This document shows, piece by piece, positions 1 to 64,000 of a stretch of 64,000 nt of DNA (position 1 is the first letter of the stretch; each line of letters begins with the position of its first letter). Source of the stretch: Polaromonas sp. 39-63-25 (GTDB lineage Bacteria > Pseudomonadota > Gammaproteobacteria > Burkholderiales > Burkholderiaceae_C); NCBI RefSeq assembly GCF_002278925.1, contig NZ_NCJH01000002.1, positions 1 to 64,000 of the forward strand, in the 5' to 3' direction. The position numbers were made by a program, and so were the translations under genes. A model generated the notes under the pieces. That model had not been told where the DNA came from, made no database searches, and saw only the letters and a list, made by a program, of their open reading frames with translations.

Positions 1-215
1 TCGACAAAAGCGGGGTCTCGCTCGAACTCGCCTTCGGCTCAGACAATCGCGAGCCCTGATCCGCTTTTGCCTGCGCTCCTCGGCCCAGCCCGACGGGTGG
101 GGCAAGAAAACGGGAGCGAATGCAGATACGGGGAGCCATGACGCGCGCAGCGCGTCATGGCGGACTCAAGCGGCCGTCATGTTTGCACGCGAGTGCAGCA
201 CACCTTGCCAAATGA
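1..215. repeat. Dispersed intergenic repeat, left copy (cut by window edge)
   Basis: This stretch reads almost the same as 62437-62640: both contain tcgacaaaagcgggg, the segment cagacaatcgc, and cctcggcccagcccgacggg, and both end near gtttgcacgcgag. A 10-bp perfect hairpin with a 5-base loop lies at 136-160; the right copy has the same hairpin with two compensated base-pair changes. The element is non-coding in my reading; short ORFs in it differ between copies. The rest of the stretch up to senA (216-383) holds no gene I can support, only a G-rich run near 225-275 and a GCTAT-type repeat at 366-383. Confidence 0.85.
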
Positions 216-383
216 AGTCCCCCTCCATCGCCCAGCGGGGCGAGGGCAGGGGTTAGGGGTGGGAGTGGGGAGTCGCTCCTACTGTCCAGAACAGACCTCA
301 GGCGCAGCGTGACGCCGGATTTAGCATGAAATACACCTCCAACCCTTACACAGAAAGCGTTACCAGCTATCAAACAGATAGCA

Positions 384-1682
384 CTACAGAGCGCAGGACC
401 GAAACCCGCAAAAGATGTCGTCCCGCTCGGGCCGGTAGAAGTTGCGGTACTTCGGAGACTTCATACGGGCGCGGGTCGCGAAAGAACCGCCGCGCAACAC
501 CTTGTGCGTGCCGAACCAGGGCTGCGAATAATCGGCATACGGGTGCGGCTCGAAACCCGGATAGGGCCGGAAGGTGCTGCCCGTCCACTCCCACACATCG
601 CCCCAGCGAAAACCTCGCCGCGCGGCCGTGTGCGCCGCCACCTCCCACTCGACCTCGGCCGGCAGGCGGCGCCCGGCCCAACGGCACCAGGCGTCGGCTT
701 CCCACCAGCTCATGTGCATGGCCGGCTGGTTGCCCAGCATGCGCATCGGCTTGCCAAAGCGGGTCTGCATCACCGCGCCGCTGGCCACACCGATCTGCTC
801 GACATAACGCGGGCCGCGCCGTCCTTCACTGCTCGCCGTGGCCTGCAGCCAGTCCCAGCCTTCGCTCTGCCAGAACTCGGGCTGGTCGTAGCCGCCGTCA
901 TCGACAAACTCCACAAACTGCGCCCAGCTCACCGGCTGGGCGTCGATCTCGAACTCGGGAACGTTGACCTCGTGCTGGGCCAGCTCGTTGTCGAACACGA
1001 ATCCCGGCGCTGCGGCGCTGCCGAGCATCCAGACGGTGGCCGGCACCAACAGCGGCTCGCGCAGGGCCATGGTGGGCGGCGTGAAGGCTTGCAGCAGCGC
1101 CTTGTCGAGGGTCAGGCCCAAAGTCTGCGCCGTGTAGCTCAGGGCTTCGGCATGCATGTCCTCGTGGAACAGGCAGAGGCGGAAAAAATAGAGCGCGTCG
1201 TCGTCCTCCCCGGTTTTTTCCAGCAGCTCCAGCGTGCTTTCGAGCGTGTCGAGCAAATAGGCACGGCAAGCCGCGACCGGAGGAAGATCCAGCGTCCAGC
1301 GCTGGTGATGCGGCACGTTGCCCGAGTCCCACCAGCGGTCGGCACCCGGTTCGATGGAGGCCAGCCGCGCATGCGCGGGCTCGCAGCGGGCTCCCCGGGC
1401 GCGCTGCATGTTGCGCCCGATCCACCACTCCTGGAACCAGCCAACATGCCCGAGCTCCCAGAGCGGCGGATTGAGGACCGTCAACTCAGGAACCACAAAG
1501 TTGACGGCCTCCAGCGCCTGCTGGTACTGGCCGAACAGGTGCAAGGTATGGTTGCGCGCATCCATCAGGGCCAGCGACAGCGCATCCCGTCCGGCGCTGC
1601 GTATCAGGGGCGAATCAATCAGGCCGGCCTCGTGGGCAGCAGAGGAATGGGGTGATGAAGGGGGTAGCGGATCTGAAGCCAA
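384..1682 (-). CDS. senA: Selenoneine synthase SenA-type (EgtB-like nonheme iron enzyme)
   Basis: SenA joins a selenosugar to hercynine with oxygen, forming the C-Se bond of the selenoneine precursor. The 432-residue reading has an N-terminal DinB-like helical domain with the iron ligands expected of EgtB enzymes: His79 (LGHVGWFQ) and the HX3HXE motif (HEDMHAE, His173, His177). A C-terminal formylglycine-enzyme-like domain follows, ending FCGFRSCAL. EgtB itself would look similar; the SenA call rests on senB and selD close by. The start is uncertain. TTG at 1682 has AGGA about 8 bases upstream and gives a family-typical length, while ATG at 1565 would trim the conserved RDALSLAL helix. Hercynine synthesis (EgtD) is not in the window. 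The stop codon lies at the edge of a GCTAT-type repeat. Confidence 0.85.
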   Translation of the reverse strand: MASDPLPPSSPHSSAAHEAGLIDSPLIRSAGRDALSLALMDARNHTLHLFGQYQQALEAVNFVVPELTVLNPPLWELGHVGWFQEWWIGRNMQRARGARCEPAHARLASIEPGADRWWDSGNVPHHQRWTLDLPPVAACRAYLLDTLESTLELLEKTGEDDDALYFFRLCLFHEDMHAEALSYTAQTLGLTLDKALLQAFTPPTMALREPLLVPATVWMLGSAAAPGFVFDNELAQHEVNVPEFEIDAQPVSWAQFVEFVDDGGYDQPEFWQSEGWDWLQATASSEGRRGPRYVEQIGVASGAVMQTRFGKPMRMLGNQPAMHMSWWEADAWCRWAGRRLPAEVEWEVAAHTAARRGFRWGDVWEWTGSTFRPYPGFEPHPYADYSQPWFGTHKVLRGGSFATRARMKSPKYRNFYRPERDDIFCGFRSCAL

Positions 1683-1743
1683 AACCGTCGTCCTGGTAAG
1701 CCGGCTGCAGCATGCCAACCCTGGCAAGTGGCGCACCGCGCAT
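1663..1743 (+). pseudogene. Remnant of a second senB 5' end
   Basis: Read in frame from 1663, this gives GSGSEAKTVVLVSRLQ-HANPGKW-RTA. The functional SenB start reads GSVSKTKTVVLVSPALADANNGNWHTA. I count 17 identical residues over about 27 aligned positions with one gap, and the DNA is also clearly alike (both begin gggtagcg and share aaaaccgt and atgccaac). No in-frame ATG is nearby and similarity stops after about 80 bases. It overlaps the 5' end of senA on the other strand. The likely origin is a duplication or rearrangement when the FimL-like gene came between senA and senB. Confidence 0.7.
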
Positions 1744-1997
1744 GGGGGAACCCAGAATAGCAGACGGGCGTCTGCCCGGGGCGGCGTCGATCTGCCCGTG
1801 TCGCCCGTAAAAAACCCCGACGGGAGAGGGGCCGGAGTCAACCAGTCAACCGGCTCATGCGACCGGTTGTCACTCCGCCCTCCCCCGACCATCGCCAGAT
1901 CGGCTCGGCCGGGATAGACTCCGCTAGTTTTTCCAGCTCGCTGGTCGCCTCTTTGGGTTTCGAGCGTGAGCACCCTTCATCAACCGGGCCGCCATTT

Positions 1998-3782
1998 ATG
2001 CCATCCACCGAGCTGAATGCCTCTTCCGAAGATCTCGACCTGAGCATCATGGACATGAGTCCCCTGGCCTGGGTGCTCGATGAACTTGGCAAATCACTGG
2101 ACAGTTCGAGCAAGGCGCTGAAACGTTTTGTGCGGGATGCCGAGGTGGCGCAGGGCGCCGAGCTTGCCGCGCTCGATGCGAGCCAGTTGCGCCTCGCCCG
2201 CCAGCAGCTGCACCAGGCGGTCGGTGCCCTGGAGATGGTCGGCATGAGTGCGCCGGCACTGGTGCTGCGCGCGATGGAGGCCGCGGTGCAGAAGTTTGTC
2301 CAGACGCCCGGTCAATGCACCCCGGAGGCCGCCAACAAGGTCGAACTGGCCGGTTTCGCCCTGACCGCTTACCTCGAAGATGTGCTTGCGGGCAAACCAG
2401 CCTCGGCCGTGTCGCTGTTTCCCCAGTACCGTGATGTCCAGGGCCTGGTCGGCGCGGACCGCATCCATCCGGCCGACCTCTGGGCATTCGAGTGGCGCTG
2501 GATTGAGCCGGAGCTGGCGTCCGGCGCCGATCCCCTGCCCTACGGCGACGCCAGCCGGGAGCTGCTGGACCGGTGGACCCTGAAACTCGTGCGGAACAGC
2601 CATCCCGAGGCGGCGCAACAGCTCTGCGACATGTGCCTGGGTTTCGCGCAGGCGGAAACAGACAGTGAACCCCGGGCCTTCTGGAAACTGGCTGCCGGCT
2701 TTTTTGAAGCCCTGGCCAAGGGCCTGCTGAAAGTCGATGTGTATGCCAAAAGAGCCATTTTGCGCATCCTGCTGCAGTATGCGGCCCTGGCAAAGGGCAA
2801 TGCCCATGCGTCGGACAGGCTCGCGCAGGATTTGCTGTTTCTCTGTACCCAGGCGGTGCCCAGAAGCGCCACGGATGCGCCGGTGCTGTCGGCGGTGCGT
2901 GCCAGTTATGGCCTGGACCGCTTCGAGCCCATCGACTACGAGGCCATCCAGTTCGGTCGCTTTGCCCCGGCGCTGATCGCGCAGGCCCGCAAGCGGATCA
3001 GTTCGGCCAAGGACATCTGGTCATGGGTGACCTCGGGCGACCTCACCCGGTTCAAGACCATGAACGACCAGTTCAGCCTGGTGACGGACTCGCTGGTCAA
3101 GCTGCACCCGCCCAGCGAGCCGCTGGCGCGCGTGCTGGCACGGGTGATCGACACGACGGCACGCTCAGGCCAGGTGCCCGGCCCCGAACTGGCGCTGGAA
3201 GTGGCGACGGCCGTGTTGTACCTCGAAGCCGCTTTTGACGACCTCGACCCCAGCGACCCCCAGCTCACGGCCCGCACGGCCCGGCTCGCCGAACGGCTGG
3301 ACGCGGCCCAGGCCGGCGGGCCGTCGCAGCCCCTGGAGCCCTGGATGGAAGAGCTTTACCGGCGTGTCAGCGACAAACAGACCATGGCCAGCCTGGTGGG
3401 AGAACTGCGGGTCACGCTAGGCGGTCTGGAAAAATCGCTGGACAACTTTTCCCGCGCACCCCAGGACAAGACGGTGTTGAGTGCGGTGCCCAGGGAACTG
3501 GCACAGATGCGCGGTGTGTTGTCCCTGCTGGGGCTGGACCAGGCCGCGCTGGCGGTGGTGCACATGCGCGAACTCGTCGACCACATGCTGCAGGCCGATA
3601 CTGACGAACAGCAGCTTCGCGCGGCCGGAACGTTTGACTGCCTCGGCAACAACCTCGGCGCCCTGAGCTTCCTGATCGACATGCTCAACTACCAGCCGGC
3701 CCTGGCCAAAAAAGTGTTTGTCTATGACGCGATCAAGGGCGAGCTCAAGGCCGACAGGGATGCCGAAGGCGGGCCGGCCTGA
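1998..3782 (+). CDS. FimL-like protein (stand-alone ChpA/PilL N-terminal region)
   Basis: The 594-residue protein resembles the first ~600 residues of the type IV pilus hybrid kinase ChpA/PilL of Burkholderiales (SPLAWVLDELGKSLDSSSKALKRFVRD; ALDASQLRLARQQLHQAVGALEMVG; LFPQYRDVQGLVGADRIHPADLWAFEWRW). It ends before any Hpt, CheA kinase or receiver domain. LHQAVGALEMVG looks like a degenerate Hpt helix without the phosphoryl-His signature HxxKG. P. aeruginosa FimL has this architecture and regulates twitching motility and cAMP. FimL-like scaffold is therefore the best guess; a truncated chpA duplicate is the alternative. ATG 1998 is chosen over the upstream start because conserved sequence begins soon after it. 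No pilus gene is nearby. Confidence 0.65.
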   Translation: MPSTELNASSEDLDLSIMDMSPLAWVLDELGKSLDSSSKALKRFVRDAEVAQGAELAALDASQLRLARQQLHQAVGALEMVGMSAPALVLRAMEAAVQKFVQTPGQCTPEAANKVELAGFALTAYLEDVLAGKPASAVSLFPQYRDVQGLVGADRIHPADLWAFEWRWIEPELASGADPLPYGDASRELLDRWTLKLVRNSHPEAAQQLCDMCLGFAQAETDSEPRAFWKLAAGFFEALAKGLLKVDVYAKRAILRILLQYAALAKGNAHASDRLAQDLLFLCTQAVPRSATDAPVLSAVRASYGLDRFEPIDYEAIQFGRFAPALIAQARKRISSAKDIWSWVTSGDLTRFKTMNDQFSLVTDSLVKLHPPSEPLARVLARVIDTTARSGQVPGPELALEVATAVLYLEAAFDDLDPSDPQLTARTARLAERLDAAQAGGPSQPLEPWMEELYRRVSDKQTMASLVGELRVTLGGLEKSLDNFSRAPQDKTVLSAVPRELAQMRGVLSLLGLDQAALAVVHMRELVDHMLQADTDEQQLRAAGTFDCLGNNLGALSFLIDMLNYQPALAKKVFVYDAIKGELKADRDAEGGPA

Positions 3783-3835
3783 GGCCTGTTAACCTTGTTG
3801 CGGGGAGCTCTCCGGCTCGCGAAACAAGGTGGTTC

Positions 3836-4864
3836 ATGGGTAGCGTGTCCAAAACAAAAACCGTGGTGCTGGTCAGTCCGGCCCTGGCCGATGCCAACAA
3901 TGGCAACTGGCACACAGCCAGGCGCTGGGCGCAATGCCTGGCCGGCCACTGTGCCACCACGCTGGGGGCGCAGTGGCCTGAATCTCCCCATCCGGCCACG
4001 TCCCCGGCCGATGCCCTGATCGCGCTGCATGCGCGCCGCTCGGCGCCCTCCATCGAAGCCTGGGCGCGGCAGTGCCCCGGCAAACCGCTGATCCTCGTTT
4101 TGACGGGCACCGACCTGTACCGCGACATCCTTGCGGACGCCAGTGCGCAGCAATCGCTGGCGCTGGCCACCCACCTGGTGGTGCTGCAGGAGGCCGGCCT
4201 GCAGGCGCTGCCCGCCACCCTGCGCCACAAGGCCCGCGTGATTTACCAGTCGGCCCGCGCCTTGAAGCCTGCCGTCAAACCCGTGCGGCACTTTCGCGCC
4301 CTGATGGTTGGCCACCTGCGGGAAGAAAAAGACCCGCTGACCTGGATGCGGGCGGCAGCACGGCTGGCCCCGGGAAGCTCACGCCCGCCGGTGCGCCTGC
4401 TGTTCGACCACATCGGGGACGCACTCACACCGGATCTCGCGCTGGCCGTGCGGACAGCGCAGGCCAGCGTCCCCGGCTACCGCTGGCTGGGCGGCCTGCC
4501 CCAGGCCCAGACCCGCCAGCACATCAAGCGCGCCCATGTGCTGGTCAACAGCTCACGCATGGAAGGCGGCGCCCAGGTCATTTTGCAGGCCGTCCAGTCC
4601 GGCACACCGGTGCTGGCCTCGCGGATCAGCGGCAACATCGGCATGCTGGGCGCCGCTTATGCGGGTTACTTTCCCGTGGGTGACGACGCTGCGCTGGCGG
4701 CGCTCCTGCTGCGCTGCGCCACCGATGCAGGTTTTCTGGCCCTGCTCGAAAAACAATGCAGCGAGCGGGCCCACCTGTTCGACCCCGATGCGGAAAAGCG
4801 CCTTGTCTTAAACTTGGTGCTCAGCGCACTGTCTGCCGCACCGCCCAGGAAACCCTCCCCATGA
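3836..4864 (+). CDS. senB: Selenosugar synthase SenB (GT-B glycosyltransferase)
   Basis: SenB forms the first C-Se bond by joining selenophosphate to a UDP-sugar, giving the selenosugar used by SenA. The 342-residue protein starts KTVVLVSPALADANNGNWHTARRWAQCLAG, a start I associate with SenB, and carries LVLTGTDLYRDI near residue 85. The GT-B C-terminal half has HLREEKDPLTWMRAA, then HVLVNSSRMEGGAQVILQA, then GTPVLASRISGNIGMLG. A Shine-Dalgarno-like aaggtgg lies 5 bases before the ATG. The gene overlaps selD by 4 bases (ATGA), so the two are probably translationally coupled. Confidence 0.85.
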   Translation: MGSVSKTKTVVLVSPALADANNGNWHTARRWAQCLAGHCATTLGAQWPESPHPATSPADALIALHARRSAPSIEAWARQCPGKPLILVLTGTDLYRDILADASAQQSLALATHLVVLQEAGLQALPATLRHKARVIYQSARALKPAVKPVRHFRALMVGHLREEKDPLTWMRAAARLAPGSSRPPVRLLFDHIGDALTPDLALAVRTAQASVPGYRWLGGLPQAQTRQHIKRAHVLVNSSRMEGGAQVILQAVQSGTPVLASRISGNIGMLGAAYAGYFPVGDDAALAALLLRCATDAGFLALLEKQCSERAHLFDPDAEKRLVLNLVLSALSAAPPRKPSP

Positions 4865-5934
4865 ACGCACCCGTCCCACTCACACCTGTCGCCCCTCCCC
4901 GCCTGACCAGCCTGTCCCATGGCGGCGGCTGCGGCTGCAAGATCGCCCCGGGCGTGCTCAGTGAAATCCTCAAGAACTCCAGCAACATGCCCGGCCTCAA
5001 CATCCCGCCGCAACTGCTGGTCGGCATCGAAACCGCGGACGATGCCGCGGTCTACCAGCTCAACGACGAGCAGGCGCTGATTGCCACCACCGACTTCTTC
5101 ATGCCCATCGTGGACGATCCCTACGACTTCGGCCGCATCGCCGCGACCAACGCGATCAGCGACGTCTACGCCATGGGCGGCACACCCATCATGGCACTGG
5201 GACTGGTGGGCATGCCGATCAACGTACTGCCGCTGGAAACCATAGGCGCCATCCTGCGCGGCGGCCAGGATGTCTGCCGCGACGCCGGCATTCCGATTGC
5301 CGGCGGCCACACGATTGATTCGGTCGAGCCGATTTACGGCCTGGTGGTGATGGGCCTGGTCCATCCCTCGCGGGTCAAGAAAAATTCGGGCGCCCGCGCC
5401 GGCGATGTGCTGATCCTGGGCAAGCCGCTGGGCGTCGGCATCCTGTCGGCGGCGCTCAAGAAAGAAGCGCTCGACGCCCAGGGGTATGCCCGCATGATTG
5501 CCGTCACCACCCAGCTCAACAAACCAGGCATCGCCCTGGCAGCAATGGAGGGTGTCCATGCCCTGACCGACATCACCGGATTCGGACTGCTTGGCCATGG
5601 GCTGGAGCTGGCGCGCGGCGCGAACCTGAAGATGGAGTTGCAGATGGACAGCATTCCGCTGCTGCCAGACGTGCTGGATCTGGCAGGACGCGGCATGGTC
5701 ACGGGTGCCTCCGGCCGCAACTGGGCCGCTTATGGCCATGAAGTGCAACTGCCGGCGAACCTGGGTGCGGCGCAGCAGGCCCTGCTGTCCGACCCGCAAA
5801 CCAGCGGCGGGCTGCTGGTGTCCTGCGCACCGGAGATCGCCAACGAGGTTCTGGCCTGCTTCCACGGCCAGGGGTTTTCGGACGCCCGCGTCATAGGCCG
5901 CATGCTGGAGGGCAGCGGCGTACAGGTCGTCTGA
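4861..5934 (+). CDS. selD: Selenide, water dikinase (selenophosphate synthetase; SenC role)
   Basis: The enzyme makes selenophosphate from selenide and ATP. The 357-residue protein has the glycine-rich catalytic segment SHGGGCGCK (Cys24, Cys26, Lys27), matching SelD Cys17/Lys20 of E. coli. AIR-synthase-fold motifs follow: TTDFFMPIVDDPYDFGRIAATNAISDVYAMGG, GGHTIDSVEPIYGLV, LTDITGFGLLGHG and LLSDPQTSGGLL. Coupling to senB by ATGA points to selenoneine synthesis. No selA, selB, selC tRNA or selU is in the window, so any extra role in selenocysteine or selenouridine cannot be judged. Cysteine, not selenocysteine, is encoded at the active site. Confidence 0.95.
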   Translation: MNAPVPLTPVAPPRLTSLSHGGGCGCKIAPGVLSEILKNSSNMPGLNIPPQLLVGIETADDAAVYQLNDEQALIATTDFFMPIVDDPYDFGRIAATNAISDVYAMGGTPIMALGLVGMPINVLPLETIGAILRGGQDVCRDAGIPIAGGHTIDSVEPIYGLVVMGLVHPSRVKKNSGARAGDVLILGKPLGVGILSAALKKEALDAQGYARMIAVTTQLNKPGIALAAMEGVHALTDITGFGLLGHGLELARGANLKMELQMDSIPLLPDVLDLAGRGMVTGASGRNWAAYGHEVQLPANLGAAQQALLSDPQTSGGLLVSCAPEIANEVLACFHGQGFSDARVIGRMLEGSGVQVV

Positions 5935-6148
5935 ACCCGGCCTGCCCGCCGCACGACGCACCTTTTTGGGGTCGAATCCGCCGCGCCAAACGCCCTTCGC
6001 TACGGGATAACACCGTCACGAAGCTGTCAGCTTGGCTTCTATAGTCCTCTATAGAATCCCATCCGCGCCAACCAGTATCCGGCACGCCCTCCACCAGAAG
6101 GCCTGCCGGATGATTTTTATGCGTGGGTTCTTTTTTCCTGGAGACAAA

Positions 6149-6748
6149 ATGCGCGCCTTACTGAAGTTTTCCAATGCCGTGGACTGGGTCAATGCCCAGA
6201 TCGGCAAATACGTGATCTGGCTGATCCTTGCCTCCACTGTCATCAGCGCGGTCAATGCCGTGATCCGCAAGGCCTTCAACATGAGTTCGAACGCCTACCT
6301 CGAAGTGCAGTGGTACCTGTTTGCCGCCGCCTTCCTGCTCGCCGCGGGCTACACCCTGCTCCACGGCGAACACGTCAAGATCGACGTGGTCTCCAGCAAG
6401 CTGTCCAAACGCGGGCAGATCTGGATCGACATCATCGGTTTTTCTGTTTTCCTGACGCCTGTGTGCCTGACCATCCTGTACTACGGCATTCCGTTTTTCC
6501 TGCAGGGCTACCGCTCCGGGGAAGTCTCGGCCAATGCTGGCGGGCTGATCCGCTGGCCGGTGTACGCCATGATTCCGCTGGGTTTTGGCCTGCTGCTGCT
6601 GCAGGGCTGGTCCGAGCTGATCAAGCGCATTGCTTTCCTGAAGGGCCTGATCGAAGACCCGACCGCCAAGAAGGTCGAGAAGACCGCCGAAGAAGAGCTG
6701 GCCGAGGCGATACGCCGCCTCGCCGAATCCAAAACCAGCGCCGGCTGA
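6149..6748 (+). CDS. TRAP transporter small permease subunit (DctQ family)
   Basis: The 199-residue inner-membrane protein has four hydrophobic segments (about residues 20-40, 50-70, 93-115 and 135-158) typical of DctQ. The segment GYTLLHGEHVKIDVVSSKLSKRGQ is the usual DctQ signature. The C-terminus is charged and helical (KKVEKTAEEELAEAIRRLAES). ATG 6149 follows ggagac by 4 bases and is preferred to upstream in-frame starts. The large subunit starts 14 bases downstream. The 214-bp gap after selD holds no gene; a near-palindrome ctatagtcctctatag lies at 6040-6055 and may be part of the promoter. Confidence 0.92.
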   Translation: MRALLKFSNAVDWVNAQIGKYVIWLILASTVISAVNAVIRKAFNMSSNAYLEVQWYLFAAAFLLAAGYTLLHGEHVKIDVVSSKLSKRGQIWIDIIGFSVFLTPVCLTILYYGIPFFLQGYRSGEVSANAGGLIRWPVYAMIPLGFGLLLLQGWSELIKRIAFLKGLIEDPTAKKVEKTAEEELAEAIRRLAESKTSAG

Positions 6749-6762
6749 TCGGGAACATCATC

Positions 6763-8523
<1,761 letters not shown>

Positions 8524-8567
8524 GCCGCAGGGCCAGGCGCGCCCCCTTGACGGGCGCGCCACACACC

Positions 8568-8595
8568 AAGCCCCGGCATGCCGGGGCTTTTTTTT
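8568..8595 (+). terminator. Intrinsic terminator after the TRAP permease genes
   Basis: A perfect palindrome aagccccggcatgccggggctt is followed by a run of T. It lies 45 bases after the DctM stop codon. Confidence 0.9.
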
Positions 8596-8761
8596 GGCAT
8601 GCCACCCGCAGGCGGCCGTGATGACCGCAGACGCTTGCAGGACAATCTGACCTGCTTCGCCCAGCCCCGGCGTCCAGCCTGAGGCCATCACGCGCCGAGA
8701 GGGTGGCGGACCTCGGGCCCAGTGCCGAACGCCGGCACACAAGCTGGACAACTCAGGCCGC

Positions 8762-8789
8762 AAAAAAAAGCCCCGCAGAGCGGGGCTTT
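8762..8789 (-). terminator. Intrinsic terminator of the first TakP-like gene
   Basis: The stem aaagccccg/cggggcttt has a short loop; the A-run at 8762-8769 reads as a T-run on the minus strand. It lies just beyond the stop codon of the gene at 8811. Together with the terminator at 8568-8595 it separates two converging transcripts. Confidence 0.85.
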
Positions 8790-8810
8790 GGACAGCAAAC
8801 CTGGAAGCGA

Positions 8811-9893
8811 TTACAGCTTCTGGGATTGCATGAAATTGTCGAAGCGTGCTTCGGTGAAGCGGAACCAGAGGTTCTGGTCGCGGCGGAAGTTGGCGTAGTC
8901 GTCGTACACTTTTTTCCAGGCCGGGTTCCGTGCACTGATTTCGGAATACAAGGCCATGGACTCCTTGAAGGCCAGGTCCAGCACGTCCTTGGGGAAAGGC
9001 AGGACCTTGGTCTTGCTGCCCACCAGTTGCTTGAGCGCGGTCGGGTTCTTGGCATCGTACTTGGCTTGCATCTCGACGTGAGCGTAAGAAGCAGCTGCCT
9101 CGACAATCGCCTTGTTCTCCGCAGACAGGCCGTCGTAAGCCTTGTTGTTGACAAACACGTCGAGCTGCGGACCACCCTCCCACCAGCCGGGGTAGTAATA
9201 GAACGGAGCGACCTTGTTGAAGCCCAGCTTCTGGTCGTCGTAAGGACCGACCCACTCGGCTGCATCAATCGTGCCTTTTTCCAGCGCCTGGTAAATCTCG
9301 CCGCCGGGGATGTTCTGCGGCACGGAGCCCATGCGTTCGAGCACCTTGCCGCCGAAGCCGCCGATGCGCATCTTCAGGCCCTTCATGTCCTTGACCGACT
9401 TGATCTCCTTGCGGTACCAGCCGCCCATCTGGCAACCCGTGTTGCCAGCCGGGAAATTCACGATGTTGTACTTGGCATAGAACTCACGCATCAGCTTCAT
9501 GCCGTTGCCCTCGTACATCCAGGCGGTCATCTGGCGGCTGTTCAGGCCGAAGGGGATGGCACAACCGAGGGCAAAGGTCTCGTCCTTGCCGAAGAAGTAG
9601 TAGGGCGCCGTGTGGCAGCACTCCACGGTGCCATTCTGCACACCATCGACCACGCCGAATGCAGGCATCAACTCGCCGGCGGCATGGGTCGAAATGGTGA
9701 ATTTGCCGCCGCTCATTTCGCCGACTTTTTTGGCAAAGGTCTCTGCGCCGCCAAAAATGGTGTCCAGCGATTTGGGGAAGCTCGATGCCAGGCGCCAGCG
9801 GATGGCTGCACCCTGGGCCTGGACGGCTGGCGCAACGCCAGCAGCCAGGACACCGGCAATACCGGCATTTTTGATAAGAGAACGACGATCCAT
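8811..9893 (-). CDS. TRAP substrate-binding protein, TakP-like (2-oxoacid type), copy 1
   Basis: This is the periplasmic receptor of a TRAP transporter. The 360-residue protein has a Tat-type signal (MDRRSLIKNAGIAGVLAAGVAPAVQAQ). The body follows Rhodobacter sphaeroides TakP closely: WRLASSFPKSLDTIFGGAE, NTGCQMGGWYRKEI (Gln155), LKMRIGGFGGKV (Arg176) and AAEWVGPYDDQKLGF (Glu213, Trp214). These are the expected ligand and sodium-site residues, so pyruvate-like 2-oxoacids are the probable ligands. ATG 9893 has gaggag 7 bases upstream; an earlier TTG at 9899 is less likely. It is a close paralog of the gene at 10075-11154. Confidence 0.92.
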   Translation of the reverse strand: MDRRSLIKNAGIAGVLAAGVAPAVQAQGAAIRWRLASSFPKSLDTIFGGAETFAKKVGEMSGGKFTISTHAAGELMPAFGVVDGVQNGTVECCHTAPYYFFGKDETFALGCAIPFGLNSRQMTAWMYEGNGMKLMREFYAKYNIVNFPAGNTGCQMGGWYRKEIKSVKDMKGLKMRIGGFGGKVLERMGSVPQNIPGGEIYQALEKGTIDAAEWVGPYDDQKLGFNKVAPFYYYPGWWEGGPQLDVFVNNKAYDGLSAENKAIVEAAASYAHVEMQAKYDAKNPTALKQLVGSKTKVLPFPKDVLDLAFKESMALYSEISARNPAWKKVYDDYANFRRDQNLWFRFTEARFDNFMQSQKL

Positions 9894-9971
9894 GAGCAAA
9901 CTCCTCAGTTATAGATAGATTAAAAGGATTACTGACACCCCGCGAGTCTAGGAGGAGGTCAATCTATAACT

Positions 9972-9988
9972 ATTGGGAGTTACCCCCT
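9972..9988. promoter_or_regulatory. Operator-like motif upstream of TakP-like copy 1
   Basis: The sequence attgggagttacccc lies about 80 bases upstream of the start at 9893. A similar motif (ccattgggggttatccc) precedes TakP copy 2, and a GC-rich relative (ccagggggtattccccc) precedes the dienelactone hydrolase gene. A shared activator or repressor is inferred; its identity is unknown. Confidence 0.4.
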
Positions 9989-10016
9989 CAGGGCTTCACC
10001 TGATGGAGAAACGCAA

Positions 10017-10055
10017 CAGGGCGCCCCCTCCCCTCGCAAGGGGAGTGGCGCCCTG
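10017..10055 (-). terminator. Stem-loop after TakP-like copy 2, probable terminator
   Basis: The arms cagggcgcc and ggcgccctg enclose an inner stem ctcccct/aggggag. It lies 20 bases beyond the stop codon of the gene at 10075. The T-run on the minus strand is weak, so termination or mRNA end protection are both possible. Confidence 0.55.
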
Positions 10056-10074
10056 TCTGGCCGGCCGTGGCGGC

Positions 10075-11154
10075 TTACAGTTTCTGCGACTGCATGAAGC
10101 TGTCGAAACGCGCTTCGGTGAAACGGAACCACAGATTCTGGTCGCGCCGGAAGCTGGAGAAATCATCGTAGATTTTTTTCCAGGCCGGATTCCTGGCGCT
10201 GATTTCGGCGTACAGGGCCATGGACTCCTTGTAGGCACGGTCCATGATGTCCTTGGGGAAGGGCAGGACCTTGGTTTTCGAGGCCACCAACTGCTTCAGG
10301 GCCGTCGGGTTTTTGGCGTCGTACTTGGCCTGCAATTCAGTGTGGGCGTAGGCAGACGCCGCAGTCACAATCGCCTTGTTTTCGGGCGACAGGGCTTCGT
10401 ACGCCTTGGTGTTGATGAAGAACTCCAGCTGCGGACCACCTTCCCACCATGCGGGGTAGTAGTAGTAAGGTGCCACCTTGTTGAAACCCAGCTTCTGGTC
10501 GTCATAGGGCCCAATCCACTCGGCAGCGTCCAGCGTGCCTTTTTCGAGCGCCTGGTAGATCTCGCCGGCCGGAATGTTCTGCGGCACCACGCCCATACGC
10601 TCGAGTACCTTGCCGGCAAAACCGCCGACGCGGAATTTCAGGCCCTTCATGTCGGCGACCGACTTGATTTCCTTGCGATACCAGCCGCCCATTTGCGCGC
10701 CGGTGTTGCCGCCCGGGAAGTTCATGATGTTGTACTTGGCGTAGAACTCGCGCGTCAGCTTCAGGCCATTGCCCTCGAACATCCAGGCAGTCATCTGACG
10801 GCTGTTCAGACCAAAGGGAATCGAGCAGCTCAGCGTGAAAGCGTCGTCCTTGCCGAAGAAATAGTAGGCGGCGGTGTGGGCCATCTCGACCGTGCCGTTC
10901 TGCACACCATCGACCACGCCGAAAGCCGGCATCAACTCGCCGGCCGCGTGGGTGGAAATGACAAATTTCCCGCCGCTCATTTCGTTGACCTTTCTGGCGA
11001 AAGTCTCTGCACCGCCGAACACCGTGTCCAGCGACTTGGGGAAGCTCGATGCGAGGCGCCAGCGGATGGCAGCCTGGGCGTGTACGGCCGGTGCAACACC
11101 AGCGGCAAGCACACCGGCGATACCGGCATGTTTGATGAGGGAACGACGATCCAT
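10075..11154 (-). CDS. TRAP substrate-binding protein, TakP-like, copy 2
   Basis: The 359-residue protein is a tandem paralog of the gene at 8811-9893, with a nearly identical Tat signal (MDRRSLIKHAGIAGVLAAGVAPAVHAQ). It keeps the ligand residues NTGAQMGGWYRKEI, LKFRVGGFAGKV and AAEWIGPYDDQKLGF. Differences cluster around the substrate pocket and surface (for example TVEMAHTAAYYFFGKDDAFTLSCSIPFG instead of [28 protein letters not shown]), which may shift ligand preference. ATG 11154 follows ccggag. Only one permease pair is nearby, so both receptors may feed it. Confidence 0.92.
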   Translation of the reverse strand: MDRRSLIKHAGIAGVLAAGVAPAVHAQAAIRWRLASSFPKSLDTVFGGAETFARKVNEMSGGKFVISTHAAGELMPAFGVVDGVQNGTVEMAHTAAYYFFGKDDAFTLSCSIPFGLNSRQMTAWMFEGNGLKLTREFYAKYNIMNFPGGNTGAQMGGWYRKEIKSVADMKGLKFRVGGFAGKVLERMGVVPQNIPAGEIYQALEKGTLDAAEWIGPYDDQKLGFNKVAPYYYYPAWWEGGPQLEFFINTKAYEALSPENKAIVTAASAYAHTELQAKYDAKNPTALKQLVASKTKVLPFPKDIMDRAYKESMALYAEISARNPAWKKIYDDFSSFRRDQNLWFRFTEARFDSFMQSQKL

Positions 11155-11257
11155 TGAAAAGACTCCGGGAGTTGATAAAACGGTGGGTTCTTGTACAGCG
11201 CCGCTCCATGCGGCCTTGACTGTTAGCATGCTTATTGTAGAAAGCGGGAAGGCTTGA

Positions 11258-11277
11258 CCATTGGGGGTTATCCCGTC
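11258..11277. promoter_or_regulatory. Operator-like motif upstream of TakP-like copy 2
   Basis: The sequence ccattgggggttatcccgtc lies about 105 bases upstream of the start at 11154 and matches the motif at 9972-9988 in layout. Further upstream, at about 11317-11341, a 12-base unit (tcaggaatgaaa) occurs twice in direct repeat. Confidence 0.4.
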
Positions 11278-11366
11278 AAAACAGCTCTCACATCGCATGT
11301 CTTCAGGCTACTGTCAGGAATGAAAATCAGGAATGAAAACGGCGGTGCAAGCGCTTGCGCAGGCGT

Positions 11367-12185
11367 TCAAACGATGCCGCGCTCGATCACCGCATAGGCG
11401 TCGTGGGCGTGGATCGATTCGAAGTTGGTGACCGCTACCCGGTAGCCGGCGATGCGATCGTCGGCATCGAGCGCCAAGGCCACGTCGCGAATCAGGTCCT
11501 CGACAAACTTGGGGTTGGCATAGGCCCGCTCGGTCACCCATTTTTCGTCGGGTCGTTTGAGCAGACCCCAGAGCTCGCAGGACGCGTTGTCCTCGGCAAA
11601 ACGCACCAGTTCGCTCCAGTCGATGGCCCCGGTGAGCCGGACGAGCAGCTTGATGTGCGAACGCTGGTTGTGCGCGCCGTCATCGCTGACCTCCTTGGAG
11701 CAGGGACACAACGACTTGACCGGCACCGTGGCCTGCATGCTGATGCGGGTCGCGCCGTCCTGGCGCCGGGCCAGCCAGGCGCCGTCGTACTCCATCAGGC
11801 TTTGCTGACCGCTGATCGGCGCCGACTTCCGGATGAAAAACGGAAACGTCACTTCAATGTGCCCGCTGTCGGCTTCCAGCAAGCGCAGCATGCTCTCGAT
11901 TTCGGAGCACAGCAAGTCTGCCGTCAGGGCCTCGCCGCGCAGCGTCAACGCGTCCAGCCAGGCAACCAGGCGCGACATGTGGGCGCCCTTCTGGTCGGCG
12001 CGCAGGCCCACATCGAGTGTCCAGGTGCCCACCGTCGGCTGCACCTTGCCCGCCACCACCACACTCAGGGGGTAACGCAGCGAGGTGATGCCGACGCGCT
12101 GGATCGGCAGGCGGCGCAGGTCGGCCCGGCCCTGCACATCGGGCATGACCGATGGCCCGGCCCCGCTTTCCGTGGACGCTGTCAT
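11367..12185 (-). CDS. folE2: GTP cyclohydrolase FolE2 (type IB)
   Basis: The enzyme converts GTP to dihydroneopterin triphosphate, the first step of folate and pterin synthesis. The 272-residue protein carries the FolE2 metal-site motif [21 protein letters not shown] and the conserved end [22 protein letters not shown]. FolE2 can work without zinc, unlike FolE. It overlaps the dxs stop codon by 4 bases and is the last gene of the xseB-ispA-dxs-folE2 operon. A pterin-4a-carbinolamine dehydratase gene (phhB) is elsewhere in the window. Confidence 0.96.
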
Positions 12186-14077
12186 GCCACGGATTTGAGC
12201 GTGCGCTTGGCCGGTTGGGCCGGCGCAGGCAGGACGCCAAAACGCGTGACGATGGACTGTTCGATCCCTGCCGCGTCCAGCCCCTGCAGGGCCAGCAGCC
12301 TGGCGGGGTCGCCATGCTCGGTGAACTCGTCGCGCAGGCCCAGGTGCAGCAAGGGCTTGACGACGCCCGCAGCAGCCAGCGCTTCCGCCACGGCACTGCC
12401 GGCGCCACCCATGATTGAGCCCTCTTCCACCGTGACCAGGGCCTCATGGCTGGCCGCCACCCGCAACAGCAATTCGGTGTCGAGCGGCTTGGCCCAGCGC
12501 ATGTTGACCACCGTCGCGCCGAGTTTTTCGGCAGCTTCGAGAGCCGGATGCAGCAAGGTGCCAAAGGCCAGAATCGCCACGCCCGAGCCCTGGCGGCGCA
12601 GCTCACCCTTGCCAAAGGGCAAGGCCTCCAGGTGGGACTGCGTTGCCACACCGGCACCGGCGCCGCGCGGGTAACGCACGGCCACCGGATGGTTCTGTTC
12701 ATACGCGCTGCTCAGCAGCATGCGGCACTCGTTCTCGTCGGCCGGACAGGCCACACTCATGTTGGGGATGCAGCGCAGGTAGGCGATGTCATAGGCGCCC
12801 GCATGGGTGGCGCCGTCGGCCCCCACCAGCCCGGCGCGGTCGAGTGCAAACACCACGGGCAGATTTTGCAGCGCCACATCGTGGATCAGCTGGTCATAAC
12901 CGCGCTGCAAAAAGGTCGAATAAATCGCCACCACCGGCTTGAGGCCTTCGCAGGCCATGCCCGCGGCAAACGTGACCGCGTGTTGCTCGGCGATGCCGAC
13001 GTCGTAATAACGGTCGGGGAAGCGCTGATGGAACTCGACCATGCCCGAGCCTTCGCGCATGGCCGGCGTGATGCCGACGAGCCGGCTGTCCTTTTCAGCC
13101 ATGTCGCACAGCCAGTGGCCGAACACCTGGGTGAAGGTCTGTTTCGCCGGTGCGGTGGATTTCTGCAGCCCCATGGCCGGATCGAACTTGCCGGGGCCGT
13201 GGTAGGCCACCGGGTCGGCCTCGGCCAGCTTGTAGCCCTGGCCTTTTTTGGTCACCACATGCAGGAACTGCGGGCCCTGCAGATGTTTGATGTTTTCCAG
13301 GGTCGGGATCAGCGACTCGAGGTCGTGGCCGTCGATGGGGCCGATGTAGTTGAAGCCGAAATTCTCGAACAGCGTGGCCGGCACCACCATGCCCTTGGCA
13401 TGGGTCTCGAGCCGCTTGGCCAGCTCGAACAGCGGCGGCGCGACCTTGAGCACCTGCTTGCCGACGCTTTTGGCCGAGGCATAGAACTGCCCGCTCATGA
13501 GCTGCGCCAGGTAGCGGTTGAGGGCGCCGACCGGCGGGCTGATGCTCATGTCGTTGTCGTTGAGGATCACCAGCAGATTGCAGTCGCAGACACCGGCATT
13601 GTTGAGCGCCTCGAAGGCCATGCCCGCGCTCATGGCGCCGTCGCCGATGATGGCCACCGCATGACGCTCTTCCCCCTTTTGTTTGGCCGCCATCGCCATG
13701 CCCAGGGCGGCAGAAATCGAGGTCGATGAATGCGCGGTGCCAAAGGTGTCGTATTCGCTTTCATCGCGCCGCGGAAAGCCGCTGAGGCCGCCGAACTGGC
13801 GCAGGCTGGCCATGCGTTCGCGCCGGCCGGTCAATATCTTGTGCGGGTAGGTCTGGTGGCCCACGTCCCAGACCAGCCGGTCCTCGGGCGTGTTGAACAC
13901 ATAGTGCAGCGCCACCGTGAGTTCGACCGTGCCCAGGTTGGAGCTCAGGTGGCCGCCGGTCTGCGACACGCTGTGCAGCACATAGGCGCGCAACTCGTCG
14001 GCCAGCGTCCTGAGCTGGGGACGCGGCAGCAGGCGCAGGTCGGCGGGGCTGTTGATGGTTTCTAGCAGTGGGTACAT
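12182..14077 (-). CDS. dxs: 1-deoxy-D-xylulose-5-phosphate synthase
   Basis: DXS condenses pyruvate and glyceraldehyde 3-phosphate in the first step of the MEP isoprenoid pathway. The 631-residue protein has the usual motifs: [37 protein letters not shown], the thiamine diphosphate motif [16 protein letters not shown], and in the transketolase half [37 protein letters not shown]. Length and start ([17 protein letters not shown]) are typical. It sits 67 bases after ispA and overlaps folE2 by 4 bases. Confidence 0.98.
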
Positions 14078-14144
14078 CGTGGTGTCTTGTTTCTGATGTC
14101 TCGTTTCCTGGAAGTGCCGGTCGCTTTTTTTCTCGAGTCTGTGC

Positions 14145-15056
14145 TCAAGTTGTCCGGTTGACCAGCATGTCGGCCAGCGCGCTGAGCGCGGCGGTGTTCC
14201 CGAGCTCGCTGGCCTTCAGGCTGTGATGCGCCTGGGACAGCAGCTCCTGCGCGTAATTGCGCGAGGCCGGCAGGCCCATCAGCGACACAAAGGTGGGCTT
14301 GTCCTGGGCCGCGTCCTTGCCCGCGGTCTTGCCCAGCGTGGCCGAATCGGCCGTGACGTCCAGGATGTCATCGACCACCTGGAAGGCCAGCCCCACGGCG
14401 GCACCGTAGTCGCACAGCGCGCTTTGTGCCATGGCCGGGGCAGCGCCGCAGACGGCGCCCATCAGCACGCTGGCCTGCAGCAGGGCGCCGGTCTTGAGCC
14501 GGTGCATGTCATGCAGCTCAGCCGAGGTCAGCGCCTTGCCGACACTGGCCAGGTCGATGGCCTGCCCGCCGGCCATACCCTGGTAACCCGCAGCTTGGGC
14601 CAGCATGCGGCACAGGGTCGCCTGCGTCGCGGGCTCGATGGAGCCATCGTCCGGTGTCAGCAACTCGAAGGCCAGCGCCTGCAGCGCATCGCCTGCCAGC
14701 AAGGCCTGCGCCTGGCCGAATTTCACATGCACCGTCGGTTTGCCGCGCCGCAGGATATCGTTGTCCATGCAGGGCATGTCATCGTGCACCAGCGAATAGG
14801 CGTGAATCAGTTCCACCGCACAGGCCACGCGCAGCGCCGCAGCGGGACTGCCGTCCACCGCCTCGCAGGCCGCCATGACCAGTAGCGGACGCAGCCGTTT
14901 GCCACCATCGAGCACCGCGTAACGCATGGCATCGCCGAGCCCGGCCGGTGCGGGCCGGGGTTCGGGGGGGGCCACCCAGCGGCTCAATGCCTGCTCGACG
15001 GCGGCGAGTTGGCGGGTGCTCCAGGCGCCCAGCACAAAATGTGTTTGTTCAGTCAA
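14145..15056 (-). CDS. ispA: Polyprenyl synthetase / farnesyl diphosphate synthase
   Basis: The enzyme elongates isoprenoid diphosphates to farnesyl diphosphate. The 303-residue protein has the first aspartate-rich motif [20 protein letters not shown], the substrate-binding stretch [10 protein letters not shown], and the second motif [13 protein letters not shown]. It starts 5 bases after the xseB stop and is followed by dxs, so precursor supply and chain elongation are made from one transcript. Confidence 0.97.
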
Positions 15057-15061
15057 TGGGC

Positions 15062-15301
15062 TTACTCTTGGTTCCAGGGCTTGATCTCATTGCCTTCCAG
15101 CACCTTGATCTGGTTTTCCACGGCCTCGAGCTTGCTGCGGCAGAACTTGAGCAGTTCGGCGCCGCGCTGGTAGCCGGTGAGCAACTGGTCCAGCGGCAAC
15201 TGGCCGGATTCGAGGCGGGCCACCAGGGTTTCGAGTTCTTCCAGCGCAGCTTCGTAACTGGCGGGGGCGGCGGGGACGGGGGAAGAGGAAGTTTTGGCCA
15301 T
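15062..15301 (-). CDS. xseB: Exodeoxyribonuclease VII small subunit
   Basis: XseB partners XseA in degrading single-stranded DNA. The 79-residue reading [47 protein letters not shown]... has the conserved XseB core [10 protein letters not shown]...[15 protein letters not shown] 15301 is chosen because a longer in-frame extension lacks family similarity. It is the first gene of the operon with ispA, dxs and folE2. The 239-bp gap to the divergent Rieske gene must hold both promoters. Confidence 0.95.
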
Positions 15302-15540
15302 GGGTATTTGGTTGAGGACTGATTTTAGGCCGTTGTGCGCCGTTTTCCCGCCGGACGGCATTGTCCCCGCGGCAAGCCACCTGTTTATGGGGTGACGCGA
15401 ACCCGCACGGGAGGTGCGCTGCGGCACAAAGCGGGACCTGCACGGTACAATCAACAGGCTTCACGCCCTGACGCCCCGCCTGCCCTACAGGGCTGTCTGC
15501 CCCTTCATCCACCCCCGAAACTGCCTGTTTCGGAAATTGC

Positions 15541-16659
15541 ATGTCTGATCTAAGCCTCCGTCTCCTGCAGGCCACCAGCCAGCTCCCCGTTTCCAGCTAC
15601 TTTGACGCCGGCCTGTATCAGCGGGAGCAGCAAAAGCTGTTTGCCCGCGGCCCGCGTTACGTGGGGCACGAGCTCTCCGTGCCGAATCTGGGCGACTACT
15701 ACGCCCTGCCCCAGGAGCTCGGCGGCCGGGCTCTGGTGCGCAATGCCACCGGGGTCGAGCTGATCTCCAATGTCTGCCGGCACCGCCAGTCCACCATGCT
15801 GCAGGGCCGCGGCAACACCGGCAGCAACATCGTCTGCCCGCTGCACCGCTGGACCTACAACACCACCGGCGAGCTGATAGGCGCGCCGCATTTCGAGGTT
15901 GACCCCTGCCTGAACCTGAACCGTTACCAGACCAGCAGCTGGAACGGCCTGGTGTTTGAAGACAACGGCCGCGACATCGCCTCTGACATGGCGCCGCTGG
16001 GCGCCATGCCCGACCTCGATTTTTCGGGTTACCAGCTCGACCGGATCACACTGCACGAGTGCAATTACAACTGGAAGACCTTCATCGAGGTCTATCTGGA
16101 GGACTACCACGTCGGCCCCTACCACCCCGGCCTGGGCGCCTTCGTGACCACCGACGACCTGCGCTGGGAGCTGGCACCGAACTACTCGGTGCAAACCGTC
16201 GGTGTCTCCGACAAGCTGGGCAAACCGGGCACCGACGTCTACAAGAAATGGCACGACGTGGTGCTGCAGTACCGCAAGGGCGTGCCGCCCAAGTACGGCG
16301 CGATCTGGCTGACCTATTACCCCAACGTGATGGTCGAGTGGTATCCGCACGCGCTGGTGGTCAGCACCCTGCACCCGCAGGGACCGGACAAGACGCTGAA
16401 CGTGGTGGAGTTTTTCTACCCCGAGGAGATCTGCGCCTTCGAGCGCGAGTTCATGGATGCGCAGCAGGCCGCCTACATGGAGACCTGTGTCGAAGACGAC
16501 GAGATTGCCCTGAGCATGGACGCCGGCCGCAAGGCCCTGATGCAACGCGGCGACAACGAGTTCGGCCCCTACCAGAGCCCGATGGAAGACGGCATGCAGC
16601 ACTTTCACGAGTGGTACCGCCGCGAGATGGGCGCCAGCAAGACCACGCAAATGCTTTGA
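15541..16659 (+). CDS. Rieske [2Fe-2S] ring-hydroxylating oxygenase, alpha-subunit type
   Basis: The 372-residue protein has a Rieske cluster motif CRHRQSTMLQ...CPLHRWTY (CxH-x15-20-CxxH) near residues 78-100. A mononuclear iron site follows (EVYLEDYHVGPYHPGLG), giving the two His ligands. This is the architecture of aromatic-ring dioxygenase and demethylase large subunits. No small subunit or reductase gene is adjacent, so the substrate is unknown. It is divergent from xseB. Some Burkholderiales appear to keep this pairing, but that is recollection, not something the window shows. Confidence 0.88.
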   Translation: MSDLSLRLLQATSQLPVSSYFDAGLYQREQQKLFARGPRYVGHELSVPNLGDYYALPQELGGRALVRNATGVELISNVCRHRQSTMLQGRGNTGSNIVCPLHRWTYNTTGELIGAPHFEVDPCLNLNRYQTSSWNGLVFEDNGRDIASDMAPLGAMPDLDFSGYQLDRITLHECNYNWKTFIEVYLEDYHVGPYHPGLGAFVTTDDLRWELAPNYSVQTVGVSDKLGKPGTDVYKKWHDVVLQYRKGVPPKYGAIWLTYYPNVMVEWYPHALVVSTLHPQGPDKTLNVVEFFYPEEICAFEREFMDAQQAAYMETCVEDDEIALSMDAGRKALMQRGDNEFGPYQSPMEDGMQHFHEWYRREMGASKTTQML

Positions 16660-16677
16660 CGCGGCCCCTCCATGCAG

Positions 16678-16745
16678 CCACTGCTATTCATTCGATAGCT
16701 GCCACCGCAGGAACCGCCTGGGCTGCAATCACTTTTTACTTCTAA
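16678..16745. repeat. GCTAT-type dispersed repeat between the Rieske and EamA genes
   Basis: The core ctattcattcgatagctgcc and downstream gggctgcaatcactttttac resemble the other GCTAT...ATAGC elements in the window (near 366, 22029, 24551, 27774 and 50350). It is a short imperfect inverted repeat with a variable tail. Confidence 0.55.
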
Positions 16746-16759
16746 CAACGAGCTCCGCC

Positions 16760-17683
16760 ATGCAAGCCCTCTGGATGTTGGCCGCCGCCTTCTTCTTTGC
16801 CACCATGGCGGTCTGCGTCAAGTTCGCGTCGGAGCATTTCAACAGCGCGGAGCTGGTGTTTTACCGCGGCCTGCTGGGCATGGTTTTCATGTGGGCGCTG
16901 GCCCGCACACGTGGCGTGGCGCTGGCCACCCGGTATCCCGGCATGCACATGTGGCGCAGCCTGGTCGGCGTGATCTCGCTGGGTGCCTGGTTTTACGCCA
17001 TCGCCCACCTGCCCCTAGCCACCGCGATGACGCTGAACTACATGAGCAGCGTCTGGATCGCCACCTTTCTGGTCGGCGGCGCGCTGCTGATGGGGCTGCT
17101 GCCTGCGCGCGGCCAAGCCCCGGCAGGAAACATCTCGTCTCAGGGACCGCTGGTGCTGACCGTCATCACCGGCTTCATTGGGGTGGTGATGATGCTGCGA
17201 CCGACGATAGAGCAAAACCAGGCCTTCGCCGGCCTGATCGGCCTGATGTCCGGCCTGCTGGCCGCCTTTGCCTACATGCAGGTGATGGCGCTGGCACGAG
17301 TCGGCGAACCCGAAACCCGCACGGTGTTTTATTTTGCGGTCGGCTCGGCTGTCGCCGGCGGCCTGGGCATGCTGGTGGCCGGCGTCTCCGAGTGGCACTG
17401 GAAACCGGCGTTGTGGCTGCTGCCCCTGGGCGTGCTGGCCTCGCTGGGCCAGCTGTGCATGACGCGGGCCTACAGCATGGCGAAAACCCGCAGTGCCACG
17501 CTGGTGGTGGCAAACTTGCAATACTCCGGCATTGTGTTTGGCGCGATCTACAGCCTGGTGCTGTTTGGCGACCAGATTCCGCTGCTGGGTTGGGCCGGCA
17601 TGGCGCTGATCGTGGCCAGCGGCATCGCGGCCACCGTGCTGCGCGCCCGGGCCGCACCGGGCGCGCCTGCCGAAGAACACTGA
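16760..17683 (+). CDS. EamA/DMT-family membrane transporter
   Basis: The 307-residue protein has about ten hydrophobic helices in two EamA repeats: MLAAAFFFATMAVCVKFASEHFNSAELVFYRGLLGMVFMW in the first and GLIGLMSGLLAAFAYMQVMALARVGEPETRTVFYF in the second. Members export amino acids, nucleosides or other metabolites; the substrate cannot be read from the sequence. The sulfurtransferase gene follows after 37 bases, but a functional link is not evident. Confidence 0.9.
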   Translation: MQALWMLAAAFFFATMAVCVKFASEHFNSAELVFYRGLLGMVFMWALARTRGVALATRYPGMHMWRSLVGVISLGAWFYAIAHLPLATAMTLNYMSSVWIATFLVGGALLMGLLPARGQAPAGNISSQGPLVLTVITGFIGVVMMLRPTIEQNQAFAGLIGLMSGLLAAFAYMQVMALARVGEPETRTVFYFAVGSAVAGGLGMLVAGVSEWHWKPALWLLPLGVLASLGQLCMTRAYSMAKTRSATLVVANLQYSGIVFGAIYSLVLFGDQIPLLGWAGMALIVASGIAATVLRARAAPGAPAEEH

Positions 17684-17720
17684 ATCGATTTCACGGGCTT
17701 ATTTTTCAACCGGAGCCGCC

Positions 17721-18638
17721 ATGTACACCACCCTGATTTCTGCCGAACAGCTGCAGGCCCTGGCGCGCAGCGGCCAACCCTATCGCGTATTTGATTGCAG
17801 CTTTGAGCTGATGCAGCCACAGGCTGGCAGACAGCTGTACCTGGATGCCCACATCCCGGGTGCGGTGTATGCCCACCTCGACACCGACCTGAGCGCCAAA
17901 CACGGCGTTCCTGGTGCCCACGGCGTGCTGACCGTGCACAGCGGCGCGGACCAACCCGCTTCCGGCGGGCGCCACCCGCTGCCGAACCGTGAAAAATTTG
18001 CCACCTGGCTGTCCAGCGTGGGCTTCAGCAATGACATGCAGGCGGTGGTTTATGACCGCAACGGCGCCAACTACTGCGGCCGCCTGTGGTGGATGCTCAA
18101 GTGGGCCGGCCACGAGGCGGTGGCCGTGCTCGACGGCGGACTGCAGGCCTGGCAGGCCGCAGGCGGCGCGGTCAACCGCGGCGAAGAGCCTTCGCACTTC
18201 CAGTCCATCTTTTTCCCCGGCCCGGAAAAGGCGCTGCTGGTCGACGGCAAAACCGTGGCCAACCGGCTCGGCCAACCCGGCCAGACCCTGGTGGACGCCC
18301 GCGCCCCGGCACGTTTTCGCGGCGAGGTCGAGCCGCTGGACCCGGTGGCCGGCCACATTCCCGGCGCGCTGAACCGGCCCTTCGGCGACAACATCGGTCC
18401 CGACGGCAGGTTCAAGCCTGCCGACCAGCTGCGGGCGGAGTTTGAAGCCCTGCTGGCGGGCCGCGACCCGGCCGGTGTGGTGCACCACTGCGGCAGCGGC
18501 GTCAGTGCCGTGCCCAACCTCCTGGCCATGGAAATTGCCGGCCTGGGCCGCACCGGCCTCTACGCCGGCAGCTGGAGCGACTGGTGCAGCGACCCCGGCC
18601 ATCCCGTCGCCAGGGGGGCTGAGGCCGCCAACAAATAA
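17721..18638 (+). CDS. sseA: Thiosulfate/3-mercaptopyruvate sulfurtransferase (two rhodanese domains)
   Basis: The enzyme moves sulfane sulfur to thiols or cyanide. The 305-residue protein has an inactive N-terminal rhodanese domain (YRVFDCSFELMQPQAGRQLYLDAHIPGAVYAHLDTDLS) and a catalytic C-terminal domain (TLVDARAPARFRGEVEPLDPVAGHIPGALNRPFGDN). The active-site loop is CGSGVSA near residue 257. That loop type is typical of mercaptopyruvate sulfurtransferases and their thiosulfate-using relatives, so the preferred donor is uncertain. Confidence 0.93.
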   Translation: MYTTLISAEQLQALARSGQPYRVFDCSFELMQPQAGRQLYLDAHIPGAVYAHLDTDLSAKHGVPGAHGVLTVHSGADQPASGGRHPLPNREKFATWLSSVGFSNDMQAVVYDRNGANYCGRLWWMLKWAGHEAVAVLDGGLQAWQAAGGAVNRGEEPSHFQSIFFPGPEKALLVDGKTVANRLGQPGQTLVDARAPARFRGEVEPLDPVAGHIPGALNRPFGDNIGPDGRFKPADQLRAEFEALLAGRDPAGVVHHCGSGVSAVPNLLAMEIAGLGRTGLYAGSWSDWCSDPGHPVARGAEAANK

Positions 18639-18689
18639 TCGCTGGCGTGTGGTGCAGTGCTTTAGTATTCATCAAACCTGCGCCCCGTC

Positions 18690-21266
18690 ATGCTCGACAC
18701 CACCTCTCCTAACGAATCCACTCGCCAGCTGGCCGCAGCGCTCATAGAACAACGGTACTCGCGCGGGCTGCGCTCCCTGTTGCTGATGCTGCTGGCCAGC
18801 CTGCCCTTGGTGCTGGGCCTGTCCCTTGCCCAGGAAATCGGCGACGTGCAAATCATGGTGATTGCCGTCGCGCTGACACTGACCGCGCTCGGCTACTGGC
18901 TGCTGCACCGTGGGCACTACCAGTGGACCGGCTACCTGCTGGTTTATTCCCTGATCGGCCTGTCGGCGGCGGGCATGGTGGCCTACGGGTCGGTCCGCAG
19001 TGGGCTGCTGCTGGGTTTTGTCGGCGCGGTGGTCGCCGCGGGAATGATGCAGGGGAAAAAGTCCCTGATCTTCGCGGTCGTGTTGAGTGCCCTGGTCCTG
19101 GGCCTGCTGAGCTGGGCTGATCAGGCCGGCCTGCTGGGCAAGGCCGATTTCACGGTGAACCTGCGCTTCTGGCTGGTCACTGTCCTGCTGCTCACCGGCA
19201 TTGCCGGCAGCGTGTACACCAGCCGCCAGGTGGTGCTCCGGGCGCTGCGCGAGCAGCATGCCGAACTGCGCCGGCGCGAGAAGGCCGAAGACGAGCTGCG
19301 CCTGAGCGAAGACCGGTACACCCGCATCTTCCGCAGCAGCCCGGCGGCCATCATCGTGCAGGCGCTTGAAGACAGGACGGTACTCGACGTCAACCCTGCC
19401 TTCGAGCGGCTGTATGGCTACTCGCGCAGCGAATTTGTGGGTGGAACCGACGCCCCCCTGTGGGACGATCCTGCGGCCCGCCGCCTTTTCCAGCAGAAAA
19501 TGGAGGTGGCCGGGCGGGTGATCAACATGCCGCTCGATGCGCGCACCAAGACTGGCAAGCTGATCCACATCCTGCTGTCGTGCAAGGTGGAGGGCTCGGG
19601 CCCGGCACGCATTGTGGTGTCCACCGTCACCGACGCAACCGCGGAAACGCATGCCCGGCAGGCGGCACGCCAGTCGGCCGAACTGTTCTCCAAGGCTTTT
19701 GATTTCAGCCCCATCAACATGACCATCACGCGGGTTGCCGACGGCACCTTCCTGGCCGCCAACGCCTCGGAAGACCGCATCCACGGCTTTGAGCCGGAAG
19801 AACTGGTGGGGCGCACAGCGGTCGAGATCGGGGCCTGGGCCAGCGAAGCAGAACGCAGGCGGTTTGTCCAGGACCTGCAGGCCGGAGGTCGGGTGCTGAG
19901 CCGCGAACTGCGGATGCGCCACAAAAACGGCAGCATGGTCGACTGCCGGGTCTGGTCGGCGATCATCGATATCGCCGGCGAGCCCTGCATGCTCAACTCG
20001 ACCATCAACATCAGCGAACAAAAGCGCCGCGAAGCCCAGCTGATCGATGTCGCCAAGGCCCTGTCGAGCGGCACCGGCGAAGCCTTCTTCCGTTCCGTGG
20101 TCCAGCATCTGGCCCTGGCCATTGGCGCGGATCTGGTGATCGTGGGTGAAACCATGGCCGACCAGAGCGTCGCCTCCCTGGCCATGGTTCAGGACGGCGA
20201 GTTGCAGCCCAATATCCGGTACCCTCTGGCCGGCACCCCCTGCGACAAGGTCCTCAGCCAGTCCGACCTGTGTGTCTACAACGAGGGCGTGCAACAGCTT
20301 TTCCCGCACGACCGGATTCTGGTGGAGGGCAACTTCCACGCCTACGTTGGTGCGGCGCTGCGCGATGCCGACGGCACGCCCATCGGTGTCGTCAACGCCT
20401 TGTGGCGAAAGCCCCAGGCCCGCTCCGCCGACCGGGATGCGTTGATGCAGATTTTTGCCAGCCGCATCACGGCCGAGCTGGTGCGGCTGCGGCGCGACCG
20501 TGAAATTTCGCGCTTTAACGAAACCCTGGAGCAACGCGTCAACGAGCGCACCGAGCAGCTCATGGCGAGCAATGCCGAACTGGAGTCTTTCGGTTACTCG
20601 GTCTCGCACGACCTGCAGTCCCCGCTGCGCAGCATCGAGGGGTTCAGCGTGCTGCTGGCGCGGCGCCTGAAGGGCCGGCTCAGCGACGAGGAGCAACGCC
20701 TGTTCGACCGGGTTCGGGTCAACGTCGTGCGTATGCATGAGCTGATCAACGACCTGCTGGCGCTGGCCCGTGTCAGCAAGGGAAAACTGGTGCTGGAAGA
20801 TGTCGACCTCAGCGTCATGGCGCAGCAGGTGGTCATGCAGGAAAGGCAACGCGACCCCAAACGCCCGGTGCAGGTCATCATCCAGCCGGGCATCCGCGGC
20901 CGCTGCGACAGCAAGCTCGCACGCATCATCCTGGAAAACCTGATCGGCAACGCCTGGAAATACTCGCGCCAGCAGCCCGACGCGATGATCGAATTCGGCC
21001 AGATGCCGGCGCGCGAGGGCGGGCGCAAGATGCTGTTCGTGCGCGACAACGGCGCCGGCTTCAACATGGCTTATGCCGACAGCCTGTTCAAACCTTTCCA
21101 CCGGCTGCACCATGACACCGAATTCGAAGGCAGCGGCATCGGACTGGCCACCGTGCACCGCATCCTGGAGCGGCACGGCGGCCTGATACGCGGCGAGTCG
21201 TCCGAGGGCAAGGGCGCGTGTTTCTATTTCTCCTTCGATCCCCGGGTCGGCGCCATCGCAACCTGA
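18690..21266 (+). CDS. Membrane PAS-PAS-GAF sensor histidine kinase
   Basis: The 858-residue orphan kinase begins with about six transmembrane helices (residues 28-180). Two PAS domains follow (SEDRYTRIFRSSPAAIIVQ...; KAFDFSPINMTITRVADGTFLAANASEDRIHGF...), then a GAF-like region (about 435-590), a coiled coil (ETLEQRVNERTEQLMASNAELES), the H-box SVSHDLQSPLRSIEGF, and an ATPase domain with ENLIGNAWKYS, VRDNGAGFNMAYADSLFKPFHRLH and EGSGIGLATVHRI. The H-box type resembles phytochrome-linked kinases. No response regulator gene is adjacent and the signal is unknown. Confidence 0.93.
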   Translation: MLDTTSPNESTRQLAAALIEQRYSRGLRSLLLMLLASLPLVLGLSLAQEIGDVQIMVIAVALTLTALGYWLLHRGHYQWTGYLLVYSLIGLSAAGMVAYGSVRSGLLLGFVGAVVAAGMMQGKKSLIFAVVLSALVLGLLSWADQAGLLGKADFTVNLRFWLVTVLLLTGIAGSVYTSRQVVLRALREQHAELRRREKAEDELRLSEDRYTRIFRSSPAAIIVQALEDRTVLDVNPAFERLYGYSRSEFVGGTDAPLWDDPAARRLFQQKMEVAGRVINMPLDARTKTGKLIHILLSCKVEGSGPARIVVSTVTDATAETHARQAARQSAELFSKAFDFSPINMTITRVADGTFLAANASEDRIHGFEPEELVGRTAVEIGAWASEAERRRFVQDLQAGGRVLSRELRMRHKNGSMVDCRVWSAIIDIAGEPCMLNSTINISEQKRREAQLIDVAKALSSGTGEAFFRSVVQHLALAIGADLVIVGETMADQSVASLAMVQDGELQPNIRYPLAGTPCDKVLSQSDLCVYNEGVQQLFPHDRILVEGNFHAYVGAALRDADGTPIGVVNALWRKPQARSADRDALMQIFASRITAELVRLRRDREISRFNETLEQRVNERTEQLMASNAELESFGYSVSHDLQSPLRSIEGFSVLLARRLKGRLSDEEQRLFDRVRVNVVRMHELINDLLALARVSKGKLVLEDVDLSVMAQQVVMQERQRDPKRPVQVIIQPGIRGRCDSKLARIILENLIGNAWKYSRQQPDAMIEFGQMPAREGGRKMLFVRDNGAGFNMAYADSLFKPFHRLHHDTEFEGSGIGLATVHRILERHGGLIRGESSEGKGACFYFSFDPRVGAIAT

Positions 21267-21321
21267 GTGGTAGCGGGCTTTCAGCCCGGCCCCGCAGGGC
21301 GGGGACGGGCTGACGTTCCCA

Positions 21322-21804
21322 TCAGGCGGGCGTTTCGTAGCTGGCCAGCAGCTCTTCCTTGAGTGCCTTGATGTCCTCGACCATGGCCTTGAGGTCCATG
21401 TCGCTCTTGCGGGCTTTGGGGAACATCTCTTCCCGCTCTTCTTCCACGTGGTGGTCGATGTATTCACCCAGCACGATGACCTTGGCGTCGAACAGCTCTT
21501 CGTCGGCATCCATGCCCGAAATCTGCGCAATCAGATCCTTGGCGCTGGCATGCTCGACCTCGGCTTCGTTGAGCAGGTCATCGTCACCGATGGCCTCGCG
21601 CGCCGCGGGGTAAAAAATCTGCTCTTCGATGTCGGCATGCACGGTGAGCTCCTTGCAGATCCTGTCGGCAATCGCCTTGCGCTCGTCGGCGGGCGCCTTG
21701 GCTTCGCTGAGTTTTTTGAACTGGGTGAACAGCTTCTTGACGGCAACGTGGTCGGCATCGAGCAGGTCGACGGCGTCATTCATCTTGGGAGGTGCTTTGC
21801 TCAT
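21322..21804 (-). CDS. Hemerythrin-like HHE cation-binding protein
   Basis: The 160-residue reading (MSKAPPKMNDAVDLLDADHVAVKKLF...) has the HHE pattern: His in DADHVAVKKLF, TVHADIEEQIFYPAA, EHASAKDLI and YIDHHVEEEREEMFP. These residues would hold a di-iron site binding oxygen or NO. ATG 21804 follows aggaa by 8 bases; an earlier start at 21837 is possible. GC-rich hairpins (ccccgcagggcgggg and nearby) at about 21275-21310 may terminate both this gene and the converging kinase. The 257-bp gap upstream holds no clear gene. Confidence 0.9.
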   Translation of the reverse strand: MSKAPPKMNDAVDLLDADHVAVKKLFTQFKKLSEAKAPADERKAIADRICKELTVHADIEEQIFYPAAREAIGDDDLLNEAEVEHASAKDLIAQISGMDADEELFDAKVIVLGEYIDHHVEEEREEMFPKARKSDMDLKAMVEDIKALKEELLASYETPA

Positions 21805-22021
21805 GGTGGGTTTCCTGGTGATGGTTGGGTTGGTCATTCACAGCGCCGGTGGTGCTGCATGCATGGCGGAGGGCCAGACACAAAACGACTCTAGGCAGCG
21901 CTCCCGGGCGCCTGTGTCAGACGCCGTTGATGTTTTTGTAGGACAGCACGAAAGTGACAAGCCGTTGCGGTTGGTCCGGCCGCCGCATCAAATCGTTCTC
22001 CAGCCCATGTCCGACAAGCGC

Positions 22022-22054
22022 CAACAGCTATCAATAAAATAGCAAACTGGAGGT
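22022..22054. repeat. GCTAT-type dispersed repeat
   Basis: The core cagctatcaataaaatagc is one of the short inverted repeats scattered through the window. It lies about 45 bases before the sugar kinase start, so it may sit in that promoter region. Confidence 0.6.
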
Positions 22055-22094
22055 GCTACGATTCGCGCACCCTGCACTCTCCCGGTAAACACCC

Positions 22095-23042
22095 ATGACC
22101 AGCGCGCTGGATGTCGTAACTTTTGGCGAAGCCATGATGCTGCTGGTGGCCGACCGGCCGGGCCCGCTCGAAGACGCCGCCTCTTTTTACAAACACACGG
22201 CAGGCGCTGAAACCAATGTGGCGATCGGCCTGGCACGCCTGGGGCTGAAGGTCGGCTGGGCCAGCCGCCTGGGCACCGACATGATGGGTCGCTACCTGAT
22301 CCGGGCGATGTCGGCCGAAGGCATCGACTGCTCGCAGGTGGTGCTCACGGCGGCGCAGCCCACCGGTTTCATGATCAAGGGCCGTGTGCTGGACGGCAGC
22401 GACCCGCCGGTCGAATACCACCGCCAGGGCTCGGCCGCCAGTCACATGGCCCTCAGCGACATCGATGAAGCCTGGCTTCTATCGGCGCGCCACCTCCATG
22501 CGACCGGCGTGTTTCCCGCCCTTTCGGCGACCACCCTCCCCGCCGCACACCGCAGCATGGAACTGATGCGCAGCGCCGGACGCAGCGTGTCGTTCGATCC
22601 CAATCTGCGACCGACGTTGTGGGCCACGCCCGGGCAGATGCGCCAGGCCATCAACGACCTGGCCACGCGGGCCGACTGGGTGTTGCCTGGCCTCGAAGAG
22701 GGCCGTTTCCTGACCGGCGAAAACACGGCCGAAGGCATTGCCGCCTTTTATCGCCGGCGGGGCGCTGCGCTGGTGGTGGTGAAGCTGGGCGCCGACGGCG
22801 CCTGGTTCGACAGTGCCAGTGCCGGCACCGGCCATGTGCCGGCTTGTCCGGTGGACAAGGTGGTGGACACGGTCGGCGCCGGTGACGGCTTTGCGGTCGG
22901 GGTGATCAGCGCGCTGCTGGAGGGACGCAGCGTGGCGGAGGCCGTCCGGCGCGGCGCCTGGATAGGGGCGCGCGCCGTGCAGGTGGCGGGCGACAGCGAA
23001 GGCCTGCCCACCCGCGCGCAACTGGCGCAAGCCGGGCTCTGA
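22095..23042 (+). CDS. kdgK: PfkB-family sugar kinase, 2-keto-3-deoxygluconate kinase type
   Basis: The 315-residue protein has the ribokinase-fold signatures GAETNVAIGLARLGLKVGWASRLGTDMMGRY and DTVGAGDGFAVGVISALLEG (catalytic Asp in GAGD), and FDPNLRPTLW. The pattern fits KdgK enzymes, which phosphorylate 2-keto-3-deoxygluconate before aldol cleavage. Other sugar-acid or fructose kinases of the same family cannot be excluded because no aldolase or dehydratase lies nearby. Confidence 0.85.
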   Translation: MTSALDVVTFGEAMMLLVADRPGPLEDAASFYKHTAGAETNVAIGLARLGLKVGWASRLGTDMMGRYLIRAMSAEGIDCSQVVLTAAQPTGFMIKGRVLDGSDPPVEYHRQGSAASHMALSDIDEAWLLSARHLHATGVFPALSATTLPAAHRSMELMRSAGRSVSFDPNLRPTLWATPGQMRQAINDLATRADWVLPGLEEGRFLTGENTAEGIAAFYRRRGAALVVVKLGADGAWFDSASAGTGHVPACPVDKVVDTVGAGDGFAVGVISALLEGRSVAEAVRRGAWIGARAVQVAGDSEGLPTRAQLAQAGL

Positions 23043-23061
23043 CAGCCTGCGCGCGTCCGTG

Positions 23062-23181
23062 TTACATGGGTTGCGGTGTGGGCTGCACCTGGCCGGGGTT
23101 GGGCGGGGTGGCGATGGGCTGCACCGGTTCGGGCGGCGGCACGTTGGGGTCGGTCGCCATGCCTGGCATTTGTTCGGACAA
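23062..23181 (-). CDS. 39-residue proline-rich small protein
   Basis: The reading is MSEQMPGMATDPNVPPPEPVQ followed by IATPPNPGQVQPTPQPM, ending in TAA. The start is TTG at 23181, with gggag 7 bases upstream; the gggag overlaps the last codons of the preceding gene (PERE-stop). Tight spacing and the placed ribosome site argue that it is real. It is predicted to be disordered, with no membrane helix or signal. I recognise no family. Confidence 0.5.
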   Translation of the reverse strand: MSEQMPGMATDPNVPPPEPVQPIATPPNPGQVQPTPQPM

Positions 23182-23185
23182 GTTC

Positions 23186-23494
23186 TTACTCCCTTTCCGG
23201 TTTAGCGGCGGGGGAAGGCTCCACCGGCTTGTCGAGCTCGCGAATCATGCCCTCGCCTTCCAGGTCGCGACCGTCGGACGGAATGTCGCGCTCGTTGCCG
23301 ATCTCGGGCTCTTCCGTCGGCAGTGCAGGTTCGGTGTCATTGGCCGCCCTGTCCACCGCCGGATTGCGCTGCGGCGTGCCGCTCGGGTCCACCGGCAGCG
23401 GCGGCGTGGGGTCGTCGTTGCTGTCGTCGCCCGGCGTCACCGCCGGCTCTTCTGGCGCTTCTTCTTCGGGAATGACCTTCGGTTCGGCATGCAT
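23186..23494 (-). CDS. 102-residue acidic, disordered small protein
   Basis: The protein (MHAEPKVIPEEEAPEEPAVT...) is rich in Glu, Asp and Pro, with no hydrophobic stretch, and ends DKPVEPSPAAKPERE. Its ATG follows the stop of the upstream 50-residue gene by one base (TGAgATG), so translation is probably coupled. The bias could suggest a linker or stress-related hydrophilic protein; no known family is recognised. Confidence 0.6.
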   Translation of the reverse strand: MHAEPKVIPEEEAPEEPAVTPGDDSNDDPTPPLPVDPSGTPQRNPAVDRAANDTEPALPTEEPEIGNERDIPSDGRDLEGEGMIRELDKPVEPSPAAKPERE

Positions 23495-23495
23495 C

Positions 23496-23648
23496 TCAGA
23501 ACCCTCCCAGCGTCAGCGGCACGGTCTCGGTCACCACGGCAGCCGCCGCAGCCATGCTGGCGCAGACGCTGGTGAAGTAGGCGATGTAAGCCGCAGCAAT
23601 GCGGCGGACCCGGCGGGGTTTGAAAGGGGTGGGGGTCAGCAGGTTCAT
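23496..23648 (-). CDS. 50-residue single-span membrane small protein
   Basis: The reading is MNLLTPTPFKPRRVRRIAAA followed by YIAYFTSVCASMAAAAAVVTE and TVPLTLGGF. A basic N-terminus (KPRRVRR) is followed by one hydrophobic helix at about residues 17-39, so an inner-membrane anchor with the N-terminus inside is likely. ATG 23648 has gaggac about 7 bases upstream. It is the first gene of a three-gene micro-operon with the acidic and proline-rich proteins downstream. Confidence 0.6.
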   Translation of the reverse strand: MNLLTPTPFKPRRVRRIAAAYIAYFTSVCASMAAAAAVVTETVPLTLGGF

Positions 23649-23760
23649 GGCAGCGTCCTCGAAGAATGCCTCCATGATGGCGGCCCCCGGTCGCCGCGCC
23701 TATAGGCTGCCATGCCCTGTGTCTGTCAGTGTCCGGCTGACATGGCCGGCCTCCAGCTGC

Positions 23761-24567
23761 TCAATGCGAGGAATGCGCCAGCCCGCTGACCCCCATGACC
23801 AGCGCCATTCCCACGCCCAGCCAGGCAATCTGCGCAAGCGTTTCGCGGGCTGTCAGCCGTTTTTGCAGCTGCGGAATCAGGTCGGCCAGCGCCACATACA
23901 CAAAGCTGCTGGAGGCCACCACCAGGAAATAGGGCAGCCAGTCGTGCAGCATGTCGACCAGGGCGTAACCGACCAGGCCGCCCAGGGCCGTCACGGCGCC
24001 GGCCAGCGACACCTTGATCAGGGCCATGCTGCGGTTGCCGGAGGTATGGCGCAGCACCACCAGGTCACCCATGTGGTGTGGCACCTCATGCGCCAGCACG
24101 GCCAGCGCGGTGATCACGCCCAGGCGCATGTCGGCGACGAAGGCGGAGGCAATCAGGATGCCGTCACCAAAGGCATGCACGCTGTCGCCGGTCAGCACGG
24201 CCCAGCTGCCGGACCTGACGGGCTGGCCGTGATCGTGGCCGTGATGGTGATGATGCGGATGGCCCGCATCGTCCCCGCCCTGCGGGTCATGGTGCTCATG
24301 GCCGTGGTGATACAGCTCGGCCTTGTCGAGCAGGAAGAAAAACACCAGCCCGACCAGCAAGGTGGCAAACAGCTCCTGCGCGCCGGCCTGACTCTCGAAC
24401 GCCTCGGGCAGCAGGTGCATGAAGGCAGTCGCCAGCAGCGCACCGGCGGCCAGGCTGAGCATGTGGTTGGTGTAGCGGGCCAGCACCCCAAAACTGAGCA
24501 GCGCCGCCAGCCACACGCTGCCTATGCCGGCGGCCAGGGTGCCGGTCAAAATTGCTATCAATGTCAT
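23761..24567 (-). CDS. ZIP-family metal transporter
   Basis: The 268-residue inner-membrane protein has eight helices and a His-rich cytoplasmic loop (HHGHEHHDPQGGDDAGHPHHHHHGHDHG, residues ~88-115). The metal-pathway helices read SVHAFGDGILIASAF and LAHEVPHHMGDLVVL, the ZIP signatures. Import of zinc or another divalent metal is expected. The first codons (MTLIAIL) fall inside a GCTAT-type repeat at 24546-24606, so the native start may have been altered by repeat insertion. Confidence 0.92.
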   Translation of the reverse strand: MTLIAILTGTLAAGIGSVWLAALLSFGVLARYTNHMLSLAAGALLATAFMHLLPEAFESQAGAQELFATLLVGLVFFFLLDKAELYHHGHEHHDPQGGDDAGHPHHHHHGHDHGQPVRSGSWAVLTGDSVHAFGDGILIASAFVADMRLGVITALAVLAHEVPHHMGDLVVLRHTSGNRSMALIKVSLAGAVTALGGLVGYALVDMLHDWLPYFLVVASSSFVYVALADLIPQLQKRLTARETLAQIAWLGVGMALVMGVSGLAHSSH

Positions 24568-24606
24568 AGCTGCTCACGCCCGATCTATATGGGCTGAAGC
24601 CCGAAA
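24546..24606. repeat. GCTAT-type dispersed repeat overlapping the ZIP gene start
   Basis: The core attgctatcaatgtcatagc is followed by a tail containing tatatgggctgaagccc. It covers the ZIP start codon and about six codons, plus the upstream region where the ribosome site would be. Confidence 0.7.
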
Positions 24607-24632
24607 AGGTTGTAAAAACTCGCCTGAAACGC

Positions 24633-24665
24633 AAAAAAGCCGCCGCACATTGCTGTGGGGCGGCT
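24633..24665 (-). terminator. Intrinsic terminator of the dienelactone hydrolase gene
   Basis: The stem agccgcc/ggcggct encloses a loop, with six A at 24633-24638 (T-run on the minus strand). It lies about 22 bases beyond the stop codon at 24687. Confidence 0.75.
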
Positions 24666-24686
24666 CCATGCCGGGCGGGCTTGAAT

Positions 24687-25586
24687 TTAAGCGACGCCGT
24701 TGGCCTTGAACCACGCCAGAGCGCGTTTCCAGCCGTCTTCTGCCGGCTCCTTGCGGAAGCTCGGGCGGTAGTCGGCGTGGAAAGCGTGCGGGGCATCAGG
24801 GTACACCACAAACTGCGAGGCCTTCGCCGCGGGACTGCCGCCGGCAAGGGCCGCTTTCATCTTATCAACCGTGTCAAGGGGGATGCCGCCGTCCTGCCCG
24901 CCATACAGGCCGAGCACCGGGCCGTTGAGGATGGGAGCGATGTCGACCGGGTGTTTGGGCGTGAGCGGCGTGCTGGCACCGACCAGGCGGCCGTACCAGG
25001 CCACGCCGGCCTTGACGCCGGGGTTGTGCGCGCTGTACAGCCAGGTGATGCGGCCACCCCAACAAAAGCCGGTGATGCCCACCTTGGCGGTATCGCCGCC
25101 GTTGGCACCCGCCCACTTCACCGCGCCGTCCAGGTCGCCCATGACCTGGGCGTCAGGCACCTTGGAGACGACCTCGGCCATCAGCTTGGCCATTTCGCCA
25201 TACTGCGTGGGGTCGCCCTGACGGGCATACAGCTCGGGCGCAATCGCCAGGTAACCGGCCTTGGCAAAGCGGCGGACGGTGTCGGCAATGTATTCATGCA
25301 CACCGAAGATTTCCTGGATCACCAGGATCACGGGCAGGCCGGTTTTACCGGCGGGCGCGGCGTAATAGGCCGGCACCTTGAACCCGTTGACTTCAAACGA
25401 GGTTTCGCCGGCCTTCAGGCCCTCGGCCGACGTCTTGATCGCGGTCTGCGCCATGATGGGCAGGGCTGTGGCGGCATAACCGACACCGAGCGCGGCCTTC
25501 AGCGCCGCGCGGCGGGTCGCACCGGCTTCGGTGCTGTGGCCGGGGAGCAGGGAATCAAACTCGGATTTCTGGTCGCTGTTGAGCAT
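24687..25586 (-). CDS. Dienelactone hydrolase family protein, exported (Tat-type signal)
   Basis: The 299-residue protein has an N-terminal twin-arginine segment (TRRAALKAALGVGYAATALPIMAQ) and an alpha/beta hydrolase fold. The nucleophile is Cys in GITGFCWGGR, the acid is Asp in LYGGQDGGIP, and the base is His in PDAPHAFHADY. This Cys-Asp-His triad is typical of carboxymethylenebutenolidase. A periplasmic place suggests a wider esterase role, so the substrate is open. A palindromic operator-like site lies 115 bases upstream. Confidence 0.92.
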   Translation of the reverse strand: MLNSDQKSEFDSLLPGHSTEAGATRRAALKAALGVGYAATALPIMAQTAIKTSAEGLKAGETSFEVNGFKVPAYYAAPAGKTGLPVILVIQEIFGVHEYIADTVRRFAKAGYLAIAPELYARQGDPTQYGEMAKLMAEVVSKVPDAQVMGDLDGAVKWAGANGGDTAKVGITGFCWGGRITWLYSAHNPGVKAGVAWYGRLVGASTPLTPKHPVDIAPILNGPVLGLYGGQDGGIPLDTVDKMKAALAGGSPAAKASQFVVYPDAPHAFHADYRPSFRKEPAEDGWKRALAWFKANGVA

Positions 25587-25700
25587 GGCGGTTTCCTCAA
25601 TATCTGGGTTGAAGGGACGTGAAAGGGACGTTGAAAGAGGCTGGGCTGATTAAGCAGTCGGAGTCTAGGCGGTCATGGAAGTTCTTGCCGGTGCGGGGAA

Positions 25701-25721
25701 TTACCAGGGGGTATTCCCCCC
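25701..25721. promoter_or_regulatory. Palindromic operator-like site upstream of the hydrolase gene
   Basis: The core gggggtattccccc is a near-perfect palindrome in ttaccagggggtattccccc, about 115 bases upstream of the start at 25586. It is similar to the motifs before the two TakP-like genes (9972 and 11258). Confidence 0.5.
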
Positions 25722-25756
25722 GTCCCACCGCGGTCATGCCGCCCCTGCCTGCGGAT

Positions 25757-28576
25757 TCAGTGCGCCTTTTCCCAGTTCGGACCGATGCCGATCTCGGCCA
25801 GCAGCGGCACCTTGAGGTCCGCCACCCCGGCCATCAGGCGCGGAATTTCGTGGCGCACCCATTCGACCTCGGCCTCGGGCACCTCGAACACCAGTTCGTC
25901 GTGCACCTGCATGATCATTTTGGTGGCGCGCTTTTCAGCGTCGAGCACGTCCTGCACCTTGACCATGCTGAGCTTGATCAGGTCGGCCGCCGTGCCCTGC
26001 ATGGGCGCGTTGATGGCCTGCCTTTCCAGACCAGCCAGACGCGGGCCTTTTTCGTTTGCAATTCCTGGGAGTTGCAAGCGCCGCCCCAGGACGGTTTCTA
26101 CATAACCGTGCTTCTTGGCGAAAACCCGGGTTTCATCCATATATCGCTTCACCCCCGGGTAACGCTGGAAATACTTGTCGATGTAAGCGGCCGCGGCCTT
26201 GGTCTCTATGCCCAGGTTGCGCGCCAGGCCGAAGCTGCTCATGCCGTAAATCAGGCCGAAGTTGATGACCTTGGCGTAGCGGCGCTGCTCGCTGCTGACC
26301 TGATCGAGTTCCACACCGAACACCTCGGCGGCGGTCGCGCGGTGCACGTCCAGGCCATCAGTGAAGGCGCGCAGCAACGCTTCGTCGCCGCTCAGGTGGG
26401 CCATGATGCGCAGCTCGATTTGCGAGTAGTCGGCGCTGGCGATCAGGCAACCGGGCGGCGCCACAAAGGCCTCGCGCACGCGCCGGCCCTCCGGCGTGCG
26501 CACCGGGATGTTCTGCAGGTTGGGGTCGTTGCTGGACAGGCGTCCGGTCACGGCGACGGCCTGCGCGTAGTGCGTGTGCACCCTGCCGGTACGCGGCAGC
26601 GCGAGCTGGGCCAGCTTGTCGGTGTAGGTGCCCTTGAGTTTGCTCAGCGAGCGGTGCTCCAGCAGCTTGGCTGGCAGCGGGTAATCCTCGGCGAGTTTTT
26701 CCAGCACTTCCTCGTCGGTGCTGCGTGCGCCGCTCGGCGTTTTCTTGATCACCGGCATGCCCAGCTTGTCGAAAAAAATCTCGCCTAGCTGCTTGGGGCT
26801 GCCCAGGTTGAAGGGCTGGCCGGCAATCTCGTAGGCCTCGGCCTCGAGTTGCAGGATGCGCTGGCCCAGTTCGTGGCTTTGCGTGGCCAGCATGGGCGCG
26901 TCGATCAGCACCCCGTTGCGCTCGATCCGGTACAAGGCTTCGCTGCTTTTCATCTCGAGCTCGTAGATGAAACGCAGCTTGTCGTCGGCCTGCAGCCGCG
27001 GCCAGAGCACGCGGTGCACGTCCAGCGTCTGGTCCGAGTCTTCGCACGAGTATTCGGCGGCCTTGGCGATGTCGACCTGGTTGAACTTGATCTGGTGCGC
27101 GCCCTTGCCGCACAGATCTTCGTAGTTGATGCCGCTGCGGCCCACATGGCGCTCGGCCAGGCTGGCCAGGCCGTGCGGCTTGTGCACTTCCAGCACATAA
27201 CTCTGCAGCATGGTGTCGTGGGCGTAACCCTGGACCTCGATGCCGTGGTTGGCAAACACGTGGCGGTCGTACTTGATGTGTTGGCCGAGCTTGGCTTTGG
27301 CCGGGTTCTCCAGCCAGGGTTTCAGGCGCGCCAGCACTTCGTCCCGCGACAGCTGCGCCGGCGCGTCGGGGTAGTCGTGGGTCAGCGGAATGTAGGCGGC
27401 CTCGCCCGGCGTGACGCTGAAACTCAGGCCGACAATCTGGGCCAGCATTTCGTCGAGCGAGGTGGTTTCGGTGTCGACCGCCACCAGTTCGGCGGCTTCT
27501 ATTTTTGCCAGCCAGGTCTCGAACATCGCCCAGTCCAGCACGGTGTCGTAACGCAGGTTGGTCGCCCGCTCGGCCAGCGGGGTGGCCAGAAAGTCCGGCT
27601 CGTCAAAAAGTCCCGGCTCGTCGGACGAGGCCGCCGCACGGCCCTGGCGGTGGGTGTCGGGTCCGGCCGGCAGCTCGGCCGGCGCATTCTGGGCGTCTAT
27701 GCTGCGAACCAGGCCCTTGAAGCCGTACTTGTCATAAAAATCCTTCAAGGCCTCCATCTGCTGGGCGCCGACAGCTATGGATTCCATAGCAGGCAAGCCT
27801 TCGATGTAGTCCTGCAGTTCGCAGTCTTTCTTGATGGTCAGCAGCTCACGGCCCTTTGGGAGCCAGTCCAGGGTCTGGCGCAGGTTGTCGCCGACCACGC
27901 CCTTGATCTCGCCGGCGCGTGCCACCAGCGCGTCGAGCGAACCGTATTCGAGCAGCCACTTCACGGCCGTCTTGGGGCCGACCTTGGGCACGCCGGGCAC
28001 ATTGTCGACCGCGTCGCCCACCAGGGTCTGGTAGTCCACCATCAGGCGCGGCGGCACGCCGAACTCGGACTCCACACCAGCCAGATCGCGCCGGCGGTCG
28101 TTCATGGTGTCGATCACCGTGATGTTTTCATCGACCAGCTGGCTCAGATCCTTGTCGCCGCTGGAGATGATGACCTCGATGCCCTGCTGCGACGCCATGC
28201 AGGCCAGCGTGCCGATCACGTCGTCAGCTTCCACCCCGGGCACATCCAGCACCTTCCAGCCAAGCAGGCGCACCACCTCGTGGATGGGCTCGACCTGGCT
28301 GCGCAGGTCGTCGGGCATGGGTGAACGCTGGGCCTTGTAGTCGGGGTAAAGCGCATCGCGAAAGGTCGGGCCCTTGGCGTCGAAGACACAGGCGGCAAAG
28401 TCGGCACGTACGTCCTTGCGCAGCTTCTGCATCATGTTGACCATGCCGCGAATGGCGCCCGTGGCCGGGCTTTGCGGGTTGCCGGGGTCGGCGCGCAGGT
28501 CGGGCATCGCATGGAAAGCGCGGTAGAGATAGCTGGAGCCATCCACCAGCAGCAGTGTTTTTTTGTCGGTGCTCAT
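25757..28576 (-). CDS. polA: DNA polymerase I
   Basis: PolA fills repair gaps and removes RNA primers. The 939-residue protein has the 5'-3' exonuclease (LLVDGSSYLYRAFHA; VEADDVIGTLA), an active-looking 3'-5' exonuclease (VAVDTETTSLDEM), and polymerase motifs A (SADYSQIELRIMAHLSGD), B (RRYAKVINFGLIYGMSSFGLA) and C (MQVHDELVFEV). A palindrome gctatggattccatagc at 27774-27790 lies in frame between the two exonuclease domains and looks like a GCTAT-type repeat core. The start codon is 5 bases from the inverted-repeat element at 28581, so its leader and promoter must lie within or beyond that element. Confidence 0.98.
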   Translation of the reverse strand: MSTDKKTLLLVDGSSYLYRAFHAMPDLRADPGNPQSPATGAIRGMVNMMQKLRKDVRADFAACVFDAKGPTFRDALYPDYKAQRSPMPDDLRSQVEPIHEVVRLLGWKVLDVPGVEADDVIGTLACMASQQGIEVIISSGDKDLSQLVDENITVIDTMNDRRRDLAGVESEFGVPPRLMVDYQTLVGDAVDNVPGVPKVGPKTAVKWLLEYGSLDALVARAGEIKGVVGDNLRQTLDWLPKGRELLTIKKDCELQDYIEGLPAMESIAVGAQQMEALKDFYDKYGFKGLVRSIDAQNAPAELPAGPDTHRQGRAAASSDEPGLFDEPDFLATPLAERATNLRYDTVLDWAMFETWLAKIEAAELVAVDTETTSLDEMLAQIVGLSFSVTPGEAAYIPLTHDYPDAPAQLSRDEVLARLKPWLENPAKAKLGQHIKYDRHVFANHGIEVQGYAHDTMLQSYVLEVHKPHGLASLAERHVGRSGINYEDLCGKGAHQIKFNQVDIAKAAEYSCEDSDQTLDVHRVLWPRLQADDKLRFIYELEMKSSEALYRIERNGVLIDAPMLATQSHELGQRILQLEAEAYEIAGQPFNLGSPKQLGEIFFDKLGMPVIKKTPSGARSTDEEVLEKLAEDYPLPAKLLEHRSLSKLKGTYTDKLAQLALPRTGRVHTHYAQAVAVTGRLSSNDPNLQNIPVRTPEGRRVREAFVAPPGCLIASADYSQIELRIMAHLSGDEALLRAFTDGLDVHRATAAEVFGVELDQVSSEQRRYAKVINFGLIYGMSSFGLARNLGIETKAAAAYIDKYFQRYPGVKRYMDETRVFAKKHGYVETVLGRRLQLPGIANEKGPRLAGLERQAINAPMQGTAADLIKLSMVKVQDVLDAEKRATKMIMQVHDELVFEVPEAEVEWVRHEIPRLMAGVADLKVPLLAEIGIGPNWEKAH

Positions 28577-28580
28577 GGCA

Positions 28581-28846
28581 AGGGCCTGCTCACACTATTG
28601 ATGCAAGTGCGAACGTGGTTAAAACAGCGCCAATCCAGGCGCGCGACGACGCTCAGCCTGGGCGGCTGAGCCAGGAGTGCAACAACGAGTGGTGCTGTTT
28701 TAACCATATTCCCTTCGGGTTGCGGCCAAAAAGGCCATGCGCAGCGTTGCAAAGCCTTGCCGGGTGTCAGCCCGGCTGCATTCTGCGCCTCGCGCATGAC
28801 CTTTTTGACTCGCAACGCATCTTCCATAAATAGTGTGAGCAGGCCT
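28581..28846. mobile_element. MITE-like inverted-repeat element upstream of polA
   Basis: The ends are a 17-bp perfect inverted repeat: ggcctgctcacactatt at 28583-28599 and its complement at 28829-28845. Inside are further inverted pairs: ggttaaaacagc (28617-28628) with gctgttttaacc (28693-28704), gcgttgc with gcaacgc, and a hairpin gccgggtgtcagcccggc. It has no coding sequence of note, so it would be a non-autonomous element or a structured repeat. A target duplication was not clear. Confidence 0.65.
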
Positions 28847-28905
28847 AGATTGTCACCGTTTTGCCGGCCCTATCCACGGGGGTGCCGGCCCCCTACAATG
28901 CAGGC

Positions 28906-29271
28906 ATGCAACACCCCCTTCGCTCCCTTCTGTTCGCCGCCACGGCTGTTCTGGCCTGTGCCCCCGTGTTGGCCCAGACAGCGGCGCCTGCCCCGGCAGC
29001 TGCACCTGCGCAAGCACTGCCGCCCGGCACCAACCCCGCCAGCAGCCGGCCCGAACCGGCCATCCAGCGCATCCGCACGGAAGACGCCGGTTCGCGCATC
29101 GACGAAGTGCGTGTGGGTGGCGAGACACAAAGCATCACCGTGCAGCCCAAAGCCAATGTGCCGGCCTACGAGGTCCTGCCTTCCGACGCCACCAAGGGCG
29201 GCGGCACCGCACCATCCACCTCGGGCGCCGGCAGCACCGGCAAACGCGTCTGGAACGTGCTCAAGTTCTAG
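28906..29271 (+). CDS. DUF2782-like exported protein upstream of thrB
   Basis: The 121-residue protein has a signal peptide (MQHPLRSLLFAATAVLACAPVLAQ), an Ala/Pro-rich linker, and a small domain IQRIRTEDAGSRIDEVRVGGETQSITVQPKANVPAYEVLP that resembles DUF2782. In Pseudomonas a DUF2782 gene also lies between polA and thrB, and this order is kept here. The function is unknown; a periplasmic location is likely. Confidence 0.75.
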   Translation: MQHPLRSLLFAATAVLACAPVLAQTAAPAPAAAPAQALPPGTNPASSRPEPAIQRIRTEDAGSRIDEVRVGGETQSITVQPKANVPAYEVLPSDATKGGGTAPSTSGAGSTGKRVWNVLKF

Positions 29272-29299
29272 TTTCTCCCCTTCAGTTTCCGTTTCAGGC

Positions 29300-30289
29300 A
29301 TGGCCGTTTACACCGAAGTCTCGTTTGACGAGGCCGCTCCCCTTTTGCATTCGCTCGGTCTGGGGCAGTTGAAGACCCTGGACCCGTGCTCGGGCGGCAT
29401 CGAGAACACCAACTATTTCGCCGACACCGATCAGGGTCGCTACGTCCTGACGCTGTTCGAACGCCTGGGTTTCGAGCAGTTGCCGTTTTACCTGTACCTG
29501 ATGCAGCATCTGGCGCAGCGCGGCATTCCCGTGCCTGAGCCACATGCAGCCATGACGGCCGGCGCAGGCAGCTGGCCCGGCGACCTCCTGCACAAGCTCA
29601 AGGGCAAACCCGCCGCCGTGGTGGACCGCCTGCGCGGCCGCAGCGAACTGGCGCCCACACCCGCCCACTGTGCGGCGGTGGGCGACATGCTGGCGCGCAT
29701 GCACCTGGCGGGGCAGGACTTCGACCGCCAGCAGGCCAACCTGCGCGGCCTGGCCTGGTGGAATGAGACCGTGCCGGTGGTGCTGCCCTACCTCGACCCC
29801 GAACAAGGCAGCCTGATCCGCTCGGAACTCGCCTACCAGAACCATGTCGCCGCCTCCTCGGCCTGGCAGGCGCTGCCGCGCGGCCCGGTGCATGCCGACC
29901 TGTTTCGCGACAACGTGATGTTTGACGGCGAAGGCAGCAGCCTGCGCCTGACAGGCTTTTTTGATTTTTACTTCGCCGGCTGGGACGCCCTGCTGTTTGA
30001 CGTCGGCGTCAGCCTCAACGACTGGTGTGTGGACCTCGCCACCGGTGAACGCGACACAGCACGCACCTCGGCCTTCCTGGCGGCCTACCAGGCCGTGCGC
30101 CCCCTGAACGCCCAGGAACGCAGCCTGTTGCCGGCCATGGAGCGCGCCGGCGCCCTGCGTTTCTGGATCTCGCGGCTGTGGGACTTTTACCTGCCGCGCG
30201 AAGCCGCACTGTTGCAGGCGCACGATCCCGGCCATTTTGAACGGGTGCTGCGCCAGCGCGTGGCCCATCCCGGCGGCCTGTCGCACTGA
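29300..30289 (+). CDS. thrB: Homoserine kinase, protein-kinase-like type
   Basis: The enzyme phosphorylates homoserine in threonine synthesis. The 329-residue protein belongs to the aminoglycoside-phosphotransferase-fold ThrB found in many proteobacteria, not the GHMP type. It starts MAVYTEVSFDEAAPLLHSLGLGQL, with SGGIENTNYFADTDQGRYVLTLFER for nucleotide binding. The catalytic loop is GPVHADLFRDNVMFDG and the metal site GFFDFYFAGWDALLFDVGVSLNDWC. It starts 28 bases after the DUF2782-like gene. Confidence 0.96.
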   Translation: MAVYTEVSFDEAAPLLHSLGLGQLKTLDPCSGGIENTNYFADTDQGRYVLTLFERLGFEQLPFYLYLMQHLAQRGIPVPEPHAAMTAGAGSWPGDLLHKLKGKPAAVVDRLRGRSELAPTPAHCAAVGDMLARMHLAGQDFDRQQANLRGLAWWNETVPVVLPYLDPEQGSLIRSELAYQNHVAASSAWQALPRGPVHADLFRDNVMFDGEGSSLRLTGFFDFYFAGWDALLFDVGVSLNDWCVDLATGERDTARTSAFLAAYQAVRPLNAQERSLLPAMERAGALRFWISRLWDFYLPREAALLQAHDPGHFERVLRQRVAHPGGLSH

Positions 30290-30443
30290 AGCGGGCCGCC
30301 ATCACGCGCCGGCGAAAAGTTACTGGCGCGCCTTCTTTTCAAGCAAACTTGACCGCTGGCGTTAAATTGTTCACCCCATCGCCCTTTTTCCACGGTTCCG
30401 GTGAACCCCGACGGTCCGAACCCCTCAACATGCAACCCAAGCA

Positions 30444-31232
30444 ATGAAACTAAATATCGTTCCCGCGCGTACTGGCATCACATGGGTCAAACTCGGCATA
30501 CAAACCTTCTTCAAGCAGCCGCTGGCGTTGGCCGGCCTGTTTTTCATGTACATGGCGGCGGCTACGCTGGCATCGCTGATTCCCTTCGTTGGCGTGGTGC
30601 TGGCGCTGGCCATCGTGCCAGCGGCCACCCTGGGCCTGATGGCCGCGACGCTGGAGGCCACCAAGGGCCGTTTTCCGATGCCCGCCATTCTGGTCAGCGC
30701 CTTCCGCGCCGGCCAGCAGCGCGCCCGCGCCATGATGGTGCTGGGTTTTCTGTATGCGGCCGCCTGCCTGCTGATCGTGTCCGTGGTACCGCTGTTTTTC
30801 GATGTGCCGGTCAGCCGCGAAAGCGCCATGGCGCCCGAAATGCAGGGGGCCATGCTGGCCATCATGGTGCTGTACCTGCCGGTCTCCATCCTGTTCTGGC
30901 ATGCACCCGCGCTGGTGCACTGGCACGGCGTGACGCCGGTCAAGAGCCTGTTTTTCAGTGCCGTCGTTTGCTTCAGGAATGCCGGCGCCTACGCGCTGTT
31001 CGGCCTGACCTGGATGGTGGTGCTGATGCTCATCGGCCTGGCCGTGAGCCTGCTGGCCGGCCTGCTGGCCAGCCCCGAGGCCGCGGCCGCGCTGGTCATG
31101 CCGGCCGCCCTGCTGATGGCCGCGATGTTTTCAAGCTCGCTGTATTTCACCTTTCGCGACAGTTTTGATGCCACCCCGCCCGACAGCCCCGTCAATAACG
31201 ACAACAACCCCATCCCAGGAGACACGCCATGA
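30444..31232 (+). CDS. BPSS1780-type integral membrane protein
   Basis: The 262-residue protein has about six helices and begins MKLNIVPARTGITWVKLGIQTFFKQPLALAGLFFMYM, the start of a Burkholderiales-specific family named after B. pseudomallei BPSS1780. The function is unknown. It overlaps the next gene by 4 bases (ATGA), so the two are probably co-translated. The 154-bp gap upstream shows no further gene. Confidence 0.85.
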   Translation: MKLNIVPARTGITWVKLGIQTFFKQPLALAGLFFMYMAAATLASLIPFVGVVLALAIVPAATLGLMAATLEATKGRFPMPAILVSAFRAGQQRARAMMVLGFLYAAACLLIVSVVPLFFDVPVSRESAMAPEMQGAMLAIMVLYLPVSILFWHAPALVHWHGVTPVKSLFFSAVVCFRNAGAYALFGLTWMVVLMLIGLAVSLLAGLLASPEAAAALVMPAALLMAAMFSSSLYFTFRDSFDATPPDSPVNNDNNPIPGDTP

Positions 31233-31948
31233 CACAGCACCTGCTGCAAGGCCGGCAAGAAAAGGAAATCTTGTGGTTCCAGAGGCGTGACGCGCTCAAG
31301 GCCGCCGCGGCCTGGGTGGCCATGGGTGGCCTGCCGGCCGCGATGGCGCAGCAGCGCAGCAACATCGTGCAGCTGACCGGCGACGCCACCCTCAACGGCA
31401 GCCGCCTGAGCCCGGAGCACACGATTCAGACCGGCGACGAGATCCAGACCGGACCGGGCGCCAACCTCGTGTTTGCGATCGGCAACTCGGCCTTCCAGGT
31501 GCGCCAGAACTCGCGCCTGTCGGTGGAACGTGGCACGACGCTCAATGCGGTCAGCCTGCTGCGCCTGCTGACCGGGGCGGTGGCCAGCGTCTGGGGCAAG
31601 GGCGTGAACCGCGCCATCGTCATGCCTACGCTGACTGCGGGCATACGCGGCACCGGGGTGTACGCAGAAATTTTTGCAGAACGGGACAATCGGAACTATT
31701 TTTGCAATTGCTACGGCACGGTCGATATGGATGCAGGCAACCAGAAGCTGGTTTCGCAAGCCGACTACCACCAGTCTTTCTGGGCTGACGCGGAGCCCAA
31801 AAACGGCGTCTTCCTGACGCCGGCGCAGGCGCTGAATCACACCGACGAAGAGCTGGAGTTCCTGGCCCGCCTGATTGATCAACGCACCACCTGGCAGATT
31901 GCCGGCAGAAAAGGCAACAAGGACGGCAGCGGCAAGATGACCTACTGA
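31229..31948 (+). CDS. FecR-like domain protein with Tat-type signal
   Basis: The 239-residue protein has a twin-arginine signal (FQRRDALKAAAAWVAMGGLPAAMAQ). A beta-rich region follows (VQLTGDATLNGSRLSPEHTIQTGDEIQTGPGANLVFAIGNSAFQVRQNSRLSVE) that matches the FecR pattern of a threshold or sensor domain. VMPTLTAGIRGTGVYAEIF and a two-Cys motif NYFCNCYGTVD come next. It overlaps the upstream membrane protein gene and may act with it. The 154 bp after it hold only inverted repeats (ggtatgggctcc..., gtacgctggtac). Confidence 0.78.
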   Translation: MTQHLLQGRQEKEILWFQRRDALKAAAAWVAMGGLPAAMAQQRSNIVQLTGDATLNGSRLSPEHTIQTGDEIQTGPGANLVFAIGNSAFQVRQNSRLSVERGTTLNAVSLLRLLTGAVASVWGKGVNRAIVMPTLTAGIRGTGVYAEIFAERDNRNYFCNCYGTVDMDAGNQKLVSQADYHQSFWADAEPKNGVFLTPAQALNHTDEELEFLARLIDQRTTWQIAGRKGNKDGSGKMTY

Positions 31949-32102
31949 GCGGCAGCGACTCTTTCCACTGCGCGAGCCGGTATGGGCTCCTGCGGTGCTC
32001 GCCGTACGCTGGTACGGTCCCGCTGCTCGAAGCCACCCGGGTCCGCTCGCTACGGCATCTTCAAAGCCCCTGTGGGGCCGTGACTGCTCCCGATGGTGCT
32101 GC

Positions 32103-32573
32103 TCAGTTCTTCGCTTTGTAGTCAGCGATGGATTTGCTCAGATCGGCGTACTCCTCGCAGGTCTTGTTGCCGCAGATCTTTTCCAGCTCGGCCAGGTGTT
32201 TCTCGGCTTCCAGCGGGCGCTTTTCCATCAGGTAGGCCTCGCCGATGTACTCGTGCGCACCTTTGTGGCGAGGGTCAATTTTCAGCGCCGTGTAGTAGTG
32301 CTCGAAGGCCTTGGTGATGTCGGGCGTGGCGCGTTTTCTGTAGCTGTAGCCGAGCAGGTTGTGCACATCGGCGTTGCGCGGCTCCTCCCGCGCGGCTGCA
32401 CTGAGCTCGGACATCGCGCGGCTCCAGTCCTTGGCGGCAATGGCTGTGCGGGCAGTGCTGAGCCGGTCGCTGACCGAGGTGCGCGGCATGTTGGGAATGC
32501 TGCCTGGGGAATCGACCGCATGGGCCAAAGAAGCGCAGGCCGCCAGGGCCATCAGTAAAGGCTTGAAGTTCAT
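32103..32573 (-). CDS. Exported TPR-repeat protein
   Basis: The 156-residue protein starts MNFKPLLMALAACASLAHA, a signal peptide. At least two tetratricopeptide repeats follow (WSRAMSELSAAAREEPRNADVHNLLGYSYRK; ITKAFEHYYTALKIDPRHKGAHEYIGEAYLM), and a C-terminal helical pair contains a Cys pair (ICGNKTCEEY). It is probably a periplasmic protein-interaction module. No partner gene is evident. Confidence 0.88.
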   Translation of the reverse strand: MNFKPLLMALAACASLAHAVDSPGSIPNMPRTSVSDRLSTARTAIAAKDWSRAMSELSAAAREEPRNADVHNLLGYSYRKRATPDITKAFEHYYTALKIDPRHKGAHEYIGEAYLMEKRPLEAEKHLAELEKICGNKTCEEYADLSKSIADYKAKN

Positions 32574-32703
32574 CGCGAATTCTCCGGAAGTCGGCGTTGT
32601 TGCCGATTGTAGTAACGCCACAAAACGCCAACTGGATGCGGCACAAAGTCACGACTCGGCGGCCCGCATGGATGCGGCCGCAAAAAGCCGCAGCCAGGAG
32701 CGC

Positions 32704-33540
32704 TTAGAAAGTCTCGCCGGAGGCGCTTTGCAGCTTTTTGACCAGCACCACCAGTTGCGGCCGTACCTGGGTCATCAAAAACTGGGGTGAAAGCTGGAAC
32801 CCCGGACCACCGCAATTGATCACCATCACAGCGCGCCCGCCCGGCGGTCGGAAAGCCGCGGCGATGGCATTGACATCTTTTTGCCACTCGCCAAACGAGG
32901 CGCAGCAGCCGTGCTCGCGGTAATGCGCCAGGGCCAGCTCCAGCGCGTCCCGGGTCTGCGGCCAGTTTTTTTCGTCCTGGGCCCGGATGCGTTCCATCAG
33001 CACACTGCGCTCGCTGTCGCTGCAGCCGGCCAGGTAGGCCCGCCCCATCGCCGTGCTGGCCAGCGGAATGCGTGATCCAACGTCCAGGCTCAGCGTGAGG
33101 GCCGATTCGCTGCGGCAGTTCTCGACATAAATCATGCTCAGGCGGTCGCGTATGCCCAGCGAAACCATGGCCTGCGAACTGTCGGCCAGCTCCTGCATCA
33201 TCGGCCGCGCCAGCTGGCGCATGTCCATGCGGGCCAGCATGGCACTGCCCAGCGCCAGCACCGCACTGCCGAGCCGGTAGCCCGGATTGCCGCTGCCGTC
33301 CTGGGCATGTTCGAGGTAACCCTGTTTGGTCAACGTGTAGGTCAGTCGTGAAATGGTTGACTTGGGCAGGCCGCAACGGCGCGCCAGTTCCTGGTTGCCC
33401 AGGGTGCGGTCGCGCGAACGGAAGGCACTGAGCACGTCGAGTCCGCGCGCCAGCGCGGTCACAAAATGCCGGTCTTCCTTCGCATTCCCGGCGCCGGGTC
33501 TGGCCGAAGCGACGTGTTCTGACGTGAGTACTTTTTTCAT
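32704..33540 (-). CDS. IclR-family transcriptional regulator
   Basis: The 278-residue protein has the IclR winged helix (VTALARGLDVLSAFRSRDRTLGNQELARRCGLPKSTISRLTYTLTKQGYLE) and an effector domain ending in LVVLVKKLQSASGETF. ATG 33540 is used; a TTG at 33552 is possible. An imperfect IclR-type palindrome overlaps the region just upstream of this start, and a perfect one lies before the divergent binding-protein gene, so it probably represses both genes. Confidence 0.93.
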   Translation of the reverse strand: MKKVLTSEHVASARPGAGNAKEDRHFVTALARGLDVLSAFRSRDRTLGNQELARRCGLPKSTISRLTYTLTKQGYLEHAQDGSGNPGYRLGSAVLALGSAMLARMDMRQLARPMMQELADSSQAMVSLGIRDRLSMIYVENCRSESALTLSLDVGSRIPLASTAMGRAYLAGCSDSERSVLMERIRAQDEKNWPQTRDALELALAHYREHGCCASFGEWQKDVNAIAAAFRPPGGRAVMVINCGGPGFQLSPQFLMTQVRPQLVVLVKKLQSASGETF

Positions 33541-33544
33541 ATTG

Positions 33545-33559
33545 TTCTGCAATGCGGAA
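33545..33559. promoter_or_regulatory. IclR-type operator, iclR side
   Basis: The sequence ttctgcaatgcggaa is a near palindrome with the spacing typical of IclR-family sites. It starts 5 bases upstream of the regulator's ATG. Confidence 0.6.
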
Positions 33560-33678
33560 TATGGGAATTTTATCAGGCCATGTCGCTTGAGAGACTAAAT
33601 CCCCAATGTAATACGGGAATTCCATAGCGTCGTCCGGAGCTCGCAGTCACACAATTCATCAGCATTGCAACTTCAATA

Positions 33679-33693
33679 TTCTGCAGTGCAGAA
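33679..33693. promoter_or_regulatory. IclR-type operator, binding-protein side
   Basis: The sequence ttctgcagtgcagaa is a perfect palindrome with a central G. It lies 36 bases upstream of the start at 33729, well placed for control of that gene. Confidence 0.65.
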
Positions 33694-33728
33694 CCATGAA
33701 AACACAACAGCAACGAGGAGAACTTCAT

Positions 33729-34877
33729 ATGTCGAGCAAAAAAATTCATGTCCTGGCGCTGGCGCTGAGCCTGGCCGCCACCGTGTTTTCGGCCCATGCC
33801 GCACCCGGCCGGGAGGATCTGGTGATCGGGCAGGTGGCGCCGCTGACCGGCACCATCGCCGGAACCGGCAACGAATACGTGGCCGGCGGAGCGGCCTATT
33901 TCGCCTGGGTCAACGACAACGGCGGCATCTACGGCCGCAAGATCCGCGTCACGCTCAAGGACGACAGCTACAAGCCGGACCAGACCCTGGCCCTGACGCG
34001 GCAACTGCTGGCCGAGGACAAGCCGCTGGCCCTGTTCGGTTTTGTCGGCACCGGCAACGTGCTGGCGCTGAACAAAAACAGGGTGCTCGAAGATGCCGGC
34101 ATCGCGCTGCTGGCGCCCTACACCGGCGCGCAGAACCTGCGCGAGCCGATGAACCCGAACATCTTCCACATCCGCGCCAGCTACACCGACGAAACCGCGC
34201 GTATGGTGGAGCACCTGCACACGATCGGCCTGCGCCGCTTTGCCGTGATGTACCAGGACGACCCGTTCGGCAAAAGCGGACTGGCCGGTGCGGAAACAGC
34301 GCTGCAGAAACTGGGCATGTCGGCGGTGGCCAAGGGCGGTTATGACCGCACCAAACCCGAAGACGTGGATGCCGCCGTGGCCGCCATCGCGCCGGCCAAC
34401 CCCGACGCCATCATCATGGTCTCGGTCAACCGGGCTTCCGCCGCCTTCATCAAGAAAATGCGCGCCCAGGGCAACAAGGCGCGCCTCTTCAGCATCTCGG
34501 TGGTGAACTTCAAGGAACTGCTGAAAAACGCCGGCGAGGACAACGCGCGCGGTATCGGCATATCCCAGGTCATGCCCTACCCCTACTCCACGCTGGCACC
34601 GGTGGCACGCGAGTTCCAGACCCTGATGGCCAAGTACCAGCCCGGCAAGGTGGTGTCTTACGCCAGCATGGAGTCCTTCATCGCGGCCAAGATCCTGGTC
34701 GAAGCCATCCGCCGCAGTGGCGCCGACCCGACACGCGCAAAAATCATGGCCCAGCTCGAAAAAATGAACAGCTACGACGCCGGTGGTTTCAAGGTGAGCT
34801 TCTCGCCGGAAAACCGCGTCGGCTCGAAGTTTGTCGAAGTGACCGTGATCGGCCGCGACGGCAAGCTGCTGCGCTGA
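33729..34877 (+). CDS. ABC transporter substrate-binding protein, LivK type
   Basis: The 382-residue periplasmic protein has a signal peptide (MSSKKIHVLALALSLAATVFSAHA) and a type I receptor fold (VIGQVAPLTGTIAGTGNEYVAGGAAYFAWVNDNGGIYGRKIRV). Members bind branched-chain amino acids, amides or aromatic acids. ATG 33729 has gaggag about 8 bases upstream and starts at the signal peptide, so the upstream ATG at 33696 is rejected. No permease or ATPase gene is adjacent; it may serve an ABC system encoded elsewhere. It is divergent from an IclR regulator. Confidence 0.93.
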   Translation: MSSKKIHVLALALSLAATVFSAHAAPGREDLVIGQVAPLTGTIAGTGNEYVAGGAAYFAWVNDNGGIYGRKIRVTLKDDSYKPDQTLALTRQLLAEDKPLALFGFVGTGNVLALNKNRVLEDAGIALLAPYTGAQNLREPMNPNIFHIRASYTDETARMVEHLHTIGLRRFAVMYQDDPFGKSGLAGAETALQKLGMSAVAKGGYDRTKPEDVDAAVAAIAPANPDAIIMVSVNRASAAFIKKMRAQGNKARLFSISVVNFKELLKNAGEDNARGIGISQVMPYPYSTLAPVAREFQTLMAKYQPGKVVSYASMESFIAAKILVEAIRRSGADPTRAKIMAQLEKMNSYDAGGFKVSFSPENRVGSKFVEVTVIGRDGKLLR

Positions 34878-34882
34878 CCGGG

Positions 34883-37318
34883 TCAGACCACTGGGGTCAG
34901 CTTGGCGACGCTCAGCGCCAGCCACTTCACGCCATGCCGCGTGAAGTTGATCTGCGCCCGCGCGTCGTCGCCGCTGCCTTCGAGCATCATGACCTTGCCT
35001 TCACCGAACTTGTTGTGAAACACGTTCATGCCGTTTTTCAGCCCGTGCGCCGGCGCATCGCGCTGCACCGGCACCGCCGGGTTGGGAAACCGGTCGCCGC
35101 CCAGGTTTTTTGAAGCAAAAGCGGCCTTGGCCCAATCGCCACGGGCGCCACCAGCTCCTGAATTCGTAGCACCCCAGGCGCCGCTGCCGCCGCCGTAGGC
35201 TGACGAAAAGCCCTGGTTTTTCGGTGTGATCCATTTGAGCGCCGCCTCCGGCAACTCGTCGAAGAAGCGGCTTTTCAGGTTGTAACGCGTCTGGCCGTGC
35301 AGCATGCGCGTCTGCGAGTGGCTCAGGTACAGGCGCTGGCGCGCGCGTGTGATGGCCACGTACATCAGGCGGCGCTCTTCCTCGATGCCGCCGGCGTCGC
35401 TCAGGGAATTTTCATGCGGGAAGATGCCGTCTTCCAGGCCGGAGATGAACACGCAGTCGAACTCCAGTCCTTTGGAGGAATGCACGGTCATCAGCTGCAC
35501 CGCGTCCTGCCCGGCCTGCGCCTGGTTGTCGCCGGACTCGAGCGCAGCGTGTGTCAGGAAGGCGGCCAGTGGCGACAGCGTCTCGCCGGTTTCCTGGTTC
35601 GGTGCGAGCAGCTCCGGCAGCGGCTCGTCGCCCAGCGGCGCCGAGGGATCGAGACCCTGGCTGGCGGGCGACTGCGACAAGGGCGCACCGAGTTCATCGA
35701 CCGGCAGCGCCACGGCATCGCGCCCAAACCCTTCCATGCTGACAAAGGACTCGGCGGCGTTAACCAGCTCGCCCAGATTCTCGAGACGGTCCTGTCCTTC
35801 CTTCTCGAGCTTGTAATGCTCTTCGAGCCCGCTGTGCTGCAGCACCAGCTCGATGATTTCGCGCAGGCTCAGGCCCGGTGTCTGCTCACGCAGCACATCG
35901 AGCTTGGCGACAAAGGCGCCGAGGTTGGCGCCGGCCTTGCCGGGCACGGCACTGACCGCGTCATGCAGCGAGCAGCCGGAGCTGCGTGCGATGTCCTGCA
36001 ACTGCTCGATGCTGCGCGCACCAATGCCGCGCGGCGGGAAGTTGACCACACGCATGAAGCTGGTGTCGTCGTTGGCGTTCTCGATAAGGCGCAAATAGGC
36101 CAGCGCGTGTTTGATCTCGGCGCGCTCGAAAAAGCGCAGACCACCATAGACGCGGTAAGGAATGCCGTTGTTGAACAGCGCGGTTTCCATGACCCGGCTT
36201 TGTGCATTGCTGCGGTAAAGCAGCGCAATTTCCTTGCGCGCCATGCCGCCGCGCACCAGCTCACGCACCTCGTCGACAAACCACTGCGCTTCGGCAAAGT
36301 CGGACGTAGCCTCGAAGACGCGCACCGGCTCGCCGGGGCCAGCCTCGGTGCGCAGGTTTTTCCCCAGGCGTTTGCTGTTGTGGCTGATCAGCTCGTTGGC
36401 CGAGTCGAGGATGTTGCCGAAGCTGCGGTAATTGCGCTCGAGCTTGATCTGGTGCAACACATGGAACTCGCGCACGAAGTCGGCCATGTTGCCGACACGC
36501 GCACCACGAAACGCGTAAATGCTCTGGTCGTCGTCGCCGACCGCGATCACCGAGCCGCCCGGCATGGCACCGGGGGCGGCATCGTCGCCCTGGCCAGCCA
36601 GCATCTTGATCCAGGCGTACTGCAGCTTGTTGGTGTCCTGGAACTCGTCGATCAGGATGTGGCGGAAACGCCGCTGGTAATGCTCACGCACCGGCGCGTT
36701 GTCACGCAGCAGCTCGTAGCTGCGCAGCATCAGTTCGCCGAAATCGACCACCCCTTCGCGCTGACACTGCTCTTCGTAGAGCGCATAGATCTCGGCCTTC
36801 TTGCGCGTCTCTTCGTCGCGCACCACGACATCCTTGGCGCGCTGGCCATCTTCCTTGCAGCCGGCGATGAACCACATCAGCTGCTTGGGCGGGAAACGTT
36901 CGTCGTCAATGTTGAACTGCTTGCACAGGCGCTTGATCGCCGAGAGCTGGTCCTGCGTGTCCAGGATCTGGAAGGTCGAGGGCAGGTTGGCCAGCTTGTA
37001 GTGCGCGCGCAGGAAACGGTTGCACAGGCCGTGGAAGGTGCCAATCCACATGCCGCGCACATTGACCGGCAGCATGGCCGACAGGCGTGTCAGCATCTCC
37101 TTGGCCGCCTTGTTGGTAAAGGTCACGGCCAGAATGCCGCCGGGCGACACCTGCCCGGTCTGCAGCAGCCAGGCGATGCGGGTGGTCAACACACGGGTCT
37201 TGCCGGAACCGGCGCCAGCCAGGATCAGCGCGTGCGTGTTGGGCAGGGTGACGGCCGCGAGTTGCTCCGGATTAAGATTCTGTAAGAGTGGGGAGCTTGG
37301 GACGACTTCTGAGAACAT
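34883..37318 (-). CDS. uvrD: DNA helicase UvrD (superfamily 1A)
   Basis: UvrD unwinds DNA 3'-5' in nucleotide-excision and mismatch repair. The 811-residue protein has the Q-motif and Walker A (NLNPEQLAAVTLPNTHALILAGAGSGKTRVLTTRIAWLL), motif Ia (AVTFTNKAAKEM), Walker B (ILIDEFQDTNKLQY), motif III (GDDDQSIYAFRGA) and motif VI (EERRLMYVAITRARQRLYLSHS). The Tudor-like C-terminus ends FTRHGVKWLALSVAKLTPVV. Length and order of motifs are typical. Confidence 0.97.
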   Translation of the reverse strand: MFSEVVPSSPLLQNLNPEQLAAVTLPNTHALILAGAGSGKTRVLTTRIAWLLQTGQVSPGGILAVTFTNKAAKEMLTRLSAMLPVNVRGMWIGTFHGLCNRFLRAHYKLANLPSTFQILDTQDQLSAIKRLCKQFNIDDERFPPKQLMWFIAGCKEDGQRAKDVVVRDEETRKKAEIYALYEEQCQREGVVDFGELMLRSYELLRDNAPVREHYQRRFRHILIDEFQDTNKLQYAWIKMLAGQGDDAAPGAMPGGSVIAVGDDDQSIYAFRGARVGNMADFVREFHVLHQIKLERNYRSFGNILDSANELISHNSKRLGKNLRTEAGPGEPVRVFEATSDFAEAQWFVDEVRELVRGGMARKEIALLYRSNAQSRVMETALFNNGIPYRVYGGLRFFERAEIKHALAYLRLIENANDDTSFMRVVNFPPRGIGARSIEQLQDIARSSGCSLHDAVSAVPGKAGANLGAFVAKLDVLREQTPGLSLREIIELVLQHSGLEEHYKLEKEGQDRLENLGELVNAAESFVSMEGFGRDAVALPVDELGAPLSQSPASQGLDPSAPLGDEPLPELLAPNQETGETLSPLAAFLTHAALESGDNQAQAGQDAVQLMTVHSSKGLEFDCVFISGLEDGIFPHENSLSDAGGIEEERRLMYVAITRARQRLYLSHSQTRMLHGQTRYNLKSRFFDELPEAALKWITPKNQGFSSAYGGGSGAWGATNSGAGGARGDWAKAAFASKNLGGDRFPNPAVPVQRDAPAHGLKNGMNVFHNKFGEGKVMMLEGSGDDARAQINFTRHGVKWLALSVAKLTPVV

Positions 37319-37341
37319 CTCCCCATTGTAGAAAGCCTCCG

Positions 37342-38058
37342 ATGCCCCATCCCCTTGCCGCCCGAGTAACCGTGTTATCGGCCCTTCTGCTGGCCGCCGG
37401 CCTGGCCCAGCCGGCCCTGGCCCAGTCTTCCTGCGCCAGCGATGGCCAGCCGCGCCCGGTGGCCCTGGTGGAGCGTTTCATCAATGCCGACTGCGCCACC
37501 TGCTGGACCGACCCGGCCACCCCGCCCGCCGCCCGCGGCGCCGTGGCGCTGGACTGGGTCTTGCCCGGCGGCCAGGGCGAGGACGCCCCGCTGTCTGCGG
37601 TGGCCACGCGTGATGGACTCAAGCGCCTGGGGGCGCTGGGCACGGCGCTGCCGGCGGCCAGCCAGACCCTCCGCACGCCGGTGCAGGGCCGCGCGGGCGC
37701 GCTGCGTGTGGCGCACGGCCTGCCGGTTTCCGGCTACATCGGCGCGTCCATCGCGTTCAAGGGGGCGGCAGCACGGGCCACCGGCCAGCCCTGGACGGGC
37801 TGGCTGGCCCTGGTGGAAACGCTCCCGGCCGGTACCGAAGGCTCACCCGTACCTCGCCATCTTGTACGAAACCTGCTTCAAGTCCAATGGGATGGGCGCA
37901 ACCAGCTATCAAAACAGGAGCAACTGCGATTCATCGAGTCGCGCTCCATGGATGTGCCGGCGGGCACGAACACCGACCGGCTGCGGGTCATCGGCTGGGT
38001 GCAGGACGCCAGTGGGCGCATCGTCGCGGCGGCACAATCGCGCTGCGCCGGAAAATAG
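37342..38058 (+). CDS. Exported hypothetical protein with a CATC motif
   Basis: The 238-residue protein has a signal peptide (MPHPLAARVTVLSALLLAAGLAQPALAQ) and a segment VALVERFINADCATCWTDPATP that resembles the CxxC start of thioredoxin-like DUF1223 proteins. I cannot place it firmly. A GCTAT-type repeat (ccagctatcaaaacaggagc, 37903-37922) is read in frame as NQLSKQEQ, so part of the C-terminal region may derive from a repeat insertion. It is divergent from uvrD with only 23 bases between the starts. Confidence 0.75.
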   Translation: MPHPLAARVTVLSALLLAAGLAQPALAQSSCASDGQPRPVALVERFINADCATCWTDPATPPAARGAVALDWVLPGGQGEDAPLSAVATRDGLKRLGALGTALPAASQTLRTPVQGRAGALRVAHGLPVSGYIGASIAFKGAAARATGQPWTGWLALVETLPAGTEGSPVPRHLVRNLLQVQWDGRNQLSKQEQLRFIESRSMDVPAGTNTDRLRVIGWVQDASGRIVAAAQSRCAGK

Positions 38059-38133
38059 CGCCCTCCCTCTCTCCATCTGCCTGGCCGTATAACGGCTATA
38101 CGCCGCCGCAACTCCGCGCCCCCCGCACAAGCG

Positions 38134-38241
38134 CCTAGAATCAATCACCGGGCCCAAGCAATTGCGCCCGGTTTTAGCTTCGGCATGACAAGCCCTGCGG
38201 GCACGTCAGCCTCCGCTGAAACTCTCTTGCGAGAGTTTTTT
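38134..38241 (+). ncRNA. Structured leader of guaC, candidate riboswitch or attenuator
   Basis: A tagaat (-10-like) box at 38136-38141 is followed by three structures. Hairpin 1 pairs ccgggc (38148-38153) with gcccgg (38166-38171). In element 2, the outer pairing ttcggc/gctgaa (38179-38184 with 38215-38220) encloses tgac/gtca and the inner stem gccc/gggc. Element 3 is an intrinsic terminator, aaactctc ttgc gagagttt plus T-run, at 38219-38241. The outer stem of element 2 shares two bases with the terminator, so the two could compete. Purine control of guaC is inferred; I do not recognise the class. Confidence 0.55.
38219..38241 (+). terminator. Intrinsic terminator inside the guaC leader
   Basis: An 8-bp perfect stem with loop ttgc is followed by six T. 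It lies 77 bases before the guaC start, so read-through must be allowed for guaC to be expressed from an upstream start. It could also end the gene at 37342-38058. Confidence 0.85.
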
Positions 38242-38317
38242 GTTGCCGTCCAGGCAGCGAAAGCCGGTCCAGTCCAAGTGCCTTCTGTTCCCAACAGTTT
38301 TTAAAGGCTTGGAATCC

Positions 38318-39295
38318 ATGGAAATCTTCGACTACGACAACATCCTGCTGCTGCCGCGCAAATGCCGCGTGGAAAGCCGCTCCGAATGCGACGCCGGCGT
38401 TACGCTGGGCAACCGGCGCTTTCGCATCCCGGTGGTGCCGGCCAACATGAAGACGGTGATCGACGAATCGATCAGTGTGTGGATGGCGCAAAACGGCTAT
38501 TTCTACGTGATGCACCGCTTCGACCTGGACAACCTGGCTTTTGTCAGAAGCATGGCGGCCCGGGGGCTTTACGCATCGATCTCGCTGGGTGTCAAACAGG
38601 CCGACTACGACACGGTGGACCAGCTGGTGGCCGAAGGCCTGGCGCCCGACTACATCACCATCGACATCGCCCATGGCCACGCCGACACGGTGCAGCGCAT
38701 GGTGGCTTGTCTGAAAGAAAAACTGCCCACATCGTTTGTGATTGCCGGCAATGTGGCCACGCCCGAGGCGGTGATTGACCTGGAGAACTGGGGCGCGGAC
38801 GCCACCAAGGTCGGCATCGGCCCCGGCAAGGTCTGCATCACCAAGATGAAAACCGGCTTTGGCACCGGCGGCTGGCAGCTGTCGGCGCTCAAGTGGTGCG
38901 CGCGTGTGGCGACCAAACCCATCATTGCCGACGGCGGCATCCGCGAACACGGCGACATCGCCAAGTCCATCCGTTTCGGCGCGACCATGGTCATGATCGG
39001 CTCCATGCTGGCCGGCCTGGAGGAAAGCCCGGGCAAAACCGTGGAGGTCGATGGCCGGCTTTTCAAGGAGTATTACGGCAGCGCCTCGGACTTCAACAAG
39101 GGCGAGTACAAACACGTCGAAGGCAAACGCATCCTCGAGCCGGTCAAGGGCAGCCTCAAGGACACGCTGCGCGAGATGGAGGAAGACGTGCAGAGCGCCA
39201 TCAGTTATTCAGGCGGCACCCGGTTGATGGACATCCGCAAGGTCAACTACGTCATCCTGGGCGGCGACAACGCCGGCGAGCACCTGCTGATGTAA
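38318..39295 (+). CDS. guaC: GMP reductase
   Basis: The enzyme turns GMP into IMP and ammonia with NADPH, linking guanine and adenine nucleotide pools. The 325-residue protein has the IMPDH/GMPR barrel motifs: [64 protein letters not shown] (catalytic Cys) and [34 protein letters not shown]. The absence of CBS domains supports GMP reductase over IMP dehydrogenase. ATG 38318 starts at the conserved N-terminus. The preceding leader suggests control by transcript attenuation. Confidence 0.93.
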
Positions 39296-39356
39296 GACTT
39301 TGTGCGGCAAGGTTGCGGGCAGTACAGTGGTCACTCCCCATTGAAAACCAGCATCC

Positions 39357-39746
39357 GTGCCCACTGCCGCCATTGAAATCCGTCGCAACTATTCCCCGGA
39401 CGAAGAAACCGCGCTGATTGCCGCCGTGCAAACCGCGGTGATCGAGGCCTTGAAGGTCCCGCCCTGGACGATTTCGGTCCGGCTATTTGTCCACGAAGCG
39501 CGGCGCTTTGCCGGCCCGGCAGACAAGGGCGAGCGCTACACCCTGGTTACCCTGGACTGTTTCACCGGGCGTTCGCTGGCAACCAAACGCGTGTTGTACC
39601 AGGCCATCACACACAGGCTGGGCCTGTGCGGTATTCCAGCCGACCATCTCAAGGTTTTGCTGCGCGAGGCGCCGCGTGAGAACTGGGCCATTCGCGGCGG
39701 CCAACCGGCATCTGATGTGGCGCTCGGTTACGACGTGGCGATCTAG
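39357..39746 (+). CDS. Tautomerase-superfamily protein
   Basis: The 129-residue protein starts with GTG at 39357, giving MPTAAIEIRRNYSPDEETALIAAVQTAVIEALKVPPWTISVRL, with the Pro2 that acts as base in tautomerases. The single chain is long enough for two half-repeats of the 4-oxalocrotonate tautomerase fold, as in the tautomerase_2 group. The substrate is unknown; such enzymes act on 2-oxoacid enols. It ends 15 bases before the converging esterase gene. Confidence 0.8.
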   Translation: MPTAAIEIRRNYSPDEETALIAAVQTAVIEALKVPPWTISVRLFVHEARRFAGPADKGERYTLVTLDCFTGRSLATKRVLYQAITHRLGLCGIPADHLKVLLREAPRENWAIRGGQPASDVALGYDVAI

Positions 39747-39761
39747 CCGCGCCGGTTGGTA

Positions 39762-40628
39762 TCAGGCTGTCGCGGCAACCAGTTGCAGCGCCAGCTGGTG
39801 CAACCGGTGGCCGGGCTGCACCAGCGCCTCGACGATGCTGAAATGGTTGAGCCCCAGCAGGGCTTCGCGCACCGGCACCACGCGCGGCCCCCAGGCCTTC
39901 TCGATCAGCGCGTTGTGGCGCAGGAATTCTTCGCTTTCATCGGCACCGGCCACGGTATAGAGCACGCCCTGTTTGGGCGGCGGCAGCCAGGCCGGGCTGG
40001 CCTGCGCGACCTGCGCGGGTGTCAGCTGAAGCGCGTCTTTGAGGAAAGGCGTGTGCATGACGGAGTCGAGCTCGTACAGGCCCGAAATCGACAGCGCGTT
40101 TTTCACCAGATCGGCCGGCAGGTCCTTCGCATGCACCGGCCACAGGCAGGCCAGCAGCATGGCCGCGAGGTGGCCGCCCGCCGAATGCCCGATCACCGTG
40201 ATGCGTTTCGGATCGCCGCCGAAACGCGCCACGTTGCGGTACGTCCAGGCCAGCGCCCTGACCATTTGCAGCGTGATCTCGGGAATCGTCACCGCCGGGC
40301 ACAGGTCGTAATTGGGAACCACCACACAGGCGCCCGCCGCCGTGAAAGCCGGCGCCACAAACGAATGCTCGGACTTGTCGAGTGAGCGCCAGTAGCCGCC
40401 GTGCACAAACACCAGCACCGGCGCGCCGCCCGGCGTGGCCCGGGCTGCAGGAAACACATCGAGTTTCTCGCCGGGGCTCGCGCCGTAAGCCAGGTCCAGC
40501 GTACAGGGCTGACTGCTGCGCGCCTGCGCGGACGTCTGGGCCCAGCGGGCGAAATGCGCCGCGTGTTCGGGGACCAGGGCGCGGTTGTTGTACATGCGGT
40601 CCAGCCAGGCGGGATCGGGTCGGGTCAT
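39762..40628 (-). CDS. Alpha/beta hydrolase, arylformamidase-like esterase
   Basis: The 288-residue protein has the oxyanion motif VFVHGGYWRS, the nucleophile elbow VIGHSAGGHLAAM (Ser), an Asp in AGADESEEFL and His in LGLNHFSIVEAL. The start MTRPDPAWLDRMYNNRALVPEHAAHFARWA is like that of kynurenine formamidases of the HGGYWR type. No tryptophan-pathway gene is beside it, so the role is open. Confidence 0.85.
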   Translation of the reverse strand: MTRPDPAWLDRMYNNRALVPEHAAHFARWAQTSAQARSSQPCTLDLAYGASPGEKLDVFPAARATPGGAPVLVFVHGGYWRSLDKSEHSFVAPAFTAAGACVVVPNYDLCPAVTIPEITLQMVRALAWTYRNVARFGGDPKRITVIGHSAGGHLAAMLLACLWPVHAKDLPADLVKNALSISGLYELDSVMHTPFLKDALQLTPAQVAQASPAWLPPPKQGVLYTVAGADESEEFLRHNALIEKAWGPRVVPVREALLGLNHFSIVEALVQPGHRLHQLALQLVAATA

Positions 40629-40743
40629 GAGGGCTCCTGAAGAATCGGCATAAAGAACTTGTTCCGCCCGTCATCTTGGCACAGTCGGACGCGCCCATCA
40701 GGCCCTCGGGTAAACCCGCTTCAGCTTGACCGTCAATCATCGT

Positions 40744-40759
40744 ATTCTGTATACAGAAT
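40744..40759. promoter_or_regulatory. Palindromic operator before the GntR gene
   Basis: The sequence attctgtatacagaat is a perfect 16-bp palindrome lying 8 bases upstream of the GntR ATG. FadR-subfamily GntR proteins bind such sites, so self-regulation is likely. Confidence 0.7.
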
Positions 40760-40766
40760 TAAAACC

Positions 40767-41459
40767 ATGACACCCCAGCTCATCAAAATCGAATCCAGCC
40801 CCGACCTGGTGGACCAGGTCTACCGAAGCCTGCTCGACGCGATCAGTGAGGGCTCGCTGGCGCCGGGCGCCCGCATCACGCAGGAGGACATTGCCGAGCA
40901 GCTGGCCGTGTCGCGCCAGCCGGTGCTGCAGGCCTTGCGGCTACTGAAAAAAGATGGCTTTGTGCTCGACGCCCCCGGCCGCGGCGTGCTGGTCGCACCG
41001 CTGGATGTGGGCTGGCTGATGCAGGTGTACCAGGTGCGCAGCGCGCTCGATGCACTGGCCGCCCGGCTGGCCGCGCGGTCCCGCTTCCAGATCGCGCCGG
41101 CGCTGATCAGCCAGGGGCGCGCCGCCGCACGCAGCCACGATGTCAAGGCCATGATGGCCGCCGACGCGGAATTTCACGGCGCCATTTATGCATCCTCCGG
41201 CAACCCCCTGATCGCCCAGAGCGCGCAACTGCACTGGCACCACATCCGCCGTGCCATGGGCGCGGTGCTGCAGGTGTCCACCATGCGCGAATCGATCTGG
41301 GACGAACACGAGGCCATCGCCCAAGCCATAGGCGCTGGCGATGAGGCCACCGCCGAAAATCTGATCCGCCAGCACGGTGAAGACGCCAGCCACAACCTCT
41401 CGAGCCTGCTGTCCAGCGCCCTGCACCCGACGCCCCCGTCCACCGCCCTGCCCGCCTGA
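40767..41459 (+). CDS. GntR-family regulator, FadR subfamily
   Basis: The 230-residue protein has the GntR winged helix (QVYRSLLDAISEGSLAPGARITQEDIAEQLAVSRQPVLQALRLLKKDGFV) and an FCD effector domain with the likely metal-binding His in EFHGAIYASSGN, WHHIRRAMG and EHEAIAQAI. It lies 35 bases before the PhyH gene on the same strand. The palindrome before its start suggests that it controls the operon to about 44.8 kb. Confidence 0.93.
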   Translation: MTPQLIKIESSPDLVDQVYRSLLDAISEGSLAPGARITQEDIAEQLAVSRQPVLQALRLLKKDGFVLDAPGRGVLVAPLDVGWLMQVYQVRSALDALAARLAARSRFQIAPALISQGRAAARSHDVKAMMAADAEFHGAIYASSGNPLIAQSAQLHWHHIRRAMGAVLQVSTMRESIWDEHEAIAQAIGAGDEATAENLIRQHGEDASHNLSSLLSSALHPTPPSTALPA

Positions 41460-41494
41460 GAACACCGCCTGACCACCACCCCAAGGAGACACCC

Positions 41495-42376
41495 GTGAAC
41501 CTGACTGCTGAACAACTCGCCCAATTCGACCGCGACGGTTACCTGTTTTTCCCCGGCCTGTTCACGCCGGAAGAAACACAGACCCTCAACGACGCCGTGC
41601 CCGAGCTCTACAGCCGGCGCGAGGACTACAACGTGCGCGAAAAAGGCAAGGACGCGGTGCGTACCAACTTCGCGGCCCACATGTACAGCGAGCCTTTTGC
41701 CAAACTGGGCCGGCACCCGCGCATGATCGAGCCGGTCGAAGACCTGCTCGGTGAAAAGCTCTACATGCACCAGTTCAAGATCAACGGCAAGATGGCTTTT
41801 GAAGGCGACGTCTGGCAGTGGCACCAGGACTACGGCACCTGGCTCAACGACGACATGATGCCGACCGAACGCGCGATGAACGTGGCGATTTTTCTCGACG
41901 ATGTGACCGAACACAACGGCCCGCTGATGTTCATCCCCGGCAGCCACAAAAAAGGCGTGGTCGATGCCAAACACGACCTGACCACCACCAGCTACCCGCT
42001 GTGGACGGTGGACAACGACCTGATCCGCCAGCTGGTGCAGCGTGCCGGCGGCAAGCAAGGCGGCATTGTCAGCCCCAAGGGCCCGGCCGGCTCCATGATC
42101 CTGTTCCACTCCTGCCTGGTCCACGCTTCGGGCAGCAATCTGTCGCCCTTCAACCGGGTCAGTGTCTACCTGAGCCTGTGTGCGGTCAGCAACCACATCC
42201 GCCGCCACAAGCGCCCGGAATACATCGCGCACCGCGACTTCACACCCATCGAATGCCTGCCGGACGACTGCCTGCTGAAGGACTACCCGATGGACCTGCC
42301 GTGGAAAGACGGCGTGCCGGCCACCGCGCTGCAGACCTCGATGGAAGAAATCGTGCCGGAGCGCAAGGCGGCCTGA
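41495..42376 (+). CDS. Phytanoyl-CoA dioxygenase (PhyH) family oxygenase
   Basis: The 293-residue protein is an Fe(II)/2-oxoglutarate oxygenase. It starts LTAEQLAQFDRDGYLFFPGLFTPEE; the iron ligands are in WQWHQDYGTW (HxD) and FHSCLVHASGSNLS (distal His), and the 2-oxoglutarate Arg is probably in SPFNRVSVYLS. PhyH members hydroxylate diverse small molecules, including ectoine. The neighbours (SAF-domain dehydrogenase, beta-hydroxyacid dehydrogenase) suggest a catabolic route begun by hydroxylation. Confidence 0.9.
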   Translation: MNLTAEQLAQFDRDGYLFFPGLFTPEETQTLNDAVPELYSRREDYNVREKGKDAVRTNFAAHMYSEPFAKLGRHPRMIEPVEDLLGEKLYMHQFKINGKMAFEGDVWQWHQDYGTWLNDDMMPTERAMNVAIFLDDVTEHNGPLMFIPGSHKKGVVDAKHDLTTTSYPLWTVDNDLIRQLVQRAGGKQGGIVSPKGPAGSMILFHSCLVHASGSNLSPFNRVSVYLSLCAVSNHIRRHKRPEYIAHRDFTPIECLPDDCLLKDYPMDLPWKDGVPATALQTSMEEIVPERKAA

Positions 42377-42389
42377 AATCGACGACTTC

Positions 42390-42532
42390 GGGTGCTTCCG
42401 GAAATTCAGAATTTCGGGATGAAGTGCAAGGCGCCCGGAGAACAGCAACCGGAATGTACTTCCTGTACATGAGGATTGCGAGCACCGCACAACGACGCAA
42501 TTCGCCCGAAAAATGGATTTACGGAAGTACCC
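42390..42532. repeat. Palindromic repeat element within the PhyH operon
   Basis: The two ends form an imperfect terminal inverted repeat of about 28 bases: gggtgcttccggaaattc at the left pairs with the complement of ggatttacggaagtaccc at the right. The centre has tgtacttcctgtaca. It fills almost all of the gap between the PhyH and SAF-domain genes and ends one base before the latter's ATG, so its right end supplies ggaag as ribosome site. Confidence 0.65.
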
Positions 42533-42533
42533 A

Positions 42534-43892
42534 ATGAATCTCTATACAAAACTCCAGCAACGCGCGGCCGACAACAAACCCATCCGCATCGGCCTCATAG
42601 GCGCCGGCAAGTTCGGTTCCATGTACCTGGCGCAGATTCCGCGCACGCCCGGCGTGCACTTGGTCGCGATTGCCGACCTGTCGCCAGCCGCCGCCCGCAC
42701 CAACCTCGCCCGTGTAGGCTGGAATCCGGCCCTTACCCAGGCTGCTTCTGCGCAGGAAGCTATCAAAACAGGAGCGACCTGGATCACCGACGACTGGAAT
42801 GCAGTGGCCACCCATCCGCAGATCGACATCATCGTCGAGTGCACCGGCAACCCGGTCGCCGCGGTCGAACACTGCCTGCAGGCGTTTGCGCACGGCAAAC
42901 ATGTGGTCAACGTCACGGTGGAAGCCGACGCCTTTTGCGGCCCGCTGCTGGCGCGCAAGGCGGCGCAAGCCGGTGTCGTGTATTCGCTGGCATTCGGCGA
43001 CCAGCCGGCGCTGATCTGCGACCTGGTGGACTGGGCGCGCACCTGCGGTTTTCCGGTGGTGGCGGCAGGCCGCGGTCACAAGTGGCTGCCGCATTTTTCC
43101 GAATCGACACCCGAGACGGTCTGGGGCAACTACGGCCTCACGCCGGAGCAGGCCGAGCGCGGCGGACTCAACCCCAAGATGTTCAACAGCTTTCTCGACG
43201 GCTCCAAACCCTCGATCGAATCGACCGCTGTGGCCAACGCCACCGGCCTGACGGTGCCCAGCAATGGCCTGCTGTATCCGCCGGCCAGCGTCGAGGACAT
43301 TCCCTTCGTCACCCGACCGATCAGCGAAGGCGGCGTGCTTGAGCGCAAGGGCATGGTGGAAGTGATCTCCTCGCTGGAAGCCAACGGTCGCAAGATCCCC
43401 TACGACATCCGCATGGGCGTCTGGGTCACGGTCGAAGCCGAGACCGACTACATCAAGAATTGCTTTGAAGAGTACAACGCGCACACCGACCCGAGCGGAC
43501 GCTACTTCACGCTCTACAAGCGTTGGCACCTGATCGGGCTCGAAGTCGGCGTGTCGGTGGCCAGCGTCGCGCTGCGCGGCGAACCCACCGGCGTCGCGAC
43601 CTGCTGGAACGCCGACGTGGTGGCCACCGCCAAACGCGATCTGAAACCCGGCGACATGCTGGACGGCGAAGGCGGCTACACCGTCTGGGGCAAGCTGCTG
43701 CCGGCCGACACCTCGGTGAAGATGGGCGGCCTGCCGCTGGGCCTGGCGCACAACGTCAAGGTCGTGCGCGCCGTCAGGAAAGGCCAGAGCCTGAGCTGGG
43801 CCGATGTGGCCATGGACACCTCCACCCCGGCGTACAAGGTGCGCAACGAGATGGAAACCATGTTCTCGCCGGCCGTGAAGAAAGCTGCCTGA
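42534..43892 (+). CDS. NAD(P)-dependent dehydrogenase with SAF domain
   Basis: The 452-residue protein has a Rossmann NAD(P) motif (IRIGLIGAGKFGSMYLAQIP), a homoserine-dehydrogenase-like middle (DIIVECTGNPVAAVEHCLQAFAHGKHVVNVTVEADAF), and a C-terminal SAF domain (ATAKRDLKPGDMLDGEGGYTVWGKLLP). Such proteins are often mislabelled FlgA because of SAF. The reaction is unknown. An in-frame GCTAT-type repeat core (gaagctatcaaaacaggagc, 42755-42774) encodes EAIKTGA near residue 75. It lies between the PhyH gene and a beta-hydroxyacid dehydrogenase. Confidence 0.88.
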   Translation: MNLYTKLQQRAADNKPIRIGLIGAGKFGSMYLAQIPRTPGVHLVAIADLSPAAARTNLARVGWNPALTQAASAQEAIKTGATWITDDWNAVATHPQIDIIVECTGNPVAAVEHCLQAFAHGKHVVNVTVEADAFCGPLLARKAAQAGVVYSLAFGDQPALICDLVDWARTCGFPVVAAGRGHKWLPHFSESTPETVWGNYGLTPEQAERGGLNPKMFNSFLDGSKPSIESTAVANATGLTVPSNGLLYPPASVEDIPFVTRPISEGGVLERKGMVEVISSLEANGRKIPYDIRMGVWVTVEAETDYIKNCFEEYNAHTDPSGRYFTLYKRWHLIGLEVGVSVASVALRGEPTGVATCWNADVVATAKRDLKPGDMLDGEGGYTVWGKLLPADTSVKMGGLPLGLAHNVKVVRAVRKGQSLSWADVAMDTSTPAYKVRNEMETMFSPAVKKAA

Positions 43893-43951
43893 CAGCCTTT
43901 TTTCTGCCGTGTGCCGCATGATGGTGGCCACCCCACAGCCCGGAACATTTC

Positions 43952-44848
43952 ATGAGCCCCAGCAGCAAGACAGTCATCCCCCGCATCGCCTTTCTGGGCA
44001 CCGGCAGCATGGGCCTGCCCATGGCCAGGCGCCTGTGTGAGGCCGGCCATGCCCTGCAGGTGTGGAACCGCACGCCGGCCAAGGCCGCTTCACTGACGGC
44101 ATTGGGCGCGACCGTTCATGCACAGGCCAGCGCGGCGGTAACGGGCGCCGACATCGTGGTCGGCATGCTGGAAAACGGCCTGGTGGTGGAAGAGGTGCTG
44201 TTCACCCAGGGGGTCGCTGCAGCGATGAAGCCGGGCGCCCTGTTCATCGACATGGCCTCGATCAAGCCGCGCGAGGCGCGCGACCATGCCGCACGCCTGG
44301 GCGCGCTCGGTGTCGCGCACCTCGATGCGCCGGTGTCCGGCGGCACGGGCGGCGCCGACAGCGGCACGCTGGTGATCATGGTGGGCGGCAAGGCGGCAGA
44401 TTTTGAACGTGCCCTGCCGGTGCTCCAGGTCTTCGGGCGCGCCACCCACGTCGGTTCCCATGGTGCGGGCCAGCTGACCAAGCTGGCCAACCAGATGATT
44501 GTCGGCATCACGATAGGCGCCGTGGCCGAGGCCCTGCTGTTTGCCACCAAGGGCGGCGCCGACATGGCCAAGGTCAAGGAAGCCATCACCGGCGGTTTTG
44601 CCGACAGCCGCATCCTGCAGGTCCACGGTCAGCGCATGGTCGAGCGCGACTTCACCTCCCGCGCCCGACTGGCGATCCAGCTCAAGGACATGCGTAATGC
44701 GCTGGCCACCGCGGAGGAAATCGGCTTCGAGGCGCCGGTCACCAGGCTGTTCGAGCAGCTGTACGCCGAAGGCATAGCCCACGGCCTCGGCGAGCTGGAC
44801 CATTCGGGCCTGTTTGTCGAGCTGGCCAGCCGCAACGGCATGAGTTGA
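43952..44848 (+). CDS. Beta-hydroxyacid dehydrogenase family protein (GarR/HIBADH type)
   Basis: The 298-residue protein has the family start IAFLGTGSMGLPMARRLCEAGHALQVWNRT, the substrate motif DAPVSGGTGGADSGTL, and the catalytic Lys in GAGQLTKLANQMIVGITIGAVAEAL. It reduces or oxidises 3-hydroxyacids such as tartronate semialdehyde or 3-hydroxyisobutyrate. Its place after the PhyH and SAF-domain genes suggests the last redox step of the same pathway. Confidence 0.92.
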   Translation: MSPSSKTVIPRIAFLGTGSMGLPMARRLCEAGHALQVWNRTPAKAASLTALGATVHAQASAAVTGADIVVGMLENGLVVEEVLFTQGVAAAMKPGALFIDMASIKPREARDHAARLGALGVAHLDAPVSGGTGGADSGTLVIMVGGKAADFERALPVLQVFGRATHVGSHGAGQLTKLANQMIVGITIGAVAEALLFATKGGADMAKVKEAITGGFADSRILQVHGQRMVERDFTSRARLAIQLKDMRNALATAEEIGFEAPVTRLFEQLYAEGIAHGLGELDHSGLFVELASRNGMS

Positions 44849-44868
44849 AGCCTCAAGCTGACGCCCAT

Positions 44869-44898
44869 AAAAAAAGGCCCGCAAAGCGGGCCTTTTTT
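44869..44898. terminator. Bidirectional intrinsic terminator
   Basis: The stem aaggcccgc/gcgggcctt is flanked by A on the left and T on the right, so it works for the converging dehydrogenase and helicase genes. Confidence 0.9.
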
Positions 44899-44914
44899 GT
44901 TGCCTGAACAACGA

Positions 44915-46870
44915 TCAGCGTGCAGGGCGTGCCGGACGCTTGTGGGCGTCACGCGGAACAAACACCTTGCCGGCAGGTTTGGCAAACGCCGGTTTGCGGT
45001 CTGCGAAATCGCCGCGGGGGGCTGATGCAAAACCTTCCGGACGGCCGCCGAAACTGCGCTCGCCGCCACGCTCGTCGCGCTGGGCAAAACCACCGTTGTT
45101 GTTGTTGCCGAAGCCGCGGTCGTCACGACGCGAGCCGCGGTTGTCACGGTCGTTGAAGGCACCACCAGCCGGTGCCTGGAAAGGCGCACGGTCATTGCGG
45201 TTGTTGGAGAAACCGCCGCGGTCACCGCCACGGTCATCACGGTTGCCGCCAAAACCACCGCGATCGGCGCCGAAGGCTGGCTTCTTGCCGGCGTAACCGC
45301 CGCCAGCGCCGCCACCGAAACCGCCCGAAGGCGCACGGTCGTTGCCGAAACGGCCGCCGCCACCGCCGCCGAAGCTGCGCGGACCGCGGTCATTGCGGTC
45401 ACCACCGAAATTGCCGCGCGGGCGATCGGAGGTGGGTGCAAAACGCTGCTGCGGCTCCAGGCCGGCGATCACGCTGGGCTTGAGGTTCTGCTGGGTGTAA
45501 TGCTCGATGTCCTGGATCTTGCGGCGGTCGCGGAACTCGGCAATCGTGATTGCCTGGCCTTCGCGGCCCGCACGGCCGGTACGGCCAATGCGGTGCACAT
45601 AATCTTCGGCTTTCATCGGCAGGCCGTAGTTGATCACGTGGGTGATGGTCGGAACATCCAGACCACGGGCAGCGACGTCGGTCGCGACCAGGATCTGCAC
45701 GCGGCCGTCACGGAAAGCCATCAGGCGGCGGTTGCGCAGGCCCTGGCCCAAGGCGCCGTGCAGCGCCACGGCGCTGAAGCCCTCTTGCACCAGATCGTTG
45801 GCCAGGCCATCACACTCGACCTGCGTGCATGCAAACACGATGGCCTGGTTGATGGTGGTGTCGCGCAGCCAGTGGTCCAGCAGCTTGCGCTTGTGGGTCA
45901 TGTTGTCGGCCCACAGCAGCGATTGCGTGATGGACGCATGTTTTTCGTGCGGGGAGTCGATCTCCACGCGCTGGGGCTGGCGCATCACGCGCGTGGCCAG
46001 CTGCATGATGCGCGGCGCAAAGGTGGCGCTGAACATCATGGTCTGCTTGCGCTCGATGGTGAGCTGGTTGACTTCGGTCAGGTCGTCGGCAAAGCCGAGG
46101 TCCAGCATGCGGTCGGCTTCGTCGACCACGAGGAATTGCACCTGATCCAGCTTGATCTGCATGCTGCGCTGCAGGTCCAGCAGGCGGCCAGGGGTGGCCA
46201 CCACGAGGTCGGCGTTTTGCAGCTTGGCAATTTGCAACTGGTAAGGAATGCCGCCAACGACGTTGGCAATACGCAGGCCGCGGCAATGGCGCACCAGGTC
46301 AATCGCGTCGGCGCAGACCTGCTGGGCCAGCTCGCGGGTCGGGCACAGGATCAGGGCGCCAGGGGTGGCAGCCTTGAAATTGCGCGCGTTGGTCGGGTCC
46401 TTGCGCTTGGGCTTTTTCAGCGGGGCTTCGCCGCGGGCGACGGCCTCGGCGCTCAGGCTTTCAAATTCGGCGCGTTCGTTGCGCTCGGCCTCTTCCTGCT
46501 GCTTGAGCAGGGTGTGCAGCACGGGCAGCAGGAAAGCGGCGGTCTTGCCGCTGCCGGTCTGGCTGGAAACCAGCAGATCGGTGAATTTGGCTTTGGGGTC
46601 GGCCTTGACGTCAGCATCCAGCGCCTGCATGGCTTTGGGGATGGTTGCCATCTGCACGGCGGTCGGCTGGGTGAAACCCATGTCGGCCACGGCTTGCAGC
46701 AGTTCCTTGGCCAGACCCAGCTTCACAAAGCCGTTGGGCTCGGGAGCGATGGCGTCGAGCGAAGTTTCCTCGGCGGCAGGCGCGTCGGAAAAATCCGCAA
46801 CCAGGCTGGTCTCGGTGTCGATGTTTGCTTCGGCCATAAAGTCGCCGCGAGCTTCAAAAGAATCAGTCAT
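44915..46870 (-). CDS. DEAD-box RNA helicase with RGG-like tail
   Basis: The 651-residue protein has motifs SSQTGSGKTAAF, CPTRELAQQ, TPGRLLDL, VVDEADRMLDLGF, MFSATFAP, VATDVAARGLD and HRIGRTGRAG. Two features differ from a plain RhlE: a basic insert of about 50 residues between motifs I and Ia (EEAERNERAEF...KKPKRKDPTNARN), and a long Gly/Arg/Asn/Phe-rich tail (about 190 residues, GGDRNDRGPRSFGGGGG...). Such tails bind RNA and favour phase-separated bodies. Start ATG 46870 is taken over 46882. A role in mRNA decay or cold growth is inferred from family. Confidence 0.94.
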   Translation of the reverse strand: MTDSFEARGDFMAEANIDTETSLVADFSDAPAAEETSLDAIAPEPNGFVKLGLAKELLQAVADMGFTQPTAVQMATIPKAMQALDADVKADPKAKFTDLLVSSQTGSGKTAAFLLPVLHTLLKQQEEAERNERAEFESLSAEAVARGEAPLKKPKRKDPTNARNFKAATPGALILCPTRELAQQVCADAIDLVRHCRGLRIANVVGGIPYQLQIAKLQNADLVVATPGRLLDLQRSMQIKLDQVQFLVVDEADRMLDLGFADDLTEVNQLTIERKQTMMFSATFAPRIMQLATRVMRQPQRVEIDSPHEKHASITQSLLWADNMTHKRKLLDHWLRDTTINQAIVFACTQVECDGLANDLVQEGFSAVALHGALGQGLRNRRLMAFRDGRVQILVATDVAARGLDVPTITHVINYGLPMKAEDYVHRIGRTGRAGREGQAITIAEFRDRRKIQDIEHYTQQNLKPSVIAGLEPQQRFAPTSDRPRGNFGGDRNDRGPRSFGGGGGGRFGNDRAPSGGFGGGAGGGYAGKKPAFGADRGGFGGNRDDRGGDRGGFSNNRNDRAPFQAPAGGAFNDRDNRGSRRDDRGFGNNNNGGFAQRDERGGERSFGGRPEGFASAPRGDFADRKPAFAKPAGKVFVPRDAHKRPARPAR

Positions 46871-47260
46871 GTTTTTTCTCACAAATCACTTGCGCGCTGC
46901 TCCACTTGTGGTTTGAGCAGGCGAACAAGAAACGACCACCTGCCGCGCTGCGGAAGGCTTCGTTTGTGGTTAATAAAACATCAACCATCAAACGAATATT
47001 TCGGTTCGGGCGACTTCCGGAAAAACCGGTGCCTGAAGCGATGGCTCTGTTGGTAGAGCCCAAAAGTGTGAGGTAGATGTACAAATGCGGTGCACCCCGT
47101 GCATCCGTCAAGCCGCTGATTATGGCATGGTTTACGGGTTTACACCAGTCCCCCATCTCCGAAAGTCCTTCAAACCTGCCGGCAACCGCCGGGGACACCG
47201 GTTATTTGCTCTCTTTTTAATAGCCGCCAGCACCCGCCCGGCAAGGGCCGGAGGCCTGAA
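46871..47260 (-). other. Long leader region upstream of the DEAD-box helicase, no supported gene
   Basis: About 390 bases separate the helicase start from orn on the same strand. A short hairpin (ggctctgttggtagagcc, 47044-47061) and other inverted pairs are present. A 111-codon ORF (46863-47198) is not supported by composition or similarity. Long structured leaders are common for cold-induced helicase genes, so post-transcriptional control is a reasonable guess. Confidence 0.4.
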
Positions 47261-47824
47261 TCACTTCAGGAAGTGGGTCCGGTAATGCTCCAGCTCGTCG
47301 ATGGATTCATGCACATCGGCCAGCGCGGTGTGGCTTTGCTGCTTCTTGAACGCGCTGTACACCTCGGGCCGCCAGCGTTTGGCCAGTTCCTTGAAGGTGC
47401 TGACATCGACATTGCGGTAATGAAAAAACGCCTCGAGTTTGGGCATGTACTTGACCAGGAAGCGCCTGTCCTGGCTGATGGTGTTGCCGCACATCGGCGA
47501 GGTGCCCTTGGGCAGGTAATGCGCCAGGAAGGCCAGCAGCTGTTTTTCGGCATCGGCTTCCGTCACGGTGCTGGCCTTGACCTTGTCGATCAGGCCGCTG
47601 CGGCCATGTGTGCCCTTGTTCCAGTTGTCCATCTGCGCCAGCAGTTCGTCGGACTGCTTGATCACCAGCACAGGACCCTCGATACGCGGCGTCAGTTGCG
47701 GGCCGGTGACGACCACGGCAATTTCGATCAGCCGCTCTTTTTCCGGGTCGAGACCGGTCATTTCACAGTCGATCCAGACCAGGTTGAGATCGGATTTTTT
47801 CAGCAGGGTTTCGTTTTCAGCCAT
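47261..47824 (-). CDS. orn: Oligoribonuclease
   Basis: Orn degrades 2-5 nt RNAs and pGpG. The 187-residue protein has the DEDDh motifs: Exo [21 protein letters not shown], Exo [20 protein letters not shown], and Exo [21 protein letters not shown]. It is divergent from the M48 protease gene with 34 bases between the starts. Confidence 0.97.
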
Positions 47825-47858
47825 CTTGCGATTCTCGCTGATCGCCTAAACTTCCCCC

Positions 47859-49145
47859 ATGGCTGACTATTCCCTTGTCTTTACCCTGGTGTTCTCGAGC
47901 GCCCTGGTGCTGGTGCTGCTCACGAAGTTCTACCTCGCCTCGCGCCAGATCCGCCATGTGGCGCGGCACCGCGACCAGGTGCCTGCCGCCTTTGCCGCCA
48001 CGATTTCGCTGGCGTCGCACCAGAAAGCCGCCGACTACACCATCACCAAGGCGCGCTTCGGCCTGCTCGAGCTGGCTTTTGGAACGGCCGTGCTGGTCGG
48101 CTGGACGCTGCTTGGGGGCATCGATCTGCTCAACCAGACGTTGATGAATTCCGGGCTGGCCGCTTACGGCCCCCTGGTGCCCCAGCTTGCACTATTGGCT
48201 GCCTTTGGGCTGATCAGCGGGCTGCTGGATTTGCCCTTCACGCTGTACAGCACCTTTCGCATCGAAGAACGCTTCGGCTTCAACAAGATGACGTTCAAGC
48301 TGTGGCTGGGCGACCTCGTGAAGTCCTTGGTGGTCGGCCTGGTGATCGGCCTGCCCATCGTGGCGCTGATCCTCTGGATCATGGGCAGCACCGGTGTCTG
48401 GTGGTGGCTCTGGGCCTGGGGCGTGTGGATGGGTTTCAACCTGCTGGTCCTGGTGCTTTACCCCACAGTCATTGCGCCGCTGTTCAACAAGTTCCAGCCG
48501 CTCGAAGATGAAAGCCTGAAGGCGCGCGTCACCGCCCTGATGCAGCGCTGCGGCTTTGCCGCCAAGGGCCTGTTCGTGATGGACGGCAGCAAACGTTCAG
48601 CCCATGCCAACGCCTATTTCACCGGCTTCGGCGCGTCCAAACGCGTGGTGTTTTTCGACACCCTGCTCAAACAGCTGAGCCCCGCCGAAGTCGACGCGGT
48701 GCTGGCCCACGAACTCGGCCACTTCAAACACAAACACATCATCAAGCGCATCGCCGCCATGTTTGCCATGAGCCTGGCCGGTTTTGCGCTGCTGGGCTGG
48801 TTGTCCACCCAGGTCTGGTTTTACACGGGTCTTGGCGTGCGGCCCAACATGACCGGCAGCAACGACGCGCTGGCCCTGCTGCTGTTTTTGCTGGTGGTGC
48901 CGTTGTTCAGTTTTTTCATCTCGCCACTGTTTGCCCAGCTCTCGCGCAAGCACGAGTTTGAAGCCGACGCCTATGCCATCGCACAGACCGACGGCCGGGA
49001 TCTGCAAAGCGCCCTGCTCAAGCTCTACCAGGACAACGCCAGCACACTGACGCCCGACCCGGTGTATGTGAAGTTTTATTATTCGCACCCACCGGCCTCG
49101 GAACGGCTGTCCCGCATGGGTGCACCCACCGGAACCTCCGCATGA
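47859..49145 (+). CDS. M48-family membrane metalloprotease (Ste24-like)
   Basis: The 428-residue membrane protein has about six helices, the zinc motif VLAHELGHFKHKH (HExxH) near residue 285, and a third ligand Glu in SRKHEFEADAYA. It resembles CAAX prenyl protease 1 (Ste24) and so probably clears membrane proteins. It overlaps phhB by 4 bases (ATGA), so the protease, phhB and rsgA form one translationally coupled unit. Confidence 0.94.
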   Translation: MADYSLVFTLVFSSALVLVLLTKFYLASRQIRHVARHRDQVPAAFAATISLASHQKAADYTITKARFGLLELAFGTAVLVGWTLLGGIDLLNQTLMNSGLAAYGPLVPQLALLAAFGLISGLLDLPFTLYSTFRIEERFGFNKMTFKLWLGDLVKSLVVGLVIGLPIVALILWIMGSTGVWWWLWAWGVWMGFNLLVLVLYPTVIAPLFNKFQPLEDESLKARVTALMQRCGFAAKGLFVMDGSKRSAHANAYFTGFGASKRVVFFDTLLKQLSPAEVDAVLAHELGHFKHKHIIKRIAAMFAMSLAGFALLGWLSTQVWFYTGLGVRPNMTGSNDALALLLFLLVVPLFSFFISPLFAQLSRKHEFEADAYAIAQTDGRDLQSALLKLYQDNASTLTPDPVYVKFYYSHPPASERLSRMGAPTGTSA

Positions 49146-49462
49146 GCAACCCCATCCACCAGAACCGCCGCGCGCTGAGCGCCACCGAAATCGTCACGCA
49201 GCTGAGCCAGCTCAACGGCGAGCAACCGCAGGGCTGGCGTCTGATCGACGGTTCGCTGGAAAAAACCTTCAGCTTCAGGAACTTCCACGAGACCATGGGT
49301 TTTGCCAACGCCGTGGCTTTCATTGCCAATGCCGAGGACCATCACCCGGACCTGGCGCTCAGTTATGGCAAATGCACGGTGCGTTTCAACACACACGACG
49401 TGAACGGCATTTCGGTCAGTGACTTTTTCTGCGCGTCCAAGGTTGACGCGCTGCTGGCTTGA
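49142..49462 (+). CDS. phhB: Pterin-4a-carbinolamine dehydratase
   Basis: The 106-residue protein regenerates dihydrobiopterin for phenylalanine hydroxylase or acts as a pterin dehydratase. Motifs: GWRLIDGSLEKTFSFRNFHETMGFANAVAFIANAEDHHPDLALSYGKCTVRFNTHDVNGIS, with the catalytic His pair in EDHHPD. No phhA is near. It overlaps both neighbours by 4 bases. Confidence 0.95.
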   Translation: MSNPIHQNRRALSATEIVTQLSQLNGEQPQGWRLIDGSLEKTFSFRNFHETMGFANAVAFIANAEDHHPDLALSYGKCTVRFNTHDVNGISVSDFFCASKVDALLA

Positions 49463-50406
49463 CCACTGTTTCTTCCGCCGGGACCCTGCCCGGCCTGGTG
49501 GTGGCCGGTTTCGGCCGGCATTGCCTGGTGGAAACGCCCGACGGCCAGCGCCTGATCTGCCATCCACGCGGCAAGAAAAGCCAGGCCGTTGTCGGCGACC
49601 GCGTGTTGTGGCTGCCCTCTCAGGACGAAGGCACGATAGAGAAGGTGGAAAAACGCAGCAACCTGTTTTACCGACAGGATGACATGCGCACCAAGTCGTT
49701 TGCGGCCAACCTCGACCAGGTGCTGATCCTGATCGCGGCCGAGCCCGAGTTCTCGGAGAGCCAGCTGACCCGCGCGCTGATCGCGGCCGAGGCCGAGCGC
49801 ATCACGCCCATCATCGCGCTCAACAAAAGCGACCTGACCGAACCCTTTGCACGCGCCTGGACCAAGCTGGCGCCCTACCGCGCCATGGGTTACCAGGTGG
49901 TGCCGCTGGCGGTGAAGCCGAAAACCGACACCCCCATTGCCAACGACGCGCAAACCGCCCAGCTGCGCGAGCTGCTGCGCGGCAAAAAAACGCTGGTGCT
50001 GGGCCCCTCCGGTGCCGGCAAGAGCAGCCTGACCAACTTGCTGATTCCGGGCGCCCAGGTGCTGACCGCCGAAATATCGCAAGCGCTCAATTCAGGCAAA
50101 CACACGACCACCAGCACCACGCTGTACTGGCTCGACGACGCCAGAACCAGCGCGCTGATCGATTCGCCGGGCTTTCAGGAGTTCGGCCTGCACCACATCG
50201 AGCCGATGCAGTTGGCCAACTACATGCCCGACCTCAAGGCCCATGCGCAGGACTGCAAGTTCTACAACTGCACCCATTTGCACGAACCCGGTTGTGGCGT
50301 GATTTCAGAGGTCAAATCAGCCTCTGGCCCAAGCGAAATAAGCGCTAGCCGCTATCGTTTGTATAGCGAACTTTTCGCCGAGCTGTCGCAGCCCCCGCGT
50401 TACTGA
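49459..50406 (+). CDS. rsgA: Small ribosomal subunit biogenesis GTPase RsgA
   Basis: RsgA helps late 30S assembly. The 315-residue protein has an OB fold, circularly permuted GTPase motifs (NKSD, then GPSGAGKSSLTNLL, then DSPGFQEFG) and a zinc site DCKFYNCTHLHEPGC. The start is TTG at 49459, overlapping the phhB stop. The C-terminal codons 50310-50370 look like a GCTAT-type repeat tail (gcctctggcccaagcg ... cgctatcgtttgtatagcg), encoding ASGPSEISASRYRLYSE. The repeat is read through in frame. Confidence 0.96.
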   Translation: MTTVSSAGTLPGLVVAGFGRHCLVETPDGQRLICHPRGKKSQAVVGDRVLWLPSQDEGTIEKVEKRSNLFYRQDDMRTKSFAANLDQVLILIAAEPEFSESQLTRALIAAEAERITPIIALNKSDLTEPFARAWTKLAPYRAMGYQVVPLAVKPKTDTPIANDAQTAQLRELLRGKKTLVLGPSGAGKSSLTNLLIPGAQVLTAEISQALNSGKHTTTSTTLYWLDDARTSALIDSPGFQEFGLHHIEPMQLANYMPDLKAHAQDCKFYNCTHLHEPGCGVISEVKSASGPSEISASRYRLYSELFAELSQPPRY

Positions 50407-50412
50407 AAAGGT

Positions 50413-51483
50413 TCAACCGCTCACCAGCGCGCGGCAGGCCTGCACCAGCGCTGCGCACTGTGCGGGCGTCCCCACACTGATGCGCAGGTACTGCTCGATA
50501 CGCGGCAGCCTGAAATGGCGGACCAGGATGCGCTGCTCGCGCAAGCCCGCGGCCAGTGCCGCGGCGTCATGCGCGGGATGGCGGACCATCAGGAAATTAG
50601 CCTGTGACGGCAGCACTTCAAAACCCAACGCCTGCAGATCACGCGCCAGGTCTTCGCGGCTCGCGATGACGGCTGCACGCGTGGTTTCAAACCAGGCGTG
50701 GTCCTCGTACGCGGCCATCGCACCCGCCAGTGCGAGGCGGTCCAGCGGGTAGGAATTGAAGCTGTCCCGCACGGTCTCCAGCGCCTCGATCAGGTGGCGC
50801 TGGCCGGCGGCAAACCCCACACGCAGCCCCGCCAGCGAACGTGATTTGGACAAGGTTTGAACCACCAGCAAATTCGGGTAGCGGGCGATCAGGCCGATGG
50901 CGCTTTCGCCGCCGAAATCCACATAGGCTTCATCGACCAGCACCACACACTGGCTTTGTTGTTGCAGCAGCTGCTCGATTTCGGCCAGCGGCAAACCTGT
51001 GCCGGTTGGCGCGTTCGGGTTGGCGATGACCACGCCACCGCAGGAAGACCGGTAATGCGCCACCTGGACGCGCATGGCCGCATCCAGCGGGACCAAGGCG
51101 GATTCAATACCGTACAGGCCGCAGTAAACCTTGTAGAAGCTGTAGCTGATGTCCGGCATGAGCACCGGGCGGGCTTGCCGGAAAAAAGCGAAGAAAGCAT
51201 GCGCCAGCACCTCGTCCGAGCCGTTGCCGGCAAATACCTGGCTGGCAGCGATGCCGTGAAAATCCGCAATCGCCTGCCTGAGCCCGGCAGCCTGCGGATC
51301 GGGGTAGAGCTGCAGTCCCTCCTGCGCGACGGCGGTGATGGCCGCAACAACCCGGGGCGATGGTGGATACGGATTTTCGTTGGTGTTGAGCTTGACCAGG
51401 CCTTCGATGACAGGTTGCTCGCCGGGTGTGTAAGGGGTCAGCCCTCGCAGGGCCGGGCTCCAGAAGGAGGTCTGGGAAGTCAC
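50413..51483 (-). CDS. hisC: Histidinol-phosphate aminotransferase
   Basis: The enzyme is a PLP-dependent step of histidine synthesis. The 356-residue protein has [51 protein letters not shown] and the PLP Lys in [18 protein letters not shown]. No other his gene is adjacent; it probably is one of several HisC-like genes, so a role in aromatic amino acid transamination cannot be excluded. Confidence 0.93.
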
Positions 51484-51504
51484 GGAGAACCTCTGCTGCA
51501 GCGT

Positions 51505-52512
51505 TCAGCCCAGCAGGCGCGCCAGCGTCAGCAGCGCCAGCAGCATCATCCAGAGCACCACGGAGCGCCAGACCAGGCCCACGATGCTGCGCAGGTGCCC
51601 CACCTCCGGCTCACGCCCCGGCGTACTCTCGGTGGCCTGCGGGCCGCTTGCGTCGATGCCGTCGGCCTGGAAGCCCTGGGAGGCGTCGGGAGAAAACGCA
51701 GCTTTCAACGCTTCGCCGCCCAGGCGCACGTTGACCGCTCCCGAGGTCGCGGCCAGGATCACGCCGTCGTTGCGGTTTTCCGGCCCCGCGGGCGCACGCT
51801 GCATGTAGTTGCGCCAGCCGTCGATCGCGTCCTCGAAACTGCCCACGACCGCGAACCCCAGTGAGGTCAGGCGTGCCGGCACGTAGTCGATCACGCCCCA
51901 GGCCCGCGCAGCGGCCTGCTGCAGGGCCGGGCTTGTCTCTTCGCCGGTCGAGTTGGACTTGTAGGCCCAGTAGCGCGAGACAAACTCGGCCATGCGGTAC
52001 AGCACGGCACCGGCCGGCCCCAGGCCCAGCGCAGCCAGCACCGAAAACCAGGCCAGCACGCCAAACACGTGGCGGTGCGCGGCCAGCACCGAATACTCGA
52101 TCACATGCCGCACGATTTCGCTGCGCGGCAGTTCGCTTGCATCGACCTGACGCCACTGCGCCAGCAGCTCGCGCGCGGTCGCTTCGTCGCCGTCATCCAG
52201 CGCATCGCGTATGTCGGTGAAATAGTGGCTGAACTGGCGAAAGCCGAGCGTCACATAAAGCACGGCCACGCTCCAGGCAAAAGCCAGCACACCGTTGACG
52301 CTCCAGAGCAACCAGTGCACCACCAGGGTCAGCAGGGCCGGGCCCACCACCGCCGTGGCCCAGGCGACCCAGCCGTGTTGCGGCTTGCCGGCGTCCAGGC
52401 TGCGGCTGGCCCAGCGCGCCCAGCGGCGCAAGCCGGCATGAACCGGGTTGCCGCGCGCCAGCGGCCTGGCCTGTTCAATGATGAGTGCAAACAAAACAGC
52501 AAAAAAACTCAT
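51505..52512 (-). CDS. CobD/CbiB-family membrane protein
   Basis: The 335-residue protein has about four helices. It starts MSFFAVLFALIIEQARPLARGNPVHAGLRRWARW and has the pattern YWAYKSNSTGEETSPALQQAAARAWGVIDYVPARLTSLGFAVVGSFEDAI, which recalls CobD/CbiB and AmpE. In Burkholderiales it lies outside cobalamin clusters, as here, so cobinamide synthesis is not implied. A hydrophilic section near residue 300 is variable. Confidence 0.8.
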   Translation of the reverse strand: MSFFAVLFALIIEQARPLARGNPVHAGLRRWARWASRSLDAGKPQHGWVAWATAVVGPALLTLVVHWLLWSVNGVLAFAWSVAVLYVTLGFRQFSHYFTDIRDALDDGDEATARELLAQWRQVDASELPRSEIVRHVIEYSVLAAHRHVFGVLAWFSVLAALGLGPAGAVLYRMAEFVSRYWAYKSNSTGEETSPALQQAAARAWGVIDYVPARLTSLGFAVVGSFEDAIDGWRNYMQRAPAGPENRNDGVILAATSGAVNVRLGGEALKAAFSPDASQGFQADGIDASGPQATESTPGREPEVGHLRSIVGLVWRSVVLWMMLLALLTLARLLG

Positions 52513-52526
52513 GGCAAATCATAACT

Positions 52527-52733
52527 GCCCCCACGGTCGCGCACTGCGTGTCGCGCTCAGCCCCCAAAGGGGCGCTGCGCCTGCGGACCGGCGGAGCCGG
52601 ACCCGCGGCCCATGCTGGGTTGAAGAGTTCAGTGAACGCAACCAGCAGGGGCCGCGGGACTGGCTTTGCCAGACCGCAGGCGCCGCCCCTTGAGGGGGGA
52701 ACAGGCTACACGCAGTGAGCCTGGACGGGGGTG
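52527..52733. repeat. GCCCCCACGG-type repeat, inverted doublet
   Basis: A forward unit (gcccccacggtcgcgcac ... gcgcctgcggaccgg) is followed by an inverted one (gcaggggccgcgggactgg ... ctacacgcagtgagc), separated by about 35 bases. This tail-to-tail pairing is like bacterial REP doublets. Other copies are at 54856, 57017, 58871 and 62672. Confidence 0.75.
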
Positions 52734-52739
52734 GCTTGT

Positions 52740-53444
52740 CTATGCGCTCAGAAAGCGGTAGAGGTTGCGCAGCATGCCGGCCGTCGCGCCCCAGATGTAG
52801 CGCTCCTTCGCGTCCGCGCCCTCATCCCCCATGTAGGGCATGGACAGCCACTGGCGCAGCACACCATCGAACTCAAACTCATGGCGCTGGTGGTTGGACG
52901 GGTCCATCAGGTAACGCAGCGGCACTTCAAAAATGTCGGCCACCTCGGACGGGCTGGGCTGCAGCGCAAAACCGAGCCGCACCAGCGCGACGACCGGCGT
53001 GATGATGAAGGCCGTGCCGGTGACATAGGTGGGCAGGATGCCCAGCACCTCCACATGCTCGCGCGTCAGTCCGATTTCTTCGTGCGCCTCGCGCAGGGCC
53101 GTGTCCACCGCATCGTGGTCGGTGTCGTCGGTCTTGCCGCCGGGCAGCGCAATCTGGCCGGAATGGGTGGACATGTTGCCGGCCCGCTCCGTCAGCAGCA
53201 GCGTCAGTTCATCACGCATGACCAGTGGCAGCAGCACCGCCGCCAGTGCCGGTTCACGGTTGGAAAACTTCTTTTCAACACTGTGTTCCGGCGTCCAGAC
53301 CGGCGGGTGCCGGAAACGCTGGCGCAGGGCCTGCGGCGTCAGTTCCTGTGCCGGCACGCCCGACAGGTGCGTGTCCACCCCGATCACCGGGATGCTGCGG
53401 GGATCAAAGGTGGGCAAAGGCGTGGTGAACCGGGGCGTCGTCAT
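52740..53444 (-). CDS. Nudix hydrolase, CoA pyrophosphatase type
   Basis: The 234-residue protein has the Nudix box GGKTDDTDHDAVDTALREAHEEIGL and the flanking LPLVMRDELTLLLTERAGNMSTHSGQIALPGGK typical of the CoA pyrophosphatase (NudL) group. It would cleave CoA or similar nucleotide diphosphates. The downstream repeat doublet begins next to its stop. Confidence 0.9.
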   Translation of the reverse strand: MTTPRFTTPLPTFDPRSIPVIGVDTHLSGVPAQELTPQALRQRFRHPPVWTPEHSVEKKFSNREPALAAVLLPLVMRDELTLLLTERAGNMSTHSGQIALPGGKTDDTDHDAVDTALREAHEEIGLTREHVEVLGILPTYVTGTAFIITPVVALVRLGFALQPSPSEVADIFEVPLRYLMDPSNHQRHEFEFDGVLRQWLSMPYMGDEGADAKERYIWGATAGMLRNLYRFLSA

Positions 53445-53468
53445 GAGAACGCAAGATTAACAGGGCAT

Positions 53469-53501
53469 AAAAAAAGCCGCTCCGGAGAGCGGCTTTTTTT
53501 T
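53469..53501. terminator. Intrinsic terminator after rplS
   Basis: The stem agccgctc/gagcggct with loop cgga is flanked by A on the left and T on the right. It lies 15 bases beyond the rplS stop and can also act on the other strand. Confidence 0.9.
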
Positions 53502-53515
53502 GCGGGCCGGCTGTT

Positions 53516-53881
53516 TTATGCAGCTTTGGCGCCCAGCTTTTCCTTGATACGGGCCGACTTGCCGCTGCGGCTGCGCAGGTAGTACAGCTTGGCACGACGC
53601 ACGTCACCACGGCGTTTGACTTCGATCTTGGCGATCAGCGGGCTGTAGACCTGGAAGGTCCGCTCGACGCCTTCGCCGTTGGAGATCTTGCGCACGATGA
53701 AGCTGGAGTTCAGGCCGCGGTTGCGCTTGGCAATCACGACGCCTTCAAAAGCCTGCATACGCTTGCGGGTACCTTCAACCACGTTGACGCTGACAATCAC
53801 GGTGTCGCCGGGGGCGTACACGGGGATGGTCTTGTTCAGGCGGGCAATTTCTTCCTGCTCTAGGGTCTGGATCAGATTCAT
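53516..53881 (-). CDS. rplS: 50S ribosomal protein L19
   Basis: The 121-residue protein starts [67 protein letters not shown], the L19 sequence, and ends with the basic helix [14 protein letters not shown]. It is the last gene of the rpsP-rimM-trmD-rplS operon, with 132 bases between it and trmD. Confidence 0.98.
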
Positions 53882-54013
53882 GATTTATTCCATCTAACTT
53901 TTTCGTTCATACACGCGCTACGCTAAAGACCGCAAATCCATGGACACATCAGGGGATGGTCAAGATGGTTGCAGTGGCCGCCAGAGGACCGAAAAGCCTT
54001 TGATTATAGCCAT

Positions 54014-54793
54014 TTATGGCTTCGGGGCCTTTTGCGACGGCAGATCGCTCAAAAAGGCCTCATCGGCGGCAGTCAGGCTGCCGGCTGCGCGGGCCTTGTC
54101 CAGCAGTTCTGGCCGGTGCTGCCGAGTCAGGGCCAGGCGCTGCTCGCGGCGCCAGCGCTCGATGTGGCCGTGGTTGCCCGACAAAAGCGTCTCCGGGGCC
54201 GTCTGGCCGCGCCAGGTCTCGGGCCGGGTGTAATGCGGGCAGTCGAGCAGGCCATCCAGCGCCGGGTTGAAACTGTCGAACTGGTGGCTGCCCTCGTCAT
54301 GGAGCACGCCCGGTTGCAGGCGCGCCACCGCGTCCAGCAAGGCCATCGCGGCAATTTCACCACCGGACAGCACAAAGTCGCCCAAGCTGATCTGCTGGTC
54401 CACATAGGTGTCGATAAAACGCTGGTCGAGCCCTTCGTAGCGGCCGCAGATCAGGACCGCACCAGCGCTGGCCGACCACGCAGCCACGCCGCCATGGTCG
54501 AGCGCACGCCCGATCGGCGAAAACAGGACCACCGGCGCCTGCTGGCCGGCCGGTTCGGCGCGGTCCTCGCGGATTTTTTCAAGACAGCGCGCCAGCGGCT
54601 CGGCCAGCATCACCATGCCGGGGCCGCCGCCGAAGGAACGGTCGTCAACCCGGCGGTAGTTGCCCTCGGCAAAATCGCGTGGGTTCCACAACTTCACCTC
54701 GACCAGGCCGGATTCGTAGGCACGGCGCGTCACGCCGCTGGTCAGAAACGGCGCAAACAGCTCGGGGAAAAGTGTGATGACGTCAAAACGCAT
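54014..54793 (-). CDS. trmD: tRNA (guanine-N1)-methyltransferase
   Basis: TrmD methylates G37 of tRNAs with SAM. The 259-residue reading from ATG 54793 starts MRFDVITLFPELFAPFL. The trefoil-knot motifs are FSPIGRALDHGGVAAWSASAGAVLICGRYEGLDQRFIDTYVDQQISLGDFVLSGGEIAAM. An upstream extension is not conserved. It lies in the ribosomal operon but is separated from rimM by a 163-bp gap containing a dispersed repeat. Confidence 0.98.
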   Translation of the reverse strand: MRFDVITLFPELFAPFLTSGVTRRAYESGLVEVKLWNPRDFAEGNYRRVDDRSFGGGPGMVMLAEPLARCLEKIREDRAEPAGQQAPVVLFSPIGRALDHGGVAAWSASAGAVLICGRYEGLDQRFIDTYVDQQISLGDFVLSGGEIAAMALLDAVARLQPGVLHDEGSHQFDSFNPALDGLLDCPHYTRPETWRGQTAPETLLSGNHGHIERWRREQRLALTRQHRPELLDKARAAGSLTAADEAFLSDLPSQKAPKP

Positions 54794-54855
54794 GGTTCTA
54801 CTATTTTGCGTCATGAACCGCCTAGCGACGCTGCCAGGGAAGGTTTAGACCAGCC

Positions 54856-54942
54856 GGGGCAGCGGAACCGGCTTCGCCGGGCCGCAGGCGTAGCGCCCCC
54901 TCGGGGGGCAGCGCAGTACGCGAAGCGACAAGCGTGGGGGCT
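54856..54942. repeat. GCCCCCACGG-type repeat inside the rpsP operon
   Basis: This copy runs gcagcggaaccggcttcg ... cgaagcgacaagcgtgggggct, with an inner gccccctcggggggc stem. It lies between rimM and trmD, within what is usually one transcript, so it will be present in the polycistronic mRNA. Confidence 0.75.
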
Positions 54943-54956
54943 CTACCTCGGGGGCT

Positions 54957-55532
54957 TTAATAGTCAGGCTGCCAGTCCACCGTGATGCTCTTGCCCGGCA
55001 GATCGACGGCATCCACATAGGCGGCCACAAAGGGGATCATGCGCTCCAGTATCTGCTCGCCTTCGGTGTATTCGACACACAGCACCGAATGCGGTCCGGT
55101 GGCCATCAGGTCGCGCACCTTGCCCAACACCACACCTTCGCGGTTGACGACGTTCAGGCCCAGCAGGTCGACCCAGTAATACTCGTCCTTGCCGGCCTTG
55201 GGAAAACTGCTGCGCGGCACAAAAATGCGCGCGCCGCGCAGGGCCTCGGCCGGCGTACGGTCGTCGATGCCCTCGAACTTGGCCACCACGGAGTCGGAAT
55301 GGGTTTTGGATTCGCTGACCGTCAGCACCACGGTACCGGAGAAAGCGTCAAAACCGGGCCGGTGTTTGGTATCCGGCGGCTGCAGAAACCAGCGGCCGGA
55401 AGAAAAAAGCGCCTCGGAAGAGGCGCTGTGGGCCAGGATTTTCACCCAGCCCTTGACGCCCCAGGCGTCAAGAATGCGCCCGACTTCAACCGCATCGTCT
55501 GGCAGGCCAGACGGCTCAAGGCCGGGCAACAT
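54957..55532 (-). CDS. rimM: Ribosome maturation factor RimM
   Basis: RimM binds S19 and helps 30S head assembly. The 191-residue protein has the N-terminal barrel (VEVGRILDAWGVKGWVKILAHSAS) and PRC-like C-terminal domain (DEYYWVDLLGLNVVNREGVVLGKVRDLMATGPHSVLCVEY). It lies 15 bases after rpsP. Confidence 0.97.
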   Translation of the reverse strand: MLPGLEPSGLPDDAVEVGRILDAWGVKGWVKILAHSASSEALFSSGRWFLQPPDTKHRPGFDAFSGTVVLTVSESKTHSDSVVAKFEGIDDRTPAEALRGARIFVPRSSFPKAGKDEYYWVDLLGLNVVNREGVVLGKVRDLMATGPHSVLCVEYTEGEQILERMIPFVAAYVDAVDLPGKSITVDWQPDY

Positions 55533-55547
55533 TCAGGAACCCGACAA

Positions 55548-55808
55548 TCAGGCAGCCTTGGGAGCTGCAGCAGCGCCCTGCTTGACCAGGCGCAGCACGG
55601 TGGGGGACGCTTGTGCGCCCACGCCGAGCCAGTGGGTCAGGCGGTCCTGCTCGATACGCAGGCCTTCTTCGCCACCTTTGGCAATCGGGTTGTAAAAACC
55701 GATGCGTTCGATGAAACGGCCATCGCGGCGGACGCGTTTGTCAGCCACAACAATATTGAAAAATGGACGGTGCTTAGAACCGCCGCGCGAGAGTCGGATG
55801 ACGACCAT
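55548..55808 (-). CDS. rpsP: 30S ribosomal protein S16
   Basis: The 86-residue protein starts [52 protein letters not shown], the S16 sequence. It heads the operon. The leader upstream contains a strong sigma-70-like promoter about 110 bases away. Confidence 0.98.
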
Positions 55809-55916
55809 GATTTATCCTTCGGGTGGTGAGGTGAAAAAAAATCACCCCAAAATGTTCCTGCAGCGCTTGAGACACACGACATGGCACCCGGCCAGCGAAA
55901 TGCTGCAAAGCCGCAG

Positions 55917-55944
55917 ATTATAACCCGCGGCCTGCCGCTGTCCC
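55917..55944 (-). promoter_or_regulatory. Sigma-70-like promoter of the rpsP operon
   Basis: On the minus strand a tataat -10 box (55922-55917) is preceded, after 16 bases, by gggaca (55944-55939) as -35. The predicted start is about 100 bases from the rpsP start codon. Confidence 0.65.
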
Positions 55945-55991
55945 GTCCGCTGCGTTTCCCCAACGTCCTTCCAACCCATTTTTGGCACGCC

Positions 55992-56549
55992 ATGACCCTC
56001 CTGAGAGCCAGCCTTGACACCGATTTGCCGGCCATCACCGCCATTTACGCCCACCATGTGCTGGGCGGCACCGGCACCTTTGAAACCGAACCGCCCAGCG
56101 TGACGGACATGGCCACGCGCCGTGCCGACGTGTTGTCCAAGGGACTGCCCTACCTGGTCGCCGAAGTGGGCGGCGAGGTGGTCGGCTTTGCCTACGGCAA
56201 CTGGTTCAAGCCCCGGCCGGCCTACCGCTATTCGGTGGAGGATTCGATTTACCTGGCACCCGGCCAGCAGGGCAAAGGGCTAGGCCGCGCCCTGCTGACC
56301 GAACTGCTGGCGCGCTGCGAGGCCGCCGGCATTCGCAAGATCATGGCCATCATCGGCGATTCTGCCAACGCGGGATCGGTCGGCCTGCACCGCGCGCTCG
56401 GCTTCACGCTGGTGGGCGTCGTCGAGTCCTGCGGCTGGAAGATGGGCGCCTGGCGTGATATTGTGATCATGCAGAAAACACTGGGCGCCGGCGACACTTC
56501 GCCACCCCTGGATACCGCGCCCCCCTCTTCCTCACCCTCCCGCCCCTGA
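55992..56549 (+). CDS. GNAT N-acetyltransferase, phosphinothricin-acetyltransferase-like
   Basis: The 185-residue protein has the start LRASLDTDLPAITAIYAHHVLGGTGTFETEPPSVTDMATRR and the acetyl-CoA loop YLAPGQQGKGLGRALLTELL, then GLHRALGFTLVGVVESCGWKMGAWRDIVIMQKTL. This matches the PAT/Bar branch, whose natural substrates include methionine analogues. ATG 55992 is chosen because the upstream extension overlaps the rpsP promoter region. Confidence 0.92.
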   Translation: MTLLRASLDTDLPAITAIYAHHVLGGTGTFETEPPSVTDMATRRADVLSKGLPYLVAEVGGEVVGFAYGNWFKPRPAYRYSVEDSIYLAPGQQGKGLGRALLTELLARCEAAGIRKIMAIIGDSANAGSVGLHRALGFTLVGVVESCGWKMGAWRDIVIMQKTLGAGDTSPPLDTAPPSSSPSRP

Positions 56550-56557
56550 TTGCATTC

Positions 56558-57016
56558 ATGAAAAACAAGAACAAGACACTGGCCGCCTGGCTGGCTTTTG
56601 CCGGCGGCCAGCTGGGCATCCATCGCCTCTACCTGTACGGATGGCGCGATCTGCCGGCCTGGCTGCATCCCCTGGCCGCTGCCCTGGGCTGGTGGGGCGT
56701 TCAGCGCGTGCGGCAGTACGGCCAGGACGACCAGCTGGCGTGGGCGCTGGTACCGCTGCTGGGTTTCACCCTGGCGGCCACGGCGCTGACGGCGATTTAT
56801 TACGGCCTGATGGCCCCCGAAAAATGGAATGCCAAACACAACCCGTCGGTTGCACCGGACAGTGCTTGCGGCAAAACCAACTGGATCACCATGGCGGCCG
56901 TGGTCCTGGCCCTGCTGTTCGGCACGATTGCGCTGATGTCCAGCATCGTGTTCAGCTTCCAGCGCTACTTTGAATACCAGGTTGAAGAAGCGCGCAAGAT
57001 CAGCCAAAAGAGGTAG
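56558..57016 (+). CDS. Small membrane protein with TM2-like start
   Basis: The 152-residue protein starts MKNKNKTLAAWLAFAGGQLGIHRLYLYGWRDLPAWL, which recalls the TM2 motif (GxxGxHRFYLG). Four helices are likely (about 8-24, 33-50, 60-82 and 110-135). The function is unknown. It follows the acetyltransferase gene by 8 bases and a repeat begins immediately after the stop codon. Confidence 0.8.
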   Translation: MKNKNKTLAAWLAFAGGQLGIHRLYLYGWRDLPAWLHPLAAALGWWGVQRVRQYGQDDQLAWALVPLLGFTLAATALTAIYYGLMAPEKWNAKHNPSVAPDSACGKTNWITMAAVVLALLFGTIALMSSIVFSFQRYFEYQVEEARKISQKR

Positions 57017-57120
57017 CGCCCCCACGGTTGCTCACTGCGTGTAGCGCCCTGCCCCCCGAGGGGGCCGCTGCGCCTGCGGACTGGCAAAGCCAGATCCGCG
57101 GCCCCTGCTTGACGAAGATC
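57017..57120. repeat. GCCCCCACGG-type repeat
   Basis: This copy runs gcccccacggttgctcac ... tggcaaagccagatccgcgg, with inner hairpins gcccccc/ggggggc-like and ctggcaaagccag. It begins directly at the upstream stop codon and lies close to the Pit gene end. Confidence 0.8.
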
Positions 57121-57145
57121 GCCCGCGCGCTAAATCCGGACGTGA

Positions 57146-58156
57146 TCAGAAAACCTGCAGGCTGACCCAGTAGGCGATGGCCGCGACAAAGGCCGAAGCC
57201 GGGATCGTGAAAACCCAGGCCCAGACGATGTTGCCGGCCACGCCCCAGCGCACCGCGGAGGCGCGCTGGGTGGAACCCACCCCGACGATGGCGCCGGTGA
57301 TGGTGTGGGTTGTCGACACCGGAATGCCCAGACCGGTGGCCAGAAACAGCGTGATGGCGCCGCCGGTTTCCGCACAGAAGCCGCCCACGGGCTTGAGCTT
57401 GGTGATTTTCTGGCCCATGGTTTTCACGATGCGCCAGCCGCCGAACATGGTGCCCGCGGCAATCGCGACGTAGCAGCTGACAATCGCCCAGGTTGGCGGG
57501 GCGCTGTCGCTGGCCGAGGTGTAGCCGGTGGCAATCAGCAGCATCCAGATGATGCCAATGGTTTTCTGCGCATCGTTGCCGCCATGGCCCAGGCTGTAGG
57601 CGCCGGCCGAGACCAGCTGCAGGCGCCGGAACCAGCGGTCCACGCGCGACGGCGTGGCGCGGCGGCAGACCCAGGCGACCAGCACCATCATCAGCGAGCC
57701 GAGCAGAAAACCCAGCAACGGCGAGACAAAAATGAAGGCCACGGTTTTCAGGATGCCGCCGGCCACCAATGCCCCGGCGCCCGACTTGGCCATCACCGCG
57801 CCGACGATCCCGCCAATCAGCGCATGCGAGGAACTGCTGGGAATGCCGTAGTACCAGGTCACCAGGTTCCAGCTGATGGCGCCTATCAGTGCGCCGAACA
57901 CCACATGGGTGTCGACAATACCCGGCTGCACAATGCCCTTGCCCACGGTGGCGGCCACACTGAGGTGAAAGACAAAGATGGCGACAAAATTGAAGGTCGC
58001 TGCAAACAGCACCGCCTGCCCGGGCTTGAGGACCCCGGTCGACACCACGGTGGCAATCGAGTTGGCCGCATCATGAAAGCCATTCATGAAGTCGAAGGCC
58101 ACCGCCAGAATGACCAGCATGACCACCACCCACAGGGCCGTCTGTACGGTCTCCAT
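57146..58156 (-). CDS. pitA: Inorganic phosphate transporter, Pit family
   Basis: The 336-residue inner-membrane protein has the duplicated Pit signatures FDFMNGFHDAANSIATVVSTG and SLGHGGNDAQKTIGIIWMLL, and SSSSHALIGGIVGAVMAKSG. It would move metal-phosphate with protons. ATG 58156 is taken; an upstream extension lies in the DUF47 gene. It starts 2 bases after DUF47, which often regulates Pit. Confidence 0.94.
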   Translation of the reverse strand: METVQTALWVVVMLVILAVAFDFMNGFHDAANSIATVVSTGVLKPGQAVLFAATFNFVAIFVFHLSVAATVGKGIVQPGIVDTHVVFGALIGAISWNLVTWYYGIPSSSSHALIGGIVGAVMAKSGAGALVAGGILKTVAFIFVSPLLGFLLGSLMMVLVAWVCRRATPSRVDRWFRRLQLVSAGAYSLGHGGNDAQKTIGIIWMLLIATGYTSASDSAPPTWAIVSCYVAIAAGTMFGGWRIVKTMGQKITKLKPVGGFCAETGGAITLFLATGLGIPVSTTHTITGAIVGVGSTQRASAVRWGVAGNIVWAWVFTIPASAFVAAIAYWVSLQVF

Positions 58157-58158
58157 GT

Positions 58159-58806
58159 TCAGGAGTTTTCGAGGACGATGCCCTCGATCAGGTTGGCCAC
58201 GTCTTCGCATTTGTCCGTGATGGTTTCCAGCAGCTCGTAAATCGCCTTGAGCTTGATGACTTCGCGCACATCAGGCTCTTCGCGAAACAGCTTGCTCATG
58301 GCCGAGCGCATGACGCGGTCGGCATCGGACTCGAGCTTGTCGATTTCCTCGCAGGTCTTCAGGGCGGCTTCGGCCGTGGCGGCGTCGCTGAGCCTGCCGA
58401 TCAGGGCGACCGCGTCTTTCAGGCGCTCGCAGCATTTGACGCTGAGGTCCGTCAGGCGCACGATCTCCTCGGTCATGTGGTGCACGTCGTACAGCGCCAT
58501 GGTTTCGGCCGAGTCCTGGATCAGGTCGCAGACATCGTCCATGGTGTTGATCAGCGAATGGATCTGCTCGCGGTCGATCGGCGTGATGAAGGTCTTGTGC
58601 AGCATGCGGTTGACCTCCTGCGTGATCCGGTCGGCCGCGCGTTCGGCGTTGTCGACTTCCCGGTTGTAGGCTTCGCGCTTTTGCACATCGCTGTAGTTGG
58701 CCACCAGGTTGGAGAACGCGCGGGCAGCCTCCACGATGCGGTCAGCATGCTGGTTGAACAACTCGAAAAAATTGCCTTCACGCGGCAACAGTTTGCCAAA
58801 CAGCAT
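58159..58806 (-). CDS. DUF47 family (PhoU-like) phosphate transport accessory protein
   Basis: The 215-residue helical protein starts MLFGKLLPREGNFFELFNQHADRIVEAARAF and has the PhoU-like repeats with acidic metal-binding patterns (NAERAADRITQEVNRMLHKTFITPIDREQIHSLINTMDDVCDLIQDSAE). ATG 58806 follows gaggag by 6 bases. Its coupling to pitA suggests control of phosphate import. Confidence 0.93.
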   Translation of the reverse strand: MLFGKLLPREGNFFELFNQHADRIVEAARAFSNLVANYSDVQKREAYNREVDNAERAADRITQEVNRMLHKTFITPIDREQIHSLINTMDDVCDLIQDSAETMALYDVHHMTEEIVRLTDLSVKCCERLKDAVALIGRLSDAATAEAALKTCEEIDKLESDADRVMRSAMSKLFREEPDVREVIKLKAIYELLETITDKCEDVANLIEGIVLENS

Positions 58807-58870
58807 CTTCAACTCCTCGGGGGTGCATGTCAGTTATATATGACAGATTTGTGACTATCGGGAGTTTAAC

Positions 58871-58980
58871 GCCCCCACGGTCGCGCACTACGTGTCGCTC
58901 CCTGCCCCCCCGAGGGGGCCGCTGCGCCTGCGGACTGGCAAAGCCAGATCCGCGGCCCCTGCCTGGCTAAGATCCGCTCG
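58871..58980. repeat. GCCCCCACGG-type repeat
   Basis: This copy is very similar to 57017-57120 (shared gcccccacggt, cgagggggccgctgcgcc, and tggcaaagccagatccgcgg). It lies between the DUF47 and DUF486 genes. Confidence 0.85.
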
Positions 58981-58996
58981 CTCCCAAGGCCCTGGG

Positions 58997-59359
58997 TCAG
59001 GCCGACCGGAAGATGAAGTACACCGCGCCCACCATGCACAGCGCCGCCCACAGGTAATCGAGCTTGAGCGGCTCGTTGAGGTAGAACACCGCGAAGGGGA
59101 CAAACACCGTCAGGGTGATGACCTCCTGCATGATCTTGAGCTGCCCGATGTTGTACAGCGTGAAGCCGATGCGGTTGCCAGGCACCTGCAGCAGGTACTC
59201 GAACAGCGCAATGCCCCAGCTCACCAGCGCGGCGATGTACCAGGGCGCGGTCGCCAGGTTCTTCAGGTGGCCGTACCACGCAAAGGTCATGAACACGTTG
59301 GACAGCAGCAGCAACCCGATGGCTTGTGCCGAGATCGGAAGGGATTGCAGAAATTGCAT
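58997..59359 (-). CDS. DUF486 family small membrane protein (DMT-like)
   Basis: The 120-residue protein has four hydrophobic helices (SAQAIGLLLLSNVFMTFAWYGHL; PWYIAALVSWGIALFEYLLQVPGNRIGF; MQEVITLTVFVPFAVFYL; YLWAALCMVGAVYFIF), the DUF486 pattern, a half-size drug/metabolite transporter relative. ATG 59359 is chosen. Function unknown. Confidence 0.88.
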   Translation of the reverse strand: MQFLQSLPISAQAIGLLLLSNVFMTFAWYGHLKNLATAPWYIAALVSWGIALFEYLLQVPGNRIGFTLYNIGQLKIMQEVITLTVFVPFAVFYLNEPLKLDYLWAALCMVGAVYFIFRSA

Positions 59360-59394
59360 AAAACTCCGTGTTGAGTCGTTGGGCCGCCCCGAGG

Positions 59395-59541
59395 TCACTC
59401 CAGGTCAGGCAGCAGCAGAAACACCAGGCTTGAGAGGTTTTTAATGGCTCCAGCCCTTATCCAGCCTGCTCGACCAGCTATAAAACCCATAGCAGTCAAC
59501 AACACCACCGGAAACAGGGCGGCAAACACAGGTGAATTCAT
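59395..59541 (-). pseudogene. Truncated N-terminus of an AEC-family transporter
   Basis: Reading from ATG 59541 gives MNSPVFAALFPVVLLTAMGF then IAGRAGWIRAGAIKNLSSLVF, then LLLPDLE and a stop: 48 residues. This matches the first two helices of auxin-efflux-carrier family transporters and then stops at a DUF486-side junction. The middle (ctgctatgggttttatagc and following tggataagggctggagcc) also resembles a GCTAT-type repeat, so repeat-mediated deletion is likely. Confidence 0.55.
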
Positions 59542-59588
59542 GCGGCGATCTTAGCCGCGTGCCCTACACGCGACGGGCGCCCTGCCCC

Positions 59589-60242
59589 TCAGGCCCGGGC
59601 AATCCAGCGCTGGTGGGCGGCGAGTTTTTCCACATCGCGCCAGGACTGGCACTGTCCGGCCATGCGCGGCCAGATGCGCAGCAGCAGCTCGCACTCGGCC
59701 AGTGTGTCGGCCGCCGCCTGGTGCCGCGGCGCGCAGATGATGCCGAAATGAGCCAGCCATTCGTCGAGTGCGCGCGCCTTGACCCTCTCATGGGTCACGG
59801 CGCACAGCTGCTCAATGTCCACCCAGCGGTTCGGCAGCCCCGCGCCCAGGTGCTGCAGGACATGCCGGCCAATCATGGCCTGGTCGAACGGAGCGTGAAA
59901 GGCCAGCAGCGGCGAGTCGCCGATGAAGTCCGCAAAGGCGCGCAGGGCCTGGTCGGGCGGCACCCCTTCACTCTGGCGCTGCAGCCCGATGCCATGCAGC
60001 AGGATGTTGTCTTTGCTTGATCCGACCGAAGACTGGCGCAGCACCACCTCGAAACTGTCGCCCGGCATGATGCTCAGGCGTCTGGCCGTCCAGTCCACCT
60101 GCACGGCAATGGCGGCAATCGCCAGCAACTGGTCGCGCTGGGGATCCAGCCCGCTGGTCTCCACATCAAGCACCACCCAGCGCGCCTCATCCGCGCCGGC
60201 CAGCGCGGCGAAAGGCTTTTTCAGCCAGTCCGCCCAGCTCAT
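59589..60242 (-). CDS. DnaQ-like 3'-5' exonuclease
   Basis: The 217-residue protein has the DEDDh exonuclease motifs: VVLDVETSGLDPQRDQLLAIAAIAV, LLAFHAPFDQAMIGRHV and RHQAAADTLAECELLL. It resembles the epsilon-like exonucleases encoded next to DUF294 genes. It overlaps the upstream gene by 4 bases. The substrate (DNA or RNA) cannot be told. Confidence 0.93.
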   Translation of the reverse strand: MSWADWLKKPFAALAGADEARWVVLDVETSGLDPQRDQLLAIAAIAVQVDWTARRLSIMPGDSFEVVLRQSSVGSSKDNILLHGIGLQRQSEGVPPDQALRAFADFIGDSPLLAFHAPFDQAMIGRHVLQHLGAGLPNRWVDIEQLCAVTHERVKARALDEWLAHFGIICAPRHQAAADTLAECELLLRIWPRMAGQCQSWRDVEKLAAHQRWIARA

Positions 60243-62152
60243 CGTTCGTAGTCCAACTGCAGGCGCTGCTGCAGCGAGCGCGCCACGCGAAACGACTCGC
60301 GCAGGATGCGCCTGTCGATGTCGTTCAGACGGTCGACTTTCAGGTGATTCGGCTGCTGCGGCGAGGCCGTGCCTTCGAGCTGCACGCGCAACCGCAGGGT
60401 CTGCAAAAATTCGAAACCGCTGACCCAGGCCTGGTATTCGGACGGGGCCAGCCCCAGCAGCGGACCAACGGCGTCCAGCCGTTCCCGGGTGTTGGTGGCC
60501 GTCACGCCGCGGCTGAGCGAATAAATGCGCGCGACATCGACAAAAATCGCGGCGCCCTGCAGCTTGAGGTCAATCATGCCGTCGTCGTCCACCGCAATGG
60601 AGCCGGTCCAGTTCAGCGGCGGGCTGTGCATCAGCGCGTTGGTCGCCAGTTGCTTGATGAAGCGCGGCGCGCGCCGCGCCGACTCGCTGATCTCCTGGCG
60701 CAGGCTGTCGGCCAGGCGCGCATCGCCGGCCAGCGGCCGGAAGTCGAAGTAAATGCTCGCATTGAGCAAATCCTCGGGCGCCCCGTGTTCTATCCAGTGC
60801 GCAAAACGCTCACGCCACTGATGCAGGGTCAGGCAGCAGGCCGGCTCGCTGGCCATGATGCCGCCGCGGCACAGCGGGTAGCCGCAGGCATCGAGCGCCA
60901 CATTGACCTCACGGGCAAAACGCAGCGCGGCCTCGCGCTGGGCCGGCGTCGTGTCGTCAGGCAGGATCAGCGCGTTGTCCTGGTCGGTCGCAATGGTCTG
61001 CTCGCTGCGCCCTTCCGAGCCCAGCGCCAACCAGCACAGGCGGCTCAGATCGATGCCGTGCTCCCCGGCCTTGATCTCCAGCAGGCGCAAGGTGAGCACG
61101 TCGTTGAGGTGGCTGATCAGCGCCGTGAGCTGGCGCGCATGCACCCCCTGGCCCAGCAGGCTGTGCGCAAACCGCCGGATGTCCTGCGCCACGATCTTGA
61201 GCATCTCCACATCGGCGGCAGAACGGATCGAGGTGCTGACCTGCTTGAGGCTCAGGCGCTGCATCGCAAACAGGTCGCGCTCCGACACCACACCCACGGC
61301 GATCCCGTCACGCGTGACCGGTACATGGCGGATGCCGTGTTTGCTCATCAGGAGGGCCGCGTCCAGCGCCGTGTGTTCGTGGCTCAGCGTCAGCACCGGC
61401 TGCACCATGGCCTGCGCGATGGGCGTGTCCAGCGGCAGCTCCGCCAGCGTGACACGGCCCAGGATGTCATACCGCGTGAGAATGCCCAGCGGCCGCCCGC
61501 CCTCGTCGGTCACCAGCATGGAGCCGATGCGCTGCTGGTGCATGCGGCTCAGCGCCTCGCGCAGCGGTGTGCCGGGCGGACAGGTCACCGGCGCCTGGCG
61601 CGCGACATCGCCCAGCGGTGTCTCCAGCGACTGTTCGGCCAGCGCCTGCGAGGCATAAGCCACCTGCAGGGCGCGCCGCGAGAGGTCCAGGAACTTGAGG
61701 ATGCGCCGGTTCAGGAAGTCGGCAAACGGCGGGCTCATCACGGCCAGCGCATGCATGGAAGCCAGCGGCAGGGCCAGCACAAAGGTGTCGGCCACGGCGC
61801 GGTAGGACGCCGTCACCGCGCGCTGCGCCAGCGCTGCACTGACGGGAAACAGCTCGCCCGGTTCGTAGTGGAAAGCACCGCCCGACAGCTCGGCCAGCCC
61901 GCGCTCGCCGATCACCGCGCCCTGGCGGATGAAGAACAGTTCCGTGACCGGCCCGCTGTCGGGCTCGATCAAAATTTCTTCGGGTGCGAAGTAGTTTTGC
62001 CGGGCATGGCTCAAGAAGAAGTCCACGTCGCCGGCCTGCATCTGCGCAAACGGCGGATGCCGCATCAGTTCCTGGCGCAAATTGGCCAGCAGGCTGCTCG
62101 ACGGGCTCAAGTCGGCGTTGAGCAGGGAAAGAGGCTGTTCGGCATCCGTCAC
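60239..62152 (-). CDS. DUF294 nucleotidyltransferase-like protein with cNMP and CBS domains
   Basis: The 637-residue protein has, in order, a cyclic-nucleotide-binding-like domain (about 25-150; FLSHARQNYFAPEEILIEPDSG), two CBS repeats (about 175-300; RQAPVTCPPGTPLREALSRMHQQRIGSMLVTDEGGRPLGILTRYDI), a DUF294 nucleotidyltransferase (LALGSEGRSEQTIATDQDNALIL) and a helical C-terminus. It resembles regulators that uridylylate or sense nucleotides. It overlaps the exonuclease gene by 4 bases. No partner is visible. Confidence 0.92.
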   Translation of the reverse strand: MTDAEQPLSLLNADLSPSSSLLANLRQELMRHPPFAQMQAGDVDFFLSHARQNYFAPEEILIEPDSGPVTELFFIRQGAVIGERGLAELSGGAFHYEPGELFPVSAALAQRAVTASYRAVADTFVLALPLASMHALAVMSPPFADFLNRRILKFLDLSRRALQVAYASQALAEQSLETPLGDVARQAPVTCPPGTPLREALSRMHQQRIGSMLVTDEGGRPLGILTRYDILGRVTLAELPLDTPIAQAMVQPVLTLSHEHTALDAALLMSKHGIRHVPVTRDGIAVGVVSERDLFAMQRLSLKQVSTSIRSAADVEMLKIVAQDIRRFAHSLLGQGVHARQLTALISHLNDVLTLRLLEIKAGEHGIDLSRLCWLALGSEGRSEQTIATDQDNALILPDDTTPAQREAALRFAREVNVALDACGYPLCRGGIMASEPACCLTLHQWRERFAHWIEHGAPEDLLNASIYFDFRPLAGDARLADSLRQEISESARRAPRFIKQLATNALMHSPPLNWTGSIAVDDDGMIDLKLQGAAIFVDVARIYSLSRGVTATNTRERLDAVGPLLGLAPSEYQAWVSGFEFLQTLRLRVQLEGTASPQQPNHLKVDRLNDIDRRILRESFRVARSLQQRLQLDYER

Positions 62153-62244
62153 GGGCGTCTCCTGATATTTTGAAAACCATTATCCGGGAAGGACTTGCTG
62201 TTGTGCTGATTCAGCGCAAACGGGGCCACCGTTTTGCCCCAATC

Positions 62245-62640
62245 CCACTCCTGCCCGTTCGGGCTGAGCCTGTCGAAGTCTGTGCAAGCTTGCGCTTCGA
62301 TGGGTGTTCAAACAAGCCGGGTCTCGGCCCGGCGGCCGACTCACTTTCTCTTGCGTCGCCAAGAGAAAGTAAGCAAAGAGAAGGCGACCCGATGGTCTGG
62401 GACCCTCCGCTTCGCTACGGGCAACCTGCGGTGCTCGACAAAAGCGGGGGCTCGCTCGAACTCGGCTTCGCTCAGACAATCGCAAGCCCTGATCCGTTTT
62501 TGCCTGTGCTCCTCGGCCCAGCCCGACGGGTGGAGAAGAGAAACCAAATACCAGAGACAAAATCCGGAGTCCTTGAAGCGCGCAGCGCTTCAAGGACGGG
62601 AATCCCAACAGACCGTCACGTTTGCACGCGAGCAAAACAA
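62245..62640. repeat. Dispersed intergenic repeat, right copy
   Basis: The segment has cactttctcttgcgtcgcc and its complement-like agagaaagtaagcaaagag, a motif spread through many Burkholderiales genomes. From 62437 it matches the left end of the window (1-215). The hairpin at 62571-62595 (ccttgaagcg/cgcttcaagg, loop cgcag) corresponds to the one at 136-160. ORFs here (for example 62170-62757) are not conserved and are not called. Confidence 0.85.
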
Positions 62641-62671
62641 GCACACGTGATGCAAGGACCTGCCTTCAATC

Positions 62672-62848
62672 AAGCAGGGGCCGCGGAACCGGCTTTGCCG
62701 GGCCGCAGGCGCAGCGGCCCCCTCGGGGCTGGTGCCTTCGGCTCCGAACCTGCTTGAGCAGGTTTGGACAGGCACCAGAAGCGAAGCCTCTGGCGAGCGG
62801 CGGCCTGCAAGGTGCGGGAGCTACGCGCAGCGAGCGACCGTGGGGGCT
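62672..62848. repeat. GCCCCCACGG-type repeat, reverse copy with insert
   Basis: The element starts gcaggggccgcggaaccgg and ends gagcgaccgtgggggct next to the receptor gene stop. A GC-rich insert of about 90 bases (tggtgccttcggctcc ... ggtgcgggagc) splits the usual unit. Confidence 0.7.
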
Positions 62849-64000
62849 CTAGAAGCTCGCCTGCAAACCCACCTTCAAGCTGCGCCCCGGCAGCGGCGCT
62901 TTCGGAAACGCCGTGCTGGTCAGCACCGAACTCGCGCTGTAGGCCAGCCTGTCGGTGAGGTTGTCCAGCCGCGCATACCAGAGCAGCGTCGCGGCGCCGG
63001 CCTTGACGCGGTAGGACGCGGCGGCGTTCCACAGCGTGTAGGCCGCGGTTTCCCCGGTGGGCGACGCCGGTACACGCTTCTGCGCGGCGTTGTGGTCGAA
63101 GCCCAGGCTGGTGCCCCACGGACCGCTGGCCCACAGCAGCGAGGCGCCCACGCGCCAGGGCGCAATGCGCGGCAGCGGCTGGCCGTTGCTGAGGTTGGTG
63201 GCGCGCACCATGTCGCCGCGCAGCGCCAGGTCCACCTGCGAGGCACCTTCCAGCAGGCGGATGTTGCCGCTGGCCTCGACGCCGGTGAAACGTGCGCGCA
63301 CCTGCTCGTAGCGGAATTCGGCCAGCGGCTTGAACTCGGCACCCGTCGCGGTGAAGCCCGGGTTGCCAGTGTCTTCCACCGGATTGACCGCGCCATCTTC
63401 CGCATTGCGCCTGACGCCAGCCGTCTGGTTCAGCGCGATGTAGTTCCTGAAGCGGCTCACATAGCTGTTGACCTTGAAGCTGTGCCCGCCCGACTTCCAG
63501 GCCGCGCCTATGTCGAGGTTGCCTGACTGTTCTTTTGTCAGGCTGGCGTTGCCTACTTCATAGGCGGCCGTGGCAATGTGCGGGCCGTCGGCAAACAGCT
63601 CGTAGTCTTTCGGCGCGCGTTCCGTATAAGCCAGGTTGCTGGTCAGTTGCCAGCCGGGCGCGGCATTCCACAGCGCGCCCAAGGCATAACTGCCGGGCTT
63701 GAAGTCCCGCGTTGCCGGCGTGAAGCGCGTCACCAGCGGATTGCCGAAAGACTCGACCTTGACCGACTCCAGCCGGCCGCCCAGGCTCAGCTTGCCCCAG
63801 TCCGTGCCCAGCTCTTCATAGGCAAACACCGCCGACTGCGCCGTCTTGCTGTAGGGGGCAAAGGCTTCCGTGCCGTCGGCGGAAAAACGGTTGGACTCGG
63901 TCTGGAAACCCAGCACGCCGTCGAGCTTGCCGAGTTTCGCGTGACGCGCTTCCAGCCGGAAATCGCTGCCCTTGTTCTTGAACACCGTTCCGGCGGTCGC
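62849..64000 (-). CDS. TonB-dependent outer-membrane receptor (C-terminal part)
   Basis: The window holds the last 383 codons of a receptor; the 5' part lies beyond the right edge. Beta-barrel strands end in an aromatic terminus (RSLKVGLQASF). The segment LAYTERAPKDYELFADGPHIATAAYEVGNASLTKEQSGNLDIGA resembles zinc receptors of the ZnuD group. Zinc import is therefore a guess. The plug domain and TonB box are not in view. An internal Met at 63985 is not the true start. Confidence 0.88.
   Translation of the reverse strand, partial: ATAGTVFKNKGSDFRLEARHAKLGKLDGVLGFQTESNRFSADGTEAFAPYSKTAQSAVFAYEELGTDWGKLSLGGRLESVKVESFGNPLVTRFTPATRDFKPGSYALGALWNAAPGWQLTSNLAYTERAPKDYELFADGPHIATAAYEVGNASLTKEQSGNLDIGAAWKSGGHSFKVNSYVSRFRNYIALNQTAGVRRNAEDGAVNPVEDTGNPGFTATGAEFKPLAEFRYEQVRARFTGVEASGNIRLLEGASQVDLALRGDMVRATNLSNGQPLPRIAPWRVGASLLWASGPWGTSLGFDHNAAQKRVPASPTGETAAYTLWNAAASYRVKAGAATLLWYARLDNLTDRLAYSASSVLTSTAFPKAPLPGRSLKVGLQASF

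Follow-up and report, generated by a model that had tools for sequence, protein, structure and literature searches.

A stand-alone chpA 5'-end copy between senA and senB of Polaromonas lies between two complementary remnants of a probable shared start region

The selenoneine cluster senA-senB-senC has been described in Variovorax paradoxus (PMC10891094). The Polaromonas locus studied here possesses all three genes, with matches to the SenA, SenB and SelD/SenC models, but unlike the V. paradoxus cluster its senA and senB are separated by a chpA-derived gene and by what appears to be a doubled start region. Head-to-head overlaps of divergent genes form a second point of reference: 457 of them, about 1% of the overlaps considered, were counted in one survey, which judged all 75 of those longer than 60 bp to be misannotations arising from wrong starts (PMC2478687). 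The senA-senB overlap predicted below is likewise head to head; it is short, with 17-23 coding bases between predicted starts, and is backed by the later fate of its doubled copies. The inserted gene recalls FimL of Pseudomonas aeruginosa, which is homologous to the N-terminal 563 of the 2477 residues of ChpA (PMC3019171). Searches of an open-access library, which leaves out most subscription papers, found no paper describing a doubled senA-senB start region.

The window, i.e. the entire 64,000-nucleotide stretch of contig NZ_NCJH01000002.1 analysed, carries senA on the minus strand, followed on the plus strand by a FimL-like gene, senB and senC/selD (Table 1). The SenA protein scored above the cut-off of its curated model (520.3 bits versus 420), and SenB matched its own model over the full length (428.6 bits versus a cut-off of 300).

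Table 1. Features of the senA-senB junction and its neighbourhood, in window coordinates
Feature	Position	Strand	Evidence or remark
senA (selenoneine synthase)	384..1682	-	NF041186, E 3.8e-156; probable start TTG at 1682-1680
Putative left copy of the senA-senB overlap	1661..1743	+	Decayed senB 5' end; nhmmer E 6.9e-12 and alignment with the G450 junction
Putative left copy, minus-strand content	1661..1743	-	senA first codons, Shine-Dalgarno sequence and leader
Site of the lost senB start codon	1660..1662	+	GGG here versus TTG in the uninterrupted relative G450
Predicted senA Shine-Dalgarno core AGGA	1691..1694	-	8 nt before TTG; antisense to senB VL codons
CTGCTATTCT, possible extended -10 of a senA promoter	1754..1763	-	Conservation in left copies
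ATAGACT, possible -10 upstream of the FimL-like gene	1914..1920	+	Conservation
FimL-like gene, separate copy of roughly 585 codons from the chpA 5' end	1998..3782	+	
Candidate extended -10 of senB, TGTTAACCT, in the FimL-senB spacer	3787..3795	+	Conservation
senB (Se-glycosyltransferase), putative right overlap copy at 5' end	3836..4864	+	TIGR04348, E 1.2e-128; nhmmer 3837-3938
senC / selD (selenophosphate synthetase)	4861..5934	+	NF002098, E 3.6e-162

The first-pass annotation of this DNA had proposed that a plus-strand frame beside senA is a partial senB duplicate, and its description of that frame proved accurate: 17 residues match the SenB N-terminus, the likeness stops abruptly at 1743, and the former senB start position has no start codon. 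Its claim that the frame overlaps senA codons holds for 1661-1682, the first seven or so codons, while 1683-1743 would instead be senA leader and Shine-Dalgarno (SD) sequence if translation starts at the predicted TTG. By itself the protein comparison is weak, with a score of 68 near the best of 1000 SenB shuffles (62), as would be expected if the fragment were a chance resemblance in GC-rich sequence. That explanation is refuted by the DNA comparisons and by the junctions of relatives, and we give it practically no weight. Positions 1640-1760 aligned with 3815-3935 at a local score of 57, against 33 for the best of 2000 dinucleotide shuffles, and the best local score of the same stretch elsewhere in the window was 28. 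An nhmmer profile built from 28 uninterrupted senA-senB junctions, all from other Polaromonas genomes, recovered in the window both the fragment and the senB start (E 3.2e-20), with all further matches at E >= 1.2 and a best match of E 1 in the reversed window. Over the whole stretch the profile scored senB above the fragment (67.9 versus 41.0 bits). The fragment differs from the profile by two small indels that sum to minus 3 nt, so that its plus frame is still open here. As a SenB gene in its own right it was rejected, having no start at the old site and fewer than 30 codons.

Among 87 genomes of the genus, senA was present in 81 and senB in 62, and 58 matched the FimL-like protein, either as a separate gene or within ChpA, at E <= 1e-30. 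Junctions were examined in 65 of the 81 genomes with senA, the 16 outside this count being G407, G408, G420, G426, G435-G439, G461, G472, G474-G477 and G479. The uninterrupted divergent junction that the first-pass annotation had expected in homologous loci was present in 28 of the 65; a further 11 have the insert together with senB, six have the insert without an adjacent senB (one of these, G418, carries a remote senB on a separate contig), and 20 have neither, 13 of the last group with senC within the stretch examined. The 17 insert loci include G454, which is split over two contigs (the senA end in L118, FimL-senB-senC in L119) and which the start-site and profile comparisons listed as lacking senB. 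They leave aside G412, where the one match to FimL/ChpA is an open frame of 684 aa. The left copy is not readable in G456, which is left out of the readable-copy counts (n=16). The profile found the fragment beside senA in 12 of the 17 insert loci, missing the left copy in five. In none of the 20 loci with senA and neither an adjacent senB nor the insert did it find the fragment (E <= 0.01), so that these loci did not show the same senA 5' sequence without a nearby senB, a finding that would have refuted the duplicate. An SD-backed start is nonetheless still present at about the same place in 10 of these 20. Some loci have unusual arrangements: the order is senA - FimL-like - senC, with senB missing, in G099, G395 and G425 (L102, L103 and L121), and in G456 (L122) the FimL-like gene lies convergently at the 3' rather than the 5' side of senA, with no senC in the 9.5 kb stretch examined. 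In a Rhodoferax locus (L058) senA and senB have the same orientation.

In the uninterrupted loci senA and senB are more than the abutting pair that had been supposed, as the probable senA start and SD lie inside the 5' end of senB. The SD word of senA (plus-strand TCCT) precedes the NNGNW codons of SenB at 26 of the 28 uninterrupted junctions and in none of the 11 right copies (Fisher 4.7e-8, a value that overstates the difference because related genomes are not independent events). A TTG or GTG start of senA backed by this SD is predicted within the senB 5' end in 25 of the 28, TTG serving in some relatives and GTG in others, and at about the same place in 14 of the 17 insert loci; the predicted senA start is thus conserved inside the senB 5' end. 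The exceptions among the 28 are G404, G431 and G432, which have no SD-backed start; the SD word itself is absent from G431 and G432 and present in G404. Outside Polaromonas candidate senA starts in or near senB appear common and SD-backed ones patchy. At TCTGAAGCC, TCCTGGTAAGC and CTGCAG the fragment agrees with the uninterrupted junction of G450, while today's senB start does not. These observations suggest that the ancestral senA and senB probably shared their start regions on opposite strands, with the coding overlap and the use of the senA TTG following from the predicted starts. In G422 (L134) the junction contains a 15-bp tandem repeat, AATATCGTCCTGAAA followed by AATATCGTGCTG, with the senA SD in the first unit and the SenB IVLVS codons, without an SD, in the second. 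This is perhaps a second, smaller separation of the senA-senB overlap.

That the inserted segment brought in the FimL-like gene was part of the first-pass annotation, and the origin of this gene can now be specified further. Its product is 594 aa long and over residues 7-584 shares 72% identity with the beginning of a 2063-codon frame elsewhere in that genome; the DNA similarity to the 2063-codon gene begins about 16 bases before the ATG. We call this longer frame ChpA from its size, from the kind of protein that ends just upstream and from the usual pil-chp gene order. In a tree of 17 stand-alone copies, 26 ChpA sequences of the genus and 12 outgroup sequences, the stand-alone copies form one clade (100/100) inside Polaromonas ChpA. 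By this nesting the FimL-like gene derives from the 5' part of chpA of the genus itself. Like P. aeruginosa FimL it is a stand-alone protein corresponding to the ChpA N-terminus; unlike FimL it nests inside the ChpA of its own genus, which speaks against orthology with fimL, and it probably has a separate and younger origin. Pairwise dN/dS values of 0.07-0.19 (7 pairs) indicate that the gene is under purifying selection. No Pfam or NCBIfam model matched the protein at E <= 0.001, and the open reading frames of the insert comprise the FimL-like frame and frames overlapping it.

The two copies flanking the insert have lost different things. In all 16 readable left copies the senB start is gone: the codon at the G450 start position is GGG (6), TGG (1), TCG (7), TTA (1) or TTT (1), and no ATG stands at the position used by other relatives. 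The senA SD is kept in 14 of the 17, at 6-9 nt from the start. In five of these 14 the distance is other than 8, implying that the senB frame there was free to shift; together with early stops in G200 and G099, this amounts to a visibly broken senB frame in seven of the 16, while the window and its five closest relatives retain an open frame across the fragment. The SD core is lost in G099 and G425, both of which also lack senB, and G456 has no recognisable senA start motif at the left-copy site, an SD-backed candidate occurring elsewhere. Conversely, none of the 11 right copies has the senA SD and all have an open SenB frame. Their SenB stretch remains in frame but uses different codons or residues (GTGCTGGTC, GTTCTGGTC, ATTCTGGTC, GTCATCGTC and ATCATCGTC), and the start-region words of the junction (CATTGG or CATGGG, then AGC) are retained. 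The losses are thus complementary. In duplication-degeneration-complementation two copies lose complementary functions; the doubled unit here differs in being a start region common to two genes and not a gene.

The left fragment might alternatively be neutral debris with no present role, as its lost senB start and frequently disrupted frame would allow; it also shows no sign of a structured leader RNA, a candidate that was rejected on a fold z-score of +1.34 and the lack of any Rfam match at E <= 1 in 1500-4000. Its conservation argues to the contrary. Across six close genomes the fragment, measured over 94 columns as far as the -10-like word, has a mean identity of 95.8%, above that of senA third positions (86.1%) and of the first 90 nt of senB (90.4%), with senA codons 1-140 at 93.2% and the spacer beyond at 58.6%. 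Given this conservation and the retention of SD and start in 14 of the 17 insert loci, we regard decay without function as very improbable. Rather, the fragment is probably the translation-start region of senA itself.

The following history could account for these features. In the ancestor senA and senB would have stood head to head, overlapping by about 17-23 coding bases, with the senA SD written antisense within the senB VL codons. A stretch of about 2 kb carrying the chpA 5' end (about 585 codons and about 16 bases upstream) would then have entered the junction, and about 85 bases of the overlap would have been doubled, leaving one copy on either side of the insert; the part found doubled extends from the senB start region as far as roughly codon 30. 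The left copy would have retained the first codons of senA with the TTG start, SD and leader but lost the senB start codon and, in many lineages, the senB frame. In the right copy the senB frame would have persisted and a separate spacer been gained, while the senA SD was lost. The left fragment would thus still resemble senB because it once was senB. That the overlap was doubled around a chpA insert, that its copies decayed in complementary fashion and that the fragment is now a working senA translation-start region is, in our estimate, very likely as a whole, the physical event itself being reconstructed from its outcome. The earlier proposal of a partial duplicate left behind therefore stands as to the doubling but not as to the role: the fragment would be the original junction, kept as the senA translation-start region.

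A different course of events would lead to the same end state. The whole of senB, or a segment comprising the senA 5' end and senB, might have been duplicated in tandem, with the chpA piece then entering between the two units and a deletion later removing most of the left senB. In 15 of the 17 insert loci the left copy is followed by an AGAATAGCAG-like word, which could equally mark an old deletion edge or an original edge, but a longer left senB occurs in none of the 17, and we consider such a course rather unlikely. It might also be supposed that the insertion destroyed senB, which was later regained by transfer, in which case the insertion event would not have produced the right copy as a duplicate. 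Loci of the kind this would predict do exist, namely the six insert loci without senB beside senA and the 20 further loci with senA and no adjacent senB. However, in the tree of concatenated SenA, SenB and SenC (23 rows) the 11 loci with insert and senB form one clade (89/82, not starred), with G450 as sister and then G427, both uninterrupted, and the right copy keeps the start-region words of the junction. A regained senB is accordingly a poor candidate, to which we attach little credence. The proposed split of a divergent senA-senB pair is itself supported by this single clade with its uninterrupted sister.

Other trees complicate the timing of the doubling around the chpA insert. In the SenA-only tree (44 genus rows and 6 outgroups) the 17 insert loci need three changes and not one, with SenA of five insert loci without senB (G099, G395, G405, G425 and G456) falling in another part of the genus, so that a complete account would need horizontal transfer or an older event as well. 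The FimL-like proteins of these five are sister to the other twelve. AGAATAGCAG stands beside the left copy in three of the five and as a variant in one, G456 having no readable copy. The simplest reading would be that in these five loci the insert was transferred together with the senA 5' end. In the ChpA tree G427 and G451, which lack the insert, fall in conflict among insert-bearing genomes (96/83 and 89/74).

If the doubling has been read correctly, it offers a handle on short divergent overlaps, the reality and constraints of which are hard to test from sequence: as the overlap is doubled here, each copy reveals which bases serve which gene, in the manner of a natural separation experiment. 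It also presents a case in which part of a signalling kinase gene was duplicated and, within a selenium cluster, turned into a separate gene maintained by purifying selection. What is new is a route out of an overlap, not a new system. We tentatively suggest that doubling of a shared start might be a general exit from divergent overlap and a condition for a foreign gene to settle between the two genes, senA-senB having possibly taken it at least twice (the chpA piece and the G422 repeat), though we would not yet favour this generalization.

Several promoter-like words accompany the two copies. CTGCTATTCT is exact in 14 of the 17 left copies, has 2 mismatches in one and is absent from two, and ATAGACT is present in 14 of the 15 left copies whose FimL upstream stretch was inspected, being absent from G425. 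TGTTAACCT, occurring as CTGTTAACCT from position 3786, is found in all 11 right spacers before senB, and neither form was found on the plus strand of the stretches from the 28 uninterrupted loci. A consensus promoter scan of 1600-2010 found no promoter, so it is conservation that points to these -10-like elements. In many head-to-head junctions the senB codons lying about 90-100 bases upstream of senA include ATTGTGACA, which persists in three loci that lack senB (G402, G441 and G449) and is possibly a senA promoter or operator.
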